A DNA stretch of 64,000 bases, taken from positions 1,755,492-1,819,491 of the forward strand of contig SDAL01000001.1 in assembly GCA_004153385.1 (NCBI GenBank), read 5' to 3'. The notes beneath the pieces are model-generated. The model made no database searches. It was not told the DNA's origin and was given only the letters and a program-made list of their open reading frames with translations. Made by a program: the position numbers and the translations under genes. Each line of letters opens with the position of its first letter. Position 1 is the first letter of the stretch. This stretch comes from Paracoccaceae bacterium. GTDB taxonomy: Bacteria; Pseudomonadota; Alphaproteobacteria; Rhodobacterales; Rhodobacteraceae. Below, piece by piece: positions 1 to 64,000 of the stretch.

Positions 1-196
1 CGGCAAGGTGGTTGCCCCCGATCTGTATATCGCCTGCGGTATTTCGGGCGCGATCCAGCATCTGGCAGGCATGAAGGATTCCAAGATCATCGTCGCGATC
101 AACAAAGACGAAGAGGCCCCGATTTTCCAGATCGCCGATTACGGACTGGCAGCCGACCTCTTTACTGCGGTTCCAGAACTCACAGCAAAACTGTAA
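1..196 (+). CDS. etfA: Electron transfer flavoprotein alpha subunit, C-terminal end (partial)
   Basis: Only the last 64 or so residues are in the window; the reading frame is open from the left edge. The motifs GISGAIQH and [11 protein letters not shown] are typical of the FAD-binding C-terminal domain of ETF alpha, which with ETF beta carries electrons from acyl-CoA and other flavin dehydrogenases to ETF-ubiquinone oxidoreductase. In Roseobacter-type genomes etfB-etfA commonly precede a 3-hydroxybutyryl-CoA dehydrogenase. That gene is found here 1.1 kb downstream, with one opposite-strand gene between. The stop codon is followed by a strong terminator hairpin. Confidence 0.93.
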
Positions 197-236
197 AAAC
201 TGAAAACGCCAGTTGGTGTCATATTCAATGACCGTG

Positions 237-264
237 AAAGGGGCGCTGGCAATGCGCCCCTTTT
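237..264. terminator. Hairpin terminator between etfA and the DUF6473 gene
   Basis: A perfect 10-bp stem (237-246 with 254-263) and a 7-nt loop have an A-run on the left and a T-run on the right. It lies between convergent genes and can serve both strands. Confidence 0.85.
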
Positions 265-314
265 CTATTGGTTTCACGACATCGCCGGATCACGCATGGC
301 GGCGTGCAACCGCC

Positions 315-1130
315 CTACTGCGCTGCTGGCCTCAACACCGCAGAAACAGCTGGTGCAAGCCTCTTTGAAATGTCGACATGCAGACGTGGATCGGGCATGT
401 TTTGCACCTGCGTATGGGCCAAAAACATCTCCTCGGTCCGAGAGAATGCTTTCTCTGGTGTTGCCGGACAGGCGACATGCACCACGTCGTCCGAATAGCG
501 CGCCACCTGTGCAATCATATCTGCTGTAAGCAGGCTTCTGCGCGCACCGGCGAGCGATGCCGGCTCGATCGCCAATAGAACCTTTTGGCCCGGCAGCTCC
601 TTTAAAAGCCGCGTCATGCGCGCCACCCATGCCACCTGTAATTCGCGCGACAGGCTTTCAAAACCATCAGGCGCCTCGCGTTCAAGCGTATCGAGCATGT
701 GGGGAATAAAATTGAACTGGTCGAAATCGACCCCCTGAAAGACGCTCCGCATCAGCTTGGAGGCCCGCAAAAACCGATTGTTACGCCGCGGATGGACAGC
801 ATAGAACCGGTTGGACATCGTCTCGGGGCCCAAAAGCTGCACCACACACATCTGCGCCTTCGCCAAGACGTCTTGCAGATGTGGCTCGTGTAAAAATACA
901 TCCAGACCGGCATTCAAACAGCCAAAATTCACGACCGGCATGTTTAGCGCGTCCGATAAAAGCTCCGGCCACGGATTATGCACCCATTCCCCATATGTCT
1001 CCGATCCGCCCAAAGCGGCGATGAAGGGTTGCTCCAACGATTGTCGCGGCCCGCGAAACAACAATTTGGATTTTCCATAGCGGCATGGAGCGTAGTTTGG
1101 CGTCACTATCGCCGAAGATTCGAACGTCAT
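315..1130 (-). CDS. DUF6473 family protein
   Basis: A 271-residue soluble protein of the type labelled DUF6473, seen mainly in Roseobacter relatives. The N-terminal part contains ALGGSETYGEWV and VNFGCLNAGLDVFL, which resemble the nucleotide- or substrate-loop region of sulfotransferase- or SGNH-like folds. The enzymatic role is unknown. I chose the ATG at 1130 because GAGGTGG lies just upstream; an in-frame start at 1175 lacks such a site. It is transcribed divergently from the 3-hydroxybutyryl-CoA dehydrogenase gene across about 170 bp and converges on etfA. No signal peptide or membrane segment is visible. Confidence 0.7.
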   Translation of the reverse strand: MTFESSAIVTPNYAPCRYGKSKLLFRGPRQSLEQPFIAALGGSETYGEWVHNPWPELLSDALNMPVVNFGCLNAGLDVFLHEPHLQDVLAKAQMCVVQLLGPETMSNRFYAVHPRRNNRFLRASKLMRSVFQGVDFDQFNFIPHMLDTLEREAPDGFESLSRELQVAWVARMTRLLKELPGQKVLLAIEPASLAGARRSLLTADMIAQVARYSDDVVHVACPATPEKAFSRTEEMFLAHTQVQNMPDPRLHVDISKRLAPAVSAVLRPAAQ

Positions 1131-1300
1131 ATCCACCTCGGTTTCGAAATCGGTTGATCTGAAGCTTGCAGCCAAACGGTTTCGATTCTCCTAAGCGCAC
1201 AGATTTCCGCCACCAGCCGATCCCTGCATCGTTTAAACCTTGCCCCCGCCCCCGCTCCCGCCCTACTGTTCGGGTGCAAAAGACAAAAGAGGCGTTTATA

Positions 1301-2176
1301 ATGGCTATTCAAACGGTTGGTATCGTCGGCGCGGGCCAGATGGGCAATGGAATCGCCCATGTCTTTGCACTGGCCGGTTTCGATGTGCTTCTTAACGATA
1401 TTTCGCAAGACGGGCTGGACAAGGCACTGGTCACCATCCGCAAGAACCTTGAGCGTCAAGTTTCACGTGAAAAAATCTCGGCCAAGGAATGCGAGGCAGC
1501 CTTGGCGCGGATTTCGACCACACTCACCCTGAGCGATCTGGCACAACAGGACCTGATCATTGAGGCTGCGACCGAAAAAGAAGACGTCAAAAACGAGATT
1601 TTCGAAAAGCTGAAACCGCATCTGAACCCCAAGACCATTCTGGCATCCAATACGTCATCCATCTCGATCACGCGGCTGGCATCGCGCACGGATCGGCCGG
1701 GCCAGTTCATGGGCGTGCATTTCATGAACCCCGTTCCGGTGATGCAGCTGGTCGAACTGATCCGAGGGATCGCCACCGACGAGGCGACCTATCAAGAGCT
1801 TAAACATGTGGTTGAAAAACTCGGGAAAACGCATGCAAGTGCAGAGGATTTCCCTGCGTTTATCGTGAACCGTATCCTGATCCCGATGATCAACGAGGCT
1901 GTGTACACGCTGTATGAAGGCGTGGGCAGCGTGACCTCAATCGACGAGTCCATGAAGCTTGGTGCCGCACATCCGATGGGGCCGCTGGAGCTTGCGGATT
2001 TCATCGGGCTGGACACTTGTCTGGCGATTATGAACGTGCTGCATGACGGTTTGGCGGATACGAAATACCGCCCCTGCCCGCTACTTACAAAATATGTCGA
2101 AGCGGGCTGGCTCGGGCGCAAAACAGGCCGTGGATTTTACGATTACAGCGGCGACACGCCTGTGCCGACACGCTGA
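1301..2176 (+). CDS. hbd: 3-hydroxybutyryl-CoA dehydrogenase
   Basis: A 291-residue NAD-dependent dehydrogenase that interconverts 3-hydroxyacyl-CoA and acetoacetyl-CoA-type ketones, in fatty-acid or polyhydroxybutyrate-related metabolism. The N-terminus has the Rossmann loop GAGQMGNGIA at about residue 9. The middle has GVHFMNPVPVM with the catalytic His, and the C-terminal domain has HPMGPLELADFIGLD, both hallmarks of the family. Length matches the family (about 285-295). The ATG at 1301 follows an AGAGGCG site; the frame is open further upstream to 1166, but that extension has no family homology. Clustering with etfA supports a role in beta-oxidation-type electron flow. Confidence 0.93.
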   Translation: MAIQTVGIVGAGQMGNGIAHVFALAGFDVLLNDISQDGLDKALVTIRKNLERQVSREKISAKECEAALARISTTLTLSDLAQQDLIIEAATEKEDVKNEIFEKLKPHLNPKTILASNTSSISITRLASRTDRPGQFMGVHFMNPVPVMQLVELIRGIATDEATYQELKHVVEKLGKTHASAEDFPAFIVNRILIPMINEAVYTLYEGVGSVTSIDESMKLGAAHPMGPLELADFIGLDTCLAIMNVLHDGLADTKYRPCPLLTKYVEAGWLGRKTGRGFYDYSGDTPVPTR

Positions 2177-2239
2177 TCGCGCATCCGGCGCGACGGGGGC
2201 ATCACGATGGCCCGATCGCGCCGGGCACGCCGAGATATC

Positions 2240-3142
2240 CTAAAGCGACAGAACCTCGTCACGCATGTCGGCCAGCCATTGGCGCGGCGAGCGTAAGGCG
2301 TCTGCCATATCAGCGGGATCATGCGGCCTGCCGATAATCGGGGATTGCGGTTTGTTGAGCGCGGCCCTGATTTCGTACAGCAACAAAGACTGGCGCAGGG
2401 TTGGCGAAATCCGGTTGGCAATCTGGTAGGCACGGGAGTTCTGTCCCGGAAACCGCACCGGCAACACCTTCGCCCGCGACCGGCTGACCATCTTTGCGGT
2501 AAAAGGGTTCCAGTCTTTCTCCACCGCGGGTCCATGCCACCGGTGTGAACTGGCAACGGCACCTGCCGGAAACAAAATGATACAGCCGCCGCGCTGAAGA
2601 TGGCCCATCGCATCCGCGCGCATCTTCAGACTGTCGGCACGGGCATTTTCTTCATGCGGGAATGGCACCGGCAGCATGAAATCCGCAATCTCCGGCACGC
2701 CTGTCAGCAAAGAGCGCGTCAGGATTTTGTAATCCCTACGGACCTGACCGATCAAATATGCCAGAACCATCCCGTCCACCAACCCGTGCGGATGATTGGC
2801 CACAACCACCAGCGGGCCGGTTGCGGGAATGCGGGCAATCTGTTCGGCAGGTGTGGTCACCGTGATCCCCATCACCCCCAATGCCTGTGGCCAGAAACCT
2901 TGGCCTTGGGGGACGCCCAAAGCCTCGAACCGGCGGATCAGCCGCAAGATGTGCAATTTGGCCGTCAGCCATTCGACGGTCCGGATCGTGTTGACCTTCC
3001 AAGGGTTTGTGAAGGTTCCAGCGTAAGACAGACGCCGTTTGTTATAGGGCCGTGGCAGGCTATCAAGCGGCGGGCTAGAGGGGGCGTTATCATCAGGCGC
3101 TGCATGCGCAGGCGGTGATTTGGGATGGCTCATGTCATTCAT
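2240..3142 (-). CDS. PlsC-like lysophospholipid acyltransferase family protein
   Basis: A 300-residue protein with the acyltransferase signature NHPHGLVDG (NHx4D box) at about residue 115 and a later FPAGAVAS block corresponding to the EGT/FPEG motif. This places it in the glycerol-phosphate/lysophospholipid acyltransferase superfamily. The exact acceptor is not evident; the long proline-rich N-terminus and divergent second block differ from housekeeping PlsC. It lies 45 bp downstream of ptsH on the same strand and may be the last gene of the PTS operon. The start at 3142 has AGGGGG six bases upstream; an ATG three codons later is an alternative. Confidence 0.8.
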   Translation of the reverse strand: MNDMSHPKSPPAHAAPDDNAPSSPPLDSLPRPYNKRRLSYAGTFTNPWKVNTIRTVEWLTAKLHILRLIRRFEALGVPQGQGFWPQALGVMGITVTTPAEQIARIPATGPLVVVANHPHGLVDGMVLAYLIGQVRRDYKILTRSLLTGVPEIADFMLPVPFPHEENARADSLKMRADAMGHLQRGGCIILFPAGAVASSHRWHGPAVEKDWNPFTAKMVSRSRAKVLPVRFPGQNSRAYQIANRISPTLRQSLLLYEIRAALNKPQSPIIGRPHDPADMADALRSPRQWLADMRDEVLSL

Positions 3143-3187
3143 TTCGACCCCCTACGATCAGCGCCCCTCTCTATGTGGCGGGTGGTG

Positions 3188-3457
3188 CTAGAAACCCTCA
3201 CCGAAACGGTCGGCCACCAGATCGCGCAAAGCGTCGGCCAAGGCCTCTGCCTGGGCGCCCGATGTCGTCACTTCGATCGATGTTCCCCGCGAGGCGCCCA
3301 ACATCAACAACCCCATGATGGAATCGCCGGACACCTGCATGCCGTCTTTGGCCACCTCGGCCCGCGCATCGAATTTCTCGACCTGCTCGACGAATTTCGC
3401 AGAAGCGCGCGCATGCAGGCCCTTCTCATTAATTATCTCAAGCACCCGATGCGTCAT
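3188..3457 (-). CDS. ptsH: HPr phosphocarrier protein
   Basis: An 89-residue HPr. The active-site His15 lies in GLHARAS, and Ser46, the HPr kinase target, lies in SGDSIMGLLML. Both are at the canonical positions. It accepts phosphate from enzyme I (not in the window) and passes it to the EIIA encoded immediately upstream. No sugar permease components are present locally, so the system is probably regulatory, as usual in alphaproteobacteria. It starts one base after the EIIA stop codon, so translation is probably coupled. Confidence 0.95.
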   Translation of the reverse strand: MTHRVLEIINEKGLHARASAKFVEQVEKFDARAEVAKDGMQVSGDSIMGLLMLGASRGTSIEVTTSGAQAEALADALRDLVADRFGEGF

Positions 3458-3859
3458 TCATCCTCCACGCGTTCCATAAGATGAATAACTATTGATGTAT
3501 TTTCGACCCGCATCAAGGGCTGCTTCTACAGCAGCATGAACGGACAGTTTACGCGACTTGGCCAGTTTGATCAGCAAAGGCAGGTTTGCGCCGTAAATAA
3601 TCTCGCGCTCGCAATCCTCGCAGGCTTGCAGACTCAGGTTAGAAGGCGAGGCACCGAACATATCGGTCACCACCACAACCCCGTCACCGATATCGACAGA
3701 ATCGGCAGCTGCACGGATTTCTGTCTGCTTCTCGGCGCGATTATGGCCTTCTTCGATGGTAATCGCCTGAATGCCATGTTGGGGCCCGACAACATGCTCC
3801 ACCGCCGCGAGATATTCGCGTGCAAGTCCACCATGAGCCACGATCACGATCCCGATCAA
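3458..3859 (-). CDS. PTS mannose-type EIIA regulatory protein
   Basis: A 133-residue EIIA of the mannose family. The phosphorylatable His9 lies in [10 protein letters not shown], and [16 protein letters not shown] is the conserved core. It lacks fused IIB, IIC or IID domains, and none are nearby. It most likely signals phosphorylation state, with HPr and HPr kinase, rather than moving sugar. Its first four bases overlap the end of rapZ (ATGA), and its stop abuts ptsH. Confidence 0.92.
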
Positions 3860-4821
3860 GCGCTGCTTCCCGTTTCCGCCTGAGGCAGGGCTGCGCCCTG
3901 ACGTTCCAATTCTCTATGACGCTTAGACACGTGCCACCCTGTTTCTGCAAGTGCACTAACAACAGATTCTGTCATTGCGACAGATCTGTGCTTTCCGCCG
4001 GTGCACCCGAAGCCGACAGAAAGATGTGTTTTACCCTCTTCAACATGGGCAGGCAGGGTAAAAAATAAAAGCGCCAAGACATGATGGAGGAATTCATCAA
4101 AGCGTGAGTCCGCAGCAACGTAGGCCGCCACCTCCGGATCACGCCCGTCTTTGGGGCGCAATTGCGCCACCCAGTGCGGATTGCTCAGGAAGCGGCAGTC
4201 AAACATCACATCCAGCCCCCGCGGCACCCCGCGTTTATAACTGAAACTATGAACAGACACCGACAGGCTCGACACGGCCCCCAGATCAAAGATGCGTACG
4301 ATCTCTGACCGGCAGTCGTGTACGGTCATTGCTGAACTGTCGATCAGGATATCGGCGCGCGCGCGAATTGGCTCCAACAACTCGACCTCGCGCAAGATCC
4401 CCTCAATGGGGGCATCATCGGGGGCGAGCGGATGACGGCGGCGGGTTTCCGAATAGCGCCGTTCCAGCACGTCGGGACGCGCATCCATATAAAGCACCTC
4501 AAGCCTGATCCGAGGTTCGCGTGTCAGGCGGTCGATCAACTCGATCAAGCGGATCGCGCTGAATTCGCGGTTGCGCACATCCACACCCAACGCGATCGGC
4601 TCCAGCACCGGCCCGTCAAGCACACGGGGCACCATCGAAAGCGGCAGATTATCGATGGTTTCATATCCCAGATCTTCCAAAGCCGCGATCGCGGTCGAGC
4701 GGCCTGCGCCGGACGGTCCGGTGATCAATACCACGCGCTGGCTGCGCCCCACATCTGGTTGGGTTTGCGCTGCGGCCTCGTTCACCACGAGAGTGTCTGG
4801 CTGGCGTTCAAGCGGGCTCAT
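3856..4821 (-). CDS. rapZ: RapZ-type nucleotide-binding protein (RNase adapter family)
   Basis: A 321-residue P-loop protein of the YvcJ/RapZ family. The N-terminal Walker A is GPSGAGRST (residues 35-43; Arg replaces the usual Lys, a variant I believe is common in alphaproteobacteria). GYETIDNLP follows and [11 protein letters not shown] lies in the C-terminal domain. In enterobacteria RapZ targets the small RNA GlmZ for decay; in alphaproteobacteria the role is unsettled. Its place between hprK and the EIIA gene supports a link to PTS signalling. Both ends overlap neighbours by 4 nt, showing a tightly coupled operon. Confidence 0.93.
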
Positions 4822-5249
4822 ACGATCCTCCCACCTTTAAGATATTGCAAGACTGCGTATTCAAGATGCCCATGTTGCACCTGCAGTACAAGAGGCAGCG
4901 ACACACCTGCGATAGTTTGGTGGCGCATCGGGGGCAGGCGTTCCTCCTCTGTTCGATCAAGATCGACCACAAGCCCAACGCGTGCCCCCCCCTTCAGCGC
5001 ACTGGCCCGCAAGATGCCGATCTGACGTGCCTCTATCTGGCCGGCGATTGCGGCCGGAGAGTGCGCGAAAAGGTTTCCCTTTTCGACAACAAGGTCCACA
5101 CGATCATCGGCCACAAGATGCGCGCCCAATGCCATCAGCCCAAGCGCAAGCGCAGATTTCCCTGCGCCGGAGCGACCAAGGATCAGTACCGCATTTTGAG
5201 AATCCAACGCCACGCAACTGGCGTGAATATTCATGCACTCCGGGCCCAT
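4818..5249 (-). CDS. hprK: HPr kinase/phosphatase, short C-terminal-domain form
   Basis: A 143-residue protein corresponding only to the catalytic C-terminal half of Gram-positive HprK, which is the normal alphaproteobacterial form. Walker [11 protein letters not shown] (about residues 25-34) and [12 protein letters not shown] are present. It phosphorylates and dephosphorylates Ser46 of HPr. It is the first gene of the operon hprK-rapZ-EIIA-ptsH. In most relatives the histidine kinase gene chvG lies immediately upstream; here about 700 bp without it separates hprK from pckA. Confidence 0.93.
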
Positions 5250-5782
5250 TTATCCGTTATCCATTTCCAAAACGCTGCAGCTTGTGGGTACAACGGACCC
5301 GTATCACTGCCTGAAGACAACCACACTACCTTAAGGTGACACGGGTTTAGATCGCGCAAAGTTTCACAGGCATTTCATGTTTTCTGACACACACGCGCTG
5401 TTTGCACCGCAATGATCCGGCGTGGGCGCCATCCTCAATCGCCCGACCCGCTGCCGTTGAGCGCCGCGTATGGAACATCGACCTCAAAATCCAAAACCTG
5501 TCTGATATATTTACCAAATTCGATCGCGGGCGGCACGTCACCATTGCCGATCAAAGCCTGTCCCGCCCGTTTCTGATACAACAAAGCGTAGGTCGAGTGG
5601 GTGGTTTGGATCAGTGGCATGTGGCCTTGCCATCAGATCAGATGATCGCTTTTTCGACGCTGTGGCACACGCGGGGCACCACAGCACCGAATCAGGAGCA
5701 TATGGTCAGGTGCCCCAAACGGTGGGCACGCGAATAGAACCTGCAAGATCGCGACATCATGGCGCGGTCGCACAGGCCCTGC
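5250..5782. other. Intergenic region without a recognisable gene (expected site of chvG/chvI)
   Basis: Short open frames exist on both strands (for example minus 5435-5620, 61 codons), but none matches a family I recognise, and no histidine-kinase or response-regulator motif can be read. The region presumably holds the promoters of hprK (minus) and pckA (plus). In relatives the chvI-chvG two-component pair sits here. Confidence 0.6.
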
Positions 5783-5820
5783 TAGCGCTAAATCCGCGCT
5801 GATATCGCTAACGGTTAGCG
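5783..5820. promoter_or_regulatory. Paired palindromic operator-like sites upstream of pckA
   Basis: The 15-bp perfect palindrome CGCTAACGGTTAGCG at 5806-5820 has a 7-bp arm on each side of one base. A second palindrome, TAGCGCTA, lies at 5783-5790. The shared GCTAA/TTAGC arms look like operators of a LacI-family regulator with a central CG. The known LacI-type regulators of pckA in alphaproteobacteria (PckR/CceR) are plausible binders. That assignment is inference; the palindromes are seen directly. Confidence 0.5.
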
Positions 5821-5962
5821 CACCCTGTGTTCCCACGAAGTTTTGGCGTGTTATACGGTGTCTACCCGGCGCCTTTCTGGAGCCGGCGACGCGTCCTCCA
5901 AGGCCCGGAGGAAACGGGAAGAATCCATTGAACAGCCGCACGACGGCATTCGGGAGCTACAG

Positions 5963-7561
5963 ATGATCATCGGACACGTGAACCCGGCGCAGCGCTTGGA
6001 AGATCAAGGCATTTCTGATCTGGGAAACGTCTATTACAACCTGATCGAGCCTGCGCTGGTCGAAGAGGCGCTAAAACGTAATGAGGGGACGCTTGGCAAA
6101 GGCGGTGCCTTTTATTGCACCACCGGCAAATTCACCGGACGCTCGCCCAAGGACAAGTTCGTCGTTCGCACTCCCGAAGTTGAAGATACGATCTGGTGGG
6201 ACAACAACGCCCCGATGGAGGCCGACAAGTTCGACCAACTTTATGCCGATATGATCGCGCATATGAAAGGCCGTGATTATTTCGTGCAAGATCTGTTTGG
6301 TGGCGCCGACCCCGAACACCGTCTGGATGTGCGCGTGATCTCGGAACTGGCGTGGCACAACCTGTTTATCCGCACCATGCTGCGCCGCCCCGAACGTGCC
6401 GAGCTGGACAGCTTCGTGCCGGAATTCACGGTCATCAACTGCCCCGAATTCAAGGCAGATCCTGCCCGCCACGGCTGCCGCACAGACACCGTGATTGCGT
6501 TGAATTTCGAGAAAAAGCTGATCCTCATCGCCAACACCCAATATGCCGGCGAGAACAAGAAGGGTGTGTTCAGCCTGCTCAATTATATCCTGCCCGGTAA
6601 TGGCATCATGCCGATGCACTGCTCTGCCAACCACGCAATCGACAATCCCCAAGACAGCGCCGTGTTTTTCGGTCTGTCGGGGACCGGCAAGACAACCCTT
6701 TCAGCCAGCCCTTCGCGCACGCTGATCGGAGATGACGAACATGGCTGGTCCGACAACGGCATCTTCAATTTCGAAGGTGGGTGCTATGCCAAGACGATCA
6801 ACCTCGACCCCAAGCACGAGCCTGAAATCTACGCCACGACGTCCAAGTTCGGGACCGTGGTCGAGAATATGGTCTATGACCCCGAAACGCTGGAGCTGGA
6901 TTTCGAGGATAACTCGATTACCGACAATATGCGCTGCGCCTATCCGCTCCACTATATCTCGAACGCATCCGAAGATTCGCTCGGGGGCAGCCCCAAACAT
7001 GTGATCATGCTAACCTGCGATGCCTATGGGGTTTTGCCACCCATTGCACGGCTGACACCGGCGCAAGCGATGTATCACTTCCTGTCCGGCTTCACCTCCA
7101 AAACACCAGGCACCGAGGTTGGCGTACTGGAGCCGATCCCGACCTTCTCAACCTGCTTCGGTGCGCCATTCATGCCACGCCGCCCCGAGGTGTATGGCAA
7201 GCTGCTGGCCGACAAGATCGCAAAAAACGGGGCATCGTGCTGGTTGGTCAACACCGGCTGGACGGGCGGAAAATTCGGCGAAGGCTCGCGGATGCCGATC
7301 AAGGCGACCCGTGCGCTGCTTGATGCGGCGCTCGACGGATCGCTTGATGCAGTCCAGTTCCGCCGCGACCCGAACTTCGGCTTCGATGTGCCGGTGCTGG
7401 TGGATGGCGTGGACCCGCAACTGCTCAGCCCGCGCGACACCTGGGCCGACCCCGAGGCCTATGACGCGCAGGCCGCGAAGCTGGTCCAGATGTTTTCCGA
7501 CAATTTCGAGCAGTATGTCCCCTATATCGACGACGAGGTCAAAGCCGTCGCGATCGGCTGA
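5963..7561 (+). CDS. pckA: Phosphoenolpyruvate carboxykinase (ATP)
   Basis: A 532-residue gluconeogenic enzyme converting oxaloacetate and ATP to phosphoenolpyruvate, ADP and CO2. It contains the kinase-1a loop GLSGTGKTT (about residues 237-245), LIGDDEHGW with the metal-binding Asp, and [10 protein letters not shown] near the N-terminus. The frame is open back to 5843, but family homology begins at MIIGHVNP, so I chose the ATG at 5963 (family length 530-540). Palindromic operator-like sites lie 140-180 bp upstream and a terminator follows. Adjacency to hprK/ptsH is conserved in alphaproteobacteria. Confidence 0.97.
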
Positions 7562-7600
7562 CCTGTCGACTGCAAGGGATGCTTGCCGAGATACTATAAG

Positions 7601-7625
7601 GGGCCGGATTTTTTCCGGCCCTTTT
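7601..7625 (+). terminator. Rho-independent terminator of pckA
   Basis: The 8-bp GC stem GGGCCGGA (7601-7608) pairs with 7614-7621 around a T5 loop and is followed by TTTT. It sits 40 bp after the pckA stop. Confidence 0.88.
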
Positions 7626-7673
7626 CTTGTTGGCAATCCACCCTAGTTTTCAAAAGGGAAGAAGAAGGGTGCC

Positions 7674-9215
7674 ATGTATTATATTTTTTTAGGTATTATC
7701 CTAATCGGCCTTGCAGTCGCTTGGAAACTGACGCGTTTACCGAAACGGATGGCGCTGGAGGACAAACATCCCCCCACCGCCCCTGACAATGTGCGTGTGT
7801 CCAAGCTATGGGCAGATCAGACCACCACGGGCCTGTTGCCGATTCCCGACGGGATCGAGGCCTTCGCCATGCGACTGAAACTGATCGAAATGGCCGAATA
7901 CCGCGTTGATGCGCAGTATTACCTCTGGCGTGCGGATGTTTGCGGCAGCCTGATGTTCGATGCGCTGATGGGCGCGGCAGAGCGTGGTGTGACAGTGCGC
8001 ATTCTGCTTGATGATAATGCAACCAAAGTGTTGGACCCGCGGATCGCATGGGCCAACGCCCATGAAAATATAGAAGTGCGTCTCTTCAATCCGTTTCCTC
8101 TGCGCCGTTTGCGATTTTTGGGGTATTTGATGGATTTCCGGCGTTTGAACCGCCGGATGCATAACAAGGCGCTCGTCGTGGATGGTCAGGCTGCTGTTTT
8201 GGGCGGCCGTAATATCGGGGATGAATATTACAATAATTTCGCCAAAATGGGCAGTTTCATGGATTTCGATGTGCTGGTTGCAGGCGATGCAGCGCAACAG
8301 GCACAAGAGGAATTCGATACCTACTGGAACAGCGACCCCACTTGGCTTGCCGACAATATCCTGCCCGCACGTTTCACCGAAAATCCCGAACATGGTGCCG
8401 CGCAGAATGCCGAATGTGTGGCCAGCCAGCAGACGAAAGATTTCCTTGAGTTGCTGCCGGACACGCCCACGATCACCGAAATGGATGAAGACCGGCTGCG
8501 CCTGCGCGAAGCCAAGGTGACGCTGCTCCATGATCCGCCAGAAAAGGTTTTAGGGCGGGCACGGCGACGCAATCTGCTGTTTCCCAATATACAGATGGCG
8601 ATGGGCAAACCGAAAACCCATTTCGATATCATTTCACCCTATTTCGTGCCTCGTAATAAAGGGCGAAAACAGCTGATTGCGATGGCAAAATCCGGCATCA
8701 AGGTCAGGGCGCTTACAAATTCCCTCGCCTCGTCGGACAAACCTATTGTCCATACGGGCTATGCAGGACAGCGGCGCAAATTGCTTTCGGGCGGGGTGGA
8801 GATTTTCGAATTTGCCCATGATGAAAAAGTCCGCTTCCGGCGCGGCCTGATCGGTCACCACCGGCGCGGAACATCGCCGTTCGCGCGCACCAAACTGCAC
8901 GCCAAGATCCTGTCGGTCGACCGCGAGAAGGTTTTCATCGGCACGTTCAACTTCGATCCCAGATCGGTGTTTTTGAACACCGAGATGGGCGTGGTGATCG
9001 AGGATCGCGCATGGGCGGAGGATTTGCACAACGGCTTTGACAGTGTGATCCCCGGCGCCGCGTGGAAGCTGACACGCGATCACAAACGCATCCGGTGGGA
9101 ACGCGAGGTACCGGGTGAGGGCACAGAGGTCTGGCACCACGAGCCCTATACCTCGTGGTGGCAGCGCGCCCTGATCGTGGCAGGCTCCATCCTGCCGATC
9201 GAATGGTTGTTATGA
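7674..9215 (+). CDS. Phospholipase D family protein, ClsC/YmdC-like cardiolipin synthase
   Basis: A 513-residue protein with one N-terminal membrane anchor (residues 2-18) and two HxKx4D catalytic motifs: HNKALVVD near residue 162 and HAKILSVD near residue 407. Each is followed by the GxxN-type block (GGRNIGDEYY, GTFNFDPRS). This two-domain layout and length fit the ClsC/YmdC branch, which makes cardiolipin at the inner membrane; other phosphatidyl-transfer activity is possible. A GAAGAAGGG site precedes the ATG. The 3' end overlaps the stop codon of the convergent rnr gene by 6 bp. Confidence 0.88.
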   Translation: MYYIFLGIILIGLAVAWKLTRLPKRMALEDKHPPTAPDNVRVSKLWADQTTTGLLPIPDGIEAFAMRLKLIEMAEYRVDAQYYLWRADVCGSLMFDALMGAAERGVTVRILLDDNATKVLDPRIAWANAHENIEVRLFNPFPLRRLRFLGYLMDFRRLNRRMHNKALVVDGQAAVLGGRNIGDEYYNNFAKMGSFMDFDVLVAGDAAQQAQEEFDTYWNSDPTWLADNILPARFTENPEHGAAQNAECVASQQTKDFLELLPDTPTITEMDEDRLRLREAKVTLLHDPPEKVLGRARRRNLLFPNIQMAMGKPKTHFDIISPYFVPRNKGRKQLIAMAKSGIKVRALTNSLASSDKPIVHTGYAGQRRKLLSGGVEIFEFAHDEKVRFRRGLIGHHRRGTSPFARTKLHAKILSVDREKVFIGTFNFDPRSVFLNTEMGVVIEDRAWAEDLHNGFDSVIPGAAWKLTRDHKRIRWEREVPGEGTEVWHHEPYTSWWQRALIVAGSILPIEWLL

Positions 9216-11480
9216 CGAAGACGACCGGCTGCGCTTGACTTTGCGCAGCTTGGACGCCGCCTTGGCCTTGTGCTTGCCGATATTGCGCTTGGGCCCACCT
9301 GCGCGGCGTCCCCTTCCCCGCCCCGAGGGCAGCTTGTTGCCCTCCAGCTCCAGAAGCTCAAGCATCAGCCCGCCGGTGACGGGGATCGCCTCGGACAGGC
9401 GCACCCGCACCCGCTGTCCGATGGTGATAACAGTGCCGGTGTCAGCGCCGGTCAAGGCCTGCGCCTCGCGGTCGTAATGGAAAAACTCGCGCCCCACTTC
9501 GCGCATCGGGATCAGCCCGTCTGCCCCGGTTTCGTCCAGTCGCACAAACAGGCCGAACTTCTGCACCCCTGAAATCCGCCCGCTGAATTCATTGCCGACC
9601 CGCTCTGACAGATAGGCCGCCAGATAGCGGTCCGTGGTATCGCGTTCTGCGGCCATCGACCGCCGCTCCGTGTCGGAAATCTGTTTGGCGGTGTCTTCAA
9701 GGTTATCGACATCCCACTGGCTCAGCCCGTCCTTGCCCCAGTTATGGCCCGATACCAGCGCGCGGTGCACGATCAGGTCCGAATAACGCCGGATGGGCGA
9801 GGTGAAATGTGCATAGCTTTGCAATGCCAAGCCGAAGTGGCCAAAGTTTTTGGGGAAGTAATAGGCCTGCGTCATCGTGCGCAGGGTCGATATGTTGATC
9901 AATTCGTTGAACTCGCCCCCCAGCGCCTGATCCAGAAGATGGTTCAGATGCGAGGTGCGCAACACCTGCCCCTTGGCCAGCGTAAAGCCGGAGGCCTGGG
10001 CCACCTCGCGCAGGTTTTCCAGCTTGTCCTGACTGGGTTCTTCGTGGACACGATAGAGCAGCGGGCGCTTGACGCGTTCCAGCTCCTCGGCGGCGGCAAC
10101 ATTGGCCAGCACCATGAATTCCTCGACCAGCTTATGCGCGTCCAGCCGGTCCTTGAACTGGATCGATTCCACCTCGCCCTTGTCGGACAGAACGATCTTG
10201 CGCTCCGGCAGATCAAGGTTGAGCGGCTGGCGGCGTTCGCGTGCACGCGTCAGTGCGGCATAGCAATCATATAGCGGGCTGATCACATCATCCATCAACG
10301 GTGCGCATTGCGCATCCGGATTGCCGTCCTGGGCACGTTGGACTTGTGCATATTCCAGCGACGCCACCGAACGGATCATGGCCCGATGGAAGCTGTGGCC
10401 GATTTTCGTGCCATCCGCGTCGATCGTCATCTTGGCCACGATCACCGCGCGGCTTACCCCCTCATGCAGCGAGCACAGATCGCCAGACAGGCGGTCGGGT
10501 AGCATCGGCACCACACGATCAGGGAAATAGCTGGAGTTGCCGCGAAGACGGGCCTCCCGGTCAATCTGCGATCCGGGGGTGACGTAATGGGCCACATCCG
10601 CGATAGCGACCCATAGGATGGTGCCATCCTCGTTATCGGGATTGTCGTCATATTCAACGAAACACGCATCGTCATGATCGCGCGCATCGCCAGGATCGAT
10701 TGTGACAAACGGAAGCGCGGTCAGGTCCTCGCGCCCCGCCATTGTGGCAGGCTGTGCGGCATCGGCCTCGGCCACGACCGCATCGGGGAAATCATCGGGA
10801 ATGCCATGCTGGTGGATCGCGATCAGCGACACGGCGCGCGGCGCGGTGGGATCGCCGAGGCGCTGCGTGATGCGCGCCACCGGCAGCCCCATACGGCCCC
10901 GCGGGCCGGTCTGCTCGCCTTCGACCAGTTCGCCGTCACGTGCCTCCATCGTGGCCGATGCGGGCACGGACCATTCCTTGTCGGAGCCTTTATCGATCGG
11001 CAGGATGCGCCCGCCTTCGGCCGACTTGCGGAATATACCCACAACAGCATGGCGCACGGCCCCGATTTTGCGGATCGGACGGGCTTCATAGTCATATTGT
11101 TCGTCGGGCGCCTCGGTCAAACGCGCAAGCAGACGGTCATGCGGGCCAAGCGCCTCGTCACCGGCTTTCGGGATCAAAAGGATAAGCGGCTCTGTCCCCT
11201 CGCCTTCCCATTCCAGCGGGCGCGCCCAAAGGTCGCCCATGGAATCGGCGCGCATGACCTCGATCACGCTGACCGGCGGCAGCTTGGACACATCGCGGAA
11301 GCTTTTGCGATGGCGCGCAAGAAGGCCCTCGGCCTCGAGCTCTCGCAAGATATGCTTCAGCTCTATCTTGCCTTGGCCTTTGATACCAAAAGCCTTGGCG
11401 ATATCGCGCTTGGATGCGGCACCGGGATTGTCGTTAAGCCAATCGAGAATCTGTTCGCGGGAGGGGATCTGAGTTGTCAT
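9210..11480 (-). CDS. rnr: Ribonuclease R
   Basis: A 756-residue 3'-5' exoribonuclease. An N-terminal winged-helix region is followed by cold-shock-like domains, the RNB catalytic domain with the metal-binding motif DPGDARDHDDA (about residues 262-274), an S1 domain and a basic Gly/Arg/Lys-rich tail. It degrades structured RNA and takes part in rRNA and mRNA quality control. It is transcribed alone and ends inside the end of the phospholipase D gene on the other strand. Length fits the family. Confidence 0.96.
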   Translation of the reverse strand: MTTQIPSREQILDWLNDNPGAASKRDIAKAFGIKGQGKIELKHILRELEAEGLLARHRKSFRDVSKLPPVSVIEVMRADSMGDLWARPLEWEGEGTEPLILLIPKAGDEALGPHDRLLARLTEAPDEQYDYEARPIRKIGAVRHAVVGIFRKSAEGGRILPIDKGSDKEWSVPASATMEARDGELVEGEQTGPRGRMGLPVARITQRLGDPTAPRAVSLIAIHQHGIPDDFPDAVVAEADAAQPATMAGREDLTALPFVTIDPGDARDHDDACFVEYDDNPDNEDGTILWVAIADVAHYVTPGSQIDREARLRGNSSYFPDRVVPMLPDRLSGDLCSLHEGVSRAVIVAKMTIDADGTKIGHSFHRAMIRSVASLEYAQVQRAQDGNPDAQCAPLMDDVISPLYDCYAALTRARERRQPLNLDLPERKIVLSDKGEVESIQFKDRLDAHKLVEEFMVLANVAAAEELERVKRPLLYRVHEEPSQDKLENLREVAQASGFTLAKGQVLRTSHLNHLLDQALGGEFNELINISTLRTMTQAYYFPKNFGHFGLALQSYAHFTSPIRRYSDLIVHRALVSGHNWGKDGLSQWDVDNLEDTAKQISDTERRSMAAERDTTDRYLAAYLSERVGNEFSGRISGVQKFGLFVRLDETGADGLIPMREVGREFFHYDREAQALTGADTGTVITIGQRVRVRLSEAIPVTGGLMLELLELEGNKLPSGRGRGRRAGGPKRNIGKHKAKAASKLRKVKRSRSSSS

Positions 11481-11639
11481 GATTTTTGACTAGCATGGCG
11501 CGCAGGCTCCGTCACCCGCGAATAAACACCGACGTCACAGGAAAACCGGTGCGCGCCCCACGCGCGTTGGCCTCACGCCTTTGGTCGCGCCGGTGAAACG
11601 ACGCATCATCCGTACCGGCACAGGCGCAACGTCACGCCC

Positions 11640-12056
11640 CTATATCGTGGCGCGCATCATGACATGGGGAACCGCCCCATCCATATATTCCGCGCCATAG
11701 GCCTCAAACCCCAAGGTTTCATAAAACCCGACGGCATGGGTTTGCGCCCCAAGATCAACCGTGGTGCAGCCGCTGGCTTTGAGGCGCGCCATGGCGTCGC
11801 GCATGATCTGCGCACCCAGTCCGCGACCACGATGGCTGTGCGCCACGCAAACACGCCCGATGGTGCCATGGGTGGCATCTATGAATAGCCGCGCAGTGCC
11901 CACAGCCGCCGTGCCATCGCTGGCCAGAAGATGAATGGCCGCGCCGTCCAGATCATCGAACTCATCGGCCGCGCTATAGCCCTGTTCGTCCATGAACACC
12001 GCGCGGCGCAGGGCGTGAGCAGGTGCCAGATCGGTGATTTCGGTGATCGTGATCAT
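11640..12056 (-). CDS. GNAT family N-acetyltransferase
   Basis: A 138-residue single-domain GNAT protein. [18 protein letters not shown] is the acetyl-CoA pyrophosphate-binding motif A, and [12 protein letters not shown] is the C-terminal motif B region. It resembles the ElaA/YjcF-like small acetyltransferases. The substrate cannot be told. Its start overlaps the end of dapE by 4 nt, so the two are translationally coupled. Confidence 0.88.
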
Positions 12057-13195
12057 GCGAAATAGCTCCGGAGGATGCGGTGATAAATAGCCTTGAGGGT
12101 GATGATCTGTGACACCTCGATACGCTCATCCACCTGATGCATCGTCTTGCCGACCAGCCCGAATTCCACCACGGGGCAATGGTCTTTGACAAAACGCGCA
12201 TCCGATGTCCCGCCGGAGGTCGATAAAACCGGCGACACGCCGCATTCGGCGGCCACCGCCCCCGACACCAGATCGACAAACGGTCCGGGCGGGGTAAAAA
12301 AGCTCTCGCCCGACAGATCGGGGTCAAGGGTGAACGTCACACCGGTCTGTGCGCCCACCTGCGCAATAAGCCCTTCGATCCATCGGGTCAAAGAAGCCCC
12401 CGTATGGGCATCGTTGAACCGGATGTTGAGCCGTGCAGTCGCGCGGGCGGGCACCACATTCGTGGCAGGGTTGGCACAATCAATGGTGGTGATTTGCAGC
12501 GAGGAGGGATCGAAATGGGCGGTGCCCTGATCAAGCGGTTCGGCGGCCAGCAGATCAAGAAGCCGCACAAGCGCATGAAGGGGGTTTTTCGCGCGGTGCG
12601 GATAGGCCACATGTCCTTGAATGCCCTCGGCCGCGATATCGAACGTGATCGATCCGCGCCGGCCGATCTTGATCATCTCGCCCATCGTCTCGGGGCATGT
12701 AGGCTCGCCCACAAGGCACACGGACATGGCCTCGTCCTCGGCTGCCATCCAGTCCAGAAGCGCGCGGGTGCCATCGCGCCCCGGTCCTTCCTCGTCACCG
12801 GTGATCGCCAGAATGATCGCCCCGTCGGGCGGTGTCTCGCGTACAAAATCAATCGCGGCGGCGGCAAAGGCGGCCACGCCTGTTTTCATATCCGTGGCAC
12901 CGCGTCCCCATAATACACCGTCGATGATGGCGCCCGAAAACGGCGGCTGGCTCCAATCCGCCTCCGATCCCACAGGCACCACATCCGTATGTCCGTTGAA
13001 CCCGAAGCTACGTGCGGCCCCTTTGCGACCCCAACGGGCAAAAAGATTGGGCGTGCCGTTGCGGTCCACACGGGTACAGGCAAAGCCCTCCGCCTCCAAC
13101 ATGTCCGAAAGCAGGCTTAGCGCGCCGGCCTCTTGCGGGGTAACACTGGGGCATTGGATCAGTCGCGCGCTCAACTCTATCGGATCAATGGTCAT
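12053..13195 (-). CDS. dapE: Succinyl-diaminopimelate desuccinylase
   Basis: A 380-residue M20-family metallohydrolase that removes succinate from N-succinyl-LL-diaminopimelate, a late step in lysine and peptidoglycan precursor synthesis. Motifs seen are [10 protein letters not shown] (first zinc His/Asp), [14 protein letters not shown] (bridging Asp), [12 protein letters not shown] (catalytic Glu pair) and a C-terminal [13 protein letters not shown] His. Length and motif order are typical of proteobacterial DapE. It forms a two-gene unit with the downstream GNAT gene. Confidence 0.95.
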
Positions 13196-13291
13196 GGGGC
13201 TGCCTTCTTCGGGGTGGATTGCAGGTGGTCTTTATGGCCTAAATCGACGCGGCACCGGACACAATATCCAAGCACGGATCTGCGACGGTCC

Positions 13292-14050
13292 TCAGGCCCA
13301 AAATGCGCGGCGCAGCAGGTTCAGGCCGGTGAGCATCAGCATCAATAACGTGCATTGGCGAAACACAACCGCGTTCAACCGGTCATGCATCCAGAACCCC
13401 AGCCACAGACCCAGCAACGCCGGTAGCACCAGAAGGGCGGACAACGGCGCCGTATCGCGATCCAGAACCCCCGTCATCAGATGTGCGCCCGTCAGCACCA
13501 CCCCGCCCGCAAAGAACGACACCCCCATCACGCGCATCGCTTCGGTTTTCTCGACATTGGTCGACATCAGATAAACGATAAGCGGCGGCCCCCAGATCCC
13601 AGAGATGCCACCGAACAGACCGCCCACGACGCTTAGCAAAAACTCTGCCCGCTTGGCGTGGTGTACGGGAATGATCAGGGGTTTGCCACTGAACTCCAGC
13701 GCCGCATAAAGCACAATCGGCACACCGAGTAGCGCATACATAACCGTCTGTGGCAAAACCCGCACAAAGCCTGCACTGATCGCGATAAAGACCAGCACCG
13801 TTATGATATGAACGCGGTATTTCACGGCACTTTCCCACGCCGCGCGCCAGCCCTCGCGAAAGGCCTGTGCGGTGTTGGTCACCAGAACCGGCAAGATCAG
13901 CAAGGCCAGCGCCGTCTCGATATCCAGAAAAGAGGCCATGACCGACAGCATGATCATCGGCAATGCAAACCCGATCGCGCCTTTTACAAACCCCGCCACC
14001 AGCGCGATGCCGCACACAGCCGCAAAATGCCAAAGATCCAGCCCGAACAT
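13292..14050 (-). CDS. Sulfite exporter TauE/SafE family permease
   Basis: A 252-residue hydrophobic protein with about seven to eight predicted membrane spans. The family hallmarks GFVKGAIGFALPMI near the N-terminus and GGLFGGISGIWGPPLIVYL in the middle are both present. Members move sulfonates, sulfite or other small anions; the substrate here is not evident, since no sulfur gene lies nearby. It lies 96 bp downstream of the dapE start on the same strand and is probably an independent unit. Confidence 0.9.
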   Translation of the reverse strand: MFGLDLWHFAAVCGIALVAGFVKGAIGFALPMIMLSVMASFLDIETALALLILPVLVTNTAQAFREGWRAAWESAVKYRVHIITVLVFIAISAGFVRVLPQTVMYALLGVPIVLYAALEFSGKPLIIPVHHAKRAEFLLSVVGGLFGGISGIWGPPLIVYLMSTNVEKTEAMRVMGVSFFAGGVVLTGAHLMTGVLDRDTAPLSALLVLPALLGLWLGFWMHDRLNAVVFRQCTLLMLMLTGLNLLRRAFWA

Positions 14051-14254
14051 TCCGTCTCCCCCCCTGCAAACACACTATCGTTATCGGGCTGCAGGAGTGT
14101 TTTCCAGATCATAAAGAAATTTCAGCTTATAATATAAATTCATTTCATTTGATCGAAGAGAACAAGTATTGCGCTCCCGTTGCAAATCGGGTTTGGCGAA
14201 TATCTATGCCAAATCGCGGATGGCGCCCCCCCACGACTGGTCAACCCGGGGGCA

Positions 14255-14936
14255 TTGCGCATGCGGGAAGTGCCGGCAGATGGTGGCTGGACGGCCAGCG
14301 CGCCCAAGACATGGATCACCCATGCTGGCGCGCACCGACCCACAACGCCGGGACTATAAAGGCCTGTCGATATTCGTAGGCGCCGAACCCGCTGGCACAA
14401 CCGCGGCCCTATTCGCGGCCACGGGCATGCGTGGCGCCAAACGCGGCGGGCAGCGGCATCGCGCGGTGAAGGACTACGAAATCAACTTTGACGGGTTCGC
14501 CATGGGCGCAGAAACGTGGCTGTACGCACAAGAATGCCGCAGGTTCACCCAACTGATGGCAACTTTTGAATCGACGCCCATTCAAGCCGACGCGCGCGCA
14601 GCAGGAGTGGCGCAATCAGCCAGCAACTCGGCAAACCGCCGACCGGTTTTGCGCGTGTGGGCGGTGAAATCGCGTTGACGGCCATGGCAAATCACGATCG
14701 CCAGACCACGCCCCCATCCCGTGGCCGTGCAAAAAAACAGCGGCGCGTGATGCGATCCGGTGGCAGGCATGGCCAAGGCGCTGGGCGCGCGGGCCGCATC
14801 CACCACCGCCGACGACGCATTGTCAGTTCATGGCGGCAAGGACTTTGCGCTGGAATACTGGATCGGCGGGATCATATGTGATGCGCGCATTGCGGAGTTT
14901 TTCGGAAGGGCGGCCGAGATTCAGGCACAGGGGGGG
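14255..14936 (+). pseudogene. Decayed acyl-CoA dehydrogenase (C-terminal part only)
   Basis: Read across three frames, this stretch spells an acyl-CoA dehydrogenase C-terminal half: KTWITHA, then LARTDPQRRDYKGLSIFV, YEINFDGFA, QLMATFES and GVAQSA. A shift then gives QQLGKPPTGFARVGGEIA, and another gives AGMAKALGARAASTTADDA, VHGGKDFALEY and RAAEIQAQ. A deletion in the ITHA region and at least two further frameshifts disrupt it; the N-terminal part is missing, and internal stops occur. It ended just before the PAT gene. The AT-rich 14051-14200 upstream has no gene. Confidence 0.82.
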
Positions 14937-15032
14937 GCTGACACCATAGGCGGGGGCAAAACATGCCCCTCCTTCTCCCCTTGCCCTTCCATCGCGTTGC
15001 GCGGTAATTCTTCCGCCGAAAAGAGGTGTTAT

Positions 15033-15545
15033 ATGATCCGTGATGCAGGGCCCGCCGATGCGGCGATGATCGCTGAAATCTACAATGATGCCGCGCTGAA
15101 TACGACCGCGATCTGGAATACGACCCAAGTGGATGCGGACAATCGCGCAGCGTGGCTCGAGACCCGCCAGCAGAACGGGTTTCCTGTGCTTGTGTTCGAG
15201 GACGCCGGACAGGTGCTGGCCTATGCCAGTTTCGGCACCTTTCGCCCGTTTGACGGTTTCGATCTAAGTGTGGAGCATTCGATCTATGCCCATCCCTCGG
15301 CCAGAGGCCGCGGCATCGGCACCGTGCTTTTGCAGGCATTGATCGCGCGGGCGCAAAAGATGGGGATGCACCAGATGGTCGCCGCGATCTCTGCCGACAA
15401 TCCCGGCTCGATCCGGCTGCACGAGCGTTTGGGATTTACCCAGACGGGTCAGATGCCCGAAATCGGGCGCAAGTTCGGCCGTTGGCTGGATCTGGTCCTT
15501 TTGCAAAAGCAGCTGGACACGCGCCCTGCCCCGCCTGCGAACTGA
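15033..15545 (+). CDS. GNAT acetyltransferase, phosphinothricin acetyltransferase (PAT)-like
   Basis: A 170-residue acetyltransferase. SARGRGIGTVLLQAL is the acetyl-CoA loop. The FGTFRPFDGFDLSVEHSIY block and the C-terminal GRKFGRWLDLVLLQ are characteristic of the PAT/YncA (MnaT) branch, which acetylates phosphinothricin, methionine sulfone or similar amino-acid analogues. The ATG at 15033 has AAGAGGTG upstream. The frame is open far upstream only because it runs through the acyl-CoA dehydrogenase relic. It converges with recO, with 13 bp between stops. Confidence 0.9.
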   Translation: MIRDAGPADAAMIAEIYNDAALNTTAIWNTTQVDADNRAAWLETRQQNGFPVLVFEDAGQVLAYASFGTFRPFDGFDLSVEHSIYAHPSARGRGIGTVLLQALIARAQKMGMHQMVAAISADNPGSIRLHERLGFTQTGQMPEIGRKFGRWLDLVLLQKQLDTRPAPPAN

Positions 15546-15558
15546 TCCCGCCGGCCCG

Positions 15559-16281
15559 TTACAGCTTGGCCAGTGCATCGATCAGCCTGCCGCGTGCGGC
15601 GGGCAGCGGACGATTGCCCAAGGCGGGGGCCAGATGGTTTTCCAGAAAAAAGCCGGTGAGCCTGAGGCCGTCCTCGATCTCGTGCAAACTCGCAGGTCCT
15701 TGGCCCAGCAAGCACTGCGGCAGGGCCAAAAGCTTTGGTGCCCATTCGCCCGCACCCTTCCGGCTGACCGCCCGCCCAGATTTCGGACTGACATAGGCCA
15801 GATCTTCATAACTGCCGGTCACCACACAACGCGACAGATCAAGCCCGTAGCCCAATGCTTCGAGCAGATGCAATTCCCACCGCAGATAATCCAGTATCCA
15901 ACCCGGACGGGCGTCTGCGATCACATCAAAAAGCGGCTCTGTGCCCGCGTATAATGCGCCATGGGCCTCGCGGTCCGGCAATGCAAAGCCCAAAAGCGCA
16001 CAAACCGACCCCAATCCCAACAGGGCCAGACGGTCCGACAGGACACCGGCGCGCGATTTCAGCGGCTCGATCGTAAAGTAACCCAGTTGGTCATTGAGGC
16101 GCGCCCGCCAGCTGAGGGCCACATGGCTGCCCGGTTGCAACAGCGCCGCGTGTTTGCGCGAGGCTCCGCCGCGCAGCAACCCCGAATAGCGTCCGTGATC
16201 TTGCGTGAAAATTTCAACCAGCTTCGAGCTTTCGCCCTGCGGCTTGGCCGAAAGGATTGTGCCGTGGTCACGCCACTCCAT
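15559..16281 (-). CDS. recO: DNA repair protein RecO
   Basis: A 240-residue RecO. The N-terminal OB-fold begins MEWRDHGTILSAKPQGESS and includes HGRYSGLLRGGASRKH. The C-terminal helical part has LRWELHLLEALGYGLDL. It loads RecA on SSB-coated single-stranded DNA in the RecFOR pathway. I chose the ATG at 16281, where family homology begins; the frame is open to 16371. It closes the large minus-strand cluster and follows the DUF1491 gene. Confidence 0.93.
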   Translation of the reverse strand: MEWRDHGTILSAKPQGESSKLVEIFTQDHGRYSGLLRGGASRKHAALLQPGSHVALSWRARLNDQLGYFTIEPLKSRAGVLSDRLALLGLGSVCALLGFALPDREAHGALYAGTEPLFDVIADARPGWILDYLRWELHLLEALGYGLDLSRCVVTGSYEDLAYVSPKSGRAVSRKGAGEWAPKLLALPQCLLGQGPASLHEIEDGLRLTGFFLENHLAPALGNRPLPAARGRLIDALAKL

Positions 16282-16381
16282 GAAATCCCCCCCCTCATGC
16301 CGCGCGCCAGATGGGGCCGCGTAAGACAAAGGCCCCGCCGCCTGTGTATCGGGACTATGCCAAACAGGCATATCGCGGCAA

Positions 16382-16711
16382 TCAGTCGCGCAGCCCGTCC
16401 TCGTCCAGCAAGGTGCGCCCCGCGCGATCCTCGATTTCGATCACCCATAGATCGGGATCGAAACTTTGCTGTTTGCGGATCGACGCGTCCACATCGGCCT
16501 CGGTGCCGCGCACAAGCGACATCCATGTGCGCGCCCCTGTCATCAGATCGAAACTGCGCTGGAACGCTTCGGCGGTGCCGTCAAGACGCGCGCATTTCAC
16601 AAGTACCGCGCCCGACGCATCATTGCCGTGGCGCAGCACATAGGCCGGTATCGAGTTGAGTTCGAGCCGTTTAAGATAGGCCCGAACCCAGAATGACGCC
16701 GTCAGCATCAA
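16382..16711 (-). CDS. DUF1491 family protein
   Basis: A 109-residue protein with the DUF1491 pattern: FWVRAYLKRLE at the N-terminus, GAVLVKCARLDG in the middle, and DLWVIEIEDRAGRTLL at the end. Its function is unknown. The gene commonly sits between era and recO in alphaproteobacteria, as here. Its start overlaps the era stop by 4 nt. Confidence 0.85.
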   Translation of the reverse strand: MMLTASFWVRAYLKRLELNSIPAYVLRHGNDASGAVLVKCARLDGTAEAFQRSFDLMTGARTWMSLVRGTEADVDASIRKQQSFDPDLWVIEIEDRAGRTLLDEDGLRD

Positions 16712-17628
16712 TCGCCGTCCTTGAAGTTCAACCCCATTTCGGAATAGCGGTCACGCTCTTCGAGCCAGTTCGGGCGTACTTTGACCTGCAAAAACAGGTG
16801 CACGGTGCGGCCCAGAAACTCCGAGATCTCTGCGCGCGAGGCCGTGGACACGCCCTTGATCGTCTCGCCGCCCTTGCCAAGAATGATCCCCTTGTGGCCA
16901 TCGCGCGCGACATAGATCATCTGATCGATGCGGGTGGTTCCGTCTTTGCGATCTTCCCATGCCTCGGTTTCCACCGTCAGCTGGTAGGGCAGTTCCTCAT
17001 GCAGGCGCAGCGTCAGCTTTTCGCGGGTGATTTCGGCGGCAATCATACGCATCGGCAGATCTGCGATCTGGTCTTCGGGATAAAGCCACGGGCCGGTTGG
17101 CATTTCCTGCGCCAGCCATGTGCGCAGATCGTCCACACCATAGCCGCGTTCTGCCGAAATCATGAAGGTGCGGGCGAAAGGATAGGCCGCGTTCAGTTTT
17201 TCGGTCAGCTCAAGAAGCACATCGGATTTCACGCGGTCGATCTTGTTGATCGCAAGGGCGACAGGCTGGGTCGGATCGCGTTCGCGCAAGGCCTCGATGA
17301 TCGCCTCTACGCCTGCGGTCAGGCCACGATGGGCCTCGATCAACAGCACGATGACATCGGCATCAGCGGCCCCGCCCCATGCCGCCTGCACCATCGCGCG
17401 GTCCAACCGGCGGCGGGGGCGGAAAATACCAGGGGTATCGACGAAAACGATCTGGCTTTGGCCGGCCATGGCCACACCACGGATACGCGCGCGGGTGGTC
17501 TGGACCTTGTGGGTCACGATCGAAACCTTCGCGCCGACCATCCGGTTGAGCAAGGTGGACTTGCCAGCATTCGGCTCGCCGATCAGGGCGACAAACCCGG
17601 CATGTGTGGTATCGGTGGTATCGGTCAT
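16708..17628 (-). CDS. era: GTPase Era
   Basis: A 306-residue Ras-like GTPase that binds the 3' end of 16S rRNA and assists 30S assembly. It has G1 GEPNAGKST (about residues 17-25), G3 DTPGIF, G4 NKID, and a C-terminal KH domain with [17 protein letters not shown]. It overlaps rnc upstream and DUF1491 downstream by 4 nt each, so the three genes are translated together. Confidence 0.97.
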
Positions 17629-18311
17629 GGGCGGGCCTCCATTCGGTCCAGCAATGCACGCGCAGCCGCTTGTTCGGCTTGGCGTTTGGCCTTGGCGCGG
17701 GCCTGCGCCGTCTCGCCGTTATCAAGCTGTGCCTCGATGGTGAACACAGGCGCGTGGTCGGGGCCGTCACGCGCGACGGTCACATATTTGGGCGGTGCAA
17801 GATGACGGGCCTGTGCCCATTCCTGCAGCGCAGTCTTGGCATCACGGCTATCGGCATCGACCGAAAACACCCGCTCGCCCCAAAGCGCAAGAACCAGCGC
17901 GCTTGCAACCTCGAAACCGGCATCCAGATAGACGGCAGCGATCACCGCCTCCATCGCATCGGCCAAAAGCGCTTCCTTGCGGCGCCCGCCGGTCATCATC
18001 TCAGAACGGCCAAGCTTGAGCACGGCCCCCAGATCGATCTCGCGGGCGATCTCGGCACAGGCCTCCTTGCGCACAAGCGCGTTAAAGCGCGGCGCAAGCT
18101 GGCCCTCGGTTGCATCCATATCGGCGGCAAACAATGCCTCGGCCATGGTCAGGCCAAGGACGCGGTCGCCCAAAAACTCCAGCCGCTGGTTGTCGGGCCG
18201 GGTTTTGGTGGAGATCGACGCATGTGTCAGCGCGCGAATAATCAGCTCGGGGCGTTTGAACTGATGCCCGAGCCGATCCATGAATTCGGTAAGATCCTTG
18301 GAAAGTTTCAC
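17625..18311 (-). CDS. rnc: Ribonuclease III
   Basis: A 228-residue double-strand-specific endonuclease. The signature [11 protein letters not shown] with catalytic acidic residues is followed by a second acidic cluster around [16 protein letters not shown] and a C-terminal double-stranded-RNA-binding domain. I chose GTG at 18311. It overlaps the lepB stop as GTGA, matches the 4-nt coupling used throughout this cluster, and starts where homology (KLSKDLTEF) begins. An ATG at 18344 would lie inside lepB. Confidence 0.95.
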
Positions 18312-19090
18312 TCGATTGCCTTGAAGAAACGGTCCGGACGCCATGTCCAGAAGAAGAAGAGGGACCGACCCGCAGACGAGAACATTACCCTGTCTGCGCG
18401 TCCGATCAGGAATTTGGCGGGGACAAATCCGACACCGCCTGCGCGCAGCGGTACGCGGCTGTCTTCGGAATTGTCACGGTTGTCGCCCATGAAGAAATAC
18501 TGCCCTTCCGGTACGGTATATACTTCGGTGTTATCCAAAAACCCGTTGTCGCTGATATTGAGGATACTGTGGCTTACACCGTTGGGCAGGGTTTCGATCT
18601 GACGCTCTTTGATACATTGCGCGCCCATACCGACAGGATCGTTGCTGCATCGCGGTACCAGACCTTGGGGGCCCTGCTGTTCTTTGGTTTCGGAGAAATC
18701 GGGCGCATCGGCAAGTTTCACCTTCGTATCATTGATATAAAGCACGCCATTGCGCACCTGGATACGGTCGCCCGGCAAGCCGATCACACGCTTGATGAAG
18801 TCGACACCACGGGTGGGGTGACGAAACACGACCACATCGCCGCGCTCGGGATCATGGGCGAAAATCCGGCCTTCGATCGGGCAGGCCGAAAACGGGCAGG
18901 AATAGCGCGAGTAGCCGTAGGCCATTTTGTTGACGAACAGGAAATCCCCGATCAACAGTGTATCCTTCATCGAGCCGGAAGGAATCCAGAACGGCTGAAA
19001 AAACAGCGTGCGGAACACGCCTGCGATCAACAATGCCCAGACGACCGTCTTGATCGTCTCCATAATACCGTTCTGTGACTTGCTCGACAT
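18308..19090 (-). CDS. lepB: Signal peptidase I
   Basis: A 260-residue membrane protease that cleaves Sec and Tat signal peptides. It has an N-terminal membrane span (about residues 13-31), the catalytic Ser40 in [10 protein letters not shown], the general-base Lys in [12 protein letters not shown] and the C-terminal [11 protein letters not shown] motif. A pair of cysteines in the CPFSACP insert may form a periplasmic disulfide. The frame is open to 19171, but homology begins at the ATG at 19090. It lies between acpS and rnc in the conserved cluster. Confidence 0.95.
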
Positions 19091-19148
19091 TCCGGGCCAT
19101 GCTCCGTTTTGAAAACTGCGCTCTCTGTGGCGTGGCGGGCGGGCTAAG

Positions 19149-19574
19149 TCAAGGAACCGCCGCCGGTGCAAGCGCGGAAACCGGACGCGCCTCGATCACA
19201 ACAAAGGCCTGCGCCCATGGATGATCGTCGGTCAGGGTCACATGCACGACCGCGCTATGGCCTTCGGGCGTCATCTGATGCAGCCGTTCGGCGGCCCATC
19301 CCGTCAGCTCCATCACCGGCTGGCCTGTGGTGATATTACTGACCGCCATATCCTTCCACGCGATGCCCATCCGCAATCCGGTGCCAAGCGCCTTGGAACA
19401 GGCCTCCTTGGCCGCCCAGCGTTTGGCATAGGTCCCCGCCACGTCCGCGCGGGCCTCGGCTTTCTGGCGTTCGGTTTCGGTAAAAACACGGTGGCGAAAC
19501 CGGTCCCCGAAACGCGACAGAGTGCGTTCGATCCGCTCGATATTGGCCAGATCGGTTCCAATTCCCAAAATCAT
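19149..19574 (-). CDS. acpS: Holo-[acyl-carrier-protein] synthase
   Basis: A 141-residue phosphopantetheinyl transferase that activates ACP. It starts with the canonical [15 protein letters not shown] and has [15 protein letters not shown] with the metal and CoA ligands. The ATG at 19574 overlaps the upstream membrane-protein stop by 4 nt. The upstream extension of the frame is a shadow of that gene. Placement between pdxJ and lepB is the usual alphaproteobacterial order. Confidence 0.95.
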
Positions 19575-19999
19575 GTCTTGCCCCGTTCCATCGCGCGCAG
19601 GGTGGATTTGGCGCTCATGGCGAACACGGCACGCATGATCGGCACCATCAACACAAACAAGATCACAGCCGAAAGCCCCGCGGCCAACGCCAGATCCGGC
19701 CCGCTCAGCCCCGCAAACAGGCCCGGCGCGAACATCGCGAAGACCAAAGCCGCACAAAACTGCAACGCCAGCACCAGCGGAAAGGCGCGCAGACCAAAAC
19801 TCCACGCTTCTTTCGGGGCGGGACGGCGTGCGTGCTGTTTGGCAAACCCCTGCCCTTCTGCCATCGCGCCCGCGCATCCCGGCAGCATTGACATGGACGC
19901 GTTGCCAATCGATATGCCCATCGCCTCCAAGGCGAGGACCACGGCAAAAATCGCAAATGTGGTGACGATCATATATAAAGAGAAACGTTTGTAATTCAT
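19571..19999 (-). CDS. Small four-helix membrane protein, possibly ABZJ_00895-like
   Basis: A 142-residue protein with about four hydrophobic segments: residues 5-29, 71-88, 90-98 and 104-125. A soluble cysteine-containing loop ([19 protein letters not shown]) and a basic segment lie between. The layout resembles the ABZJ_00895 family of unknown function, but I cannot confirm it. It is inserted between pdxJ and acpS and coupled to acpS by a 4-nt overlap. Confidence 0.65.
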
Positions 20000-20014
20000 T
20001 TTTAAGGCCCCGCG

Positions 20015-20758
20015 TCAGCTTCGCGCCGCCTGCATCAGGTGGCGCATATGCTCCACGGCAGGACGCAGGCCCATAAACACAGCCTCGGCAATCAGGAAAT
20101 GGCCGATATTGAGTTCCCTCACATGTTTGATCGCAGCCACCGCACTGACCGTATCATAGGTCAGGCCGTGTCCCGCATGTACCTCCAGACCAAGATCGGC
20201 GGCATAGGCGGCCCCTGCGCGCAGGGCCTCCAGCTCGGCATCGCGTTCGGCAAAGCGGCCCGCGAAATGCATATCGCAATAATGGCCGGTGTGCAGCTCG
20301 ATCACCTGCGCCCCGATCCGTGCGGACGCCTCGATCTGGGCAGGCTCGTGGCCGATAAACATCGAAACGCGGATCCCCGCACCGACCAATGGCGCGACAT
20401 AGGCCCGCAGGCGTGCCTCGTCGGCGGCCACATCCAGCCCGCCTTCGGTCGTCACCTCCTCGCGTTTTTCCGGCACGATACAGCAGGCATGCGGCACATG
20501 ACGCAGGGCAATCGCCTGCATCTCGGGGGTGGGGGCCATCTCGAAATTCAAGGGTGTGGTCAATTCGGCCCGTAACGCCTCTATATCGCCATCGCGTATA
20601 TGGCGGCGATCCTCACGCAGATGCGCCGTTATGCCATCCGCGCCAGCGCTCTCGGCCAGCTTGGCCGCGCGCACCGGATCGGGATAGGACGACCCGCGCG
20701 CGTTACGGATCGTTGCAACGTGATCGATATTCACGCCAAGGCGAAGTTTCTTTGACAT
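20015..20758 (-). CDS. pdxJ: Pyridoxine 5'-phosphate synthase
   Basis: A 247-residue TIM-barrel enzyme that condenses 1-deoxyxylulose 5-phosphate with 3-amino-2-oxopropyl phosphate to form pyridoxine 5'-phosphate. [18 protein letters not shown] at the N-terminus, [16 protein letters not shown] and a late [11 protein letters not shown] are diagnostic. Length matches the family. It sits 15 bp upstream of the small membrane-protein gene in the cluster leading to acpS. Confidence 0.96.
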
Positions 20759-20823
20759 GGGGCCAACCTTGAGGTCACTGGAGTGATAAAACTATGACGC
20801 GCCCGTCCAAGGGTTTGAACCCC

Positions 20824-21618
20824 CTATTCACGCGGACGGTCGAACGGCGAGGACTGGGGGGCAGACGTATCGGTGTCGGATGCGCAGGTACCTTCGGTCG
20901 GATCAACGCGGTTTTGCTGACGCGCCGCGAGCTTCGCACGTGCCTGCTCCAGCTTCTCTTTCAGCTTGGCACGGCGACGGTTCTGATAGGCGGTGATAAT
21001 CGGCAAGGTCACGTAATACATCACCACCGCAGCGATCACACCGGGCAGCAGTCCGCCCACCAGATAGGGGAGCCACACATCATGGAAAAACTGGCGCAGC
21101 CCGCCCCATTCGGCATGTTCGGAGGTGAATATCGCCTTGATATTATGCACCAGCTCGCCAGCCGCCTGCGAGAAGATCGCCGTCAAATTATCTGCCCCCG
21201 GCGGATGGACCAGAAACGAGCGTTCTTCACCCGACGGCGTCGTGACCGTCATCGCCTCGGGCGGCGGATGCAGGCGACTGCGCTCCGCACCTAGCAAAAA
21301 CTGCCCGAATTTGGTCGAGAAAACGGCGATCAGCGGAAAGGTCAGCGGGTTGCCGAAAAATGTGCCAAGAATTGCCGCCAGAATATTGGCGCGCAAAATC
21401 CACGCCAACGTCACCGCCAGCAGAAAGTGCAGCCCGAAAAACGGTGTGAAAGAGATGAAAACACCCGCCATGATACCACGCGCGATACGCTGCGGGCGAT
21501 CGGGAAGCCGGTTCAGGCGATGTTTTACATACTGGAACGCGCGCGCCCAACCGGTACGCGGCCACAGCGCATCGCGCGCCGCACTCAGCATTGGTTTTCT
21601 ATCGCGCCTTTTGAACAC
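20824..21618 (-). CDS. DUF2062 domain membrane protein
   Basis: A 264-residue protein with hydrophobic stretches carrying the DUF2062 pattern: GIMAGVFISFTPFFGLHF and ILGTFFGNPLTFPLI. A charged, Lys/Arg-rich coiled tail follows the last membrane segment. I chose GTG at 21618 (homology starts FKRRDRKPML; AAGGAAAG upstream); an in-frame ATG at 21648 is the alternative. The function is unknown. The gene is a regular neighbour of rsh and pdxJ in Rhodobacterales. Confidence 0.85.
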   Translation of the reverse strand: MFKRRDRKPMLSAARDALWPRTGWARAFQYVKHRLNRLPDRPQRIARGIMAGVFISFTPFFGLHFLLAVTLAWILRANILAAILGTFFGNPLTFPLIAVFSTKFGQFLLGAERSRLHPPPEAMTVTTPSGEERSFLVHPPGADNLTAIFSQAAGELVHNIKAIFTSEHAEWGGLRQFFHDVWLPYLVGGLLPGVIAAVVMYYVTLPIITAYQNRRRAKLKEKLEQARAKLAARQQNRVDPTEGTCASDTDTSAPQSSPFDRPRE

Positions 21619-21763
21619 GTCTGCTTCTTTCCTTTGGTATGACCGCACACGCGCGCGATCATCGCCAATCCCCCATCAAGCCAAGACGCCCGCGCCCATA
21701 GGGAACACGCAAAGCCGTTTACGACAACCCTGCCAAGACACTGCAATGTAACAACCCTGTGTA

Positions 21764-23881
21764 TCAGGGTTTATGTGACAGATCGCGCCAGCGTTCCACT
21801 TGGGCCACATCTGATTCAGCCTCAAGCGCGGTTAACAACCGGTGAAGGTGTTCGACCTCGCTCAGTTCCACCTCGACGATAAGCGAGTAGAAATCAGGCT
21901 TGCGATCTACAAAGTTCAGATCGGAAATATTGGCTTTTTGTTGCCCGATCAAGGAGCAGATACGGCCCAACACCCCGGCATCATTGGAAATCGTGATTTT
22001 CAGCGATGCGGAGTAAACGGGCGGATGCTGGCCGCCTTGCCAATGCAGATCGACCCAGCGCTCCGGCTCGCTTTCCACATCTTCCAGCGCCGGACAATCG
22101 ATGGCATGGATCACCACCCCTTTGCCACGATAGGTGATGCCGACGATCCGTTCGCCGGGCAAAGGCTGGCAGCATCCCGCGCGGCTGAAGCTTTGGTCCG
22201 CCCCCAGTCCGATCACCGCGCGCGTGGGCTCGACAGTCGCCTCGCGCTTGATTTGCAATTCGGGATAAAGTGCGCCCAGCACCTCGCTTGAGGCGATCTC
22301 TGCCGAACCGAGCCGAGCGAGGAGTTCGGTCTCGTCGCCCACACCCAGGGATTTGGCCGCCGTGCGCAATGCTTTGTCGGTTGCGCGGCGGCCGACATGC
22401 TCGAAGGCCACCCGTGCAAGCTCCGCGCCCAGCTTCACAAACCGGCTTCGGTCTTCCTCGCGCAGGGATTTGCGGATGGAGCCGCGTGCCCGACCGGTCC
22501 CGACGATATCAAGCCATGTCGCCTGCGGGCGCTGGCCGGATGCAGTGATGACCTGAACCGACTGGCCGTTTTTCAGCCGCGTCCAAAGCGGAACACGAAT
22601 GCCGTCGACCTTGGCACCCACACAGCTGTTGCCGATCCGCGTATGGATGGCATAGGCGAAATCAATCGGCGTGGCCCCTTTGGGCAGCTTGACCACATCC
22701 CCCTTGGGCGTGAAGCAGAACACCTGATCGGAATACATCTCGAGTTTTACATTCTCGAGGAATTCTTCATGGTCGCCCTCGCTGAAACGCTCTGTCAGCG
22801 TGGCTATCCACTGCGCGGGATCCACAGCAAAGGGATTGGCGTAACGGGCGCCATCCTTATAGGCCCAATGCGCCGCCACGCCGGATTCGGCCACATCGTG
22901 CATTTCACGGGTGCGGATCTGCACTTCGACCCGCTTGCCGTCACGGCCCGAAACGGTCGTGTGGATGGAACGATAGCCGTTGGTTTTGGGCTGGCTGATG
23001 TAATCCTTGAACCGCCCCGGAACCGCACGCCAGCGATGGTGGATCAGCCCCAGAACACGGTAACATTCGGCCTCTGTCTGGGTGATGACGCGAAACCCGT
23101 AAATATCTGACAGGCGCGAAAACGTCAGGCGCTTTTCTTCCATCTTGCGCCAGATGGAATAGGGGCGCTTTGCGCGCCCGAAAACATCCGCATCAATCCC
23201 GGCCTGCTCCAGCAGCAGCCGGATATCACCGGAAATCTTCGGAATCACATCGCCGGTTTCTTTTTGCAAACTGACAAAGCGCCGGATGATCGAGGTACGT
23301 GCTTCGGGGTTAAGGACCTTGAACGCAAGATCCTCCAACTCCTCGCGCATCCATTGCATCCCCATACGACCGGCAAGGGGCGCATAGATCTCCATCGTTT
23401 CACGCGCTTTTTGCGCCTGTTTGGACGGGTGCATCGCCTTGATTGTGCGCATGTTGTGCAAACGGTCGGCCAATTTGACCAAAATCACCCGCAGGTCTTT
23501 GGACATCGCCATAAACAGCTTGCGGAAATTTTCGGCCTGCTTGGTTTCCGATGACGACAATTCAAGATTGGTCAGCTTGGTGACACCGTCTACAAGCTCT
23601 GCGACCTGCTCGCCGAAAAGGTCGCACACCTCCTTGTAGGAGGCGCGCGTATCTTCGATCGTATCGTGCAAAAGCGCGGTGACGATGGTTGCATCATCAA
23701 GGCGTTGTTCGGTCAGGATGGCTGCGACCGAAATCGGGTGGGCAAAATACGCCTCACCCGAGCGCCGGAACTGCCCCTCGTGCATTTTCATGCCGTAGGC
23801 ATAGGCGTTGCGAATCAGCGCCGCATCCGTTCCGGGGTTATAGTTGCGAACGAGCGCGATCAGGTCCTCGACGTCGATCAT
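21764..23881 (-). CDS. spoT: Bifunctional (p)ppGpp synthetase/hydrolase (RSH)
   Basis: A 705-residue Rel/SpoT homologue. The N-terminal HD hydrolase domain has HDTIEDT near residue 72. The synthetase domain includes YGFRVITQTEAECYR and GYRSIHTTV. A TGS domain starts near VFCFTPKGDVVKLPKG, and a C-terminal ACT domain ends the protein. It makes and breaks the stringent-response alarmone and is normally the only long RSH in alphaproteobacteria. The rpoZ gene lies 26 bp upstream, fitting the omega-RSH linkage. Confidence 0.96.
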   Translation of the reverse strand: MIDVEDLIALVRNYNPGTDAALIRNAYAYGMKMHEGQFRRSGEAYFAHPISVAAILTEQRLDDATIVTALLHDTIEDTRASYKEVCDLFGEQVAELVDGVTKLTNLELSSSETKQAENFRKLFMAMSKDLRVILVKLADRLHNMRTIKAMHPSKQAQKARETMEIYAPLAGRMGMQWMREELEDLAFKVLNPEARTSIIRRFVSLQKETGDVIPKISGDIRLLLEQAGIDADVFGRAKRPYSIWRKMEEKRLTFSRLSDIYGFRVITQTEAECYRVLGLIHHRWRAVPGRFKDYISQPKTNGYRSIHTTVSGRDGKRVEVQIRTREMHDVAESGVAAHWAYKDGARYANPFAVDPAQWIATLTERFSEGDHEEFLENVKLEMYSDQVFCFTPKGDVVKLPKGATPIDFAYAIHTRIGNSCVGAKVDGIRVPLWTRLKNGQSVQVITASGQRPQATWLDIVGTGRARGSIRKSLREEDRSRFVKLGAELARVAFEHVGRRATDKALRTAAKSLGVGDETELLARLGSAEIASSEVLGALYPELQIKREATVEPTRAVIGLGADQSFSRAGCCQPLPGERIVGITYRGKGVVIHAIDCPALEDVESEPERWVDLHWQGGQHPPVYSASLKITISNDAGVLGRICSLIGQQKANISDLNFVDRKPDFYSLIVEVELSEVEHLHRLLTALEAESDVAQVERWRDLSHKP

Positions 23882-23907
23882 CTACGCTCTTCCGCCTTAT
23901 CAATCGC

Positions 23908-24264
23908 TTATTCGCGCCCTTGCGCTTCCATCAGCGCACGCAGCATGCGTTCTTCGCTCATGTCGTCCTCGACAGGCGCATCGGAGGTTTCGGCCCCCAT
24001 CAACTGTGCCATCTGGTCTTCTTCAGGCTCGTCGACTTCGATCTGCGTCTGGTTGGCCTCGATCAGGCGCTCGCGCAGATCATCGGCGGACTGGGTCTCG
24101 TCGGCGATTTCACGCAATGCGCACACGGGGTTTTTGTCGTTGTCGCGCTCAACCGTAAGCGGCGAACCGGCTGTAACCTCACGCGCACGATGGGCGGCCA
24201 GCATCACCAGCTCGAAACGGTTCGGAACTTTGTCTACACAATCTTCAACCGTCACACGGGCCAT
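23908..24264 (-). CDS. rpoZ: RNA polymerase omega subunit
   Basis: A 118-residue omega subunit. The N-terminal [20 protein letters not shown] and the following AAHRAREV are canonical. The C-terminal half is an acidic extension ([11 protein letters not shown] and onward) typical of alphaproteobacteria. It stabilises RNA polymerase and forms part of a ppGpp-binding site in many proteobacteria. It directly precedes spoT on the same strand. Confidence 0.96.
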
Positions 24265-24314
24265 ATGTTACTCCAGTCGGTATCGGGCAAATTCAAAGGC
24301 CCTCCATACAGCTT

Positions 24315-24980
24315 TCAGGGCTTATTGACAAGCGGTGTTTGCTCGTAAGGCGTGCCAAATGGCACCAGCCCCGAAAACTGTTCCTTCGGCAATTGTGTAA
24401 CCAGCTCTGCGACGGTCTTTCCAAGCACCGGATGGCGCCATCCCGGGGCCACCTCTGCCAATGGCACAAGCACAAATCCCCTGTCGGCGATCCGCGGATG
24501 CGGCAAGATCAGCTGGTCGGGGGTCTCTGCCATCTGTCGCTCAAAAGGCAGATCCGCCCAACGGGTCCATGTGGCCAGATCCGGAAAGACCTCCGCTGTT
24601 GTGCGCACGTCACGGGCCGCACCGTCAGGCAAGACGCGGCCACCGGCCCCCGCCAGATCCGGCGGCGCACAGATCACCGCCAGCAAGTCCAGATCGATCC
24701 GGCGCGCGCCCCAACGTAGGGTGCGCACACGCCCGAGCGCCTCCTCCACCTCATGCAAGGCCGCAAGCGCCGCAATCGGCGACAAATCGCTTCTAAAAAC
24801 CCCACATGCGTTGACGAAATCCGGTCCAGACCCAGATGGGATAGCAAGAGAGTGATAAAAACGCGAGACCGAGTGAGCGGTGATGCCTTTCGCAGACAAA
24901 AGCTTCATCGCTTCAACGAGAATAGAGCTGGGAGCCCCCCATTCCGTATCCAGATTGGCGCCGAAAGCAATTACGAGCAT
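24315..24980 (-). CDS. folK: 2-amino-4-hydroxy-6-hydroxymethyldihydropteridine pyrophosphokinase
   Basis: A 221-residue HPPK that transfers pyrophosphate from ATP to the pterin in folate synthesis. It has IAFGANL at the start, RWGARRIDLDLLAV (the family signature with Asp pair) and LPHPRIADRGFVLVPLAEVAP. It is longer than minimal HPPK (about 160 aa), partly through an insert after the signature. It is 50 bp upstream of rpoZ and divergent from the NYN gene. Confidence 0.94.
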   Translation of the reverse strand: MLVIAFGANLDTEWGAPSSILVEAMKLLSAKGITAHSVSRFYHSLAIPSGSGPDFVNACGVFRSDLSPIAALAALHEVEEALGRVRTLRWGARRIDLDLLAVICAPPDLAGAGGRVLPDGAARDVRTTAEVFPDLATWTRWADLPFERQMAETPDQLILPHPRIADRGFVLVPLAEVAPGWRHPVLGKTVAELVTQLPKEQFSGLVPFGTPYEQTPLVNKP

Positions 24981-25132
24981 GAGTTATCCATTTGGGTAGA
25001 TACCACCTCCTCTAACTAACAGTTAATTGGAAATGGTGGAGCCACGGTTTTGGCCCGCTATATACCGAACGCAGCACATCAACCAACCACTCAGATGCGC
25101 TGCAGAAATCAGAACGAAAGGAATTTGATTTC

Positions 25133-25687
25133 ATGTTTTACAAAGACGAACGGTTGGCGCTGTTCATCGATGGCTCAAACCTCTATGCGGCGGCAAAGTC
25201 GCTTGGGTTTGATATTGATTATAAGCTTTTAAGGCAGGAATTCGAACGCCGGGGCAAGCTGGTTCGTGCCTTCTATTATACTGCACTTCTGGAAAACGAA
25301 GAGTATTCGCCGATCCGTCCGCTGGTCGACTGGTTGCATTACAACGGCTATGCGATGGTGACCAAACCCGCGAAAGAATACACCGATTCCATGGGCCGGC
25401 GTAAAGTCAAAGGCAATATGGACATCGAGCTGGCCGTGAACGCGATGGAACTGGCGCCCCGCCTTGATCACGCGGTGCTGTTTTCCGGCGACGGCGATTT
25501 CCGGCCGCTGGTGGAGTCAATGCAGCGTCAGGGTGTGCGGGTGTCGGTCGTGTCCACCATACGCTCGCAACCGCCGATGATCGCGGACGAGCTGCGGCGA
25601 CAGGCCGATAACTTTATCGAGCTGGATGCCTTGCGCGATGTCATCGGACGCCCCGCCCGCGAACCACGCGAAGGTGAGGAGACCTGA
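25133..25687 (+). CDS. NYN domain protein (LabA/DUF88 family)
   Basis: A 184-residue single-domain PIN-like protein. LALFIDGSNLYAAAKSLG carries the first catalytic Asp, KGNMDIELAVNAMELA the second, and AVLFSGDGDFRPLVE the third. NYN proteins are predicted metal-dependent ribonucleases; the RNA target is unknown. AAAGGA lies upstream of the ATG. The gene stands alone and is divergent from folK across about 150 bp. Confidence 0.9.
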   Translation: MFYKDERLALFIDGSNLYAAAKSLGFDIDYKLLRQEFERRGKLVRAFYYTALLENEEYSPIRPLVDWLHYNGYAMVTKPAKEYTDSMGRRKVKGNMDIELAVNAMELAPRLDHAVLFSGDGDFRPLVESMQRQGVRVSVVSTIRSQPPMIADELRRQADNFIELDALRDVIGRPAREPREGEET

Positions 25688-25776
25688 TCAAAGGCATGGC
25701 TGTTGCCCCAGCTTATTTATCGTAAGGTACGACAGCTATACTTTGTGCACGATCACAGTTTGACACGCGGCTGATT

Positions 25777-25813
25777 CGGGCGAGGCAAGGCAAAACGCCC
25801 TCGCCCGGATCTT
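25777..25813 (+). terminator. Probable terminator of the NYN gene
   Basis: The 9-bp GC stem CGGGCGAGG (25777-25785) pairs with 25799-25807 and is followed by a short T-run (ATCTTT). It lies 90 bp past the stop codon. Confidence 0.6.
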
Positions 25814-25910
25814 TGTAGCGCTTCTACCGCAGCCCGGTGCTGCATAGGACTATCCAGTCGCGGGACGATTCGCGCCCTGCGCAGCCCTGCTCCACAATCA
25901 AGGACCACAG

Positions 25911-26357
25911 ATGCAAGAAGTCGCCTCACTGGCTGGTCTTTTCCTATCCGGCATTCTCGCAGCCACCCCGATCCCGATGCAGTCGGAAATCCTGTTTGTG
26001 GCGATGCAAACCTCGGACGCCGCGCCTGTAGGTCTGATGATCCTGATCGCGGGCATCGGCAATACGCTGGGATCATTGATCACATATTATCTGGGCCGCG
26101 GACTGAACCGGTGGAAAGACCGCAAATGGTTTCCCGCGTCCCAAAAGCAGCTTGATCGCGGGCACCGCTGGTTCGAACGCTGGGGGGCATGGATCCTGCT
26201 GATAAGCTGGGCGCCGGGGGGGGATCTGGTGTGCCTTGTGGCGGGCGTCCTGCGCATGTCGGTCTGGCTTTACCTGCCGATCGTCTTTATCGCAAAGGTT
26301 GCCCGTTACGGTGCCGTGGCATGGCTCACAATCAAGGCAACCGGGCTTGGTGGATAA
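25911..26357 (+). CDS. YqaA/DedA-like membrane protein
   Basis: A 148-residue membrane protein with three to four hydrophobic segments. AATPIPMQSEILFVAMQ, the GNTLGSLITYYLGRG motif and GAWILLISWAPGGDLVCLVAGVLRM place it in the YqaA branch of the DedA/SNARE-associated superfamily, thought to move lipids or depend on proton-motive force. The function of this member is unknown. It is transcribed alone, before ispH. Confidence 0.82.
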   Translation: MQEVASLAGLFLSGILAATPIPMQSEILFVAMQTSDAAPVGLMILIAGIGNTLGSLITYYLGRGLNRWKDRKWFPASQKQLDRGHRWFERWGAWILLISWAPGGDLVCLVAGVLRMSVWLYLPIVFIAKVARYGAVAWLTIKATGLGG

Positions 26358-26510
26358 ACCGGTTTTTGCTATAAGGCCTTAAAACCACCCCCGCCCCTGC
26401 CGCGAGATCTATTTTTCCAATCCGGTCTGGATCGGTGAAATCCCCGCCCCACGGGGGCTGGACCTTGCGCCCTATCACACTTAGCTGTGGGGCCGGACTA
26501 GGAGAGCGCG

Positions 26511-27458
26511 ATGAAACCGACCCTGAACCTTTATTTGGCAGCCCCCCGCGGGTTTTGCGCCGGCGTTGACCGGGCTATCAAGATCGTCGAGATGGCGCTG
26601 GAGAAGTGGGGCGCGCCTGTCTATGTACGCCACGAGATCGTCCACAATAAATACGTGGTGGACGGGCTGCGCGACAAGGGGGCGGTTTTTGTCGAGGAAC
26701 TGGACGAGTGCCCCGATGACCGGCCTGTGATCTTTTCCGCGCATGGCGTGCCCAAGGCAGTCCCCAACGAGGCGGCGCGCCGCGAGATGGTGTATGTCGA
26801 TGCGACCTGCCCGCTGGTATCGAAGGTACATATCGAGGCCGAGCGTCATCACGCCGCAGGTCTGCAAATGGTCATGATCGGCCACGAAGGTCACCCTGAG
26901 GTTTTAGGCACCATGGGCCAGCTTCCGGATGGCGAGGTGCTTTTGGTCGAGACCGAAGCCGATGTTGCCGGATTGCAGCCGCGCGACCCCGACCGGCTTG
27001 CCTTTATCACCCAAACCACGCTTTCGGTGGATGATACGGCCGGTATCGTCAACGCCCTTCAAGTGAAATTCCCCAAGATCATCGGCCCCGCCAAAGAAGA
27101 CATCTGTTATGCCACGACCAACCGTCAGGCGGCGGTCAAGGCCATCGCTCCGCTCATTGATGCGCTGTTGGTGATCGGCGCACCGAATTCGTCCAATTCG
27201 CGACGTCTGGTCGAGGTGGGATCATCTTCGGGCTGCGCCTATAGCCAGCTTGTTCAACGCGCCGACGACATCGACTGGCGCGCCCTTGACGGGATTGCAT
27301 CGGTCGGGATCACCGCAGGTGCCAGCGCGCCAGAGGTGTTGATCAACGAGGTAATCGACGCCTTCCGCGACCGTTATGACGTGACGGTCGAACAGGTTGA
27401 AACCGCACAGGAACGGGTTGAATTCAAGGTACCGCGCGTGCTGCGCGCGGCGTCGTGA
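26511..27458 (+). CDS. ispH: 4-hydroxy-3-methylbut-2-enyl diphosphate reductase
   Basis: A 315-residue 4Fe-4S enzyme that performs the last step of the MEP isoprenoid pathway, yielding IPP and DMAPP. It has [11 protein letters not shown] (first cluster Cys), [11 protein letters not shown] (second) and the late [10 protein letters not shown] (third here), together with GHEGHPEV and [11 protein letters not shown] good ribosome-binding site (GGAGAG) precedes the ATG. The stop overlaps the next gene's GTG start. Confidence 0.96.
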
Positions 27459-27898
27459 TCCGGGCCGCAGGTCCGCCCATTCCCCGCACCGCCCTGATCG
27501 TCGGGCTGTGCGCCGTGATCCCGCCCGTGTGGGCTGTGCTCAACGCTCAAAGCGGTGCGATGCCGCTTCCGGGCGGGCTTGGCCCCGAACGCGTGATCCT
27601 TGCCTATACCGCACTTCTGGTGTGTTTCATGGGCGGCGCGCTGTGGGGGCAAAGCGCGCGCGCAAGCCGCCCGTCAGACCAGATTTCGGGGGCGGTGGCG
27701 GCCATATGTCCTGTCGCACCTGTCCTGTTTGCAGGTATTTTCGGCTGGCCGCTGTTTTGGCCGCTGATGGCGGGGCTTGTGATCGTGCCTGCTGTGGACG
27801 CGCTGATGGTATGGCGCGCCGCCGTGCCCGGGTGGTGGGTCAAACTGCGTGGCGCGATGTCACTGATCACACTGGTCTGCCTTGCATATTTTCGCTAA
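27455..27898 (+). CDS. DUF3429 membrane protein
   Basis: A 147-residue protein with about four membrane spans in the DUF3429 arrangement: [15 protein letters not shown], then [17 protein letters not shown], and later [17 protein letters not shown]. It starts with GTG, overlapping the ispH stop (GTGA), so it is translationally coupled. The function is unknown. Confidence 0.85.
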
Positions 27899-27949
27899 CG
27901 ATCAAACACTCCTGTCGCACACACCTGCCCCATTCAAGAGAAACGCGTC

Positions 27950-28570
27950 ATGAAACTTTATTCCATGCCCAGCTCCGGTAACAGCTATAAGGTCCGGCTG
28001 CTTCTCGCGCTCACCGGGCAGCCTTGCGATATTGTAGATGTCGAGGACAGTTCCCCCGCGCTGGAAGCCGCACGCACTGCGGGCGCGCTGCCCTTCGGCA
28101 AGGCCCCTGTGCTGGAGTTCGACGATGGCACCAAATTGGCCGAATCCAACGCCATTCTGGTGGCCCTCGGCCGCGAGACGCCGTTCTTGCCGCAAGAGCC
28201 CATGGCACAGGCCCAGATGCTCAGCTGGATGTTCTGGGAGCAAAACCAGCACGAGGGCGTGATTGCAGTGCGCGGCGCGCTGCAATTCTACCCCGCCCGT
28301 CGCCATCTTGCCACGCCGGAGCGGATGGCAGAGTTGTTATCGCGCGGGAACGCCCTGCTGGCCATGATGGATGCGCATCTACAGCAAAACGACTGGCTGC
28401 TCGGGGCACACCCCAGCCTGGCCGATATTGCGCTTTACGGCTACACCCATACCGCCGGCAGCCGTGGCGGGTTCGACATGACACAGTTTGGTGCCATAAA
28501 TGCGTGGCTTGCGCGTATGGCCGCACAGCCGGGCTATATCGGGCTTGACGATCCGCAGCCGACACGCTGA
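27950..28570 (+). CDS. Glutathione S-transferase family protein
   Basis: A 206-residue GST. The N-terminal thioredoxin-like domain ([20 protein letters not shown]) has a Ser-rich active-site segment. [20 protein letters not shown] contains the cis-Pro and the glutathione gamma-glutamyl-binding ES pair. The C-terminal helical domain has [15 protein letters not shown]. It probably conjugates or reduces small electrophiles; the substrate is unknown. It lies 50 bp upstream of rnhA. Confidence 0.9.
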
Positions 28571-28620
28571 GAGGGGCACTGGATTTCACAGCTGCGCGCG
28601 GATCTGACAAAGGGGACACG

Positions 28621-29079
28621 ATGACGGAATTCTTTGCATGGACGGATGGGGCCTGCTCGGGCAACCCCGGGCCCGGTGGCTGGGGTGTATTGATGCGGGC
28701 GATGGACGGCGAGACTGTCCTCAAAGAACGCGATCTTCAGGGCGGTGAGGCAGACACAACCAACAACCGGATGGAGTTGATGGCTGCGATCAGTGCGCTC
28801 GAGACCCTGAGCCGCGATGTGACGATCACGATCATCACCGACTCAGCCTATGTCAAAAACGGTGTAACGGGCTGGATTCATGGCTGGAAACGCAACGGCT
28901 GGAAAACATCCGCCAAAAAGCCGGTGAAAAACGTCGATCTGTGGCAGCGCCTTGATGCGGCCCAAGACCGTCATGATGTGCGATGGGAATGGATCAAGGG
29001 GCACGCAGGGCATCCTGAAAACGAACGCGCCGACGAGCTGGCCCGCGCCGGCATGGCCCCGTTCAAACCGGCCAGCTGA
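28621..29079 (+). CDS. rnhA: Ribonuclease HI
   Basis: A 152-residue RNase [18 protein letters not shown] (first Asp), [14 protein letters not shown] (Glu), [17 protein letters not shown] (second Asp) and [15 protein letters not shown] (His and last Asp) give the full DEDD set. It cleaves RNA in RNA-DNA hybrids. AAGGGGACA precedes the ATG. It converges with lrgB. Confidence 0.97.
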
Positions 29080-29127
29080 GCGCGCGAACGCGAGCCACTG
29101 CAAATGCAGCCGCCCCTGCCGTGCCGT

Positions 29128-29844
29128 TCAAGAGAAAAACGACAATGCCCACGGCGCGATCAGGGCGGTCAGAACCGCGTTCAGCCCCATCCCGATGGAC
29201 GCGAACGCCCCCGCCTGTTCATGCACCTGAAAAGCCCGCGCAGTGCCGATGCCGTGGGCGGCCACACCGGTCGCCAGCCCACGCGCGCGCCAGTCACGAA
29301 AACCGAACAGATTGAGCAGCGGCGTTACGATAATCGCCCCGATAATGCCAGTTAGCAGCACAAGCGCCGCAGTCAGGGTGGGCTGCCCGCCCATCGCCTC
29401 TGATATGCCGATGGCCACAGGTGCTGTGGCCGATTTGGGTGCCAGCGTGGCCAGCAGTTCGTGATCGGCCCCCAACGCCCACGCAATCGCCAAGGCAGAG
29501 AAAATCGCGGTCGTGCTGCCCACAACAAGCGCGGCCAGTATCGGCTTCCACGTACGACGCACTTCATTGCGGTTGGCATAAAGCGGCACGGCCAGACACA
29601 CGGTTGCAGGCCCGAGCATGAAATGCACGAATTGCGCCCCCTCGAAATAGGCCTCATACGGCGTATCGCTCAACCACAGCACCGTGCCCAGCAAGATCAC
29701 CGCAATCGCCACCGGATTGGCATAGGGCTGGCGCTTTGTGGCGCGAAACACCGCATCGCCGACCCAGTAGGCAAACAGCGTGGCACATAGCCACAAAAGC
29801 GGTTGCGAGGCCAGATAGGACCAGATCTCGGCAGGATTGGTCAT
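29128..29844 (-). CDS. lrgB: LrgB/CidB family membrane protein
   Basis: A 238-residue, highly hydrophobic protein with the LrgB motifs HFMLGPATVCLAVPLYANR, APKSATAPVAIGISEAMGG and AAHGIGTARAFQVHEQAGAFA. With LrgA it forms a holin/antiholin-like pair; in some bacteria and plants the pair exports glycolate or pyruvate. It overlaps the LrgA gene by 4 nt. Confidence 0.93.
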   Translation of the reverse strand: MTNPAEIWSYLASQPLLWLCATLFAYWVGDAVFRATKRQPYANPVAIAVILLGTVLWLSDTPYEAYFEGAQFVHFMLGPATVCLAVPLYANRNEVRRTWKPILAALVVGSTTAIFSALAIAWALGADHELLATLAPKSATAPVAIGISEAMGGQPTLTAALVLLTGIIGAIIVTPLLNLFGFRDWRARGLATGVAAHGIGTARAFQVHEQAGAFASIGMGLNAVLTALIAPWALSFFS

Positions 29845-30197
29845 GTGTCATCCTTTTTGCCAAGGCGCGCCACAAAGGTGAAGGTGGCAGCCCCCGCGAC
29901 AAGCGCAAGCGCGGTCGATGCCACAAGCGACACCCCGAGTGCGGCCCCGTGATCGAGAAGCGTCGGCATATGGGCCACGACGCCCACCCCCACCGGCACA
30001 AACAACAGCGACAGATGCGACAGCAGGCCCGTTGCGGTGGGCTGAACCAGCGCGCGTAACCGCGCCGAGCAGAACAGGCCCGCCAGCAGGAACAGCATTC
30101 CCAAGACCGGCCCCGGCACCGGCAAAAGCCACGCGCGCGAGATCACCTCGCCCAGAAGCTGGAACAGCAAGATAAAGGCAAAAGCTGCGACCATCAT
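29841..30197 (-). CDS. lrgA: LrgA/CidA family membrane protein
   Basis: A 118-residue protein with four membrane spans and the CidA/LrgA pattern LLPVPGPVLGMLFLLAGL followed by LLFVPVGVGVVAHM. It is the small partner of LrgB and the first gene of the two-gene operon. It is divergent from smc across 282 bp. Confidence 0.92.
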   Translation of the reverse strand: MMVAAFAFILLFQLLGEVISRAWLLPVPGPVLGMLFLLAGLFCSARLRALVQPTATGLLSHLSLLFVPVGVGVVAHMPTLLDHGAALGVSLVASTALALVAGAATFTFVARLGKKDDT

Positions 30198-30353
30198 ATC
30201 TCCAATGCAGTTATCACGCGGGAGGGCGCGCCGTTTATCCTATGGCCCCGCATGTTTCATCGGGCAAGGCATAGCGGCCCTGCACCCATGACAATACCGC
30301 CCGCTCGGGGGCCATTTTCGCGCGATACGGCCGTGCCACGCAAAAGCACAATA

Positions 30354-30394
30354 TTGACATGCGCTGTCACCCGCCCACGATATCTTGTGGATAA
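30354..30394 (+). promoter_or_regulatory. Candidate smc promoter with overlapping DnaA-box-like site
   Basis: TTGACA at 30354-30359 is followed at 17 bp by ACGATA, a weak -10. Overlapping the downstream edge, TGTGGATAA (30386-30394) is an exact match to the DnaA box consensus on the minus strand. Both lie about 90-125 bp before smc. The sequence is seen; the roles are inferred. Confidence 0.35.
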
Positions 30395-30479
30395 CCGGCG
30401 GAAAGTCACCGAAAGCCCGGTGGTTGGAATTGACAGGCACGGCTGTGGCTGAAAAAACACAGCAATCATCAACATCCAT

Positions 30480-33400
30480 GTGACGGTTCTTATTTTGCGT
30501 TTCTCCCGCCTGCGCCTGAACGGCTTCAAAAGCTTCGTCGATCCGACCGACCTGATCATCCAAGACGGTCTGACAGGGGTTGTCGGGCCGAACGGCTGTG
30601 GCAAGTCGAACCTGCTGGAAGCCCTACGCTGGGTGATGGGGGAGAACCGTCCCTCGGCCATGCGGGGCGGCGGAATGGAAGATGTGATCTTTGCGGGGAC
30701 ACATTCGCGCACCGCGCGCAACTTTGCCGATGTGACGCTGCAGATCGACAATCGCGAACGGCTTGCGCCGGCAGGCTTCAACGAGACGGACACGCTGGAG
30801 ATCACCCGCCGGATCACCCGCGACGCCGGTTCGGCCTATAAGGTCAACACCAAGGATGTGCGCGCCCGCGATGTGCAGATGCTGTTTGCAGATGCCTCCA
30901 CCGGGGCGCATTCGCCTGCTCTTGTGCGTCAGGGCCAGATCAACGAGTTGATCAACGCCAAGCCCAAAGCCCGCCGCCGGATATTGGAAGAGGCCGCCGG
31001 CATCTCGGGCCTGTACCAGCGTCGCCACGAGGCAGAGCTGCGCCTGAAGGCGACCGAGCAGAATCTGGCCCGCGTCGATGATGTAATCGACCAGCTTTCT
31101 TCGCAACTCAATACTTTGGCCCGCCAAGCGCGCCAAGCCTCCAAATACCGCAAACTGGGCGAGGATCTGCGCCACACCGAAGGCATGCTGTTGTACCGTC
31201 GGTGGCTTGAGGCCGATCACAGCCGCCTTGAGGCCGAGGCCGCCCTGCAAGCCATAATGACCTCTGCCGCAGGGGCCGAACACGCCGCACGCGACGCGGC
31301 CAATGCCCGCAATGCACAAGAAGAAAAGCTCCCCCCCCTGCGCGAGGAAGAGGCCATCGCGCGCGCCATCGTGCAACGGCTGGGCTTGGCGCAAGACCAA
31401 TTGGAAAGCCAGCAGATACAGGCCCGCGACCAGATCGCCAGCCTGACCGCACGGATCGCACAGCTTGATCGCGACATGCTGCGCGAGGCAGAGCTGAACC
31501 GTGATGCTGGCGAGACAATCGCCCGCCTCGAGGCAGAGCACGAGGATCTGACCCACGCCCATAACGGCCACGCCGAGGTACTGGACACCGCAAACGACGC
31601 CGCCGAAAGCGCCGCAGAGGTTCTGGAAGACCGCGAGGCGACTTTTGCCGAACTGACCGAGGAGGTGGCCGCACTGGCCGCGCGCCATCAATCCGCCGAG
31701 CGCCAGCTGGCCGATACCCGCGCACAGGCCGAAAAGGCACAGCGCGCCACAGCCGGCGCGCGCCACAGTGCGACCGAAGCCGAAGGCCTGCTGGATGACA
31801 TGTCCCAGCGCCTGCGCGCGGCCCAGGAGCTGCACGACACCGCCAGCCACACAGCCCAAGGTGCCGAGGAGGCATTACAACACGCCGAAACCCGGCGCGC
31901 CGAGATCCAAGGCGAAGAGGACGCCGCCCGCACCGCGCGCGCGGAGGCGGAAGGGGCCTGTGCCACCTTGCGTGCCGAAGAACGCGCCCTTGCCCGAGTG
32001 GTGGAACGCGAAGCGGCATCGGGCAGCCAGATCCTTGATGGTATCTCTGTACTCAAAGGCTACGAGGCCGCACTTGGTGCCGCCCTTGCCGATGATCTGG
32101 GCGCGCCCGCTTTGGAAGGCAATGCCACCACCGGCTGGGCGACCCTGCCCGATTACCCCACCGACCAGCCCCTGCCCGACGGGGTGAAATCATTGGCGGA
32201 GGTGGTCGATGCGCCCCCCGCCCTTGCCCGTCGGCTGTCACAGATCGGCCTGGTTGCGGATTGGGAAACCGGTGTGGCGCTGCATATGGCCTTGGCCCGC
32301 GGACAGCGGTTGGTTACCATTCAGGGTGATCTATGGCGCTGGGACGGGTATCGCACCGGCGCAGGCGATACCCCGTCTGCATCGGCGCGCCGGTTGCAGC
32401 AGCGCAACCGGCTGGACGAACTGCGCACCGAACTCGAAGCGCTTGAGGCCACAAGCCGGCGCGCGATTGCCACCCATACCGCGCTCAAGCAAAAGCTCGA
32501 TGAGGCCACCCACGCTGAAGCCGGTGCTCGCACCGCACGCAAGGACGCCGACCGCCGCATGGCCGAGGCCCAACGCGCCCTGACCAAGACCGAGGCCGAG
32601 CGTAGCCAGACCCAAGGCCGGCTGGACACCGCACGCGACGCCATGCAACGCCACGAGGACGAGGCCCTTAGCGCCCGCGAGGCGCTGGACGCCGCACAGC
32701 TTGCGCAATCGCGCCTGCCCGATCTGAAAACTGCACGCGAGGATCTGGATGCCGTGCGCATCACGGTCGAGGCCGCGCGCATGACGATGATGACACGGCG
32801 CTCGTCACTGGACGAAATCCGGCGCGATGGTCAGGCACGTGTGAACCGCCTGCACACCATCACCAAGGAGCTGGACGGCTGGCGCGGGCGTCTGGCCACC
32901 GCAGAGCGCCAGCGCACCGACCTTCTATCGCGCCGCGAAGACGCCGCCAGAGCCCTTGAGGACGCCGCTGCCCTGCCGGAAGAACTGGCCGATCGCGCCA
33001 CAGATCTGGACGAGCAGACCGAAACCGCCAAAGCCCGCGCGGCCACGGCCACCGAGGCCCTGCACGCGGCCGAAGCCGCCCTGAGTGCCGCCCAGAACGC
33101 CGAGCGCGAGACCGAGCGTCAGGCAGGCGATATCCGCGAGACCCGCGCGCGTGCGGAAGCCAAGGTCGAGGCCGCGCGCGATGCCCTGCGCATTGCGGTG
33201 GACTGGATCCGCGACGAGACAGAGCGCACCCCGCCCGATCTTTTGCGCCTGTTGCGCGTCGAGGTGGAGGACATCCCTGTCGTGCCGAAGCTGGAAACCG
33301 CCGTATATGAATTGAAACGCCAGCGCGATGCGCTTGGTGCCGTCAACCTGCGCGCCGAGGAAGATGCCCGCACCGTGCAGGAAGAGCATGATACGCTGTT

Positions 33401-33953
33401 TACAGAAAAAGGCGATCTGGAGGATGCGATTGCCAAGCTGCGCGGCGGGATCGCGGGACTGAACCGCGAGGGCCGCGAACGGCTTCTGGCCGCGTTCGAA
33501 CAGGTCAACGAAAATTTTGGCCAGCTGTTCACCCACCTTTTCGGTGGCGGCGAGGCCCGCCTTGCACTTGTGGAATCCGACGATCCCCTCGATGCCGGCC
33601 TCGAGATCATGTGCCAACCGCCCGGCAAAAAGCTCTCCACCCTGTCGCTTTTGTCAGGTGGCGAGCAGACGCTGACGGCGATGGCGCTGATATTTGCGGT
33701 CTTCATGGCCAATCCCGCCCCGATCTGTGTACTCGACGAAGTCGATGCGCCGCTTGACGATGCCAATGTCACGCGGTTCTGCGATCTGCTGGATGAAATG
33801 ACACGCCGCGGCGACACACGTTTTCTGGTCATCACCCACCATGCCGTCACCATGAGCCGCATGAACAGGCTGTTCGGGGTCACGATGCAGGAACAAGGGG
33901 TCAGCCAGCTGGTGTCGGTGGATCTGAAAAAAGCCGAGGCGATGGTGGCCTGA
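30480..33953 (+). CDS. smc: Chromosome segregation protein SMC
   Basis: An SMC ATPase of about 1157 residues. N-terminal Walker A GPNGCGKSN (about 36-44), long Ala/Glu/Arg-rich coiled coils, a hinge around residues 515-640, a second coiled coil, then C-terminal LSGGEQTLTAMAL (signature) and ICVLDEVDAPLDDANV (Walker B). With ScpA/B it organises and segregates the chromosome. Homology starts at RFSRLRLNGFKSF. No ATG is available, so the start is GTG 30480 or TTG 30495, and neither has a clear ribosome-binding site. Confidence 0.95.
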   Translation: MTVLILRFSRLRLNGFKSFVDPTDLIIQDGLTGVVGPNGCGKSNLLEALRWVMGENRPSAMRGGGMEDVIFAGTHSRTARNFADVTLQIDNRERLAPAGFNETDTLEITRRITRDAGSAYKVNTKDVRARDVQMLFADASTGAHSPALVRQGQINELINAKPKARRRILEEAAGISGLYQRRHEAELRLKATEQNLARVDDVIDQLSSQLNTLARQARQASKYRKLGEDLRHTEGMLLYRRWLEADHSRLEAEAALQAIMTSAAGAEHAARDAANARNAQEEKLPPLREEEAIARAIVQRLGLAQDQLESQQIQARDQIASLTARIAQLDRDMLREAELNRDAGETIARLEAEHEDLTHAHNGHAEVLDTANDAAESAAEVLEDREATFAELTEEVAALAARHQSAERQLADTRAQAEKAQRATAGARHSATEAEGLLDDMSQRLRAAQELHDTASHTAQGAEEALQHAETRRAEIQGEEDAARTARAEAEGACATLRAEERALARVVEREAASGSQILDGISVLKGYEAALGAALADDLGAPALEGNATTGWATLPDYPTDQPLPDGVKSLAEVVDAPPALARRLSQIGLVADWETGVALHMALARGQRLVTIQGDLWRWDGYRTGAGDTPSASARRLQQRNRLDELRTELEALEATSRRAIATHTALKQKLDEATHAEAGARTARKDADRRMAEAQRALTKTEAERSQTQGRLDTARDAMQRHEDEALSAREALDAAQLAQSRLPDLKTAREDLDAVRITVEAARMTMMTRRSSLDEIRRDGQARVNRLHTITKELDGWRGRLATAERQRTDLLSRREDAARALEDAAALPEELADRATDLDEQTETAKARAATATEALHAAEAALSAAQNAERETERQAGDIRETRARAEAKVEAARDALRIAVDWIRDETERTPPDLLRLLRVEVEDIPVVPKLETAVYELKRQRDALGAVNLRAEEDARTVQEEHDTLFTEKGDLEDAIAKLRGGIAGLNREGRERLLAAFEQVNENFGQLFTHLFGGGEARLALVESDDPLDAGLEIMCQPPGKKLSTLSLLSGGEQTLTAMALIFAVFMANPAPICVLDEVDAPLDDANVTRFCDLLDEMTRRGDTRFLVITHHAVTMSRMNRLFGVTMQEQGVSQLVSVDLKKAEAMVA

Positions 33954-34093
33954 ACCCCCCTCGTGCCCCCTGTCAAAAGACCGTGCGCCCCACCAGGGCC
34001 TGAGGCGATTAAACGCCAAAGCAGGGTCGTTGGGGCTTGCAGGTCCGGCCACAGCTACCGTAGCCTGCGCAGTGACAGAATACGGAGATATCC

Positions 34094-34555
34094 ATGTCCA
34101 GAATTGAAGACCGGCTCAACGACCTAGGCCTGAGCCTGCCTGCCGCCCCCGCCCCTGCTGCCAACTATGTGCCCTATGTGCGCACGGGCAACCAGCTGTT
34201 CGTGTCGGGGCAGATTTCCTCGGGGCCGGACGGCCTGATTACCGGTACATTGGGCGATACGCTTGATGTGGAACAGGGCGCACAGGCCGCGCGCAGCTGT
34301 GCGCTGTCGCTGATGGCGCAAGCCAAGGCGGCATTGGGCGATCTGGACAAGGTCACGCGCGTGGTCAAGCTGGTCGCGTTTGTAAACTCGACCGCGACGT
34401 TCACCGAACAGCCCAAAGTGGTCAACGGTGCCTCCGATCTGATGGTCGAAGTGTTCGGCGATGCGGGGCGTCATGCCCGCTCTGCCGTGTCAGCGCCCTC
34501 CTTGCCGATGGGTGTCGCCGTCGAGATCGAGGCGATTTTCGAGGTTGCCACATGA
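34094..34555 (+). CDS. RidA family protein (YjgF/YER057c/UK114)
   Basis: A 153-residue member of the RidA superfamily. LFVSGQISSGPDGLITGTLG and the C-terminal RSAVSAPSLPMGVAVEIEAIFE match; the Arg that binds the substrate carboxylate in true RidA falls in the RSAVSA motif. The length and N-terminal extension (MSRIEDRLNDLGLSLP) suggest the longer branch, which may or may not deaminate imines. It overlaps the downstream phosphodiesterase gene by 4 nt. Confidence 0.9.
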   Translation: MSRIEDRLNDLGLSLPAAPAPAANYVPYVRTGNQLFVSGQISSGPDGLITGTLGDTLDVEQGAQAARSCALSLMAQAKAALGDLDKVTRVVKLVAFVNSTATFTEQPKVVNGASDLMVEVFGDAGRHARSAVSAPSLPMGVAVEIEAIFEVAT

Positions 34556-35343
34556 AACTGCATCCGGATTTCCTGAGCCGTCCGATCGCGCATCGCGCCT
34601 ATCATGATCGCGCGGACAGGCGTCCGGAAAACAGCCGCGCGGCCATTTCGGCGGCCATCGCGGCGGGCTATGCGATCGAGATAGATTTGCAGCCCGCCGC
34701 AGACCATGTGCCGATGGTGTTTCACGATTACACACTCGAACGGCTGACCGGCGCCTCTGGCAAGGTCTGCGACTATCCCGCCGATGAATTGCAATGCCTG
34801 CATCTTCTGGACAGCGACGAGAGCATTCCCACATTTGCCGAAGTGTTGAGGCTGGTGGACGGACAGGTGCCGCTGCTGGTGGAGTTGAAAGAACAAGGCC
34901 GGATGGTTTTGCCGGAAGGGATCGGGGGCGGCCCTTTAGAGCGCGAGACGGCCAAGGCCCTGTCGGGCTATAGCGGGCCGGTGGCGGTCATGTCGTTTTG
35001 CCCCGATACACTGGCGCGGTTTCACGCACATGCGCCGGAGGTTTGCATTGGCCTGACCACCTGCGCCTACACCGATCGCCATTTCGATCAAATGGACCCC
35101 GCCCAGCGTGAACGCCGCGCCGGAATTGTCGATTTCGAGGATTTGGGTTGCCAGTTCGTGTCCCATTACTGGCGCGATCTGGGAATGGCGCGTATCGCGC
35201 GGCTGAAGGCAGACGGGGCCGCGATCCTGTGCTGGACAATAGGCAATCCGCAAGACGAGGCCGAGGCCAGACAGATTGCCGCAAATGTAACCTTTGAAGG
35301 ATACGGGGCCACCCAAGGCTACGGGGCCACGCCGCAATCCTGA
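34552..35343 (+). CDS. Glycerophosphodiester phosphodiesterase
   Basis: A 263-residue GDPD-fold TIM barrel. IAHRAYHDR (catalytic His, Arg), RPENSRAAI, AIEIDLQPAADHVPMVFHD (metal Glu/Asp and second His) and VELKEQG are the family motifs. It hydrolyses glycerophosphodiesters to glycerol 3-phosphate. It lacks a signal peptide, so it is likely cytoplasmic. The C-terminus has an imperfect GYGATQGYGAT repeat. It is coupled to the RidA gene. Confidence 0.92.
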   Translation: MKLHPDFLSRPIAHRAYHDRADRRPENSRAAISAAIAAGYAIEIDLQPAADHVPMVFHDYTLERLTGASGKVCDYPADELQCLHLLDSDESIPTFAEVLRLVDGQVPLLVELKEQGRMVLPEGIGGGPLERETAKALSGYSGPVAVMSFCPDTLARFHAHAPEVCIGLTTCAYTDRHFDQMDPAQRERRAGIVDFEDLGCQFVSHYWRDLGMARIARLKADGAAILCWTIGNPQDEAEARQIAANVTFEGYGATQGYGATPQS

Positions 35344-35398
35344 TCACACAGCTTGACGCACGGGCGCCGCAGACCATCATTGGCCCCGTTGGAGTGAC

Positions 35399-36568
35399 AT
35401 GATGAGTGATGCAATAGAAATAGAAGTCGGGCTGGCGGTTGCGGATATTCCAGCAGACATCTGGGACAGCTGTGCCTGCCCTGAAACCCGCGATGGCGGC
35501 ACAGCCATTGATCCGTTTGTAACACATGCGTTCCTCTGCGCACTGGAGCATTCCGGCTCCGTCGGGGCCGGCACAGGCTGGGAGCCGCGTCCGATAATCG
35601 CGCGCCAGAACGCAGAGGTGATCGCGGTCGCACCCCTTTATATCAAGGGCCACAGTCAGGGCGAATATGTGTTCGATCACGGCTGGGCGGATGCTTTTGA
35701 ACGCGCTGGCGGACAGTATTACCCCAAACTGCAATGCGCCGTACCGTTCACGCCCTGTTCGGGACGCAGGCTGCTGTGTGCCCCGGGTCATGAGGCGGCA
35801 GGCCGTCACGCCCTGTTGGCCGGCATGGCGCAAATCACCCAAGATGCGGGGCTATCCTCGGCCCATATGACCTTTTGCATGCCCGACGAGGCAAAGCTGG
35901 CCGAAAGCCAAGGGTATCTGCACAGGCTTGGGCAACAATTCCATTTCCACAATCCCGGATATCACAGTTTCGAGGATTTTCTGGCGGAGCTGTCTTCGCG
36001 CAAGCGTAAGGCCTTGCGCAAGGAACGCGCGCGCGCCCAAGATTTCGGTGGCGAGATCCGCGCCCTGCGGGGCGATGATATCCTCCCCGAACATTGGGAT
36101 GCGTTCTGGCAGTTCTACCAAGATACCGGTGCGCGCAAATGGGGCACCCCCTATCTGACGCGCGCGTTCTTCGATGCCTTGCATGACATGCGCGAGCACG
36201 TGCTTTTGATCATGGCCTTCAGGGACGGTCGTCCGATTGCCGGCGCGCTCAACATCATCGGGCGTGATTGCCTATATGGCCGCTATTGGGGCTGTATCGA
36301 GGATCATCCGTTTTTGCATTTCGAGCTGTGCTATCATCAGGCCGTCGATTTTGCGATCGCGGCCGGACTGGGCCGCGTCGAGGCCGGCGCACAGGGGGAA
36401 CACAAACTGGCGCGTGGATACCTGCCCCATGTCACCCATTCTGCACATTGGATCGCACATCCGGGTTTGCGTCAGGCGGTCGCGGACTATCTGGAGGCAG
36501 AGCGCAATGCCGTTGGCACAGATGTCGAGGTGCTTACACAGATGGGTCCTTTCCGATCCACATCCTAA
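35399..36568 (+). CDS. FemAB-related GNAT family protein (DUF482/peptidogalycan biosynthesis type)
   Basis: A 389-residue protein of the PF04339-like family. The pattern DPFVTHAFLCALEHSGSVG, the KRKALRKERARAQ basic stretch, ALNIIGRDCLYGRYWGC and GLGRVEAGAQGEHKLARGY are typical. Such proteins have paired GNAT folds like FemAB aminoacyl transferases, but their substrate is unknown. GGAG lies just upstream of tandem ATGs at 35399 and 35402. It probably continues the operon from the RidA and GDPD genes (56-bp gap). Confidence 0.88.
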   Translation: MMSDAIEIEVGLAVADIPADIWDSCACPETRDGGTAIDPFVTHAFLCALEHSGSVGAGTGWEPRPIIARQNAEVIAVAPLYIKGHSQGEYVFDHGWADAFERAGGQYYPKLQCAVPFTPCSGRRLLCAPGHEAAGRHALLAGMAQITQDAGLSSAHMTFCMPDEAKLAESQGYLHRLGQQFHFHNPGYHSFEDFLAELSSRKRKALRKERARAQDFGGEIRALRGDDILPEHWDAFWQFYQDTGARKWGTPYLTRAFFDALHDMREHVLLIMAFRDGRPIAGALNIIGRDCLYGRYWGCIEDHPFLHFELCYHQAVDFAIAAGLGRVEAGAQGEHKLARGYLPHVTHSAHWIAHPGLRQAVADYLEAERNAVGTDVEVLTQMGPFRSTS

Positions 36569-36647
36569 ACACTAGACCCCTGCACACGCCACCAGCGCGG
36601 CGACACAAGAACATGACACGATACGAAAGAAGGACCAAGACACCCTT

Positions 36648-37529
36648 ATGGATGAGTTGAACCTGCAAGAATTGACCAATGTTGGCCAATGGATCACGCC
36701 AGAACGCATCGACGCCGTTGTACTGGCGGGCCTGAACGTACTCATGGCACTGGTCATTCTGGTCATTGCCCTGATCATCTCCAGCTGGGCCAAAGCCCGG
36801 ATTACCAATCTGTCGAACCGCTATGCCAAGCTCGACGATACCTTGTTCGGCTTTATGGGCAATATCGTCAAATATCTGATCCTCGCTATCGGGTTCATCT
36901 TCATCCTGAACCGCTTCGGGATCCAGACCACATCGCTGGCCGCCCTGATCGGTGCCGCAGGTCTGGCAATCGGTCTTGCGCTGCAGGGCACGTTGTCGTC
37001 GCTTGCCTCTGGCGTCATGATCATCATGTTCCGTCCGTTCCGGATCGGCGACTACATCGAGGCAGGCGACAAGGCCGGCACTGTCACGGAAATCTCGTTG
37101 TTTTATGTGATTTTGAAAACATATGACGGCATTCAGGTTGTGATGCCCAACTCCGATATCTGGTCGCAGGCGATTATCAACTATTCCGGCAACAGCACCC
37201 GGATGATGGATCTGACGGTGGGCATTTCCTATAACAGCGATATCAAGCTGGCGCGCGATATCCTGACGCGGATCGTCACGGAAGACGAGCGCGTCCTACA
37301 AGACCCGCCTCCCACAATCGGTGTGCGCGAACTGGGCGACAGCTCGATCAACCTTGTGCTGCGCGCATGGTGCCCGACACTGGTCTATTGGAGCTTCCGC
37401 TGGGAAGTGTTTGAAAAGATCAAGAACGAATTTGATGCCAACGGGATCGGCATCCCTTTCCCCACACGCGAAATCGTCTTCGATACCTCGCTGGAGCTGG
37501 TGTCGAAAGACAAAACCACCGCAGAATAA
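36648..37529 (+). CDS. mscS: Small-conductance mechanosensitive channel, MscS family
   Basis: A 293-residue channel with three N-terminal membrane helices (about residues 23-45, 67-87 and 92-125). The pore helix TM3 contains LAALIGAAGLAIGLALQGTLSSLASG. The beta domain follows (RPFRIGDYIEAGDKAGTV), then the alpha/beta cytoplasmic domain. It opens on hypo-osmotic shock to release solutes. Length matches E. coli MscS (286 aa). A strong terminator follows the stop. Confidence 0.94.
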   Translation: MDELNLQELTNVGQWITPERIDAVVLAGLNVLMALVILVIALIISSWAKARITNLSNRYAKLDDTLFGFMGNIVKYLILAIGFIFILNRFGIQTTSLAALIGAAGLAIGLALQGTLSSLASGVMIIMFRPFRIGDYIEAGDKAGTVTEISLFYVILKTYDGIQVVMPNSDIWSQAIINYSGNSTRMMDLTVGISYNSDIKLARDILTRIVTEDERVLQDPPPTIGVRELGDSSINLVLRAWCPTLVYWSFRWEVFEKIKNEFDANGIGIPFPTREIVFDTSLELVSKDKTTAE

Positions 37530-37535
37530 TGCATC

Positions 37536-37564
37536 AACGGGCAGCTGTGACAGCTGCCCGTTTT
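37536..37564 (+). terminator. Terminator after mscS
   Basis: A perfect 12-bp stem (37536-37547 with 37551-37562) and a 3-nt loop end in a T-run. It begins 6 bp after the mscS stop. Confidence 0.9.
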
Positions 37565-37603
37565 CATATCCCCCCACCCTTTGTCCCCGAACGCGAGGCT
37601 TTC

Positions 37604-38005
37604 ATGGCATCCCCCCTCAACCATCAAGAGCGCGATGCGCTTCTTCCCATGCTCTACAAGACAGGCTGGCAATTGGTTCACAACGGCACAGGCCTGCGCA
37701 AAAGCTGGAAATTCGACAGTTTCGCGGCCGCATGGGGATTTATGTCCCAAGCCGCCCTGTGTGCCGAAAAAATGGACCATCATCCCGACTGGCGCAATGT
37801 CTACAACACGCTCGAGGTCACGCTCTCGACCCATTCATGCGGGGGCTTGAGCGTTCTGGATGCGGAACTGGCACAGGGGTTTGATGCAATCACCACCGCA
37901 GGCCGCGTGCTGGATGCCTCGCCCTTTGAGGCCAAGGACGACGAACACTCCGGCGGCGGCGCGCCCGATCCACGCTCGGACCTGAGCGACGATTTTCTGG
38001 ATTGA
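37604..38005 (+). CDS. phhB: Pterin-4a-carbinolamine dehydratase
   Basis: A 133-residue PCD/DCoH protein. The active-site set is in AEKMDHHPDWRNVYN, followed by VTLSTHSCGGLS. It dehydrates 4a-hydroxytetrahydropterin after aromatic amino-acid hydroxylation; in bacteria lacking PhhA it may serve other pterin recycling. It has an extra acidic, Gly-rich C-terminal tail of about 35 residues. I chose the ATG at 37604; the frame is open back to 37529, but that part lies in the mscS terminator. Confidence 0.9.
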   Translation: MASPLNHQERDALLPMLYKTGWQLVHNGTGLRKSWKFDSFAAAWGFMSQAALCAEKMDHHPDWRNVYNTLEVTLSTHSCGGLSVLDAELAQGFDAITTAGRVLDASPFEAKDDEHSGGGAPDPRSDLSDDFLD

Positions 38006-38059
38006 GATCAAAGGTGGTCCGCACCGATGCCCTTATAACGGCATCACGGGGTGTGGGCC

Positions 38060-38425
38060 TTATTTTTCGGGATGTCCGGTATGCGCGTCAAGATACAGAC
38101 GCACCGCGTCCTGAACATGGCGGAAACGATCTCCGCCCAGATGCTTGCCGCCATACCAGCGGGTCACGACGATAATATGATCATAGAGGCCTTCGCGCTC
38201 CAGCATCCGCAAGATCACCATGCCGGCCCCGCTTTCGCCATCATCGCTTTTGATCGGAGCCTGAGCGGTCAAAAGCCCCCATGTGTTATGCGTGGCTTTC
38301 GCGAATTTCTTCTTGCGGCACAATTGTTTGATGAAAGCGCGCGCGTCCTCTTCGGTGCGGCACACCCCGCCCGACACGGCATATTTAGAGCCGCGATCAC
38401 TGATGATGTTTTCTAAAATCCGCAT
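38060..38425 (-). CDS. YigZ/IMPACT family protein
   Basis: A 121-residue protein with the UPF0029/IMPACT core: KKFAKATHNTWGL, then SDDGESGAGMVIL, and VVTRWYGGKHLGGDRF. It is shorter than E. coli YigZ (about 205 aa) and corresponds only to the N-terminal domain. Function is unclear; eukaryotic IMPACT regulates the Gcn2 kinase. It converges with phhB. Confidence 0.88.
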   Translation of the reverse strand: MRILENIISDRGSKYAVSGGVCRTEEDARAFIKQLCRKKKFAKATHNTWGLLTAQAPIKSDDGESGAGMVILRMLEREGLYDHIIVVTRWYGGKHLGGDRFRHVQDAVRLYLDAHTGHPEK

Positions 38426-38597
38426 GGGTTTGTGGCTTACGTCGCGCAGGCGTCCAGTGCAAGCCGCCCATCCTGATCATAGGATGCGATGCGGCGGGCC
38501 ACAGGCACATCCACCCCTATCACACCTGCCATCGCCCGCGTCGCACGAAGGGGGACCAACCGGCGCGCATGCCGCCATGCCCCCTTCGTGCTGCGTG

Positions 38598-39086
38598 TTA
38601 CATCGCAGCCAGCAGCCCCTCGCCTGCCGAAATCTCGCACGCGCCAGGATTTTCTTCCTTGTGCAGGATCTTGACCACGCCATCCTCCACCACCATCGCA
38701 TACCGCGCGGAGCGGTTGATCAGGCCCGCAGGCGGGGCGGTGAACTCCATGCCGATTGCTTGGGTGAAGGCCGCCTCGGGATCGGCCAGCATGCTTAGCC
38801 CCGCCTCTTTTGCACCTGTGCCGATCGCCCATGCATCCATCACAAAGGGATCATTGACCGAAATACAGATGATGTCTTCCACGCCCTTTTCACGGAACTT
38901 GTCAACGCAGCGGATGAAACTGGGCACATGGGCGGTCGTGCAAACGCCTGTGAACGCGCCGGGCACGGCAAAGATCACGACTTTGCGGCCTTTGAGCTTT
39001 TCATTCAGGCTGACAGGCTGCGGCCCGTCTGCCCCGAGCACCAGAAACGTCCCGCCCGGTAACACATCGCCTTCACTGATCGTCAT
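38598..39086 (-). CDS. Peroxiredoxin (Prx5/AhpE-like, AhpC/TSA superfamily)
   Basis: A 162-residue thiol peroxidase. FAVPGAFTGVCTTAHVPSF carries peroxidatic Cys49 with the upstream Thr. It belongs to the Prx5 branch, which reduces hydrogen and organic peroxides using glutaredoxin or glutathione. I chose ATG 39086, with AGGA 8 bp upstream; earlier in-frame ATGs at 39095 and 39137 lack a site. It is divergent from the flavoprotein gene across 79 bp. The 170 bp between its stop and YigZ contain an unassigned open stretch (minus strand, ending at 38437) that I do not recognise. Confidence 0.92.
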   Translation of the reverse strand: MTISEGDVLPGGTFLVLGADGPQPVSLNEKLKGRKVVIFAVPGAFTGVCTTAHVPSFIRCVDKFREKGVEDIICISVNDPFVMDAWAIGTGAKEAGLSMLADPEAAFTQAIGMEFTAPPAGLINRSARYAMVVEDGVVKILHKEENPGACEISAGEGLLAAM

Positions 39087-39165
39087 ATCGTTCATCCTGT
39101 CGCGTTGCACATCGTTACCGGCACGATATAGGATCACCCCGAAGGATCACCAGAGGAAAATATCC

Positions 39166-40368
39166 ATGTCAGGGACTGTGATTGTCGGGGGCGGTCAGGC
39201 TGCGGCCTCACTTGCAGCAAAGCTGCGCGCCGAAGGCTATAGGGATCCGGTGACGATCATCGGCGCAGAGCCTGTGGCCCCCTACCAGCGCCCGCCCTTG
39301 TCCAAGGCCTATCTGCTGGGCGACATGCCGTTGGACCGGCTGACCTTGCGAGCGCCGGAATTCTGGCGCGACAACGCGATCGGCTTGCGGCTGGGCGAGG
39401 AGGCACGCGCCATCGACCCCGAGGCAAAGATCCTGCGCGTTGGCCGCGACGAGGTTGCCTATGACCATCTGGCGCTGTGCACAGGCGCCAGCCCGCGCCG
39501 CCTGCCAATGGCGTTGGGGGGCGCGTTGCCGGGCGTCTACTGCGTGCGCAATCTGGCCGATGTCGATCTGATGGCCCCCCTGTTTGTCGCGGGGGCGCGG
39601 CTTGTGGTGATTGGCGGCGGCTATATCGGGCTTGAGGCAGCCGCTGTGGCGCGCAAACTAGGGCTGGAGGTGAGCGTGGTCGAAGCCGCCCCGCGTATTC
39701 TGGGTCGCGTGGCCTGCGCTGAGACGGCAGGCGCGATCCGCGATCTGCACACCCGCCACGGCGTGACACTCCGCGAAGGCACCGGGATTGAACGCCTGAC
39801 AGGCAATACGCATGTCACGGGTGTGGATCTTGTGGATGGCACCCATCTGCCTGCGGATTTTGTCATCACCGGCATCGGTGTCAGCCCCGACACCCAACTG
39901 GCAGAAGAAGCGGGATTGCTGGTGCAAAACGGCATTGTCACCAACGCGTACGGCCAGACATCGAACCCTTATATCTGGGCCGCGGGCGATTGTGCCGAAA
40001 TCGAGATATCCGGCCTGCGCACCCGTCTGGAATCGGTGGGCAACGCCGTGGATATGGGCGAATGCGTGGCCCACAACATTTTGGGCGCCCAGCGGCCCTA
40101 TCACCCCAAACCGTGGTTCTGGTCCGATCAGTTCGATGCCAAACTGCAGATTGCGGGCTGGAATGCGGGCTATGATCAGGTCATCACCCGCCACGATGAC
40201 GGTGACAGCTTCTGGTATTTCCGTCAGGGCCGACTGGTGGCCGTCGATGCGCTGAATGATCCACGGGCCTATATGGTGGGCAAAAGGCTGATCGAGGCGG
40301 ACACGCCAGTGTCTGCCCATGATCTGGGCGATCCGTCCACGGAACTCAAACAACTCATGAGGCGCTGA
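39166..40368 (+). CDS. FAD-dependent ferredoxin/rubredoxin reductase-like oxidoreductase
   Basis: A 400-residue flavoprotein. TVIVGGGQAAASLAAKLR is the FAD-binding GxGxxA loop, LVVIGGGYIGLEAAAVARKLG the NAD-binding loop, and NPYIWAAGDCAE the second FAD motif. A reductase C-terminal domain follows. The whole matches rhodocoxin, putidaredoxin or terpredoxin reductases and AIF-like proteins. It passes electrons from NAD(P)H to a [2Fe-2S] ferredoxin. No P450 or ferredoxin is adjacent, so its partner is unknown. It lies 4 bp from rsmD. Confidence 0.92.
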   Translation: MSGTVIVGGGQAAASLAAKLRAEGYRDPVTIIGAEPVAPYQRPPLSKAYLLGDMPLDRLTLRAPEFWRDNAIGLRLGEEARAIDPEAKILRVGRDEVAYDHLALCTGASPRRLPMALGGALPGVYCVRNLADVDLMAPLFVAGARLVVIGGGYIGLEAAAVARKLGLEVSVVEAAPRILGRVACAETAGAIRDLHTRHGVTLREGTGIERLTGNTHVTGVDLVDGTHLPADFVITGIGVSPDTQLAEEAGLLVQNGIVTNAYGQTSNPYIWAAGDCAEIEISGLRTRLESVGNAVDMGECVAHNILGAQRPYHPKPWFWSDQFDAKLQIAGWNAGYDQVITRHDDGDSFWYFRQGRLVAVDALNDPRAYMVGKRLIEADTPVSAHDLGDPSTELKQLMRR

Positions 40369-40372
40369 GCAA

Positions 40373-40936
40373 ATGCGGATTATCGGTGGCGAAAAGCGGG
40401 GCCTGAAGCTGAGTGATGTCGGCGCGGGCGATATGGGGGGACATTTGCGCCCGACCACAGACCGCGTCAGGGAATCCATCTTCAACCTGCTGATCAACGG
40501 CAGTCACGGCAACCCGATCCCAGGGGCGCGCGTGCTGGATCTTTTTGCAGGCACCGGTGCGCTTGGGCTGGAGGCACTGTCGCGCGGAGCCATGCGGGTG
40601 TCTTTCGTGGATCAGGGCACGCCTGCACGGGTGCTTTTACGCAAGAATATCGAATTGATGCGCGCCATGGGAGCCACCGATATCTGGCGGCGCGATGCCA
40701 CCCGTATGGGGCCATGCCGCAGCAAGGGCTATGATCTGGTGTTTCTGGACCCGCCCTACGGGATGGGCCTTGGGGAAAAGGCCATCGCCTCGTGTCTGGA
40801 GCATGGATGGCTTGCGCCCGATGCGACACTGGTCTGGGAAGAAAACACCAAGCCGCAGGTGCCCCCTGCGCTCGATATCCTCGATCAGCGCGCCTATGGC
40901 GATACGATCGTGACCCTGGCCAGACTGTCGCAATAG
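40373..40936 (+). CDS. rsmD: 16S rRNA (guanine-966-N2)-methyltransferase
   Basis: A 187-residue SAM-dependent methyltransferase. It has RIIGGEKRGLKL at the N-terminus, RPTTDRVRESIFN, the SAM loop VLDLFAGTGALGLEALSRGA and the catalytic LDPPYGMG. It methylates G966 of 16S rRNA. It starts 4 bp after the reductase stop, so it is co-transcribed. Confidence 0.95.
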   Translation: MRIIGGEKRGLKLSDVGAGDMGGHLRPTTDRVRESIFNLLINGSHGNPIPGARVLDLFAGTGALGLEALSRGAMRVSFVDQGTPARVLLRKNIELMRAMGATDIWRRDATRMGPCRSKGYDLVFLDPPYGMGLGEKAIASCLEHGWLAPDATLVWEENTKPQVPPALDILDQRAYGDTIVTLARLSQ

Positions 40937-41010
40937 CGGTGTGCCGCACGACACCGCTGCCTGCCCCTCCTCTCCCTTCACCTACCTCCCCCTTCCAAAG
41001 GACCTTTCCC

Positions 41011-41694
41011 ATGCCGATACGCGCTGTTTTATTCGACTGTGATGGTGTTCTGGTCGATAGCGAGCCTGCGACCTTTGCCCTTCTGCACGAGGAATTCACC
41101 CGCCACGGGCTGGATATGAGCATGGAGCAGATGGAGCATGCGTTTCTGGGGGGCACGATAGAGGGCTGCGCCGAGAAGGCCCGCAGCCTTGGGGCCGATC
41201 TGCCCGAAAACTGGCCAGACCTGTACTATGAGACTCTTTATGAACGCCTGCGGCAGGGCACACCGCTTATGCCCGGCATCGCGGCCCTTCTCGACAGGCT
41301 CGATGCGGCGGGGATCAGCTATGCGGTTGGATCGAACGGACGGCTTGCCAAAATGGAGGCCACGTTGGGCCAGCACCCGCAGGTGCAGGCCAAGCTGGCA
41401 GGCCGCCTGTTTTCCGGTCAGGAAAGCGTGGGCGCGCCCAAACCCGCCCCCGACCTTTACCTGCATTGCGCCAACGTCCTTTCGGTCGATGCGCAAGATT
41501 GCGTGGTGATCGAGGACAGCGCCACAGGCGCACAGGCCGCGCGCGCGGCAGGCATGCGCTGTTTGGGATATGCGCCGCACGGGCCGACCCAAGGCCTGAT
41601 CGATGCAGGCGCAGAGATTTTCAGCGACATGGCGGATGTGCCGGCGTTGATCGGCCTTGGGCCAAACGCCAATCCCCCCGCCCCGTCGCGCTGA
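41011..41694 (+). CDS. HAD superfamily phosphatase (beta-phosphoglucomutase/CbbY-like)
   Basis: A 227-residue HAD hydrolase with the nucleophile motif FDCDGVLVDSEP (Asp9, Asp11), a helical cap (subfamily I), GSNGRLAKME (motif II), and KPAPDLYLH with VVIEDSATGAQAARAAGM (motifs III and IV). It resembles the CbbY/Gph/YieH sugar-phosphate phosphatases; substrate unknown. The ATG at 41011 starts exactly at the motif; the upstream open frame overlaps rsmD and is not coding. Confidence 0.9.
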   Translation: MPIRAVLFDCDGVLVDSEPATFALLHEEFTRHGLDMSMEQMEHAFLGGTIEGCAEKARSLGADLPENWPDLYYETLYERLRQGTPLMPGIAALLDRLDAAGISYAVGSNGRLAKMEATLGQHPQVQAKLAGRLFSGQESVGAPKPAPDLYLHCANVLSVDAQDCVVIEDSATGAQAARAAGMRCLGYAPHGPTQGLIDAGAEIFSDMADVPALIGLGPNANPPAPSR

Positions 41695-41775
41695 CGGCGA
41701 AAGCCAGCGCACGCGCGCCTCTCGCTTACCGGATAAAGGTCAGGTGAGGGCGCGCGTCAAGCTGTCGGGGGCAGT

Positions 41776-42732
41776 TCAGCCACGCTTGAACCGGCTTGCG
41801 ATTTTCTGGGTGTTCTTCCCCAAAGCCCGTTCGCGGTAGAACACATATCCCCCCGACCCCAGAATGATCGCGGTGCCTAGAAACGTCATCGCATCGGGGA
41901 TATTGTTAAAGACAAGATACCCCATCATGGTTGCGCCGAATATTTCCAGATACTGGAACGGGGCCAGAATGCTCGCCTCTGCCTTGCTGAACGCCGTCGT
42001 GATCAGCAAGAACGCCAGCGCCGCCAGAGCGCCCCCGCCCAGCACCATCCAATAGGCCGATTGCGGTGCGCCCTCAAACGGCATCCAGCTTGCGCCATGG
42101 GCCAGCACCATCACCAGTTGCACCACAACCATCACCCCCGCCCCGCACACCGCAGATCCGAACTGAAAGCTGAGCGCGGTCCGGCTGCGTGTGGCCTGAC
42201 GCATAACGATCATATTGAGCGCATAGGCCACAGCGCTTATCACCGGTAAAAAAACCGTTGGCCCAAAAACCACGAAATTGGGACGGATCACGATAATCGC
42301 GCCGATCAGGCCGATCGCCACCGCGATATAGCGCCGTGGCCCGGGTTTTTCGCGCAGCATCAGCCCCGCCAGTAGCGTCAGCAACAACGGCTCGATAAAG
42401 AAGATCGCAATCGCCGTGGCAATCGGCAGGGTGGCGAAAGCACCGATCAGGGTGACCGACACCACCGCCATCAAGACCCCTGACACCAATGTGTAAACCG
42501 ACACGGGATTGCCGCGCATCTGCCGGCGCATCACGAAAACCACAGGCACCAGAAATATCAACTGGGTCCACGCACGCATGATCGCGACATCAAGAGGAGA
42601 GGCAACTTGCGTCAGCAGCTTGGACACAGTGTCCACCAAAGGCAGCATCAACATGGCGACACACATAATCATAATACCGGCCACTTGGGTGCCGGCGCTG
42701 TCGCGATGTGTCTGCGTCGAGGCAAGCGTCAT
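41776..42732 (-). CDS. EamA/DMT family permease
   Basis: A 318-residue membrane protein with ten predicted spans, made of two EamA repeats: SKLLTQVASPLDVAIMRAWT in the first, ALSFQFGSAVCGAGVMV with APFQYLEIFGATMMGYLVF in the second. RhaT/RarD-type drug and metabolite exporters have this plan. I chose ATG 42732, with GGAG 7 bp upstream. The substrate is unknown. Confidence 0.9.
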   Translation of the reverse strand: MTLASTQTHRDSAGTQVAGIMIMCVAMLMLPLVDTVSKLLTQVASPLDVAIMRAWTQLIFLVPVVFVMRRQMRGNPVSVYTLVSGVLMAVVSVTLIGAFATLPIATAIAIFFIEPLLLTLLAGLMLREKPGPRRYIAVAIGLIGAIIVIRPNFVVFGPTVFLPVISAVAYALNMIVMRQATRSRTALSFQFGSAVCGAGVMVVVQLVMVLAHGASWMPFEGAPQSAYWMVLGGGALAALAFLLITTAFSKAEASILAPFQYLEIFGATMMGYLVFNNIPDAMTFLGTAIILGSGGYVFYRERALGKNTQKIASRFKRG

Positions 42733-43108
42733 AGAGGTCTCCAACAATCAGAAAGGGGGGCAATGCGGACCCGCAACACGCAGGGCACGCCCAGCGCAGT
42801 GCGGCCCTGACCCCGCGGTCGAGCGATAATGGCCCCGTGACCATGGGTCAAGCAGGACGCCCATGCTGTGTCGCGCCCGTGGCGGTCCGTAGGGGGCGGT
42901 CCGAACGTGACGTTGGGCCTCGCCCCCCCCGGGGCCAGATCCGTGCCGCCACATGCCATTGACCGGCTCACAGCATCCGGTCAATACCGCCCCCCGTTGC
43001 CCCCACGCGTACAGCGCCGCCTTTGCGTGGTCGGGCGCTATACGCGTGGGGGCAACGCAGACTTTGCGTGGGATGGCTGCCTCTGTCCGGTCCGCTGCGC
43101 CTTTTCAG
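42733..43108. other. Intergenic region between the DMT permease and OmpA genes, with GC-rich inverted repeats
   Basis: No gene is recognised. The gap is very GC-rich, carries two CGGTCCG copies (near 42884 and 42898) and the small palindrome AACGTGACGTT near 42904, and contains the large hairpin listed separately. It should hold the promoter of the permease gene and the 3' end of the OmpA transcript. Confidence 0.6.
42996..43056. repeat. Long inverted repeat (16-bp perfect arms plus 6-bp inner stem)
   Basis: GTTGCCCCCACGCGTA (42996-43011) is the exact reverse complement of 43041-43056. Inside it AGCGCC (43013-43018) pairs with 43034-43039, leaving a 15-nt loop and one mismatch. This predicts a 23-bp hairpin just past the OmpA stop. 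It lacks a T-run, so it may be an mRNA 3'-end stabiliser, a factor-independent terminator without U-tract, or a protein-binding site. Confidence 0.75.
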
Positions 43109-44071
43109 CTACTGCCCGGCTTGGGTCAACACCACAACAACGCGGCGGTTGCGCAGGCGCCCCTCATCGGTCAGGTTCGAGGCCCGAGGCGCCAGCCAGC
43201 CGGCCCCTTGCGCCGTAAGTCGTGCGGGATCAATGCCGTAATCCCCGATCAATCGTTGCATCACGGCCTCGGCCCGGCGCTTGGAAAGCGCGATATTGGC
43301 GTCCAACGTGCCCTGCATATCGGTATGGCCCACCAAAGCCACCCGTGTGTCGGGATTTTGTGACAGATAATCCACCAGCCGCTGCAAACTGTCATAGCTG
43401 CCCGGCTTCAAACGGTCCGCACCGCTTTCGAATACCAGATCCTCAAGCACCAGCGATCCTTCGGTTTCAAGAGCGGTACCTGTGGGCTGCACATCCGGCG
43501 CATCTTGAGCCAGCGGATCATCCGTTTGCGGGGTGTCGGTTGCCTGCCGGGTGAGCGTGGTCAGATGCACGAAGCCGGAGTTGGAAGAGCGGCTGACTGT
43601 CAGGGCAAGATATTCCGGCCCCTTGCGCGCGGCCAGATACCGGAAATCCCCCAAGTCTATATGCATCCCCGGTTCGGGCAACAGTCCCAGGCCATAACGG
43701 AAATCGAACCCGCCGCAGGCATCGGTCGCGCAGCTGTACAAGATTTCATAGCCCGCCTCCTCCACCTGTGTGCGCAGGGGCGAGAAGATCTGCAAACTGG
43801 TTTGCTGGTTGGCCGCGAGCCGCCATGCGGTGTCTACACGTGTTCCTTCGAGCGTAAGCTGCTTTTGGTTGTCTGCCGCCCATGGTCCGGTGAACAGCGT
43901 GTAACTGGTGGCAGGATTGCTGTCGGAAGCGCTGATCGTGGCCTCCGGTGGAAGATCCAGCGTAACGGGATCAGCCACAGCACAGGTCGCTGCCATGGCC
44001 AGCACCCAAGCGGACACGCTAAACGTCAAAGCCCGCAGCGGTCCCTTGAAGCGCGACGTGAAATCGATCAT
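43109..44071 (-). CDS. OmpA family outer-membrane/periplasmic protein
   Basis: A 320-residue exported protein. The signal peptide is about residues 1-34, with cleavage near ATCAVA-DP. A unique N-terminal domain contains a Cys pair (YSCATDACGGFDF). The C-terminal OmpA peptidoglycan-binding domain has LVGHTDMQGTLDANIALSKR and the RNRRVVVVL end. It probably tethers the envelope to peptidoglycan. The start overlaps the upstream GNAT gene end by 4 nt, making cinA-like, GNAT and OmpA genes one transcription unit. Confidence 0.92.
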   Translation of the reverse strand: MIDFTSRFKGPLRALTFSVSAWVLAMAATCAVADPVTLDLPPEATISASDSNPATSYTLFTGPWAADNQKQLTLEGTRVDTAWRLAANQQTSLQIFSPLRTQVEEAGYEILYSCATDACGGFDFRYGLGLLPEPGMHIDLGDFRYLAARKGPEYLALTVSRSSNSGFVHLTTLTRQATDTPQTDDPLAQDAPDVQPTGTALETEGSLVLEDLVFESGADRLKPGSYDSLQRLVDYLSQNPDTRVALVGHTDMQGTLDANIALSKRRAEAVMQRLIGDYGIDPARLTAQGAGWLAPRASNLTDEGRLRNRRVVVVLTQAGQ

Positions 44072-44811
44072 GCGGCTGTCTCCCGTCGGTAATGATAGGC
44101 TGAACAGTCTGTCAGGCCCAGTTTGCGATAGAGCCGCAGCGCCGGAAGGTTATCTTCCACCACGGCAAGCAGCAGATGTCGTGCGCCTTGCGTTTTGGCC
44201 CAACGAAGCCCTTCGGCGATCATGTTATGCGCGACGCCTTTCTGACGCGCCCGCTTTTCAACCACCACCGCGTGTATCATCACGATATCGTCGTGAATCG
44301 CGAAATACCCAGCGCCTACGGGATGCTCGTCCAACCGTCCAAGCACCGCCGTTTTGGGACCTTTCGCCCGCTGCATGATCGCCTGCCTGGCGGGACCGAC
44401 CCCATTTTCGGTCCAGATTTCTTGCGTGATGGCCAAAGGCGGCCAATGGCAAAACGCACGAAGCGGCGCAGGTGCCTCCTGCCCGTCTGCAAGTGGCATG
44501 GAAAACACGCGTGTCGGGTCCAGTTTCGCAAAACCCCGTGCTGCCAACGCGCGATCCAACGCGCGCTGATGCGGCCTGATCTGGAACTGGGGCACTTGTG
44601 ACATCTGCCGCATCGCGACGATTGCGGCATCGATCTGTGAAGTCTCGGCCTCCTGCCCGTCTGTGTCATGTGCGCCTTGCGCGGCAGGCTCCCAGCTGGC
44701 GCTACTCACGCGACCGCCACCGCCCGCACCACGGCGCACGATAAAATCACCGATCCGCGTACACCCGACAGGGGGCCATGTCGCATCGCTGATGCGGTAA
44801 GGATCCATCAC
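44068..44811 (-). CDS. GNAT family N-acetyltransferase
   Basis: A 247-residue protein whose C-terminal 100 residues are a GNAT domain: VVVEKRARQKGVAHNMIAEGLRWA is motif A and NLPALRLYRKLGLTD motif B. The N-terminal part, with QFQIRPHQRALDRALAARGF, looks like a degenerate first GNAT repeat. The substrate is unknown. It overlaps both neighbours by 4 nt. Confidence 0.87.
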   Translation of the reverse strand: MMDPYRISDATWPPVGCTRIGDFIVRRGAGGGGRVSSASWEPAAQGAHDTDGQEAETSQIDAAIVAMRQMSQVPQFQIRPHQRALDRALAARGFAKLDPTRVFSMPLADGQEAPAPLRAFCHWPPLAITQEIWTENGVGPARQAIMQRAKGPKTAVLGRLDEHPVGAGYFAIHDDIVMIHAVVVEKRARQKGVAHNMIAEGLRWAKTQGARHLLLAVVEDNLPALRLYRKLGLTDCSAYHYRRETAA

Positions 44812-45536
44812 TCCCCCCCCGGGAAAGTGTCACGCATGTCCCGCCACGCTTGCGCAAGTTCTTCGCCCTGCGGCCCGCGCAGCACCAGATTGACACCGTA
44901 GCCTTGTGTTACCTCGAATGGATAAGAGCCAAACGACAACGCCGGGTAGCGTGCAGCCAAAGCACCAAGCGGCTCTGCCACCTCGGATTCAGGCTGCATG
45001 ACCTTAAGACTGTGAGAGTGCACCGGCGCCCCCGCGACAAGGCCGGGCAGGACACTTGCAACCATGGCCTGAAATACGCTGGGCACACCCGCCATGACAT
45101 ACACATTCCCGATCGCAAACCCCGGTGCCACCGAAACCGGATTATCGATCAGGCGCGCGCCGTCGGGGATACGCGCCATCCGCATCCGCGCGGGCGTAAA
45201 CTCCGCATCGCGTGCGGCATAATGGCGTGCAAGCAGCGCATGTGCATCCGCGCGCACATCAACCCCGACGCCGAAAGCCGCGCCCACAGCATCTGCGGTG
45301 ATATCATCATGGGTGGGGCCGATCCCGCCACTGGTGAAAAGCGTATCATATTTTGCTGAAAGCGTGCGGATCGCGTCCACGATCTGATCCTGGACATCAG
45401 CCACGATGCGCACCTCTGCCAGATCAATCCCGACACGGGTCAATTCGCCTGCAAGGTAATAGGCGTTGCCCTCGCGCGTGCGTCCAGACAGGATTTCATC
45501 GCCGATGATCAAAATGGCAGCGGTCGGATTTGGCAT
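44808..45536 (-). CDS. CinA-type molybdopterin-binding domain protein
   Basis: A 242-residue protein equal to the N-terminal COG1058 (MoaB/Mog-like) domain of CinA: AAILIIGDEILSGRTREGN, TSGGIGPTHDDITADAV and YVMAGVPSVFQAM. The C-terminal PncC amidase domain of full CinA is absent; that domain is often a separate gene elsewhere. COG1058 proteins can be ADP-ribose or CoA pyrophosphatases. The ATG at 45536 has a full AAGGAGA site. It is divergent from map. Confidence 0.9.
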   Translation of the reverse strand: MPNPTAAILIIGDEILSGRTREGNAYYLAGELTRVGIDLAEVRIVADVQDQIVDAIRTLSAKYDTLFTSGGIGPTHDDITADAVGAAFGVGVDVRADAHALLARHYAARDAEFTPARMRMARIPDGARLIDNPVSVAPGFAIGNVYVMAGVPSVFQAMVASVLPGLVAGAPVHSHSLKVMQPESEVAEPLGALAARYPALSFGSYPFEVTQGYGVNLVLRGPQGEELAQAWRDMRDTFPGGE

Positions 45537-45654
45537 ATCGGATCTCCTTTGGGCTAAGGTATAGGGCGGGTATGGCGCCACGAAAAGCCCCGGGCACTGG
45601 CCAAACAGGGGTTTTGTGATTATCTAGAGCCCAAGCGATTGAAGGAGAAGCACG

Positions 45655-46467
45655 GTGGACGAAAGTCAGGGCCGCGTCACGAAAGACGGCATCCGTATCT
45701 ATAACACAACCAGCGATTTCGACGGCATCCGTCGTGCCTGTCAGGTCACGGCACAGATTCTGGACGAGGTGGCACAGCATGTGCAGCCGGGCATCAGCAC
45801 GATGGATCTGGAAAACTTCATCCGTACGCGGGTGGAGGAGCTGGGCACGACATCGGCCACGATCGGGTATCGCGGCTATCAGCATGCCTCGTGCATCTCG
45901 ATCAACCACGTGGTGTGCCACGGCATACCCGGCGACAAAAAGCTCAAGGACGGGGACATCCTGAACATCGACATCACGGTCATTCTGGATGGCTGGTATG
46001 GCGACAGTTCACGGATGTATGTGGCCGGCGCACTGCCGCGCAAGGCCGAGCGCCTTATACAGGTGACATATGATTCCCTGATGTTGGGCATCGAGGCGGT
46101 GAAGCCCGGCAACACATTCGGCGACATCGGCCACGCCATCCAACGCTATGTAGAAGCCAACCGCATGAGCGTTGTGCGCGATTTCTGCGGCCACGGTGTG
46201 GGGCGTGTGTTCCATGCACCGCCCAACGTTCTGCATTACGGGCGCGAAGGCAGCGGGGCTGTGCTCGAAGAAGGCATGATCTTCACAATCGAGCCGATGG
46301 TCAACCTTGGCCGCCCTGATACCAAGGTTCTGGCCGATGACTGGACAGCCGTCACACGCGACAAATCCCTCTCCGCCCAGTTCGAGCATTGCGTGGGCGT
46401 CACCGCGGACGGGTGCGAGATTTTCACCACCAGCCCGAGCAAACGTTTCCATCCGACATGGCGCTAG
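45655..46467 (+). CDS. map: Methionine aminopeptidase, type I
   Basis: A 270-residue metalloprotease that removes initiator Met. It has YQHASCISINHVVCHGIPG (His), GDILNIDITV (Asp), GDSSRMYVAG (Asp), FCGHGVGRVFH (His) and FTIEPMVNLG (Glu), the complete dinuclear metal set. The start is GTG at 45655 with GAAGGAGA upstream. It is transcribed alone and ends before a bidirectional terminator. Confidence 0.96.
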   Translation: MDESQGRVTKDGIRIYNTTSDFDGIRRACQVTAQILDEVAQHVQPGISTMDLENFIRTRVEELGTTSATIGYRGYQHASCISINHVVCHGIPGDKKLKDGDILNIDITVILDGWYGDSSRMYVAGALPRKAERLIQVTYDSLMLGIEAVKPGNTFGDIGHAIQRYVEANRMSVVRDFCGHGVGRVFHAPPNVLHYGREGSGAVLEEGMIFTIEPMVNLGRPDTKVLADDWTAVTRDKSLSAQFEHCVGVTADGCEIFTTSPSKRFHPTWR

Positions 46468-46607
46468 GCCGGTAGAACGCCACGGCATGCGGCACGGGCC
46501 GGTTGGGATATGCCACTATGCCTTTGGCTGCGCACGAGCATCGCCCCGCTTTCGGTGTTGCAAAGAGCCTCGGGGAACGTCCGGAGGGGGCCTGCAAGGC
46601 GCCCTCC

Positions 46608-46642
46608 CGAAAACATGCGGGTTCGATGCCCGCCTGTTTTCG
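46608..46642. terminator. Bidirectional terminator between map and the SseB-like gene
   Basis: A hairpin of 8 bp, a mismatch, then 5 bp closes a 7-nt loop (46608-46621 with 46629-46642). AAAA lies in the left arm and TTTT in the right, so it works in either direction between these convergent genes. The inner GCGGG-TTCGATG-CCCGC imitates a tRNA T-arm by chance. A second hairpin (GGAGGG with CCCTCC, about 46582-46607) directly precedes it. Confidence 0.75.
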
Positions 46643-46724
46643 ACCCCTCTCCTTCCGGTAAAGCTCCTGTAAAAGCGGCGCGGCAATCTCTTGCGCGCGC
46701 GCGGTCTTTGTTCGAACGCGACCC

Positions 46725-47522
46725 TTAGCGCAAAATCGGCGGCTTTGCCGGGTCCATGCCGGGCCCGACACGTGGCTCGCTTTGTGGGGCTTCGACCTGC
46801 GGCTCCGGCAAACGCAAGATCAATGCCTTTTGCAACAAGGTCTGCGCCGCAGAACTGGTTTCATCCAGAAATGTTACGTCCAGCTCACCCGCATCCAGTC
46901 CGGAAAACGTCAGCGCCTCCCCCATGGATTTCGCGATCGCCGCGCGTGCGCTTTCGGGCGTGCCAAGCAGTGCAAGCACATGACCCTTATGCCCGTCCTC
47001 GTAGGTCACACCACCTAGCAACGCATGGCTTGCCATTCCTGAAATCTGGTCGAATTTCGCCTCGAACGCGGGCAGCAACAGCCCCAGTATCGCAGGTGGC
47101 AAGGCGGGCGCGCTAAACGCCACAGGGCGCCCCTGCGCAGCGACCGGCGCATGCGTCAGCGTATCTGTCAGCCATTCCATTGCTTCAGGCGGCAACAGCA
47201 TGACGCTTTCAGCCACCCCCAGATTGACCCCCAGCCCGACATCCTCGCCCGCAAGGCTTTGCGCGATCACCCGCCCTGGCAAGGCGGCATAGGGCATAAC
47301 ATTTTCCGAAAACTCTGCCATGCGGTCCTCGGTATCGAAGGCCAGCACAAAGCTGCCCTCTTCGGTCTCGAAAACCTGCGGGCGGATATCGGCACCGACG
47401 GGTTCCTCCTCCAGCAACAAAAACAACTCCGCATCTGCAAGCCTGTCATAAACCGAAAGGCGCAGGGCTTCATTTTCGGGGTCGGCCTGCATGGCGGCAT
47501 GGGCGCGGTCGTAGGGTGTCAT
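46725..47522 (-). CDS. SseB-like N-terminal domain protein
   Basis: A 265-residue protein. An SseB-type domain is visible in the N-terminal half: RLADAELFLLLEEEP, then FVLAFDTEDRMAEFS and SLAGEDVGLGVNLG. The rest has no recognisable motif. Enhanced-serine-sensitivity protein SseB domains occur in diverse bacteria with unclear roles. The ATG at 47522 is preferred; an in-frame start at 47621 adds a segment without homology. It converges with map and is divergent from the kpsT-like gene. Confidence 0.8.
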   Translation of the reverse strand: MTPYDRAHAAMQADPENEALRLSVYDRLADAELFLLLEEEPVGADIRPQVFETEEGSFVLAFDTEDRMAEFSENVMPYAALPGRVIAQSLAGEDVGLGVNLGVAESVMLLPPEAMEWLTDTLTHAPVAAQGRPVAFSAPALPPAILGLLLPAFEAKFDQISGMASHALLGGVTYEDGHKGHVLALLGTPESARAAIAKSMGEALTFSGLDAGELDVTFLDETSSAAQTLLQKALILRLPEPQVEAPQSEPRVGPGMDPAKPPILR

Positions 47523-47865
47523 ATGGCTTTTCGCGCAGATCTGGGGCGCGTCCGTATTTGAGGTCAATATGACCGCCAGCCGTATTGCGCCCCTCCCCTT
47601 GTGGCAAGAGAAAGCATGCATGGATCGCAGATCTTATCATTTTACGGCAAACAACTTTCGGCCGTTCCAGACCAAACAATAGGCTTTCGGCCATTGTTCG
47701 GGCCGGATTGGCAATAATTATATTGGAAATTCCTTTGTGCGCCTCCCGACATTGCGATAACAATTCCATGGACCCGTTGACGATCAGTTTGCACGTTTTC
47801 GGACATAATTGCCGTAGGTTTTTGACAGATGGCTGGATGGTCCGATCCAGACGGGGCGAGGGACG
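47523..47865. other. Intergenic region upstream of the capsule-export pair
   Basis: No gene is seen in these 343 bp. The part from 47640 to 47860 is AT-richer than the surroundings and should carry the promoters of the SseB-like gene (minus) and the kpsT-like gene (plus). I found no convincing -10/-35 pair. Confidence 0.5.
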
Positions 47866-48519
47866 ATGCTCGAATTTGAAAATGTCAGCAAGTCTTTCTG
47901 GACCGGCAAACAGCGCAAAATTATCCTTGATCAGGCAAGCTTTCGCGTGGAGCTGGGCAAATCTCTTGGTATCCTTGCTCCCAACGGCACCGGAAAAACC
48001 ACCCTGATCAACATGATGGCGGGACTGGAACAACCCGATGAGGGCACCGTCAGGCGCACCTGTCGTGTGTCGTTTCCACTGGGGTTCATGGGCGGTGTGG
48101 TCAACAAACATTCCGCCCGAGAGAACGCGCGCTTTATCGCACAGCTTTACGGCCTTGATCCCGACTATGTCGAGGCATTCTGCCGCTGGCTGTGCGGCAT
48201 TGCCGAATACTTCGATATGCCGGTGGGGACGTTCAGCGCCGGCATGCGCTCCAGATTCACATTTTCACTCTTACTGGCGCTGGAATTCGACATCTACCTG
48301 ATTGACGAGGGCATGCCGGCCACGACGGATGTCGAATTCAACCGCAGAGCCGGCTCTATCTTGCAAGACAGGCTGCGCGATTCCACGGTGGTTGTTGTGT
48401 CCCACCAACCCAGCACGCTTGAAAAATTCTGCCGCACCGCAGCCGTGCTGCGCGACGGACAGCTGTATATTTTTAATAGTTTAGAAGAAGCGAAGCGGAT
48501 GTATGACTATCAAACCTAA
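47866..48519 (+). CDS. kpsT: Capsule polysaccharide ABC exporter, ATP-binding protein
   Basis: A 217-residue ATPase of the KpsT/CtrD/Wzt class. Walker A LAPNGTGKTT (about residues 40-49), signature FSAGMRSRFTFSL and Walker B DIYLIDEG are seen, with the family-typical GFMGGVVNKHSARENARFI. It powers export of capsular polysaccharide through a KpsM permease, which is not in the window. GGGGCGAGGGAC precedes the ATG. Its end overlaps the next gene by 17 nt. Confidence 0.92.
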   Translation: MLEFENVSKSFWTGKQRKIILDQASFRVELGKSLGILAPNGTGKTTLINMMAGLEQPDEGTVRRTCRVSFPLGFMGGVVNKHSARENARFIAQLYGLDPDYVEAFCRWLCGIAEYFDMPVGTFSAGMRSRFTFSLLLALEFDIYLIDEGMPATTDVEFNRRAGSILQDRLRDSTVVVVSHQPSTLEKFCRTAAVLRDGQLYIFNSLEEAKRMYDYQT

Positions 48520-50221
48520 AGCCACAAAATACCGCATTCGCCGCCCAGCGCACGCCACAAAAGCGTCTGCAACCGCACCGCAGGCCCCGCAAACGCCGGT
48601 GGCAGGCGCAACTGATCGCTCTGCGCCGCCGCTACCGTCGGACCAAACCTCTGGCGAGATGTTATTTGCCCCCCATGACGACGGCTTCGGCGACACACGT
48701 TTCGGCGATGCGGCAAAGCCCGACGCCACGCCTGACAGATCATCGGGCGATCCAGCGGTCGAGACGGCCGAAGATCAGGTCGCCCATGACGAGGCGATCG
48801 CCCAGATACGCGACGAGGGCCTGACCGCACGACAACTGCGTCTGGCGCGGCGACTGGCGCAAAAAAACGGGCTGGAGGCCAGCTCGGATCTGGAAGCAGT
48901 GCTGGTGTTGCGGCGCCACGGGATCGACCCGCTGGATCGCGCCAACATTCTGGCGATGGTCACACCGGCTGCCGGTGCATCGCGCGCCCTGACCCGCACC
49001 GATGCGCCCAACAGCCTGCAAAAGACCCCGCAAAGCGATAACATGCCATCGACACATGTGCTTGATGATAACCAGCGGGCGAGTGAGATTCTCAAAATCC
49101 AGCAGGATATCGCGCGCCGCAGACGCCGCAAACTCAGCTTGCTGGCCACGCGGCTTGCTTTCTTCGTCCTTCTGCCCACCATAATCGCGGCCTATTACTA
49201 TTTCGCAATGGCGACGCCCATGTATGCCACCAAGACGGAATTCGTTATCCAGAAAGCAGATGGTGCCGGTGGCGGGGGGGTCAGCAGCCTGTTTTCGGGC
49301 ACCGGACTGGCCAACAATCAGGATTCCGTCACCGTACAAAGTTTCCTGCAATCGTTGGAGGCGTTTTTGCGCCTTGATCGTGAAGAGGGCTATAAGGCGC
49401 ATTTCCAGCAAGACTGGATCGATCCCCTGCAGCGCCTTCCCGATCCCTCCAGCAATAGCGAAGGGTATAAAAGCTACCGCAACAACGTGAAAATCGGCTA
49501 TGATCCGTCAGAAGGCATCATCAAGATGGAGGTCATCGCCGCAGACCCGGACACCTCGGCACGATTTGCCAGAGCGCTGATTTCCTATGCCGAAGAGCAG
49601 GTGGACCAGCTGACATCCCGATTGCGCGAAGACCAGATGCAGGGCGCGCGCGAAAGCTTTAGCGATGCCGAGAACAAAGTACGCGCAGCCCAGCAAAAAG
49701 TGCTGGCATTACAGCAAAACCAAGGGGTTCTGGATCCGATCTCCGAAAACAGCCTTGTGATGAACCAAGTCGCGGCACTGGAGACGCAACTACAACAAAA
49801 ACGGCTTGAGCTGGGACAGCTGCTGGACAATCCCAGCCCCAACATGGCGCGGGTGGATGGCACCAAAGGCGATATTTCGCGATTGTCCGCAATGATCCAG
49901 ACCATGCGCTCGCAACTGACCCAACCCTCGTCGAACGCCACGTCCTTGGCTGCGGTAACAGGCGATTTGCGCATTGCTGAATCCGAGCTGGAGACACGCC
50001 AGCTGCTGCTGAGCCAAGCGGCCCAGCAGATGGAAACCGCGCGCGTCGAGGCCAACAAACAGGTGCGCTACCTTGAAATGGGTGTTCGGCCCATTGCGCC
50101 CGACGAAGCAAGCTACCCGCGTGCGTTCGAAAACACAGTTGTGGCCTTTTTGATCTTCATGGGAATCTATCTGATGCTTTCGCTGACCGCCTCCATCCTG
50201 CGCGAACAAGTATCGAGCTGA
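48503..50221 (+). CDS. Capsule export inner-membrane protein (KpsE/CtrB family) with long N-terminal extension
   Basis: A 572-residue polysaccharide co-polymerase-like protein. The core has one membrane span at about 212-232 (LAFFVLLPTIIAAYYYF), a periplasmic part with coiled coil (SRLREDQMQGARESF and onward) and a second span at about 546-566 near the C-terminus. Unusually, about 200 residues precede the first span. They comprise a Pro/Ala/Thr-rich basic start, a charged helical block (residues 95-150) and a linker. KpsE links the inner-membrane exporter to the outer-membrane Wza/KpsD channel. It is co-transcribed with the kpsT-like gene and followed by a terminator. Confidence 0.88.
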   Translation: MTIKPKATKYRIRRPAHATKASATAPQAPQTPVAGATDRSAPPLPSDQTSGEMLFAPHDDGFGDTRFGDAAKPDATPDRSSGDPAVETAEDQVAHDEAIAQIRDEGLTARQLRLARRLAQKNGLEASSDLEAVLVLRRHGIDPLDRANILAMVTPAAGASRALTRTDAPNSLQKTPQSDNMPSTHVLDDNQRASEILKIQQDIARRRRRKLSLLATRLAFFVLLPTIIAAYYYFAMATPMYATKTEFVIQKADGAGGGGVSSLFSGTGLANNQDSVTVQSFLQSLEAFLRLDREEGYKAHFQQDWIDPLQRLPDPSSNSEGYKSYRNNVKIGYDPSEGIIKMEVIAADPDTSARFARALISYAEEQVDQLTSRLREDQMQGARESFSDAENKVRAAQQKVLALQQNQGVLDPISENSLVMNQVAALETQLQQKRLELGQLLDNPSPNMARVDGTKGDISRLSAMIQTMRSQLTQPSSNATSLAAVTGDLRIAESELETRQLLLSQAAQQMETARVEANKQVRYLEMGVRPIAPDEASYPRAFENTVVAFLIFMGIYLMLSLTASILREQVSS

Positions 50222-50277
50222 GGCACGCCGGCCGCACGTTCACCCTATTGTGCGTGGTCAGCATTTTTCAAACTGAA

Positions 50278-50306
50278 AGGCCCGGTCAGATGACCGGGCC
50301 TTTTTA
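50278..50306 (+). terminator. Terminator after the capsule-export pair
   Basis: A perfect 10-bp stem AGGCCCGGTC (50278-50287) pairs with 50292-50301 around loop AGAT, and a T-run follows. It is 57 bp past the stop. Confidence 0.93.
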
Positions 50307-50341
50307 ATGGCGTGAAGACAGCCGACAGGCCGCAGCGCAGA

Positions 50342-51532
50342 TTATGCCACCTGCCCTGCCGCCCAGCCCGATGCCCATGCCCATTGAAAGTTATAGCCCC
50401 CGAGCCAGCCTGTGACATCGACGACCTCGCCTATGAAATACAGTCCCGGCACCGATTTGGCCTGAAGGGTCTTGGCATCCAGCTCGTCGGTGGCAACACC
50501 GCCAAGGGTCACCTCGGCTGTGCGGTAGCCTTCCGACCCAACAGGCCGGATTTGCCAGCCATGCACAACGCCTGCCAGCTTTTGCAACGCTGCATTGTTT
50601 TGATCGGCCAACCGTCCAGACACGCCCGACTCGGCCACCGCCAGCGCGGCCAATTTCTCGGGGAGCCATCGGGCCAGCGCGTTATGGATTGCCATACGCC
50701 CGCTTTCCTGACGCAAAGCCGCGAGAGCGGCCGCAATGTCACCGCCCGGTAGAAGATCCACACACAACGGTTCACCGTCGCGCCAGTAGCTGGAAATTTG
50801 CAAAACAGCAGGACCGGACAGACCCCGGTGGGTGAATAGCAGCGCCTCGTCGAAATGCGTTTTGCCATGGCTCAGAATAACCTGCGCCGAAATACCCGCC
50901 AACGGCTTGGTCTTTTGCAACTCCTGCTCGGCAAATGTCAGCGGTACCAATGCCGGGCGTGTCGGCACGATGCGCAATCCGAACTGCTCCGCGATGGTAT
51001 ATCCAAGCCCGCTTGCCCCCATCTTCGGTATGGATTTGCCGCCCGTGGCCACAATCACACTTCGCGCGTGCAAATCCCCCTGCGAGGTTTCAACAACAAA
51101 CCCGTCCGCAGTGCGATCCAACCCGAGAATATCGGTGGACAAGCGCAGCTGCCCACCCGCCGCGCGCAGATCATCTGTTAGCATATCGATGATCTGCGTG
51201 GCCTTACCGTCACAAAAAAGCTGGCCTTTATGTTTTTCATGCCAAGTGATGCCTGCTTGGTCCACCCGCGCGATAAAATCCTGCGGTTGATACCGGCTTA
51301 ATGCGGAAAGCGCGAATCGCGGATTTTCCGACAAAAACCTGTCGCGTGCGTTTTTCCGATCAAGGAGACGATTCGTGAAATTGCAGCGCCCTCCGCCTGA
51401 AATCCGAATTTTTTCGCCCGGACTGGCCGCGTGATCTATCACACAGACCGACCTTCCGCGACGTCCACATTCGATTGCGGCCATAAGCCCTGCGGCGCCA
51501 GCGCCAAGTATTATTGAGTCAAACATATCCAT
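50342..51532 (-). CDS. BaiN/RdsA-type FAD-dependent oxidoreductase (HI0933 family)
   Basis: A flavoprotein of about 396 residues. IILGAGAAGLMAAIECGRRG is the FAD Rossmann loop, ISGGGRCNFTN the family hallmark, then ATGGKSIPKMGASGLGY and, at the end, GEVVDVTGWLGGYNFQWAW. Members are NAD(P)/FAD oxidoreductases of the BaiN type; the physiological substrate is unknown. Start ATG 51532 or 51526 (two codons later) cannot be separated by ribosome-binding site. It converges with the capsule-export pair. Confidence 0.9.
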   Translation of the reverse strand: MDMFDSIILGAGAAGLMAAIECGRRGRSVCVIDHAASPGEKIRISGGGRCNFTNRLLDRKNARDRFLSENPRFALSALSRYQPQDFIARVDQAGITWHEKHKGQLFCDGKATQIIDMLTDDLRAAGGQLRLSTDILGLDRTADGFVVETSQGDLHARSVIVATGGKSIPKMGASGLGYTIAEQFGLRIVPTRPALVPLTFAEQELQKTKPLAGISAQVILSHGKTHFDEALLFTHRGLSGPAVLQISSYWRDGEPLCVDLLPGGDIAAALAALRQESGRMAIHNALARWLPEKLAALAVAESGVSGRLADQNNAALQKLAGVVHGWQIRPVGSEGYRTAEVTLGGVATDELDAKTLQAKSVPGLYFIGEVVDVTGWLGGYNFQWAWASGWAAGQVA

Positions 51533-51628
51533 ACGCCCCCACTGCCCCAAGCAAATCGGCAATACAAACTTTTTTTGACATTTTCCTCTTGAAGCCCCTC
51601 TCTGCCTTAGCTAGAAACCGCGCCAAGT

Positions 51629-51703
51629 TGGGGCGTAGCCAAGTGGTAAGGCAACTGTTTTTGGTACAGTGTACCGCAGGTTCGAATCCTGCCGCCCCAG
51701 CCA
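51629..51703 (+). tRNA. tRNA-Gln (anticodon TTG)
   Basis: A complete cloverleaf. The acceptor is TGGGGCG with CGCCCCA, the D-arm is GCC/GGC, and the anticodon stem ACTGT/ACAGT encloses loop TTTTGGT (anticodon TTG). The T-arm contains GGTTCGAATCC, and discriminator G precedes an encoded CCA. It marks the left border of the accessory, pseudogene-rich part of the window. Confidence 0.97.
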
Positions 51704-51894
51704 ACTTTCCTTTTGTGACGTTCGCCGAAAATTGGAACCTATCCGGTCCAACTTGGCGCCTTGCTCGGGCAAGACTGGCATCTGCTGATATTCCGAACGC
51801 CTCACCGTCCATAATCTTTTCGAACTGACAGGCATTTGCGCCTGCGTGGCCTCGCCCCTGAGCTGAAGTCTGACGAACACGGGAAGGCACGTGT

Positions 51895-52449
51895 ATGGCC
51901 AACTGGTATTCGGCCGACCTGCACTTCGGCCACCACCGCATCATCGACTTCTGCAAGCGCCCCTTCGCCTCAACGGCAGAGATGAACGCGACCCTGATTG
52001 CCAACTTTCAGGCCTGCGTCGCGCACGATGATGACCTTTGGATTTTGGGTGATTTCGCCTTCGGCCGCGCTGATGATACGGCACAGTTCGAAAGCTGGTT
52101 TCACAGCCTGCCCGGCCGCAAGCATCTGATCATCGGCAACCACGACGACGAAGCGGTCATCTCGCTGCCTTGGGCCAGCGCAGAGTACATGGCCGAGATT
52201 AAGGACGGCGAACACAGCCTCGTCCTGTGCCACTATCCGATGATCACTTGGAACGGCGCTCGCAGAGGCGCCCTGCAGCTGTTCGGCCACGTCCATGACC
52301 AATGGGCGGGATCGCGAAACAGCGTCAATGTCGGCGTCGATCAGTGGAATTTTCGACCGATCCAGATCGGAGAAATAGCAAAGCGGGCAGCCCGTATGCC
52401 CGTCAACAAGCATTGGGCAGATGTCGAACATGGAAACGAGCTTTCTTAG
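51895..52449 (+). CDS. Metallophosphoesterase (phage-type calcineurin-like)
   Basis: A 184-residue protein with a compact calcineurin-like phosphoesterase core: SADLHFGHHRIIDF (first Asp/His), LWILGDFAFG (Asp), HLIIGNHDD (Asn/His), LCHYPM (His) and LFGHVHDQW (His pair). Such short forms are common in phages and mobile regions; the substrate is unknown. GAAGG lies upstream of the ATG. It is the first gene after tRNA-Gln, with about 190 empty bases between, and the pseudogenes that follow suggest acquired DNA. Confidence 0.9.
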   Translation: MANWYSADLHFGHHRIIDFCKRPFASTAEMNATLIANFQACVAHDDDLWILGDFAFGRADDTAQFESWFHSLPGRKHLIIGNHDDEAVISLPWASAEYMAEIKDGEHSLVLCHYPMITWNGARRGALQLFGHVHDQWAGSRNSVNVGVDQWNFRPIQIGEIAKRAARMPVNKHWADVEHGNELS

Positions 52450-52708
52450 AGACACCGAGCAAGGGGCATCTCAGGCCAGCTGGGTGAGCGGTCGCATGGT
52501 GTGCAAAAGCCCTGAAATTCGATCTCGCAAGCGTAGCGCGCATGGGTGGTGAAAAGCGCCAGATAGTTCTGCCTTTCTCGTCAGAGGATGTGCCTCTGCC
52601 GCGCAGACCGGTGCTGTTTTCCCCCCGAAAATTCTTGCTGCTTTGATCCGCACCCATTGCGTGTTGGTCGTTTCGCAGCCCTTCCCCTGTCAAACCCGAG
52701 GATGGCCC

Positions 52709-53238
52709 ATAAGCGACCATTCCTTCGTCGTAACGGGCGGCCTTGGGTCGCAGGCAAGACCAGCCTGATCACCGAGCTTGCCCACCGCGGCTTTCACACG
52801 ACCTCCGAATCCGGCCGCGCCATCATCCGCAAGGAGATGGCGCGCGGCGGCGACGCCCTGCCCTTGGGCGGATCGCATGGCCTATGCCGAACGGATGCTG
52901 GAGCGGGACCTGCGCGCCTACAGCGCCGCACAGGTGCTTTCCGGCCCGACAATCTTCGCCCGAGGGATTCCCGACATTCTGGGCTACCTGATCCTCTGCA
53001 GCCTCCCCGTGCCGCCCCATGTGGCCACAGCGGCGAGGGATGCTTGCTAGAACGCAACGCCCGCGTCTTCTTGACATCCCTCTGGGACGAGATCTTCACA
53101 CAAGACCCCGAACGCTAGCAGCCCCGCACCGAGGCCGAAGCGACCTGCGCCATCATGCGAGCGACCCACACCGCCCTCGGATACAAAATATTGGAGATGC
53201 TGCGCGCCGACTTTGTCTTTCGGCAACTGGTCAATTGA
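52709..53238 (+). pseudogene. Frameshifted AAA family ATPase (NadR/AAA_28-like)
   Basis: Reading across frames recovers one protein. SFVVTGGLGS precedes the P-loop; after a shift GKTSLITELAHRGFHTTSES and GRAIIRKEMARGGDALP follow. After a second shift come DRMAYAERMLERDLRAY and GIPDILGYLILCSLPVPPHV. After a third, ARVFLTSLWDEIFTQDPER ends in a TAG at 53116-53118, after which RTEAEATCAIMRATHTALGY and FVFRQLVN continue to 53238. Three frameshifts, one nonsense codon and a start codon decayed to ATA make it non-functional. The 260 bp before it hold nothing I recognise. Confidence 0.85.
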
Positions 53239-53808
53239 CATTCATCTCTAACTGCCGCGTCGAAACTGCTGCAACGGACAAGCCGCGCGGTGCCTCGACT
53301 TGCTACCGCCTGAAACTCTCGGCCCCTTGCGGCCATTGACTGTGAGGAGGAACGCCGCCCCGCAGCGTCCCCAAAGCCGCCAGTGATCCAGACCGCAGTA
53401 TTTGGCGGCCAAGGTAAGCTATGCGGGACCAAGCGGGCCTTCGCTGCACTATGAACGCGCGTCCGCTTGCCCCGTTCGGATTGATCACACCTGTGATCGG
53501 GCGCTGAGCAGACCTATGCGTCATCCAGCTACGCTTCTCGTGCGGCCCGGGGCCTAGCGCGACGAGAAGGAGGCTGGTGGATTGTCCTTCGCACGGGATG
53601 TCAGCAGAGGCATGAGCAGGTCCGCGGTATGCGAGTATCGCATTATATAGGCCATATTACTCATTTTGATCAATTCTGAAGATACAGCAGACTGCTCTGC
53701 GCAGATGGGCAAATGTTAGGCGCCGCTGATGTAGCTGATCAGGCCGACAGCGCTCCTACAAAACGAACCCACGCTTGGAAAAAAGACCCCAACCAACAGG
53801 GATACAAG
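53239..53808. other. Gene-free stretch upstream of the ABC importer
   Basis: No gene is recognised in 570 bp. The last part (about 53640-53700) is AT-rich, with TATATAGGCCATATTAC, and is the likely promoter and regulator-binding region of the importer operon. The rest looks like eroded sequence. Confidence 0.5.
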
Positions 53809-54660
53809 ATGAAAACTATGATGGCTATGATCACCACCGTGGCGATTGCCGCTGGGAGCAGCTTCGCACCGACATCCCTCCGCGCCCAAGAAAACAACGC
53901 CGAAACACTGAGCGCCGTAATGGAACGCGGTGTATTGCGAATTGGCGTTTTGGGAGCATTCAAGCCTTGGGCCTTCCGCGCGCAAGACGGAACCTTGCAG
54001 GGCATCGAGGTCGATTTGGCCAAGCGCGTGGCCGAAAGTCTGGGGGTCGAAGCTGAACTGGTCGAGGTGACATCGGCCAACCGCATCCAGTTTCTGGAGC
54101 AGAAGCGGATCGATCTGATCATCGGCGGCATGTACGACACTGCCAGCCGGCGCGAGGTCGTGGGAATTATCGAACCCGGTTACTGGGCGTCGGGACCGTC
54201 GCTGATGGCCCGAGAGGGTGCGATCGAGTCATGGGACGATGTCGCGGGCAAGCCCATCTGTGCCAAGCAAGGCGTGATCTACAACCAGCTGATCGAGACC
54301 GACTTCGGCGCACGTCTGATGGCGTTTGCGGGCAATGCCGAGGGCAAGGAGGCCTTGCGTTCGGGGAAATGTGTGGCGTGGTTCTATGATGACAGCTCAA
54401 TCGCGGCCGATCTGGCGACCGGCGACTGGGAGGGGTTCGAAATGCCCGTGGACGCTCTATTCGTTAACCCATGGGCCGCGGCTGTTCCAATCGCCGAAAA
54501 AGACGGTGCCTTCGGGAAAATACTGTCAGGCCTGATTTATGGCTGGCATGAGGATGGAACCTTGATCGGTTTGCAGGAGGAATACGATCTGCAATCGACG
54601 GCCTGGCTGGCGAATATGCACGATTCTTTCGCATATGACCGGACATTTCTAGCGGATTGA
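53809..54660 (+). CDS. Amino-acid-type ABC transporter substrate-binding protein
   Basis: A 283-residue periplasmic binding protein of the SBP_bac_3 (polar amino acid) family. A signal peptide covers about residues 1-27 (ending SLRAQ). LRIGVLGAFKPWAFRAQDG, LQGIEVDLAKRVAESLG and LEQKRIDLIIGGMYDTASRR are the ligand-lobe motifs. The usual acidic ligand to the alpha-amino group can be sought in GMYDT (Asp in the D/T position). The ligand is unknown. The ATG at 53809 starts the signal peptide. It heads the cluster that includes two permeases, an ATPase and a demethylase-like flavoprotein. Confidence 0.92.
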   Translation: MKTMMAMITTVAIAAGSSFAPTSLRAQENNAETLSAVMERGVLRIGVLGAFKPWAFRAQDGTLQGIEVDLAKRVAESLGVEAELVEVTSANRIQFLEQKRIDLIIGGMYDTASRREVVGIIEPGYWASGPSLMAREGAIESWDDVAGKPICAKQGVIYNQLIETDFGARLMAFAGNAEGKEALRSGKCVAWFYDDSSIAADLATGDWEGFEMPVDALFVNPWAAAVPIAEKDGAFGKILSGLIYGWHEDGTLIGLQEEYDLQSTAWLANMHDSFAYDRTFLAD

Positions 54661-54669
54661 ATGCCTGAC

Positions 54670-54691
54670 GGCGCTGCCTTCTGGCGGCGCT
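54670..54691 (+). promoter_or_regulatory. Intercistronic hairpin after the binding-protein gene
   Basis: An 8-bp stem (54671-54678 with 54683-54690, one G-U) with loop TTCT lies between the binding-protein and permease genes. There is no T-run. Such hairpins commonly protect the binding-protein mRNA so that it outnumbers the permeases; that role is inferred. Confidence 0.5.
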
Positions 54692-54725
54692 CTACCTGCA
54701 CTTGCCCGAATAATGGACTTCGCTC

Positions 54726-55472
54726 ATGCTTGAATTCACAGCGCCCCTGTTCCTGGCGCTACAACAGACGACGGGGCTCAATTTCTCTCCGTTCTTTGAT
54801 GAATATGACCTAGGACGCCTGATGACGGGCGTGCAGACATCGCTCCTATTGATCCTATGCGTGCTGGCCGTCTCTCTGGTGGTCGGCCTGCTGGGTGCAG
54901 CGGCGCAACGATCGCGCTTTTGGGTGCTGCGCTTTCTCGTAGCGACCTACATCGCCGTCTTTCGCAACACACCGCCGGTCGTGCAGTTGCTGTTTTTCTA
55001 TTTCGGTCTTGGAGCCTTCACGCCACAGGTCGACATGGGCGGCTGGTACGAACCGATGATCTCGTCCTTTGGTTGGGCGGTCATCGCACTGGGGATTTTT
55101 GGCGGCAGCTATAATGTCGAGATCTTCCGCGCGGGCATCGAAGCCGTACCGAAAGCCACGTCTGAGGCCACCGAGGCGCTGGCGTTCTCGCCGATGCAGA
55201 CTTTCGTTCATGTGACGATGCCATTGGCGCTGCGCTTTTCGCTGCCGGCGCTCGCCAGCAATTTGATCAGCTTGGCAAAGACAACCTCCATTGCATATGT
55301 CATCGCTGTTCCGGAAATGACCTATGCGTTGTCAGGCGTCTGGAATGACCGTTTGAACGTGGGCGAGATGATGACGCTGCTGTTCGTCTACTACATCGCA
55401 GTGGTTGCGATCATCAGCGTCATCATGGGCCAGCTCGAGAAACGGCTTTCTGTACCGGGGCTGGGCAAATGA
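54726..55472 (+). CDS. Amino-acid ABC transporter permease (HisM/GlnP family), first subunit
   Basis: A 248-residue inner-membrane permease with about five spans. FRNTPPVVQLLFFYFGLG is the conserved N-terminal amino-acid permease motif, and EAVPKATSEATEALAFSPMQ followed by MPLALRFSLPALASNLISL is the EAA loop that contacts the ATPase. Its stop overlaps the second permease start by 4 nt. Confidence 0.93.
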   Translation: MLEFTAPLFLALQQTTGLNFSPFFDEYDLGRLMTGVQTSLLLILCVLAVSLVVGLLGAAAQRSRFWVLRFLVATYIAVFRNTPPVVQLLFFYFGLGAFTPQVDMGGWYEPMISSFGWAVIALGIFGGSYNVEIFRAGIEAVPKATSEATEALAFSPMQTFVHVTMPLALRFSLPALASNLISLAKTTSIAYVIAVPEMTYALSGVWNDRLNVGEMMTLLFVYYIAVVAIISVIMGQLEKRLSVPGLGK

Positions 55473-56278
55473 CCAACGCAGTCTCCACGACCCGCACGCG
55501 GTCGACAGTCCCGATCCTTTTGGGGGCCGCTCTGCTGCTGGCCTCCCTCGCGATCGCCTACTTGGCCACCTCACATATCGCCAAGGGGCCTGATGACAGC
55601 CCCCTGAAAGTATTAGGCCGCTGGATACCCTTTATCCTCGAAGGCTTTACGCTCAACATCTTGATGAGCGTGCTCGCCATGATACTGGCCACCGTTTCCG
55701 GTATTGGGCTGGGGTTCTTACAGATCAGCAACGCTGTGATCATTCGCCAGCCCGCAAGGTTCGTGACGCGTGTTTTCCGCAACTCGCCATGGCTTGTGAT
55801 CCTTTTCGCGATAATGCTGATGGTGCCGTTCGAGATTACACTGCCGCATTTCGGGACTGTGATGATCCCTGGCTGGGTCAAAGCCACAATCGGTTTCACC
55901 CTGCCCGTCATGGCCAATATTGCCGAGCTTCTGCGCGGCGCGGTGGCCTCCATCCCGACGGGGCAATGGGAAAGCGCCGAAAGCCTGGCCTTCAGCCGCA
56001 TGCAGACCATGCGCCATGTCATCTTGCCACAGTGCATTCGCCGGATGCTACCGGGTTGGATGAACTGGTTTGCACTCCTGACCCTGATGACCCCTATCGC
56101 GGCCATTCTGGGCGTCAACGAAGCCTTGGGCAACACGCAAGCCGCGATGGAATCGGCAGGATCCAGCCCCGACCTTCTGATTCCGTTCTACCTGTTCCTG
56201 ATGTCCATCTTCTTCATCTTCATTTACCCCGTTTCCGTCTGGACAAAGAGACTGGAACGCAGGTTCGCAGCAACATGA
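55469..56278 (+). CDS. Amino-acid ABC transporter permease, second subunit
   Basis: A 269-residue permease with about six spans. [20 protein letters not shown] matches the family motif, and [20 protein letters not shown] with [19 protein letters not shown] is the EAA loop. It carries an extra N-terminal span compared with the first subunit, so the two probably form a heterodimer. It overlaps the ATPase gene by 4 nt. Confidence 0.93.
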
Positions 56279-57054
56279 GCGAGGCCAGCATGACCACCGA
56301 ATACACCGAGGCTTGGGCGCCTGATCAGCCGATCATAGACATTCGCGGATTGCACAAGTCCTTCGGAACGTTCGAAGTACTGAAAGGCATCGACCTTTCG
56401 GTCCACCAAGGCGAGGTCATCTGCATCATCGGGCCGTCAGGCTCCGGCAAGTCGACACTCATCCGCACGATCAACGGGCTGACCCCAATCAACAAAGGGC
56501 AAATCTTCATTGAGGGGCAGCTGATTACGGGACCGAAGTTCGACAGGTTGGCACTACGGCGCAGGGTTGGCATGGTCTTCCAGCAATACAACCTGTTCCC
56601 CCACAGAACCGTGCTCGACAATGTCATGATGGCCCCGCGGCTGGTGCTCAAGGAACCCAAGGCCGAGGTGCGCGACCGAGCCCGCGCCTTGTTGGCGAAG
56701 GTTCGACTGGCCGACAAAGAAAATCACTATCCCGGCGAGTTGTCCGGCGGCCAGCAGCAGCGCGTCGCCATCGCGCGCTCCCTCTGCATGCGGCCCGACA
56801 TGATGCTGTTTGACGAAGTGACGGCGGCCCTCGACCCCGAAACCGTCAAGGAAGTTCTAACGACGATCAAGGACTTGGCGAGTGAGGGGATGACCTGCGT
56901 TCTGGTCACCCACGAGATGGGATTTGCGCGTGAAATCGCCGACCGCGTCGTCTTCACCGATGGCGGCCGAATCGTGGAGTCGGGACCGCCTGCCCAGATT
57001 TTCGGTGACCCGCAGGACGCACGAACCAAGCAGTTCCTGTCTCAGGTTCTCTAG
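56275..57054 (+). CDS. Amino-acid ABC transporter ATP-binding protein
   Basis: A 259-residue ATPase of the GlnQ/HisP family. Walker [10 protein letters not shown] (about residues 48-56), the Q-loop [11 protein letters not shown], signature [15 protein letters not shown], Walker [15 protein letters not shown] and switch His in VTHEMGF are all present. It powers the importer encoded just upstream. Start ATG 56275 overlaps the permease stop; an in-frame ATG five codons later is possible. Confidence 0.95.
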
Positions 57055-57122
57055 CCCCCCCACCGACACGAAATTTCTATCCGGCCCAGGGACAACTTGC
57101 GGCCAACAGAGAGATATTGCCA

Positions 57123-59159
57123 ATGAATACCCAAACAACCATGATCAAAGACCCGCTTCTGCGCCCGCTGACGATCAAGAAGACGACGTTCCGCAATCGC
57201 GTCATATCGACCAGCCATGCCTGCGGCCTGCAGCAAGATGGCTACCCGCAAGAGGCCTACCAAGCCTACCACGAGGAGAAAGCGCGCGGCGGGCTGGCCC
57301 TGTCGATGTTTGGCGGTTCCTCCAACATCGATCGCGACAGTCCGAACGTTTTCAACCAGCTCGACGTCGGCACCGATGGCATCATCCCGCATTTCCAGCG
57401 CTTTGCCGAACGGATGCATGGGCAGGGGGCGGCATTGATGTGCCAGATCACCCACCTTGGCCGTCGCGCGGAACCCTACGCGCAGGACTGGCTTCCCGCG
57501 ATCGCACCCTCTCCTGTACGCGAGGCCCTGCATCGCGCCATCCCGCGTGAGATGGATGAAGAGGATATCGCCCGTGTCGTTGCGGCCTACGGCGCCGCCG
57601 CAAGACGTTGCGAGCAAGGCGGCTTGGACGGCATCGAAACGCTGGCCGGCGGGCACCTGATCGGCCAGTTCCTTTCCCCCAAGACCAATCAGCGCACCGA
57701 TCGTTTCGGGGGCAGCCTGCAAAACCGGCTGCGCTTCGCGCTGATGGTTCATGAGGCCATCCGCCGCGAGGTCAGCGATGATTTCCTTGTCGGTATGCGC
57801 TTCGTGGTAGATGAAGGAGCAGACGGCACCCTGCCAGCCGAGGAGTGCCTCGAAGCCGCGACGATGCTACGCGATGCCGGAGCGGTTGACTTCTTTAATG
57901 CCATCTATGGGTCGATGGACACCGCCCGCGCCCTTTCCGAGGAAAACATGCCCGGCATGGGTGTCGGATCAGCGCCTTGGGTGAATGTCGTCGGCAACTT
58001 CAGACAGGAAATCGGCCTACCAGTCTTTCATGCCGCGAAGCTATCCGATCTGGCCACCGCGCGCTTTGCGGTTGAAAGTGGCAAGATCGACATGGCGGGC
58101 CTGACACGGGCGCAGATTGCCGACCCCCACATGGTGCGCAAGCTTCTAGCGGGACAAGAGGACCGCATTCGCCCCTGTGTCGGAGCCGGCCACTGTCAGT
58201 CGGCCTATCGCCCCAAATGCCTGCACAACGCCGCAACGGGACGCGAGGTGCTGTTTCCTGCCAAGGTCGACGCGGTCGATCCCGCAGACAGGCGCAAAGC
58301 CGTTGTCATTGGTGCAGGCCCTGCTGGCCTCGAGGCCGCACGGGTACTGGCCATGCGTGGACATGATGTGCAGATCTTCGACGCAGCGGCCAAACCGGGC
58401 GGCCAACTTCTGCTGGCGGCCCAGGACTGGCGGCGCGACCTTATCAGCATCGTTGATTGGCGCCTGATGGAACTGGAGCATCTGGGGGTCGAGGTCACCT
58501 GCAACAGCTACATGGACACCGATGACATTCTGGCGCTTGACCCCGATCTTGTGATCTTGGCCACAGGCGGGATACCGCAACTGGACTTCGGAAACGGGTC
58601 CGAGCTTGCGATCTCGACGTGGGACATGCTCAGCCGTCAGGTCACGTTGAAGAACGATGTCCTGATCTGGGATGGCACCGGTCGCCATCCCGCACAGCTC
58701 GCCGCGCTTATGGCCCATGATGATGGGGCCGAAGTGACGTATGCGACGATCGACAAGGAACTCGCGCAAGAGCAGGTCTATCCCGAAGTGACCCGCTGGC
58801 GGAAGGAATTCGCCAAACGCGGCCTGCGCCCCGAAATCGATACCCGACTTGTCGCGGCACGCCGCCACAACAACCGCATCGAGGCAACTTTGATGAACGA
58901 GCTGACGCGCGAAAGCCGGACGCTGGTGGTGGATCATCTGGTGGTCGAAATGGGGACCGTGCCGATGGATGATCTTTTCCACGACTTGCGCCAGCATTCC
59001 GGCAATCAAGGCAAGACCGATATCCACGCTCTCGTCAGCCAGCAAATCCAGCCACGGACAAAGGACGGGATCGAGCTCCATCGCATCGGCGATGCACAGG
59101 CCTCGCGCAACGTCCACGCCGCAATCTACGACGCGTTTCGGCTCTGCAGGCTCAGCTGA
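57123..59159 (+). CDS. NADH:flavin oxidoreductase, N-methylproline demethylase/2,4-dienoyl-CoA reductase-like
   Basis: A 678-residue enzyme. An N-terminal FMN-binding TIM barrel (Old Yellow Enzyme type: LMCQITHLGRRAEP, QFLSPKTNQRTDRFGGSLQNR) is followed by an Fe-S site and a C-terminal FAD/NAD(P) module starting KAVVIGAGPAGLEAARVL near residue 393. The layout matches dienoyl-CoA reductase, trimethylamine dehydrogenase and N-methylproline (stachydrine pathway) demethylases. The cluster motif reads Cys352, Ala355, Cys358, Cys366: one expected Cys is Ala, and the last spacing is short. Co-orientation with an amino-acid importer suggests oxidative N-demethylation of an imported compound. The ATG at 57123 follows the ATPase stop by 68 bp. 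Confidence 0.88.
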   Translation: MNTQTTMIKDPLLRPLTIKKTTFRNRVISTSHACGLQQDGYPQEAYQAYHEEKARGGLALSMFGGSSNIDRDSPNVFNQLDVGTDGIIPHFQRFAERMHGQGAALMCQITHLGRRAEPYAQDWLPAIAPSPVREALHRAIPREMDEEDIARVVAAYGAAARRCEQGGLDGIETLAGGHLIGQFLSPKTNQRTDRFGGSLQNRLRFALMVHEAIRREVSDDFLVGMRFVVDEGADGTLPAEECLEAATMLRDAGAVDFFNAIYGSMDTARALSEENMPGMGVGSAPWVNVVGNFRQEIGLPVFHAAKLSDLATARFAVESGKIDMAGLTRAQIADPHMVRKLLAGQEDRIRPCVGAGHCQSAYRPKCLHNAATGREVLFPAKVDAVDPADRRKAVVIGAGPAGLEAARVLAMRGHDVQIFDAAAKPGGQLLLAAQDWRRDLISIVDWRLMELEHLGVEVTCNSYMDTDDILALDPDLVILATGGIPQLDFGNGSELAISTWDMLSRQVTLKNDVLIWDGTGRHPAQLAALMAHDDGAEVTYATIDKELAQEQVYPEVTRWRKEFAKRGLRPEIDTRLVAARRHNNRIEATLMNELTRESRTLVVDHLVVEMGTVPMDDLFHDLRQHSGNQGKTDIHALVSQQIQPRTKDGIELHRIGDAQASRNVHAAIYDAFRLCRLS

Positions 59160-59209
59160 GGCGTGCCACCTCACCAACCTTCACGAGAAACCTAAAAAAG
59201 GAAGTTTAC

Positions 59210-59464
59210 ATGTCTTATTTCACCGCCAAAATTCGCGCGCGCAGCGTCCATATCGGCTACGATCAGAACGGCCAACTGATCAAACAGGATCTGCCTGCCA
59301 GCGACTTTGTCGAGAAAGTCATCAAGCTGGACCGCATTTTGTCCTTCACCGAAGACCACCTGTTCGTCGCCTGCCCCCATGACACGGTTCAGGTTTGGGA
59401 CTATGAGGGCGATCTGGCCGAGGTCAAAAGACGCCTGACCGCCGCGGGGATTGCGATGGTGTAA
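59210..59464 (+). CDS. Small protein of unknown function (84 aa) in the demethylase cluster
   Basis: I do not recognise the family. The 84-residue sequence is soluble, with no signal or membrane segment. YFTAKIRARSVHIGYDQNG and LIKQDLPASDFVEKVIKLDR suggest a beta-strand-rich fold with one helix; the middle SFTEDHLFVACPHDTVQVWDYEG ends in a helix (LAEVKRRLTAAGI). One Cys is present. A good ribosome-binding site (AAAGGAAG) precedes the ATG, the gap to the oxidoreductase is only 50 bp, and codon use matches its neighbours, so it is probably real and co-transcribed. Confidence 0.78.
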   Translation: MSYFTAKIRARSVHIGYDQNGQLIKQDLPASDFVEKVIKLDRILSFTEDHLFVACPHDTVQVWDYEGDLAEVKRRLTAAGIAMV

Positions 59465-59568
59465 TACAGGGCAAAGGCTCTAACCGATGGCGCGCCAGTT
59501 TGCGCTGGTGCGCCCGTCGCATTCGCTTCAGGCTCAGCTGTCAGTTGACTTGATCACCGAGAGGGAAC

Positions 59569-60471
59569 ATGAATACCAAGCTGCTCGAAGCGTTCCGTAT
59601 CATCATGCAAACTGGCACTGTGGCGGGTGCGGCGGAGGCGCTTGGGCGCAGCCAGTCCGCCGTGAGCCGAATGCTGGACCGCCTTGAGGAGGAGCTCCAG
59701 ATAAAGCTGTTCGATCGGCGCAAGGGTCGCGTTTTGCCCACGCCAGAGGCCCACGCTCTGATCGAGGATGTCGAACGCGCCTTCATCTCGCTGAATGATC
59801 TTGGGACACGGGCCAAACAGGTGCGCGAAGGGCATGAAAGCAACCTGACTATTGCCGTCTTACCGGCCTTGGGCATTCAGTTTGTGCCACGTGTCATGGG
59901 CCGCTTTTCCCGGCAGAACCCTGAGATCGGCGTCACGTCTCATGTGCTCACCTCGCAAAGCGTAGAGCAATGGGTCGCCAGACATCAGGTCGAGCTGGGT
60001 TTGGCCGAAACGCCCTTCCGGCGGTCAGGGTTCGAGACATGGGCCTTCATCGACGAGCCTTACGTGCTTGCGGTTCATGCAGACCACAGGCTGGCTCAGC
60101 TGGATCTGGTCAAGATTGGCGATCTGAGAAACGAAAAGCTGATCCAGTGGACCAACATTGTCGCCGCGCGGCGTTTGCTCGATGAATTGTTCCAGCACGC
60201 GGGTGTCAGCGTCAAAAGCACGATCGAGACTTCCATGTCTTCTGCGATGATCGCCATGGTGCGGGAGAACCTCGGGGTTGCACTGATCGATCCGATTTCA
60301 GCGGTGCTGACACGCGATCCGCAGGTTGTCATCCGCCGCTTCGAGGCCAATGTGCCTTGCCGGATCGCTCGAATGATGCCCAAGCAAGGCTACCAACGCG
60401 AGGTCGTAAACATGTTTCTTGCCTGCGCCGAGCAAGAGCGCGACGCCTTGTTGGCCCTACGCGACTGGTAA
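59569..60471 (+). CDS. LysR family transcriptional regulator
   Basis: A 300-residue LysR. The N-terminal winged HTH spans residues 1-60 (TGTVAGAAEALGRSQSAVSR, then MLDRLEEELQIKLFDRRKGR). The effector domain follows, with LTIAVLPALGIQFVPRVM and DLRNEKLIQWTNIVAARRLL. It follows the 84-aa gene by 104 bp on the same strand and likely controls the importer-demethylase genes. LysR regulators are more often divergent from their targets, so co-orientation at the 3' end is a little unusual. Confidence 0.9.
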   Translation: MNTKLLEAFRIIMQTGTVAGAAEALGRSQSAVSRMLDRLEEELQIKLFDRRKGRVLPTPEAHALIEDVERAFISLNDLGTRAKQVREGHESNLTIAVLPALGIQFVPRVMGRFSRQNPEIGVTSHVLTSQSVEQWVARHQVELGLAETPFRRSGFETWAFIDEPYVLAVHADHRLAQLDLVKIGDLRNEKLIQWTNIVAARRLLDELFQHAGVSVKSTIETSMSSAMIAMVRENLGVALIDPISAVLTRDPQVVIRRFEANVPCRIARMMPKQGYQREVVNMFLACAEQERDALLALRDW

Positions 60472-60890
60472 TGCGCCGCTACACGGCATTGAAATCCAGT
60501 CCTCTGTAGCTGCAGTCGACCACCCTATCCAAGAGAGCTTTCAATGATCAGTTCCTCGGCGAAGCAGCGTATGCCTTGCGATTAAGTGAGCGACAGTAAC
60601 CCGAGGCAGGCAGAGCAGACATGCACAACGGCGTCTCGAAGAAGACACTCCCGAGCAAAATTTTCGCACTGACCGGCCAAATTGCCCGAACCGCACCACC
60701 ACGCAAGATCTGGAGCATTGAGCTTTGAGCAAACAAATGCATCTGCTACGGAAACTCTGCTCGGGCGCTGTAAAGAAGGCGCGCTTCCGATCTTTGCCGT
60801 GGCGTCCCGACCCGGACCGAGTCTAGGGGCAAGGCCCCATCGATGTCCGCTGGGGTGCGTGGTTCACCGTTGCAAAGATGAGCGGTGACC
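60472..60890. other. Gene-free stretch before the IS5 remnant
   Basis: Nothing recognisable is encoded in these 419 bp. It lies between the LysR stop and a decayed insertion sequence and probably includes its left end, but I could not identify a matching terminal inverted repeat. Confidence 0.45.
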
Positions 60891-61699
60891 ATGTCTGATG
60901 TGTTTTGACCGACCGACAGCCAGATGGAGCGTCTTGAACCTTCCTTTCCCAAGCCCTACGGCGCGCCCCGCGTCGATGACAGGCGCGGTTTGAGCAGCAT
61001 TATCGTCATCAATCGCAATGGCTTGCGGTTGGCGTGACGCGCCCCCTGCCTATGGACCGCACAAGACACTCGACGCGCGTTGGAAGTGAGTGGGGGTCCG
61101 TGACGAGACGCCATTGGTTCAAATCCCGCCACAAACAGGGCCTCTTTGCCCAGAGGATGGCAGATCTGGCAGCCGAGCATGACGAGGAAAAGACCGTCAT
61201 GATCGGGGCTACGTCTTTGAAGGCACAGCGACCGGCATGGGCGTCAAAAAGGGGGCGCGGACGTCTGATCGGACGGACCATAGGCGGCGTGAACACCACG
61301 CTGCACGCTATCTGCGACAGCAAAGGCCGTCCGCTGAACCAGTCCGTCGTTGCCGGTCAGGTCAGCGACCATATCGGCGCACGGGCAGTGTTAAGCCGCC
61401 TGCCAAATGTCGACCGGCGGCGCAGGGATCGCGGATATGACGCCGACCGGGTCAGAGAAGCGTTGAAAGACAAATGGATACGCGCCGGCACCCCGGGCCG
61501 GAAACAGCGCAAGAAACCCGTCAAGTACGACAAACGCCGCAACCGCATCGAGATCATGATCGCAAGGCTCAAGGATGGGCGGCGTGTGGCACCCGGGTAC
61601 AACCGCTGCCCCAAGGTTTTCCTGTCAGCACTCGCATTTGCTGCACCCGTCATTCCCTGGCTATGCGCCCTGACCCTAAAGGCCCTGTTTTCGGCGTAA
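60891..61699 (+). mobile_element. Dead IS5-family transposase gene
   Basis: The relic starts MSDVF, with codon 6 TGA where related IS5 transposases of this group have Trp, then continues PTDSQMERLEPSFPKPYG and APRVDDRRGLSSIIVINRNG. A one-base insertion after GLR, further shifts near 61080, then QRMADLAAEHDEEKTVMIGATSLKAQ follows. The first catalytic Asp (normally VMIDATYLKAH) is Gly here. The rest reads RDRGYDAD, AGTPGRKQRKKPVKYDKRR and ends PVIPWLCAL. A nonsense codon, frameshifts and a lost catalytic residue mean it cannot transpose on its own. Confidence 0.85.
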
Positions 61700-62588
61700 G
61701 CGGCCAAAGCCTCTGCCGCGCGGAGCGACTGCTCTGGCGAAGATGATGATCCTGCGGTGAGGAAATTGCCCGCGGGATTGAAAAGCATCCCGCAGCCAGA
61801 CGCGAAATTGATCTCGAACTCCCCTGTCGTCCGGTGGAATAACACGGGCGCGTCCCCAGCGGGCTGGCTCGGGCTCTGCTGCGGCTGCTGCGCCGCAGTC
61901 GGTGCCGTGTCCTCTGCAATGAAGCGGTGCCGAGCCAGCCGCGCAAGCGCCCGTTCGGGCTTTAGACCTGGCACCAACGCGCCTGGTCTTGGCAACCAAG
62001 ATTGCGCGTCTTTGCGCCATTTCCGACGTGTCCCAAGATCGCGTCCTTCGTTGATGGGCCTGCGCGGATGTTCGGTCTGTCACCGGCGGAGACATCCTGC
62101 ACGACTTACCAGTCCGGCCCACCTGTCTCGCCCGCTGCAAAATCCGGCTGCGGCGTCGATGGCGGGGCTGACGCGTCCGTGATCGCAAATTTGAGTGTAA
62201 AGTTTGCGGTTTCGTCGCGCCGAGCGGCATTGCGCATGAGGAAGACCTGCACACGATACTCGCCTGATCGCGGCACAATGCCGTCGAACTGATCACCGGA
62301 GCTCGACCCGACAAAGATGGCGGTGTCACCGCCAGGTGGCCAAACGTTGAAATAATTCGAGGCGTTCGATGTGCTCATTTCGATGCCCATGCGCTGACCA
62401 CCGCTGGCGCTCAGGAAATAGTCCACGGACTCGTAGCCAATGATCGAATCGCTATAGCTTGCTCCGGACGTTCCCTGAACAAAGCTGACGTCCACCCGAC
62501 GAACGGGGTCCTGCGCCAGCGCGGTCGAACCGAAGAATACTCCCCCAGCCAAGCTGATCACCACGATTCCCCTAAGTAGATTGTGCAT
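61700..62588 (-). pseudogene. Broken secreted PliI-like protein with SH3 domain
   Basis: The gene starts well: AGGAGGT five bases before ATG 62588, a signal peptide (MHNLLRGIVVISLAGGVFFG to about AQ) and a PliI-type beta domain (VDVSFVQGTSGASYSDSI, SGEYRVQVFLMRNAARRD). A stop at 62106-62108 cuts it after GGPDW (161 residues). In the same frame, past the stop, an SH3b domain continues (VSAGDRPNIRAGPSTKDAIL, RNLGCQDQARWCQV) to a second stop at 61962. In another frame a C-terminal domain (FASGCGMLFNPAGNF, AEALAAYA) runs to about 61700, where it meets the IS5 remnant. The N-terminal domain could still be made as a truncated protein. Confidence 0.8.
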
Positions 62589-62867
62589 CTTCACCTCCTT
62601 TGAATACCACGCCTCCACATCGATCCATGCGGACGAACGCTAGAGCCATGTTCCTTTGGCAATCGTTGGAACAATCCCGCTCGTGATTCGCAGCAGCTCA
62701 ACCTTTCACCGGCAACTTCACCATACCAATCGCTCAGGGTGTGTGTATCCGCATTGCGAGATGGATTGTTCCAACGACTGCCTCAGACGTCACAATCTCA
62801 TGTGAGCAACTTATAGCGGCGTAACGTGAGTCGTATTGTCCTAAGTGCGCAGGAATGCCGTGCCCAA

Positions 62868-63733
62868 AGTAACAGGCATCAAATGTTTTGTGGCGGCATG
62901 GACAACTGTCCATCCGCGCGACGACGGTTATCGACAGCTCTTGGTCAGCGCTCCGATCGACCTCACACTTCCGAAAACTCGAAGATGATCTCGGCGTCGA
63001 GTTGCTCGACCGGGGGCAAAACCGTGTTCCGGGTCTAACCGCTGCCGGGCTGAGCTTCCTTCATGAAGCCCGTGAGACGTTGCGCCAAGCAGATCACGCA
63101 ATCGCAACGGCGCGCGACACGGCGGCAGGCCGAAGGGGTCTCCTCCGGCTAGGCTACGTTGGAAGCGCGCTTTATGGCCGGTTGCCGGACACAATCCGGG
63201 CCTTCAGGAATGCGCGACCACATGTTCGGCTTGAGCTGCGCGAGGCAACGACTGGCCGCCAAATCGCAGGGCTAAGAGACCGCTCGCTGGATGCAGGCGT
63301 CGTCATCGCGCCAATCGCGCAGACAGCAGGCATTGAGCTTCACGACTTTGACCAGGATACGCTCTGTATCGCTTTGCCATCGGACCATCATCTGGCCGAT
63401 AAAGACGATCTTTGCCTAGCCGACATTGCGGACGAGGATTTCGTGCTTTGGCCTATGGTTGAGGGACGCGGCTTCCACCTTCAGGTCATTCGCTTGTGCG
63501 CTGAGGCTGGGTTCGTACCTCGGGTAACGCAAGAGGCGCACGGCATGCATGACGTCTTGTCTCTCGTCGCGGTCGGTGTCGGCGTGTCGGTCGTCCCCAA
63601 AAGCATGCAGCGATTCCAGCCCGACCAAGTAGCCTACCGATCCATTGCTGCGGCCGGTGCGACCTTCCCGCTATGTCTGGCCGTCCTTGAGCCAAGTCCT
63701 GCAGTAACGGCATTTATGGAGATCGCCTCTTAA
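62868..63733 (+). pseudogene. LysR-type regulator with degenerate DNA-binding domain
   Basis: The region from KLEDDLGVELLDRGQNRV (about 62975) to the stop at 63733 is an intact LysR linker and effector domain: GLLRLGYVGSALYGRLPDTI and VLSLVAVGVGVSVVPKSMQ. The upstream HTH can only be pieced together across frames: IKCFVAAW at about 62874 in one frame, then a scrambled stretch where the recognition helix should be, then the linker in another. The longest open frame starts at 62888 but encodes no HTH. It is most likely a non-binding relic. Confidence 0.72.
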
Positions 63734-63890
63734 GGTGGTTCTGCCTCCCTACGCAGAGGGTTTCCGAGAGCCGTGACCATTCGACTGCTCTGTGGCATTC
63801 GGCACAAAGGGTTTATTTTTCAGACAAAACCTTTCTTGATCGAGAGCTGAACGACCGATTCAATTCCAGCAATCAAGGGGAGGATCGGTG

Positions 63891-64000
63891 ATGACGGGAC
63901 CACGGCAGGACGCTCAACCGGCACTTTTCCACGAGGTGTCACTGAAGGATCACCTGCATCGATCCATTGACCGGCTCGTCGGCCTGAGGAGCCTCCGTGC
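63891..64000 (+). mobile_element. IS1182-type transposase, N-terminal start (partial, runs off the window)
   Basis: ATG at 63891 with GGGGAGGAT upstream opens a frame reading MTGPRQDAQPALFHEVSLKD then HLHRSIDRLVGLRSLR. This matches the N-terminus of IS1182-family transposases, which usually read ALFYEFSLEDHVP...LLRSIDRFVDL. About five residues around the usual HVPxDH are missing, so this copy may be degenerate. The left terminal repeat probably lies in 63780-63890 but was not identified. Confidence 0.7.

What the first reader, a model, noticed from the sequence alone, without database searches (positions are those of the whole stretch)
5250..5962. chvG/chvI missing from the conserved hprK-pckA interval
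In most alphaproteobacteria the order is pckA-chvI-chvG-hprK-rapZ-EIIA-ptsH. Here the flanks are intact, but about 700 bp contain no histidine-kinase or response-regulator motif. Either the two-component pair was lost or it has moved. ChvGI controls envelope and acid responses and pckA in relatives, so the local rewiring matters.
Basis: partly seen in the sequence, partly recalled or inferred. Interest (0 to 1): 0.5.

Follow-up and report, generated by a model that had tools for sequence, protein, structure and literature searches.

The report
Envelope-sensing gene pair deleted here
This bacterium has deleted chvG and chvI, a sensor and its partner switch that most of its relatives keep at this spot, and similar deletions happened several times separately in its family, which makes it a natural test of what the pair is for.

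Summary
hprK (start 5249, minus) and pckA (ATG 5963, plus) are intact and 713 bp apart, with no detectable chvG or chvI between them. The pair has not moved: in the 3.77 Mb, 99.99%-complete assembly the best ChvI hit is a 37% paralogue and the best ChvG hit covers only the kinase part. All 15 other genomes held for the genus (it includes Thioclava indica) have the pair at this locus, including the two nearest (90% PckA identity), so the loss lies on this species' own branch. About 190 bp of pckA leader survive, with a twin operator-like element. The other ~525 bp matched nothing searched. Because pckA is divergent, the hprK-rapZ-EIIA-ptsH operon should now start inside that unmatched DNA (inferred). 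The loss is not unique: ChvI is missing from 36 of 394 sampled family genomes, and a PckA tree needs nine presence/absence changes (eight forced by well-supported branches), read as losses; one covers all ten Paracoccus loci sampled. Partial relics survive in three genomes. ChvI absence goes with absence of the flagellar marker FliG, but this genome keeps fliG. The paper searches made here listed no report of these losses.

The parts
5250..5775 (.). Unmatched ~525 bp between the hprK start and the retained pckA leader, in the place of chvG, chvI and the chvI-proximal intergenic part; it should hold the promoter of the hprK operon (inferred)
   Evidence: No match to congener chvGI, to 40 other relatives or elsewhere in the own genome, or to plasmids and phages beyond short chance stretches
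5776..5962 (+). Retained pckA leader
   Evidence: nhmmer match 5776-6021, E 5.3e-44; 80-82% to G008 and G011 over 5800-6000
5780..5792 (+). First operator-like element, TGCTAGCGCTAAA
5800..5821 (+). Second operator-like element, TGATATCGCTAACGGTTAGCGC
   Evidence: Aligned with the conserved CGCTAAC of congeners
4818..5249 (-). hprK, HPr kinase C-terminal type, intact; now first gene of its operon
   Evidence: Pfam Hpr_kinase_C 52.4 bits; 61-67% identical to eight compared relatives
3856..4821 (-). rapZ, intact
   Evidence: Pfam RapZ domains
3458..3859 (-). PTS EIIA (mannose type), intact
   Evidence: Pfam EIIA-man
3188..3457 (-). ptsH (HPr), intact
   Evidence: Pfam PTS-HPr
5963..7561 (+). pckA, intact, divergent from hprK
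   Evidence: Pfam PEPCK_ATP 703 bits; 90% identical to G008 and G011

Best explanation
A deletion on this species' terminal branch removed chvI, chvG and the chvI-proximal half of the pckA-chvI intergenic region, from the hprK start to just outside the operator-like elements of pckA (shown by comparison). About 525 bp of unmatched DNA lie at the join (shown; origin unknown). The cell has no ChvG-ChvI envelope-stress signalling (shown for this assembly). pckA keeps its leader and its operator-like elements, probably the site of a LacI-family regulator of the GapR kind, so its metabolic control should persist (inferred). The hprK-rapZ-EIIA-ptsH operon, headed by chvI-chvG in relatives, must be transcribed from a promoter inside 5250-5775 because its only upstream neighbour, pckA, is divergent (inferred from layout). 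This uncouples HPr kinase and PTS expression from ChvI autoregulation (inferred). Loss of the pair has recurred about nine times in the sampled Rhodobacteraceae, so ChvGI is dispensable there under some conditions.
For: chvGI in the slot in 15 of 15 congeners; ChvI in 15 of 16 genus genomes, G000 the exception. No orthologue in G000: best ChvI hit 37%, E 4.3e-35, a level congeners show in addition to their own ChvI at E about 1e-132 or below; best ChvG hit E 4.6e-24 over residues 317-558 only. The window forms a starred (99) trio with G008 and G011, both with chvGI. The leader is retained from 5776. Nine label changes on the tree, eight forced by starred branches. Relics of chvGI in G215/HIMB11, G133 and G196. 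hprK is co-transcribed with bvrRS in Brucella and the pckA-bvrR junction is not (PMC2937029, passages); the chvIG-hprK promoter is weaker without ChvI in Caulobacter (PMC9731502, passages).
Against: No expression data. The E. coli-type promoter scan found no promoter in 5200-6000, a weak test for this group. The GapR assignment rests on a predicted regulon whose motif letters I did not see; it was described as a 20-bp palindrome, whereas congeners show two direct GCGCTAA elements. The exact heptamer is rarer upstream of pckA in chvGI-less loci (12 of 19) than in others (85 of 94). The tree is unrooted and 'quick', and cannot by itself tell loss from gain. One genome stands for the species.
Confidence: 0.8

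Rival explanations
1. The pair is present but moved elsewhere, or is missing only through an assembly fault.
For: The assembly has 9 contigs and I saw no reads.
Against: 99.99% complete; the locus lies inside a 2.07 Mb contig; six-frame searches with ChvI and ChvG find only paralogues. The 713-bp junction holds ~525 bp of unmatched DNA, not a plain collapse.
Confidence: 0.04
2. The interval still holds chvGI remains decayed beyond recognition, rather than a clean deletion with foreign or newly arisen filler.
For: Partial relics exist in other genomes. Smith-Waterman scores lie slightly above the shuffle mean in five of six comparisons.
Against: nhmmer with filters off finds nothing outside the pckA leader, and no score exceeds its shuffles. 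The leader beside it keeps 80-82% identity to the sisters, so decay would have to be far faster.
Confidence: 0.12
3. Loss follows loss of swimming: ChvGI is kept largely because it is needed for flagellar motility.
For: chvG insertions are non-motile in Phaeobacter inhibens (PMC11974857, passages). ChvI-less genomes lack FliG in 20 of 36 against 34 of 358 with ChvI; high-quality genomes 14 of 27 against 25 of 320, Fisher P = 3.6e-8.
Against: This genome keeps fliG (C1:375817), as do 15 other ChvI-less genomes. No correction for phylogeny; FliG is one marker; 6 of the 14 were inferred from totals. ORFs around the fliG (C1:340-400 kb) were listed but not annotated, so a flagellum is neither shown nor excluded.
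Confidence: 0.3
4. Loss was selected by phages that need ChvGI-controlled surface structures.
For: [quoted passage not shown]
Against: One phage and one host, mechanism unknown to its authors; no phage evidence was sought in this genome.
Confidence: 0.2

Closest known systems
pckA / chvI-chvG-hprK-PTS locus of Alphaproteobacteria (bvrRS locus of Brucella, ChvI-ExoS of Sinorhizobium)
   Same: Divergent pckA; hprK followed by EIIA and HPr genes in one direction (PMC2937029, passages)
   Different: chvI and chvG and about half of the pckA-chvI intergenic region are missing
chvGI-less pckA-hprK loci in other Rhodobacteraceae: ten named Paracoccus loci, G062, G068, G148, G169, G206
   Same: pckA and hprK face apart with no chvGI detected between them
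   Different: Separate losses on the PckA tree; gaps of 160-501 bp instead of 713 bp; the 525 bp here is not shared with the relatives searched
Partial relics: HIMB11/G215, G133, G196
   Same: chvGI disabled in genomes that otherwise keep hprK and pckA (G196: its locus was not read)
   Different: Pieces remain: chvI start joined out of frame to the chvG end (HIMB11), chvI DNA-binding end only (G133), chvG with stops (G196)
Haematobacter missouriensis locus (L178)
   Same: chvG not found between pckA and hprK
   Different: A divergent (47%) ChvI-like regulator with receiver and DNA-binding domains stays as an orphan

Membership tests
ChvG-ChvI (BvrS-BvrR, ExoS-ChvI) two-component system | OmpR-type regulator of high identity to ChvI, encoded beside pckA | tested here: not met
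   No such gene at the locus or in the genome
ChvG-ChvI (BvrS-BvrR, ExoS-ChvI) two-component system | Sensor kinase ChvG with the ChvG-type N-terminal sensor part | tested here: not met
   G000 hits cover the kinase part only; no Stimulus_sens_1 match. Note that Stimulus_sens_1 is below the E cut-off in 13 of 15 congeners too, so the ChvG search carries the weight
Alphaproteobacterial hprK-PTS operon | hprK, rapZ, EIIA, ptsH intact and contiguous on one strand | tested here: met
Alphaproteobacterial hprK-PTS operon | Co-transcription with chvIG from the chvI promoter | tested here: not met
   chvIG and the chvI-proximal intergenic part are absent; transcription itself cannot be tested here
GapR (LacI-family) operator upstream of pckA | Conserved operator-like element upstream of pckA | tested here: met
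   Twin element kept at 5780-5821; GCGCTAA or TTAGCGC in the 300 bp upstream in 69 of 80 named loci against 2.4% of 1,600 random windows
GapR (LacI-family) operator upstream of pckA | Match to the published 20-bp palindrome | tested here: inconclusive
   Only the text was held, not the motif letters; congeners show direct rather than inverted elements
GapR (LacI-family) operator upstream of pckA | GapR protein encoded in this genome and binding the site | not tested

The most novel reading that the evidence does not exclude
In Rhodobacteraceae ChvG-ChvI is not a core regulator but a cassette that is repeatedly excised, leaving the PTS operon and the pckA operator behind. Excision follows a switch in selection on the cell surface (loss of swimming, or escape from phages that need ChvGI-controlled structures), and species such as this one have since put the PTS operon under a newly formed promoter.
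Probability: 0.4. Interest if true: 0.65.

Novelty: new variant of a known kind. Interest (0 to 1): 0.48.

Why it matters
ChvGI/BvrRS/ExoS-ChvI is treated as a conserved alphaproteobacterial envelope regulator, needed for virulence or symbiosis in several hosts. A species that lost it on its own branch, with near sisters that keep it, plus several other separate losses, gives matched natural knock-outs. They make it testable what the pair controls in this family, why its operon is tied to the PTS, and what makes it dispensable.

Tried and rejected
Moved pair: rejected by whole-genome searches. Decayed pair: not seen by any alignment tried. Origin of the ~525 bp: no match in the own genome or the 40 relatives searched beyond the pckA-proximal end, only short chance matches in plasmids, none in phages. 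A weak Hydant_A_N hit to the ORF 5435-5620 (E 0.017, under cut-off) found no support in tblastn, relatives or NCBIfam; treated as chance. Rfam gave two sub-threshold matches. Faster evolution of HprK after the loss: G000 against G011 is 65% in HprK and 90% in PckA, while G004 against G011 is 65% and 85%; HprK is a fast protein in all pairs compared, so no claim. A genome-contig scan with HprK found nothing. A ChvI box in the lost intergenic half: GCGAATCA repeats are seen in many congeners but not in the sisters G008 and G011, so no claim.

A Paracoccus-wide census was not run (one search was an error; the last search went to FliG). The Paracoccus statement rests on 10 of 10 named loci at this locus and on G062, which falls inside that clade on the PckA tree and lacks ChvI in the family census. 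The 80 named loci were the best 80 of 588. In one search only the best candidates of each genome were scored, at E <= 1e-60, so 36 of 394 can include divergent ChvI; G023 is a contig end with chvG still visible.

Full report
What is there. The window lies on a 2.07 Mb contig of a 3.77 Mb genome given as 99.99% complete. Its genus code also holds a genome (G002) whose locus is identical over 8,171 bases to Thioclava indica DT23-4. hprK starts at 5249 on the minus strand and pckA at 5963 on the plus strand. The four genes hprK-rapZ-EIIA-ptsH are intact with overlapping or abutting ends and carry the expected Pfam domains.

The gap is a loss. In 15 of 15 other genomes of the genus, chvI (88-100% identical to that of G004) and chvG (71-100%) fill the slot. 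The chvI-pckA intergenic region there is 343-366 bp. Here a nucleotide HMM of that region matches only 5776-6021, so about 190 bp of pckA leader are kept. Nothing from there to the hprK start resembles chvGI by blastn, tblastn, nhmmer or Smith-Waterman; five of six Smith-Waterman scores are somewhat above the shuffle mean, none above the shuffle maximum.

The pair is not elsewhere. In six frames of the whole assembly the best ChvI hit is 37% identical (E 4.3e-35); congeners have hits of that strength in addition to their real ChvI, at E about 1e-132 or below. The best ChvG hit covers residues 317-558 only (E 4.6e-24). There is no sign of a compensating expansion: 29 ChvI-like matches in G000 against 23-36 in the ten congeners of that call.

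When. On a PckA tree of 116 rows the window stands in a starred (99) trio with G008 and G011, both with chvGI, so the loss lies on the window's own branch. The presence/absence label needs 9 changes, 8 of them forced by starred branches. The absent rows are the window, an all-absent Paracoccus clade (11 rows with G062, 99*), G169, G206, Haematobacter (chvG gone, an orphan ChvI-like gene kept), G133, HIMB11, G148 and G068. The tree is unrooted and quick; that the changes are losses rests on near-universal presence in the family and beyond.

How common. ChvI at E <= 1e-60 is found in 358 of 394 family genomes, nearly all of different genera, and in 320 of 347 that are at least 90% complete and at most 5% contaminated. 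G023 is a contig end with chvG still visible, so the 36 absences are an upper bound. Three genomes show partial states: HIMB11/G215 has chvI residues 1 to about 99 joined out of frame to the chvG end; G133 has only the chvI DNA-binding end; G196, an 80%-complete genome, has chvG pieces with stop codons. Five genomes read (G062, G068, G148, G169, G206) have no chvGI between pckA and hprK.

What it does to the locus. In Brucella hprK and the PTS genes are co-transcribed with bvrRS, while the pckA-bvrR junction is not (PMC2937029, passages). In Caulobacter the chvI promoter is weaker without ChvI (PMC9731502, passages). Since pckA is divergent, the operon here has no upstream gene to read through from, so its promoter should lie in the unmatched ~525 bp. 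The E. coli-type scan found none, weak evidence either way.

pckA. The retained leader holds two operator-like elements (5780-5792 and 5800-5821) aligned with a pair conserved in congeners. An exact GCGCTAA or TTAGCGC occurs within 300 bp upstream of pckA in 69 of 80 named loci against 2.4% of 1,600 random windows. Without duplicates it is there in 85 of 94 chvGI-bearing and 12 of 19 chvGI-less loci (6 of 10 named Paracoccus loci), so it is mostly kept but significantly rarer after loss (Fisher P 0.007 with duplicates). A LacI-family regulator, GapR, was predicted to control pckA in Rhodobacteraceae (PMC4052901, passages). I infer, without having seen its motif letters, that this may be its site. 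Action of ChvI-type regulators on pckA elsewhere is in print for Agrobacterium (cited in PMC3687685, passages) and Brucella (PMC9491525, passages).

Why it may be lost. [quoted passage not shown] In the census, ChvI-less genomes lack the flagellar marker FliG in 20 of 36 against 34 of 358; in high-quality genomes 14 of 27 against 25 of 320, P = 3.6e-8 (no phylogenetic correction; six of the 14 inferred from totals). The window's genome speaks against this as a full account: it still has fliG.

Novelty. Full-text searches for ChvI with Rhodobacterales, Roseobacter, Paracoccus or gene loss, and for ChvG with Rhodobacteraceae, listed no paper whose title or opening abstract reports these losses; one search listed 15 of 105 papers. 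I read passages of some, none in full. The system is well known; what appears new is its repeated loss at a locus whose flanks stay.

Noticed in passing
L178:3952-5001 (Haematobacter missouriensis): chvG is not found, but a divergent ChvI-like regulator (47% identity) with receiver and DNA-binding domains remains between pckA and hprK: an orphan ChvI.
   Followed up: partly
L253:3380-4330 (same as L188, Rhodobacteraceae HIMB11): Partial deletion: the chvI start is joined out of frame to the chvG end, an intermediate of loss.
   Followed up: yes
L257:5671-5973 (G133): Only the ChvI DNA-binding domain remains, as a 101-aa open frame just before hprK.
   Followed up: yes
L158, L174, L221: Records titled Exiguobacterium profundum, Enemella evansiae and Nocardioides marinus carry Rhodobacteraceae-type pckA loci and look mislabelled or contaminated.
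   Followed up: no
window 5402-5412: The only TTGC-N3-GCAA in the window, the Caulobacter ChvI motif as given in PMC9731502, lies in the unmatched interval; about one is expected by chance in 64 kb (my estimate).
   Followed up: no
G000:C1:375817-376149 (L269): fliG is present; ORFs in C1:340-400 kb were listed but not annotated, so it is unknown whether a full flagellar set exists.
   Followed up: partly
window 5435-5620 (minus): 61-aa ORF with a sub-threshold resemblance to the hydantoinase A N-terminal domain (E 0.017); no convincing relative found.
   Followed up: yes
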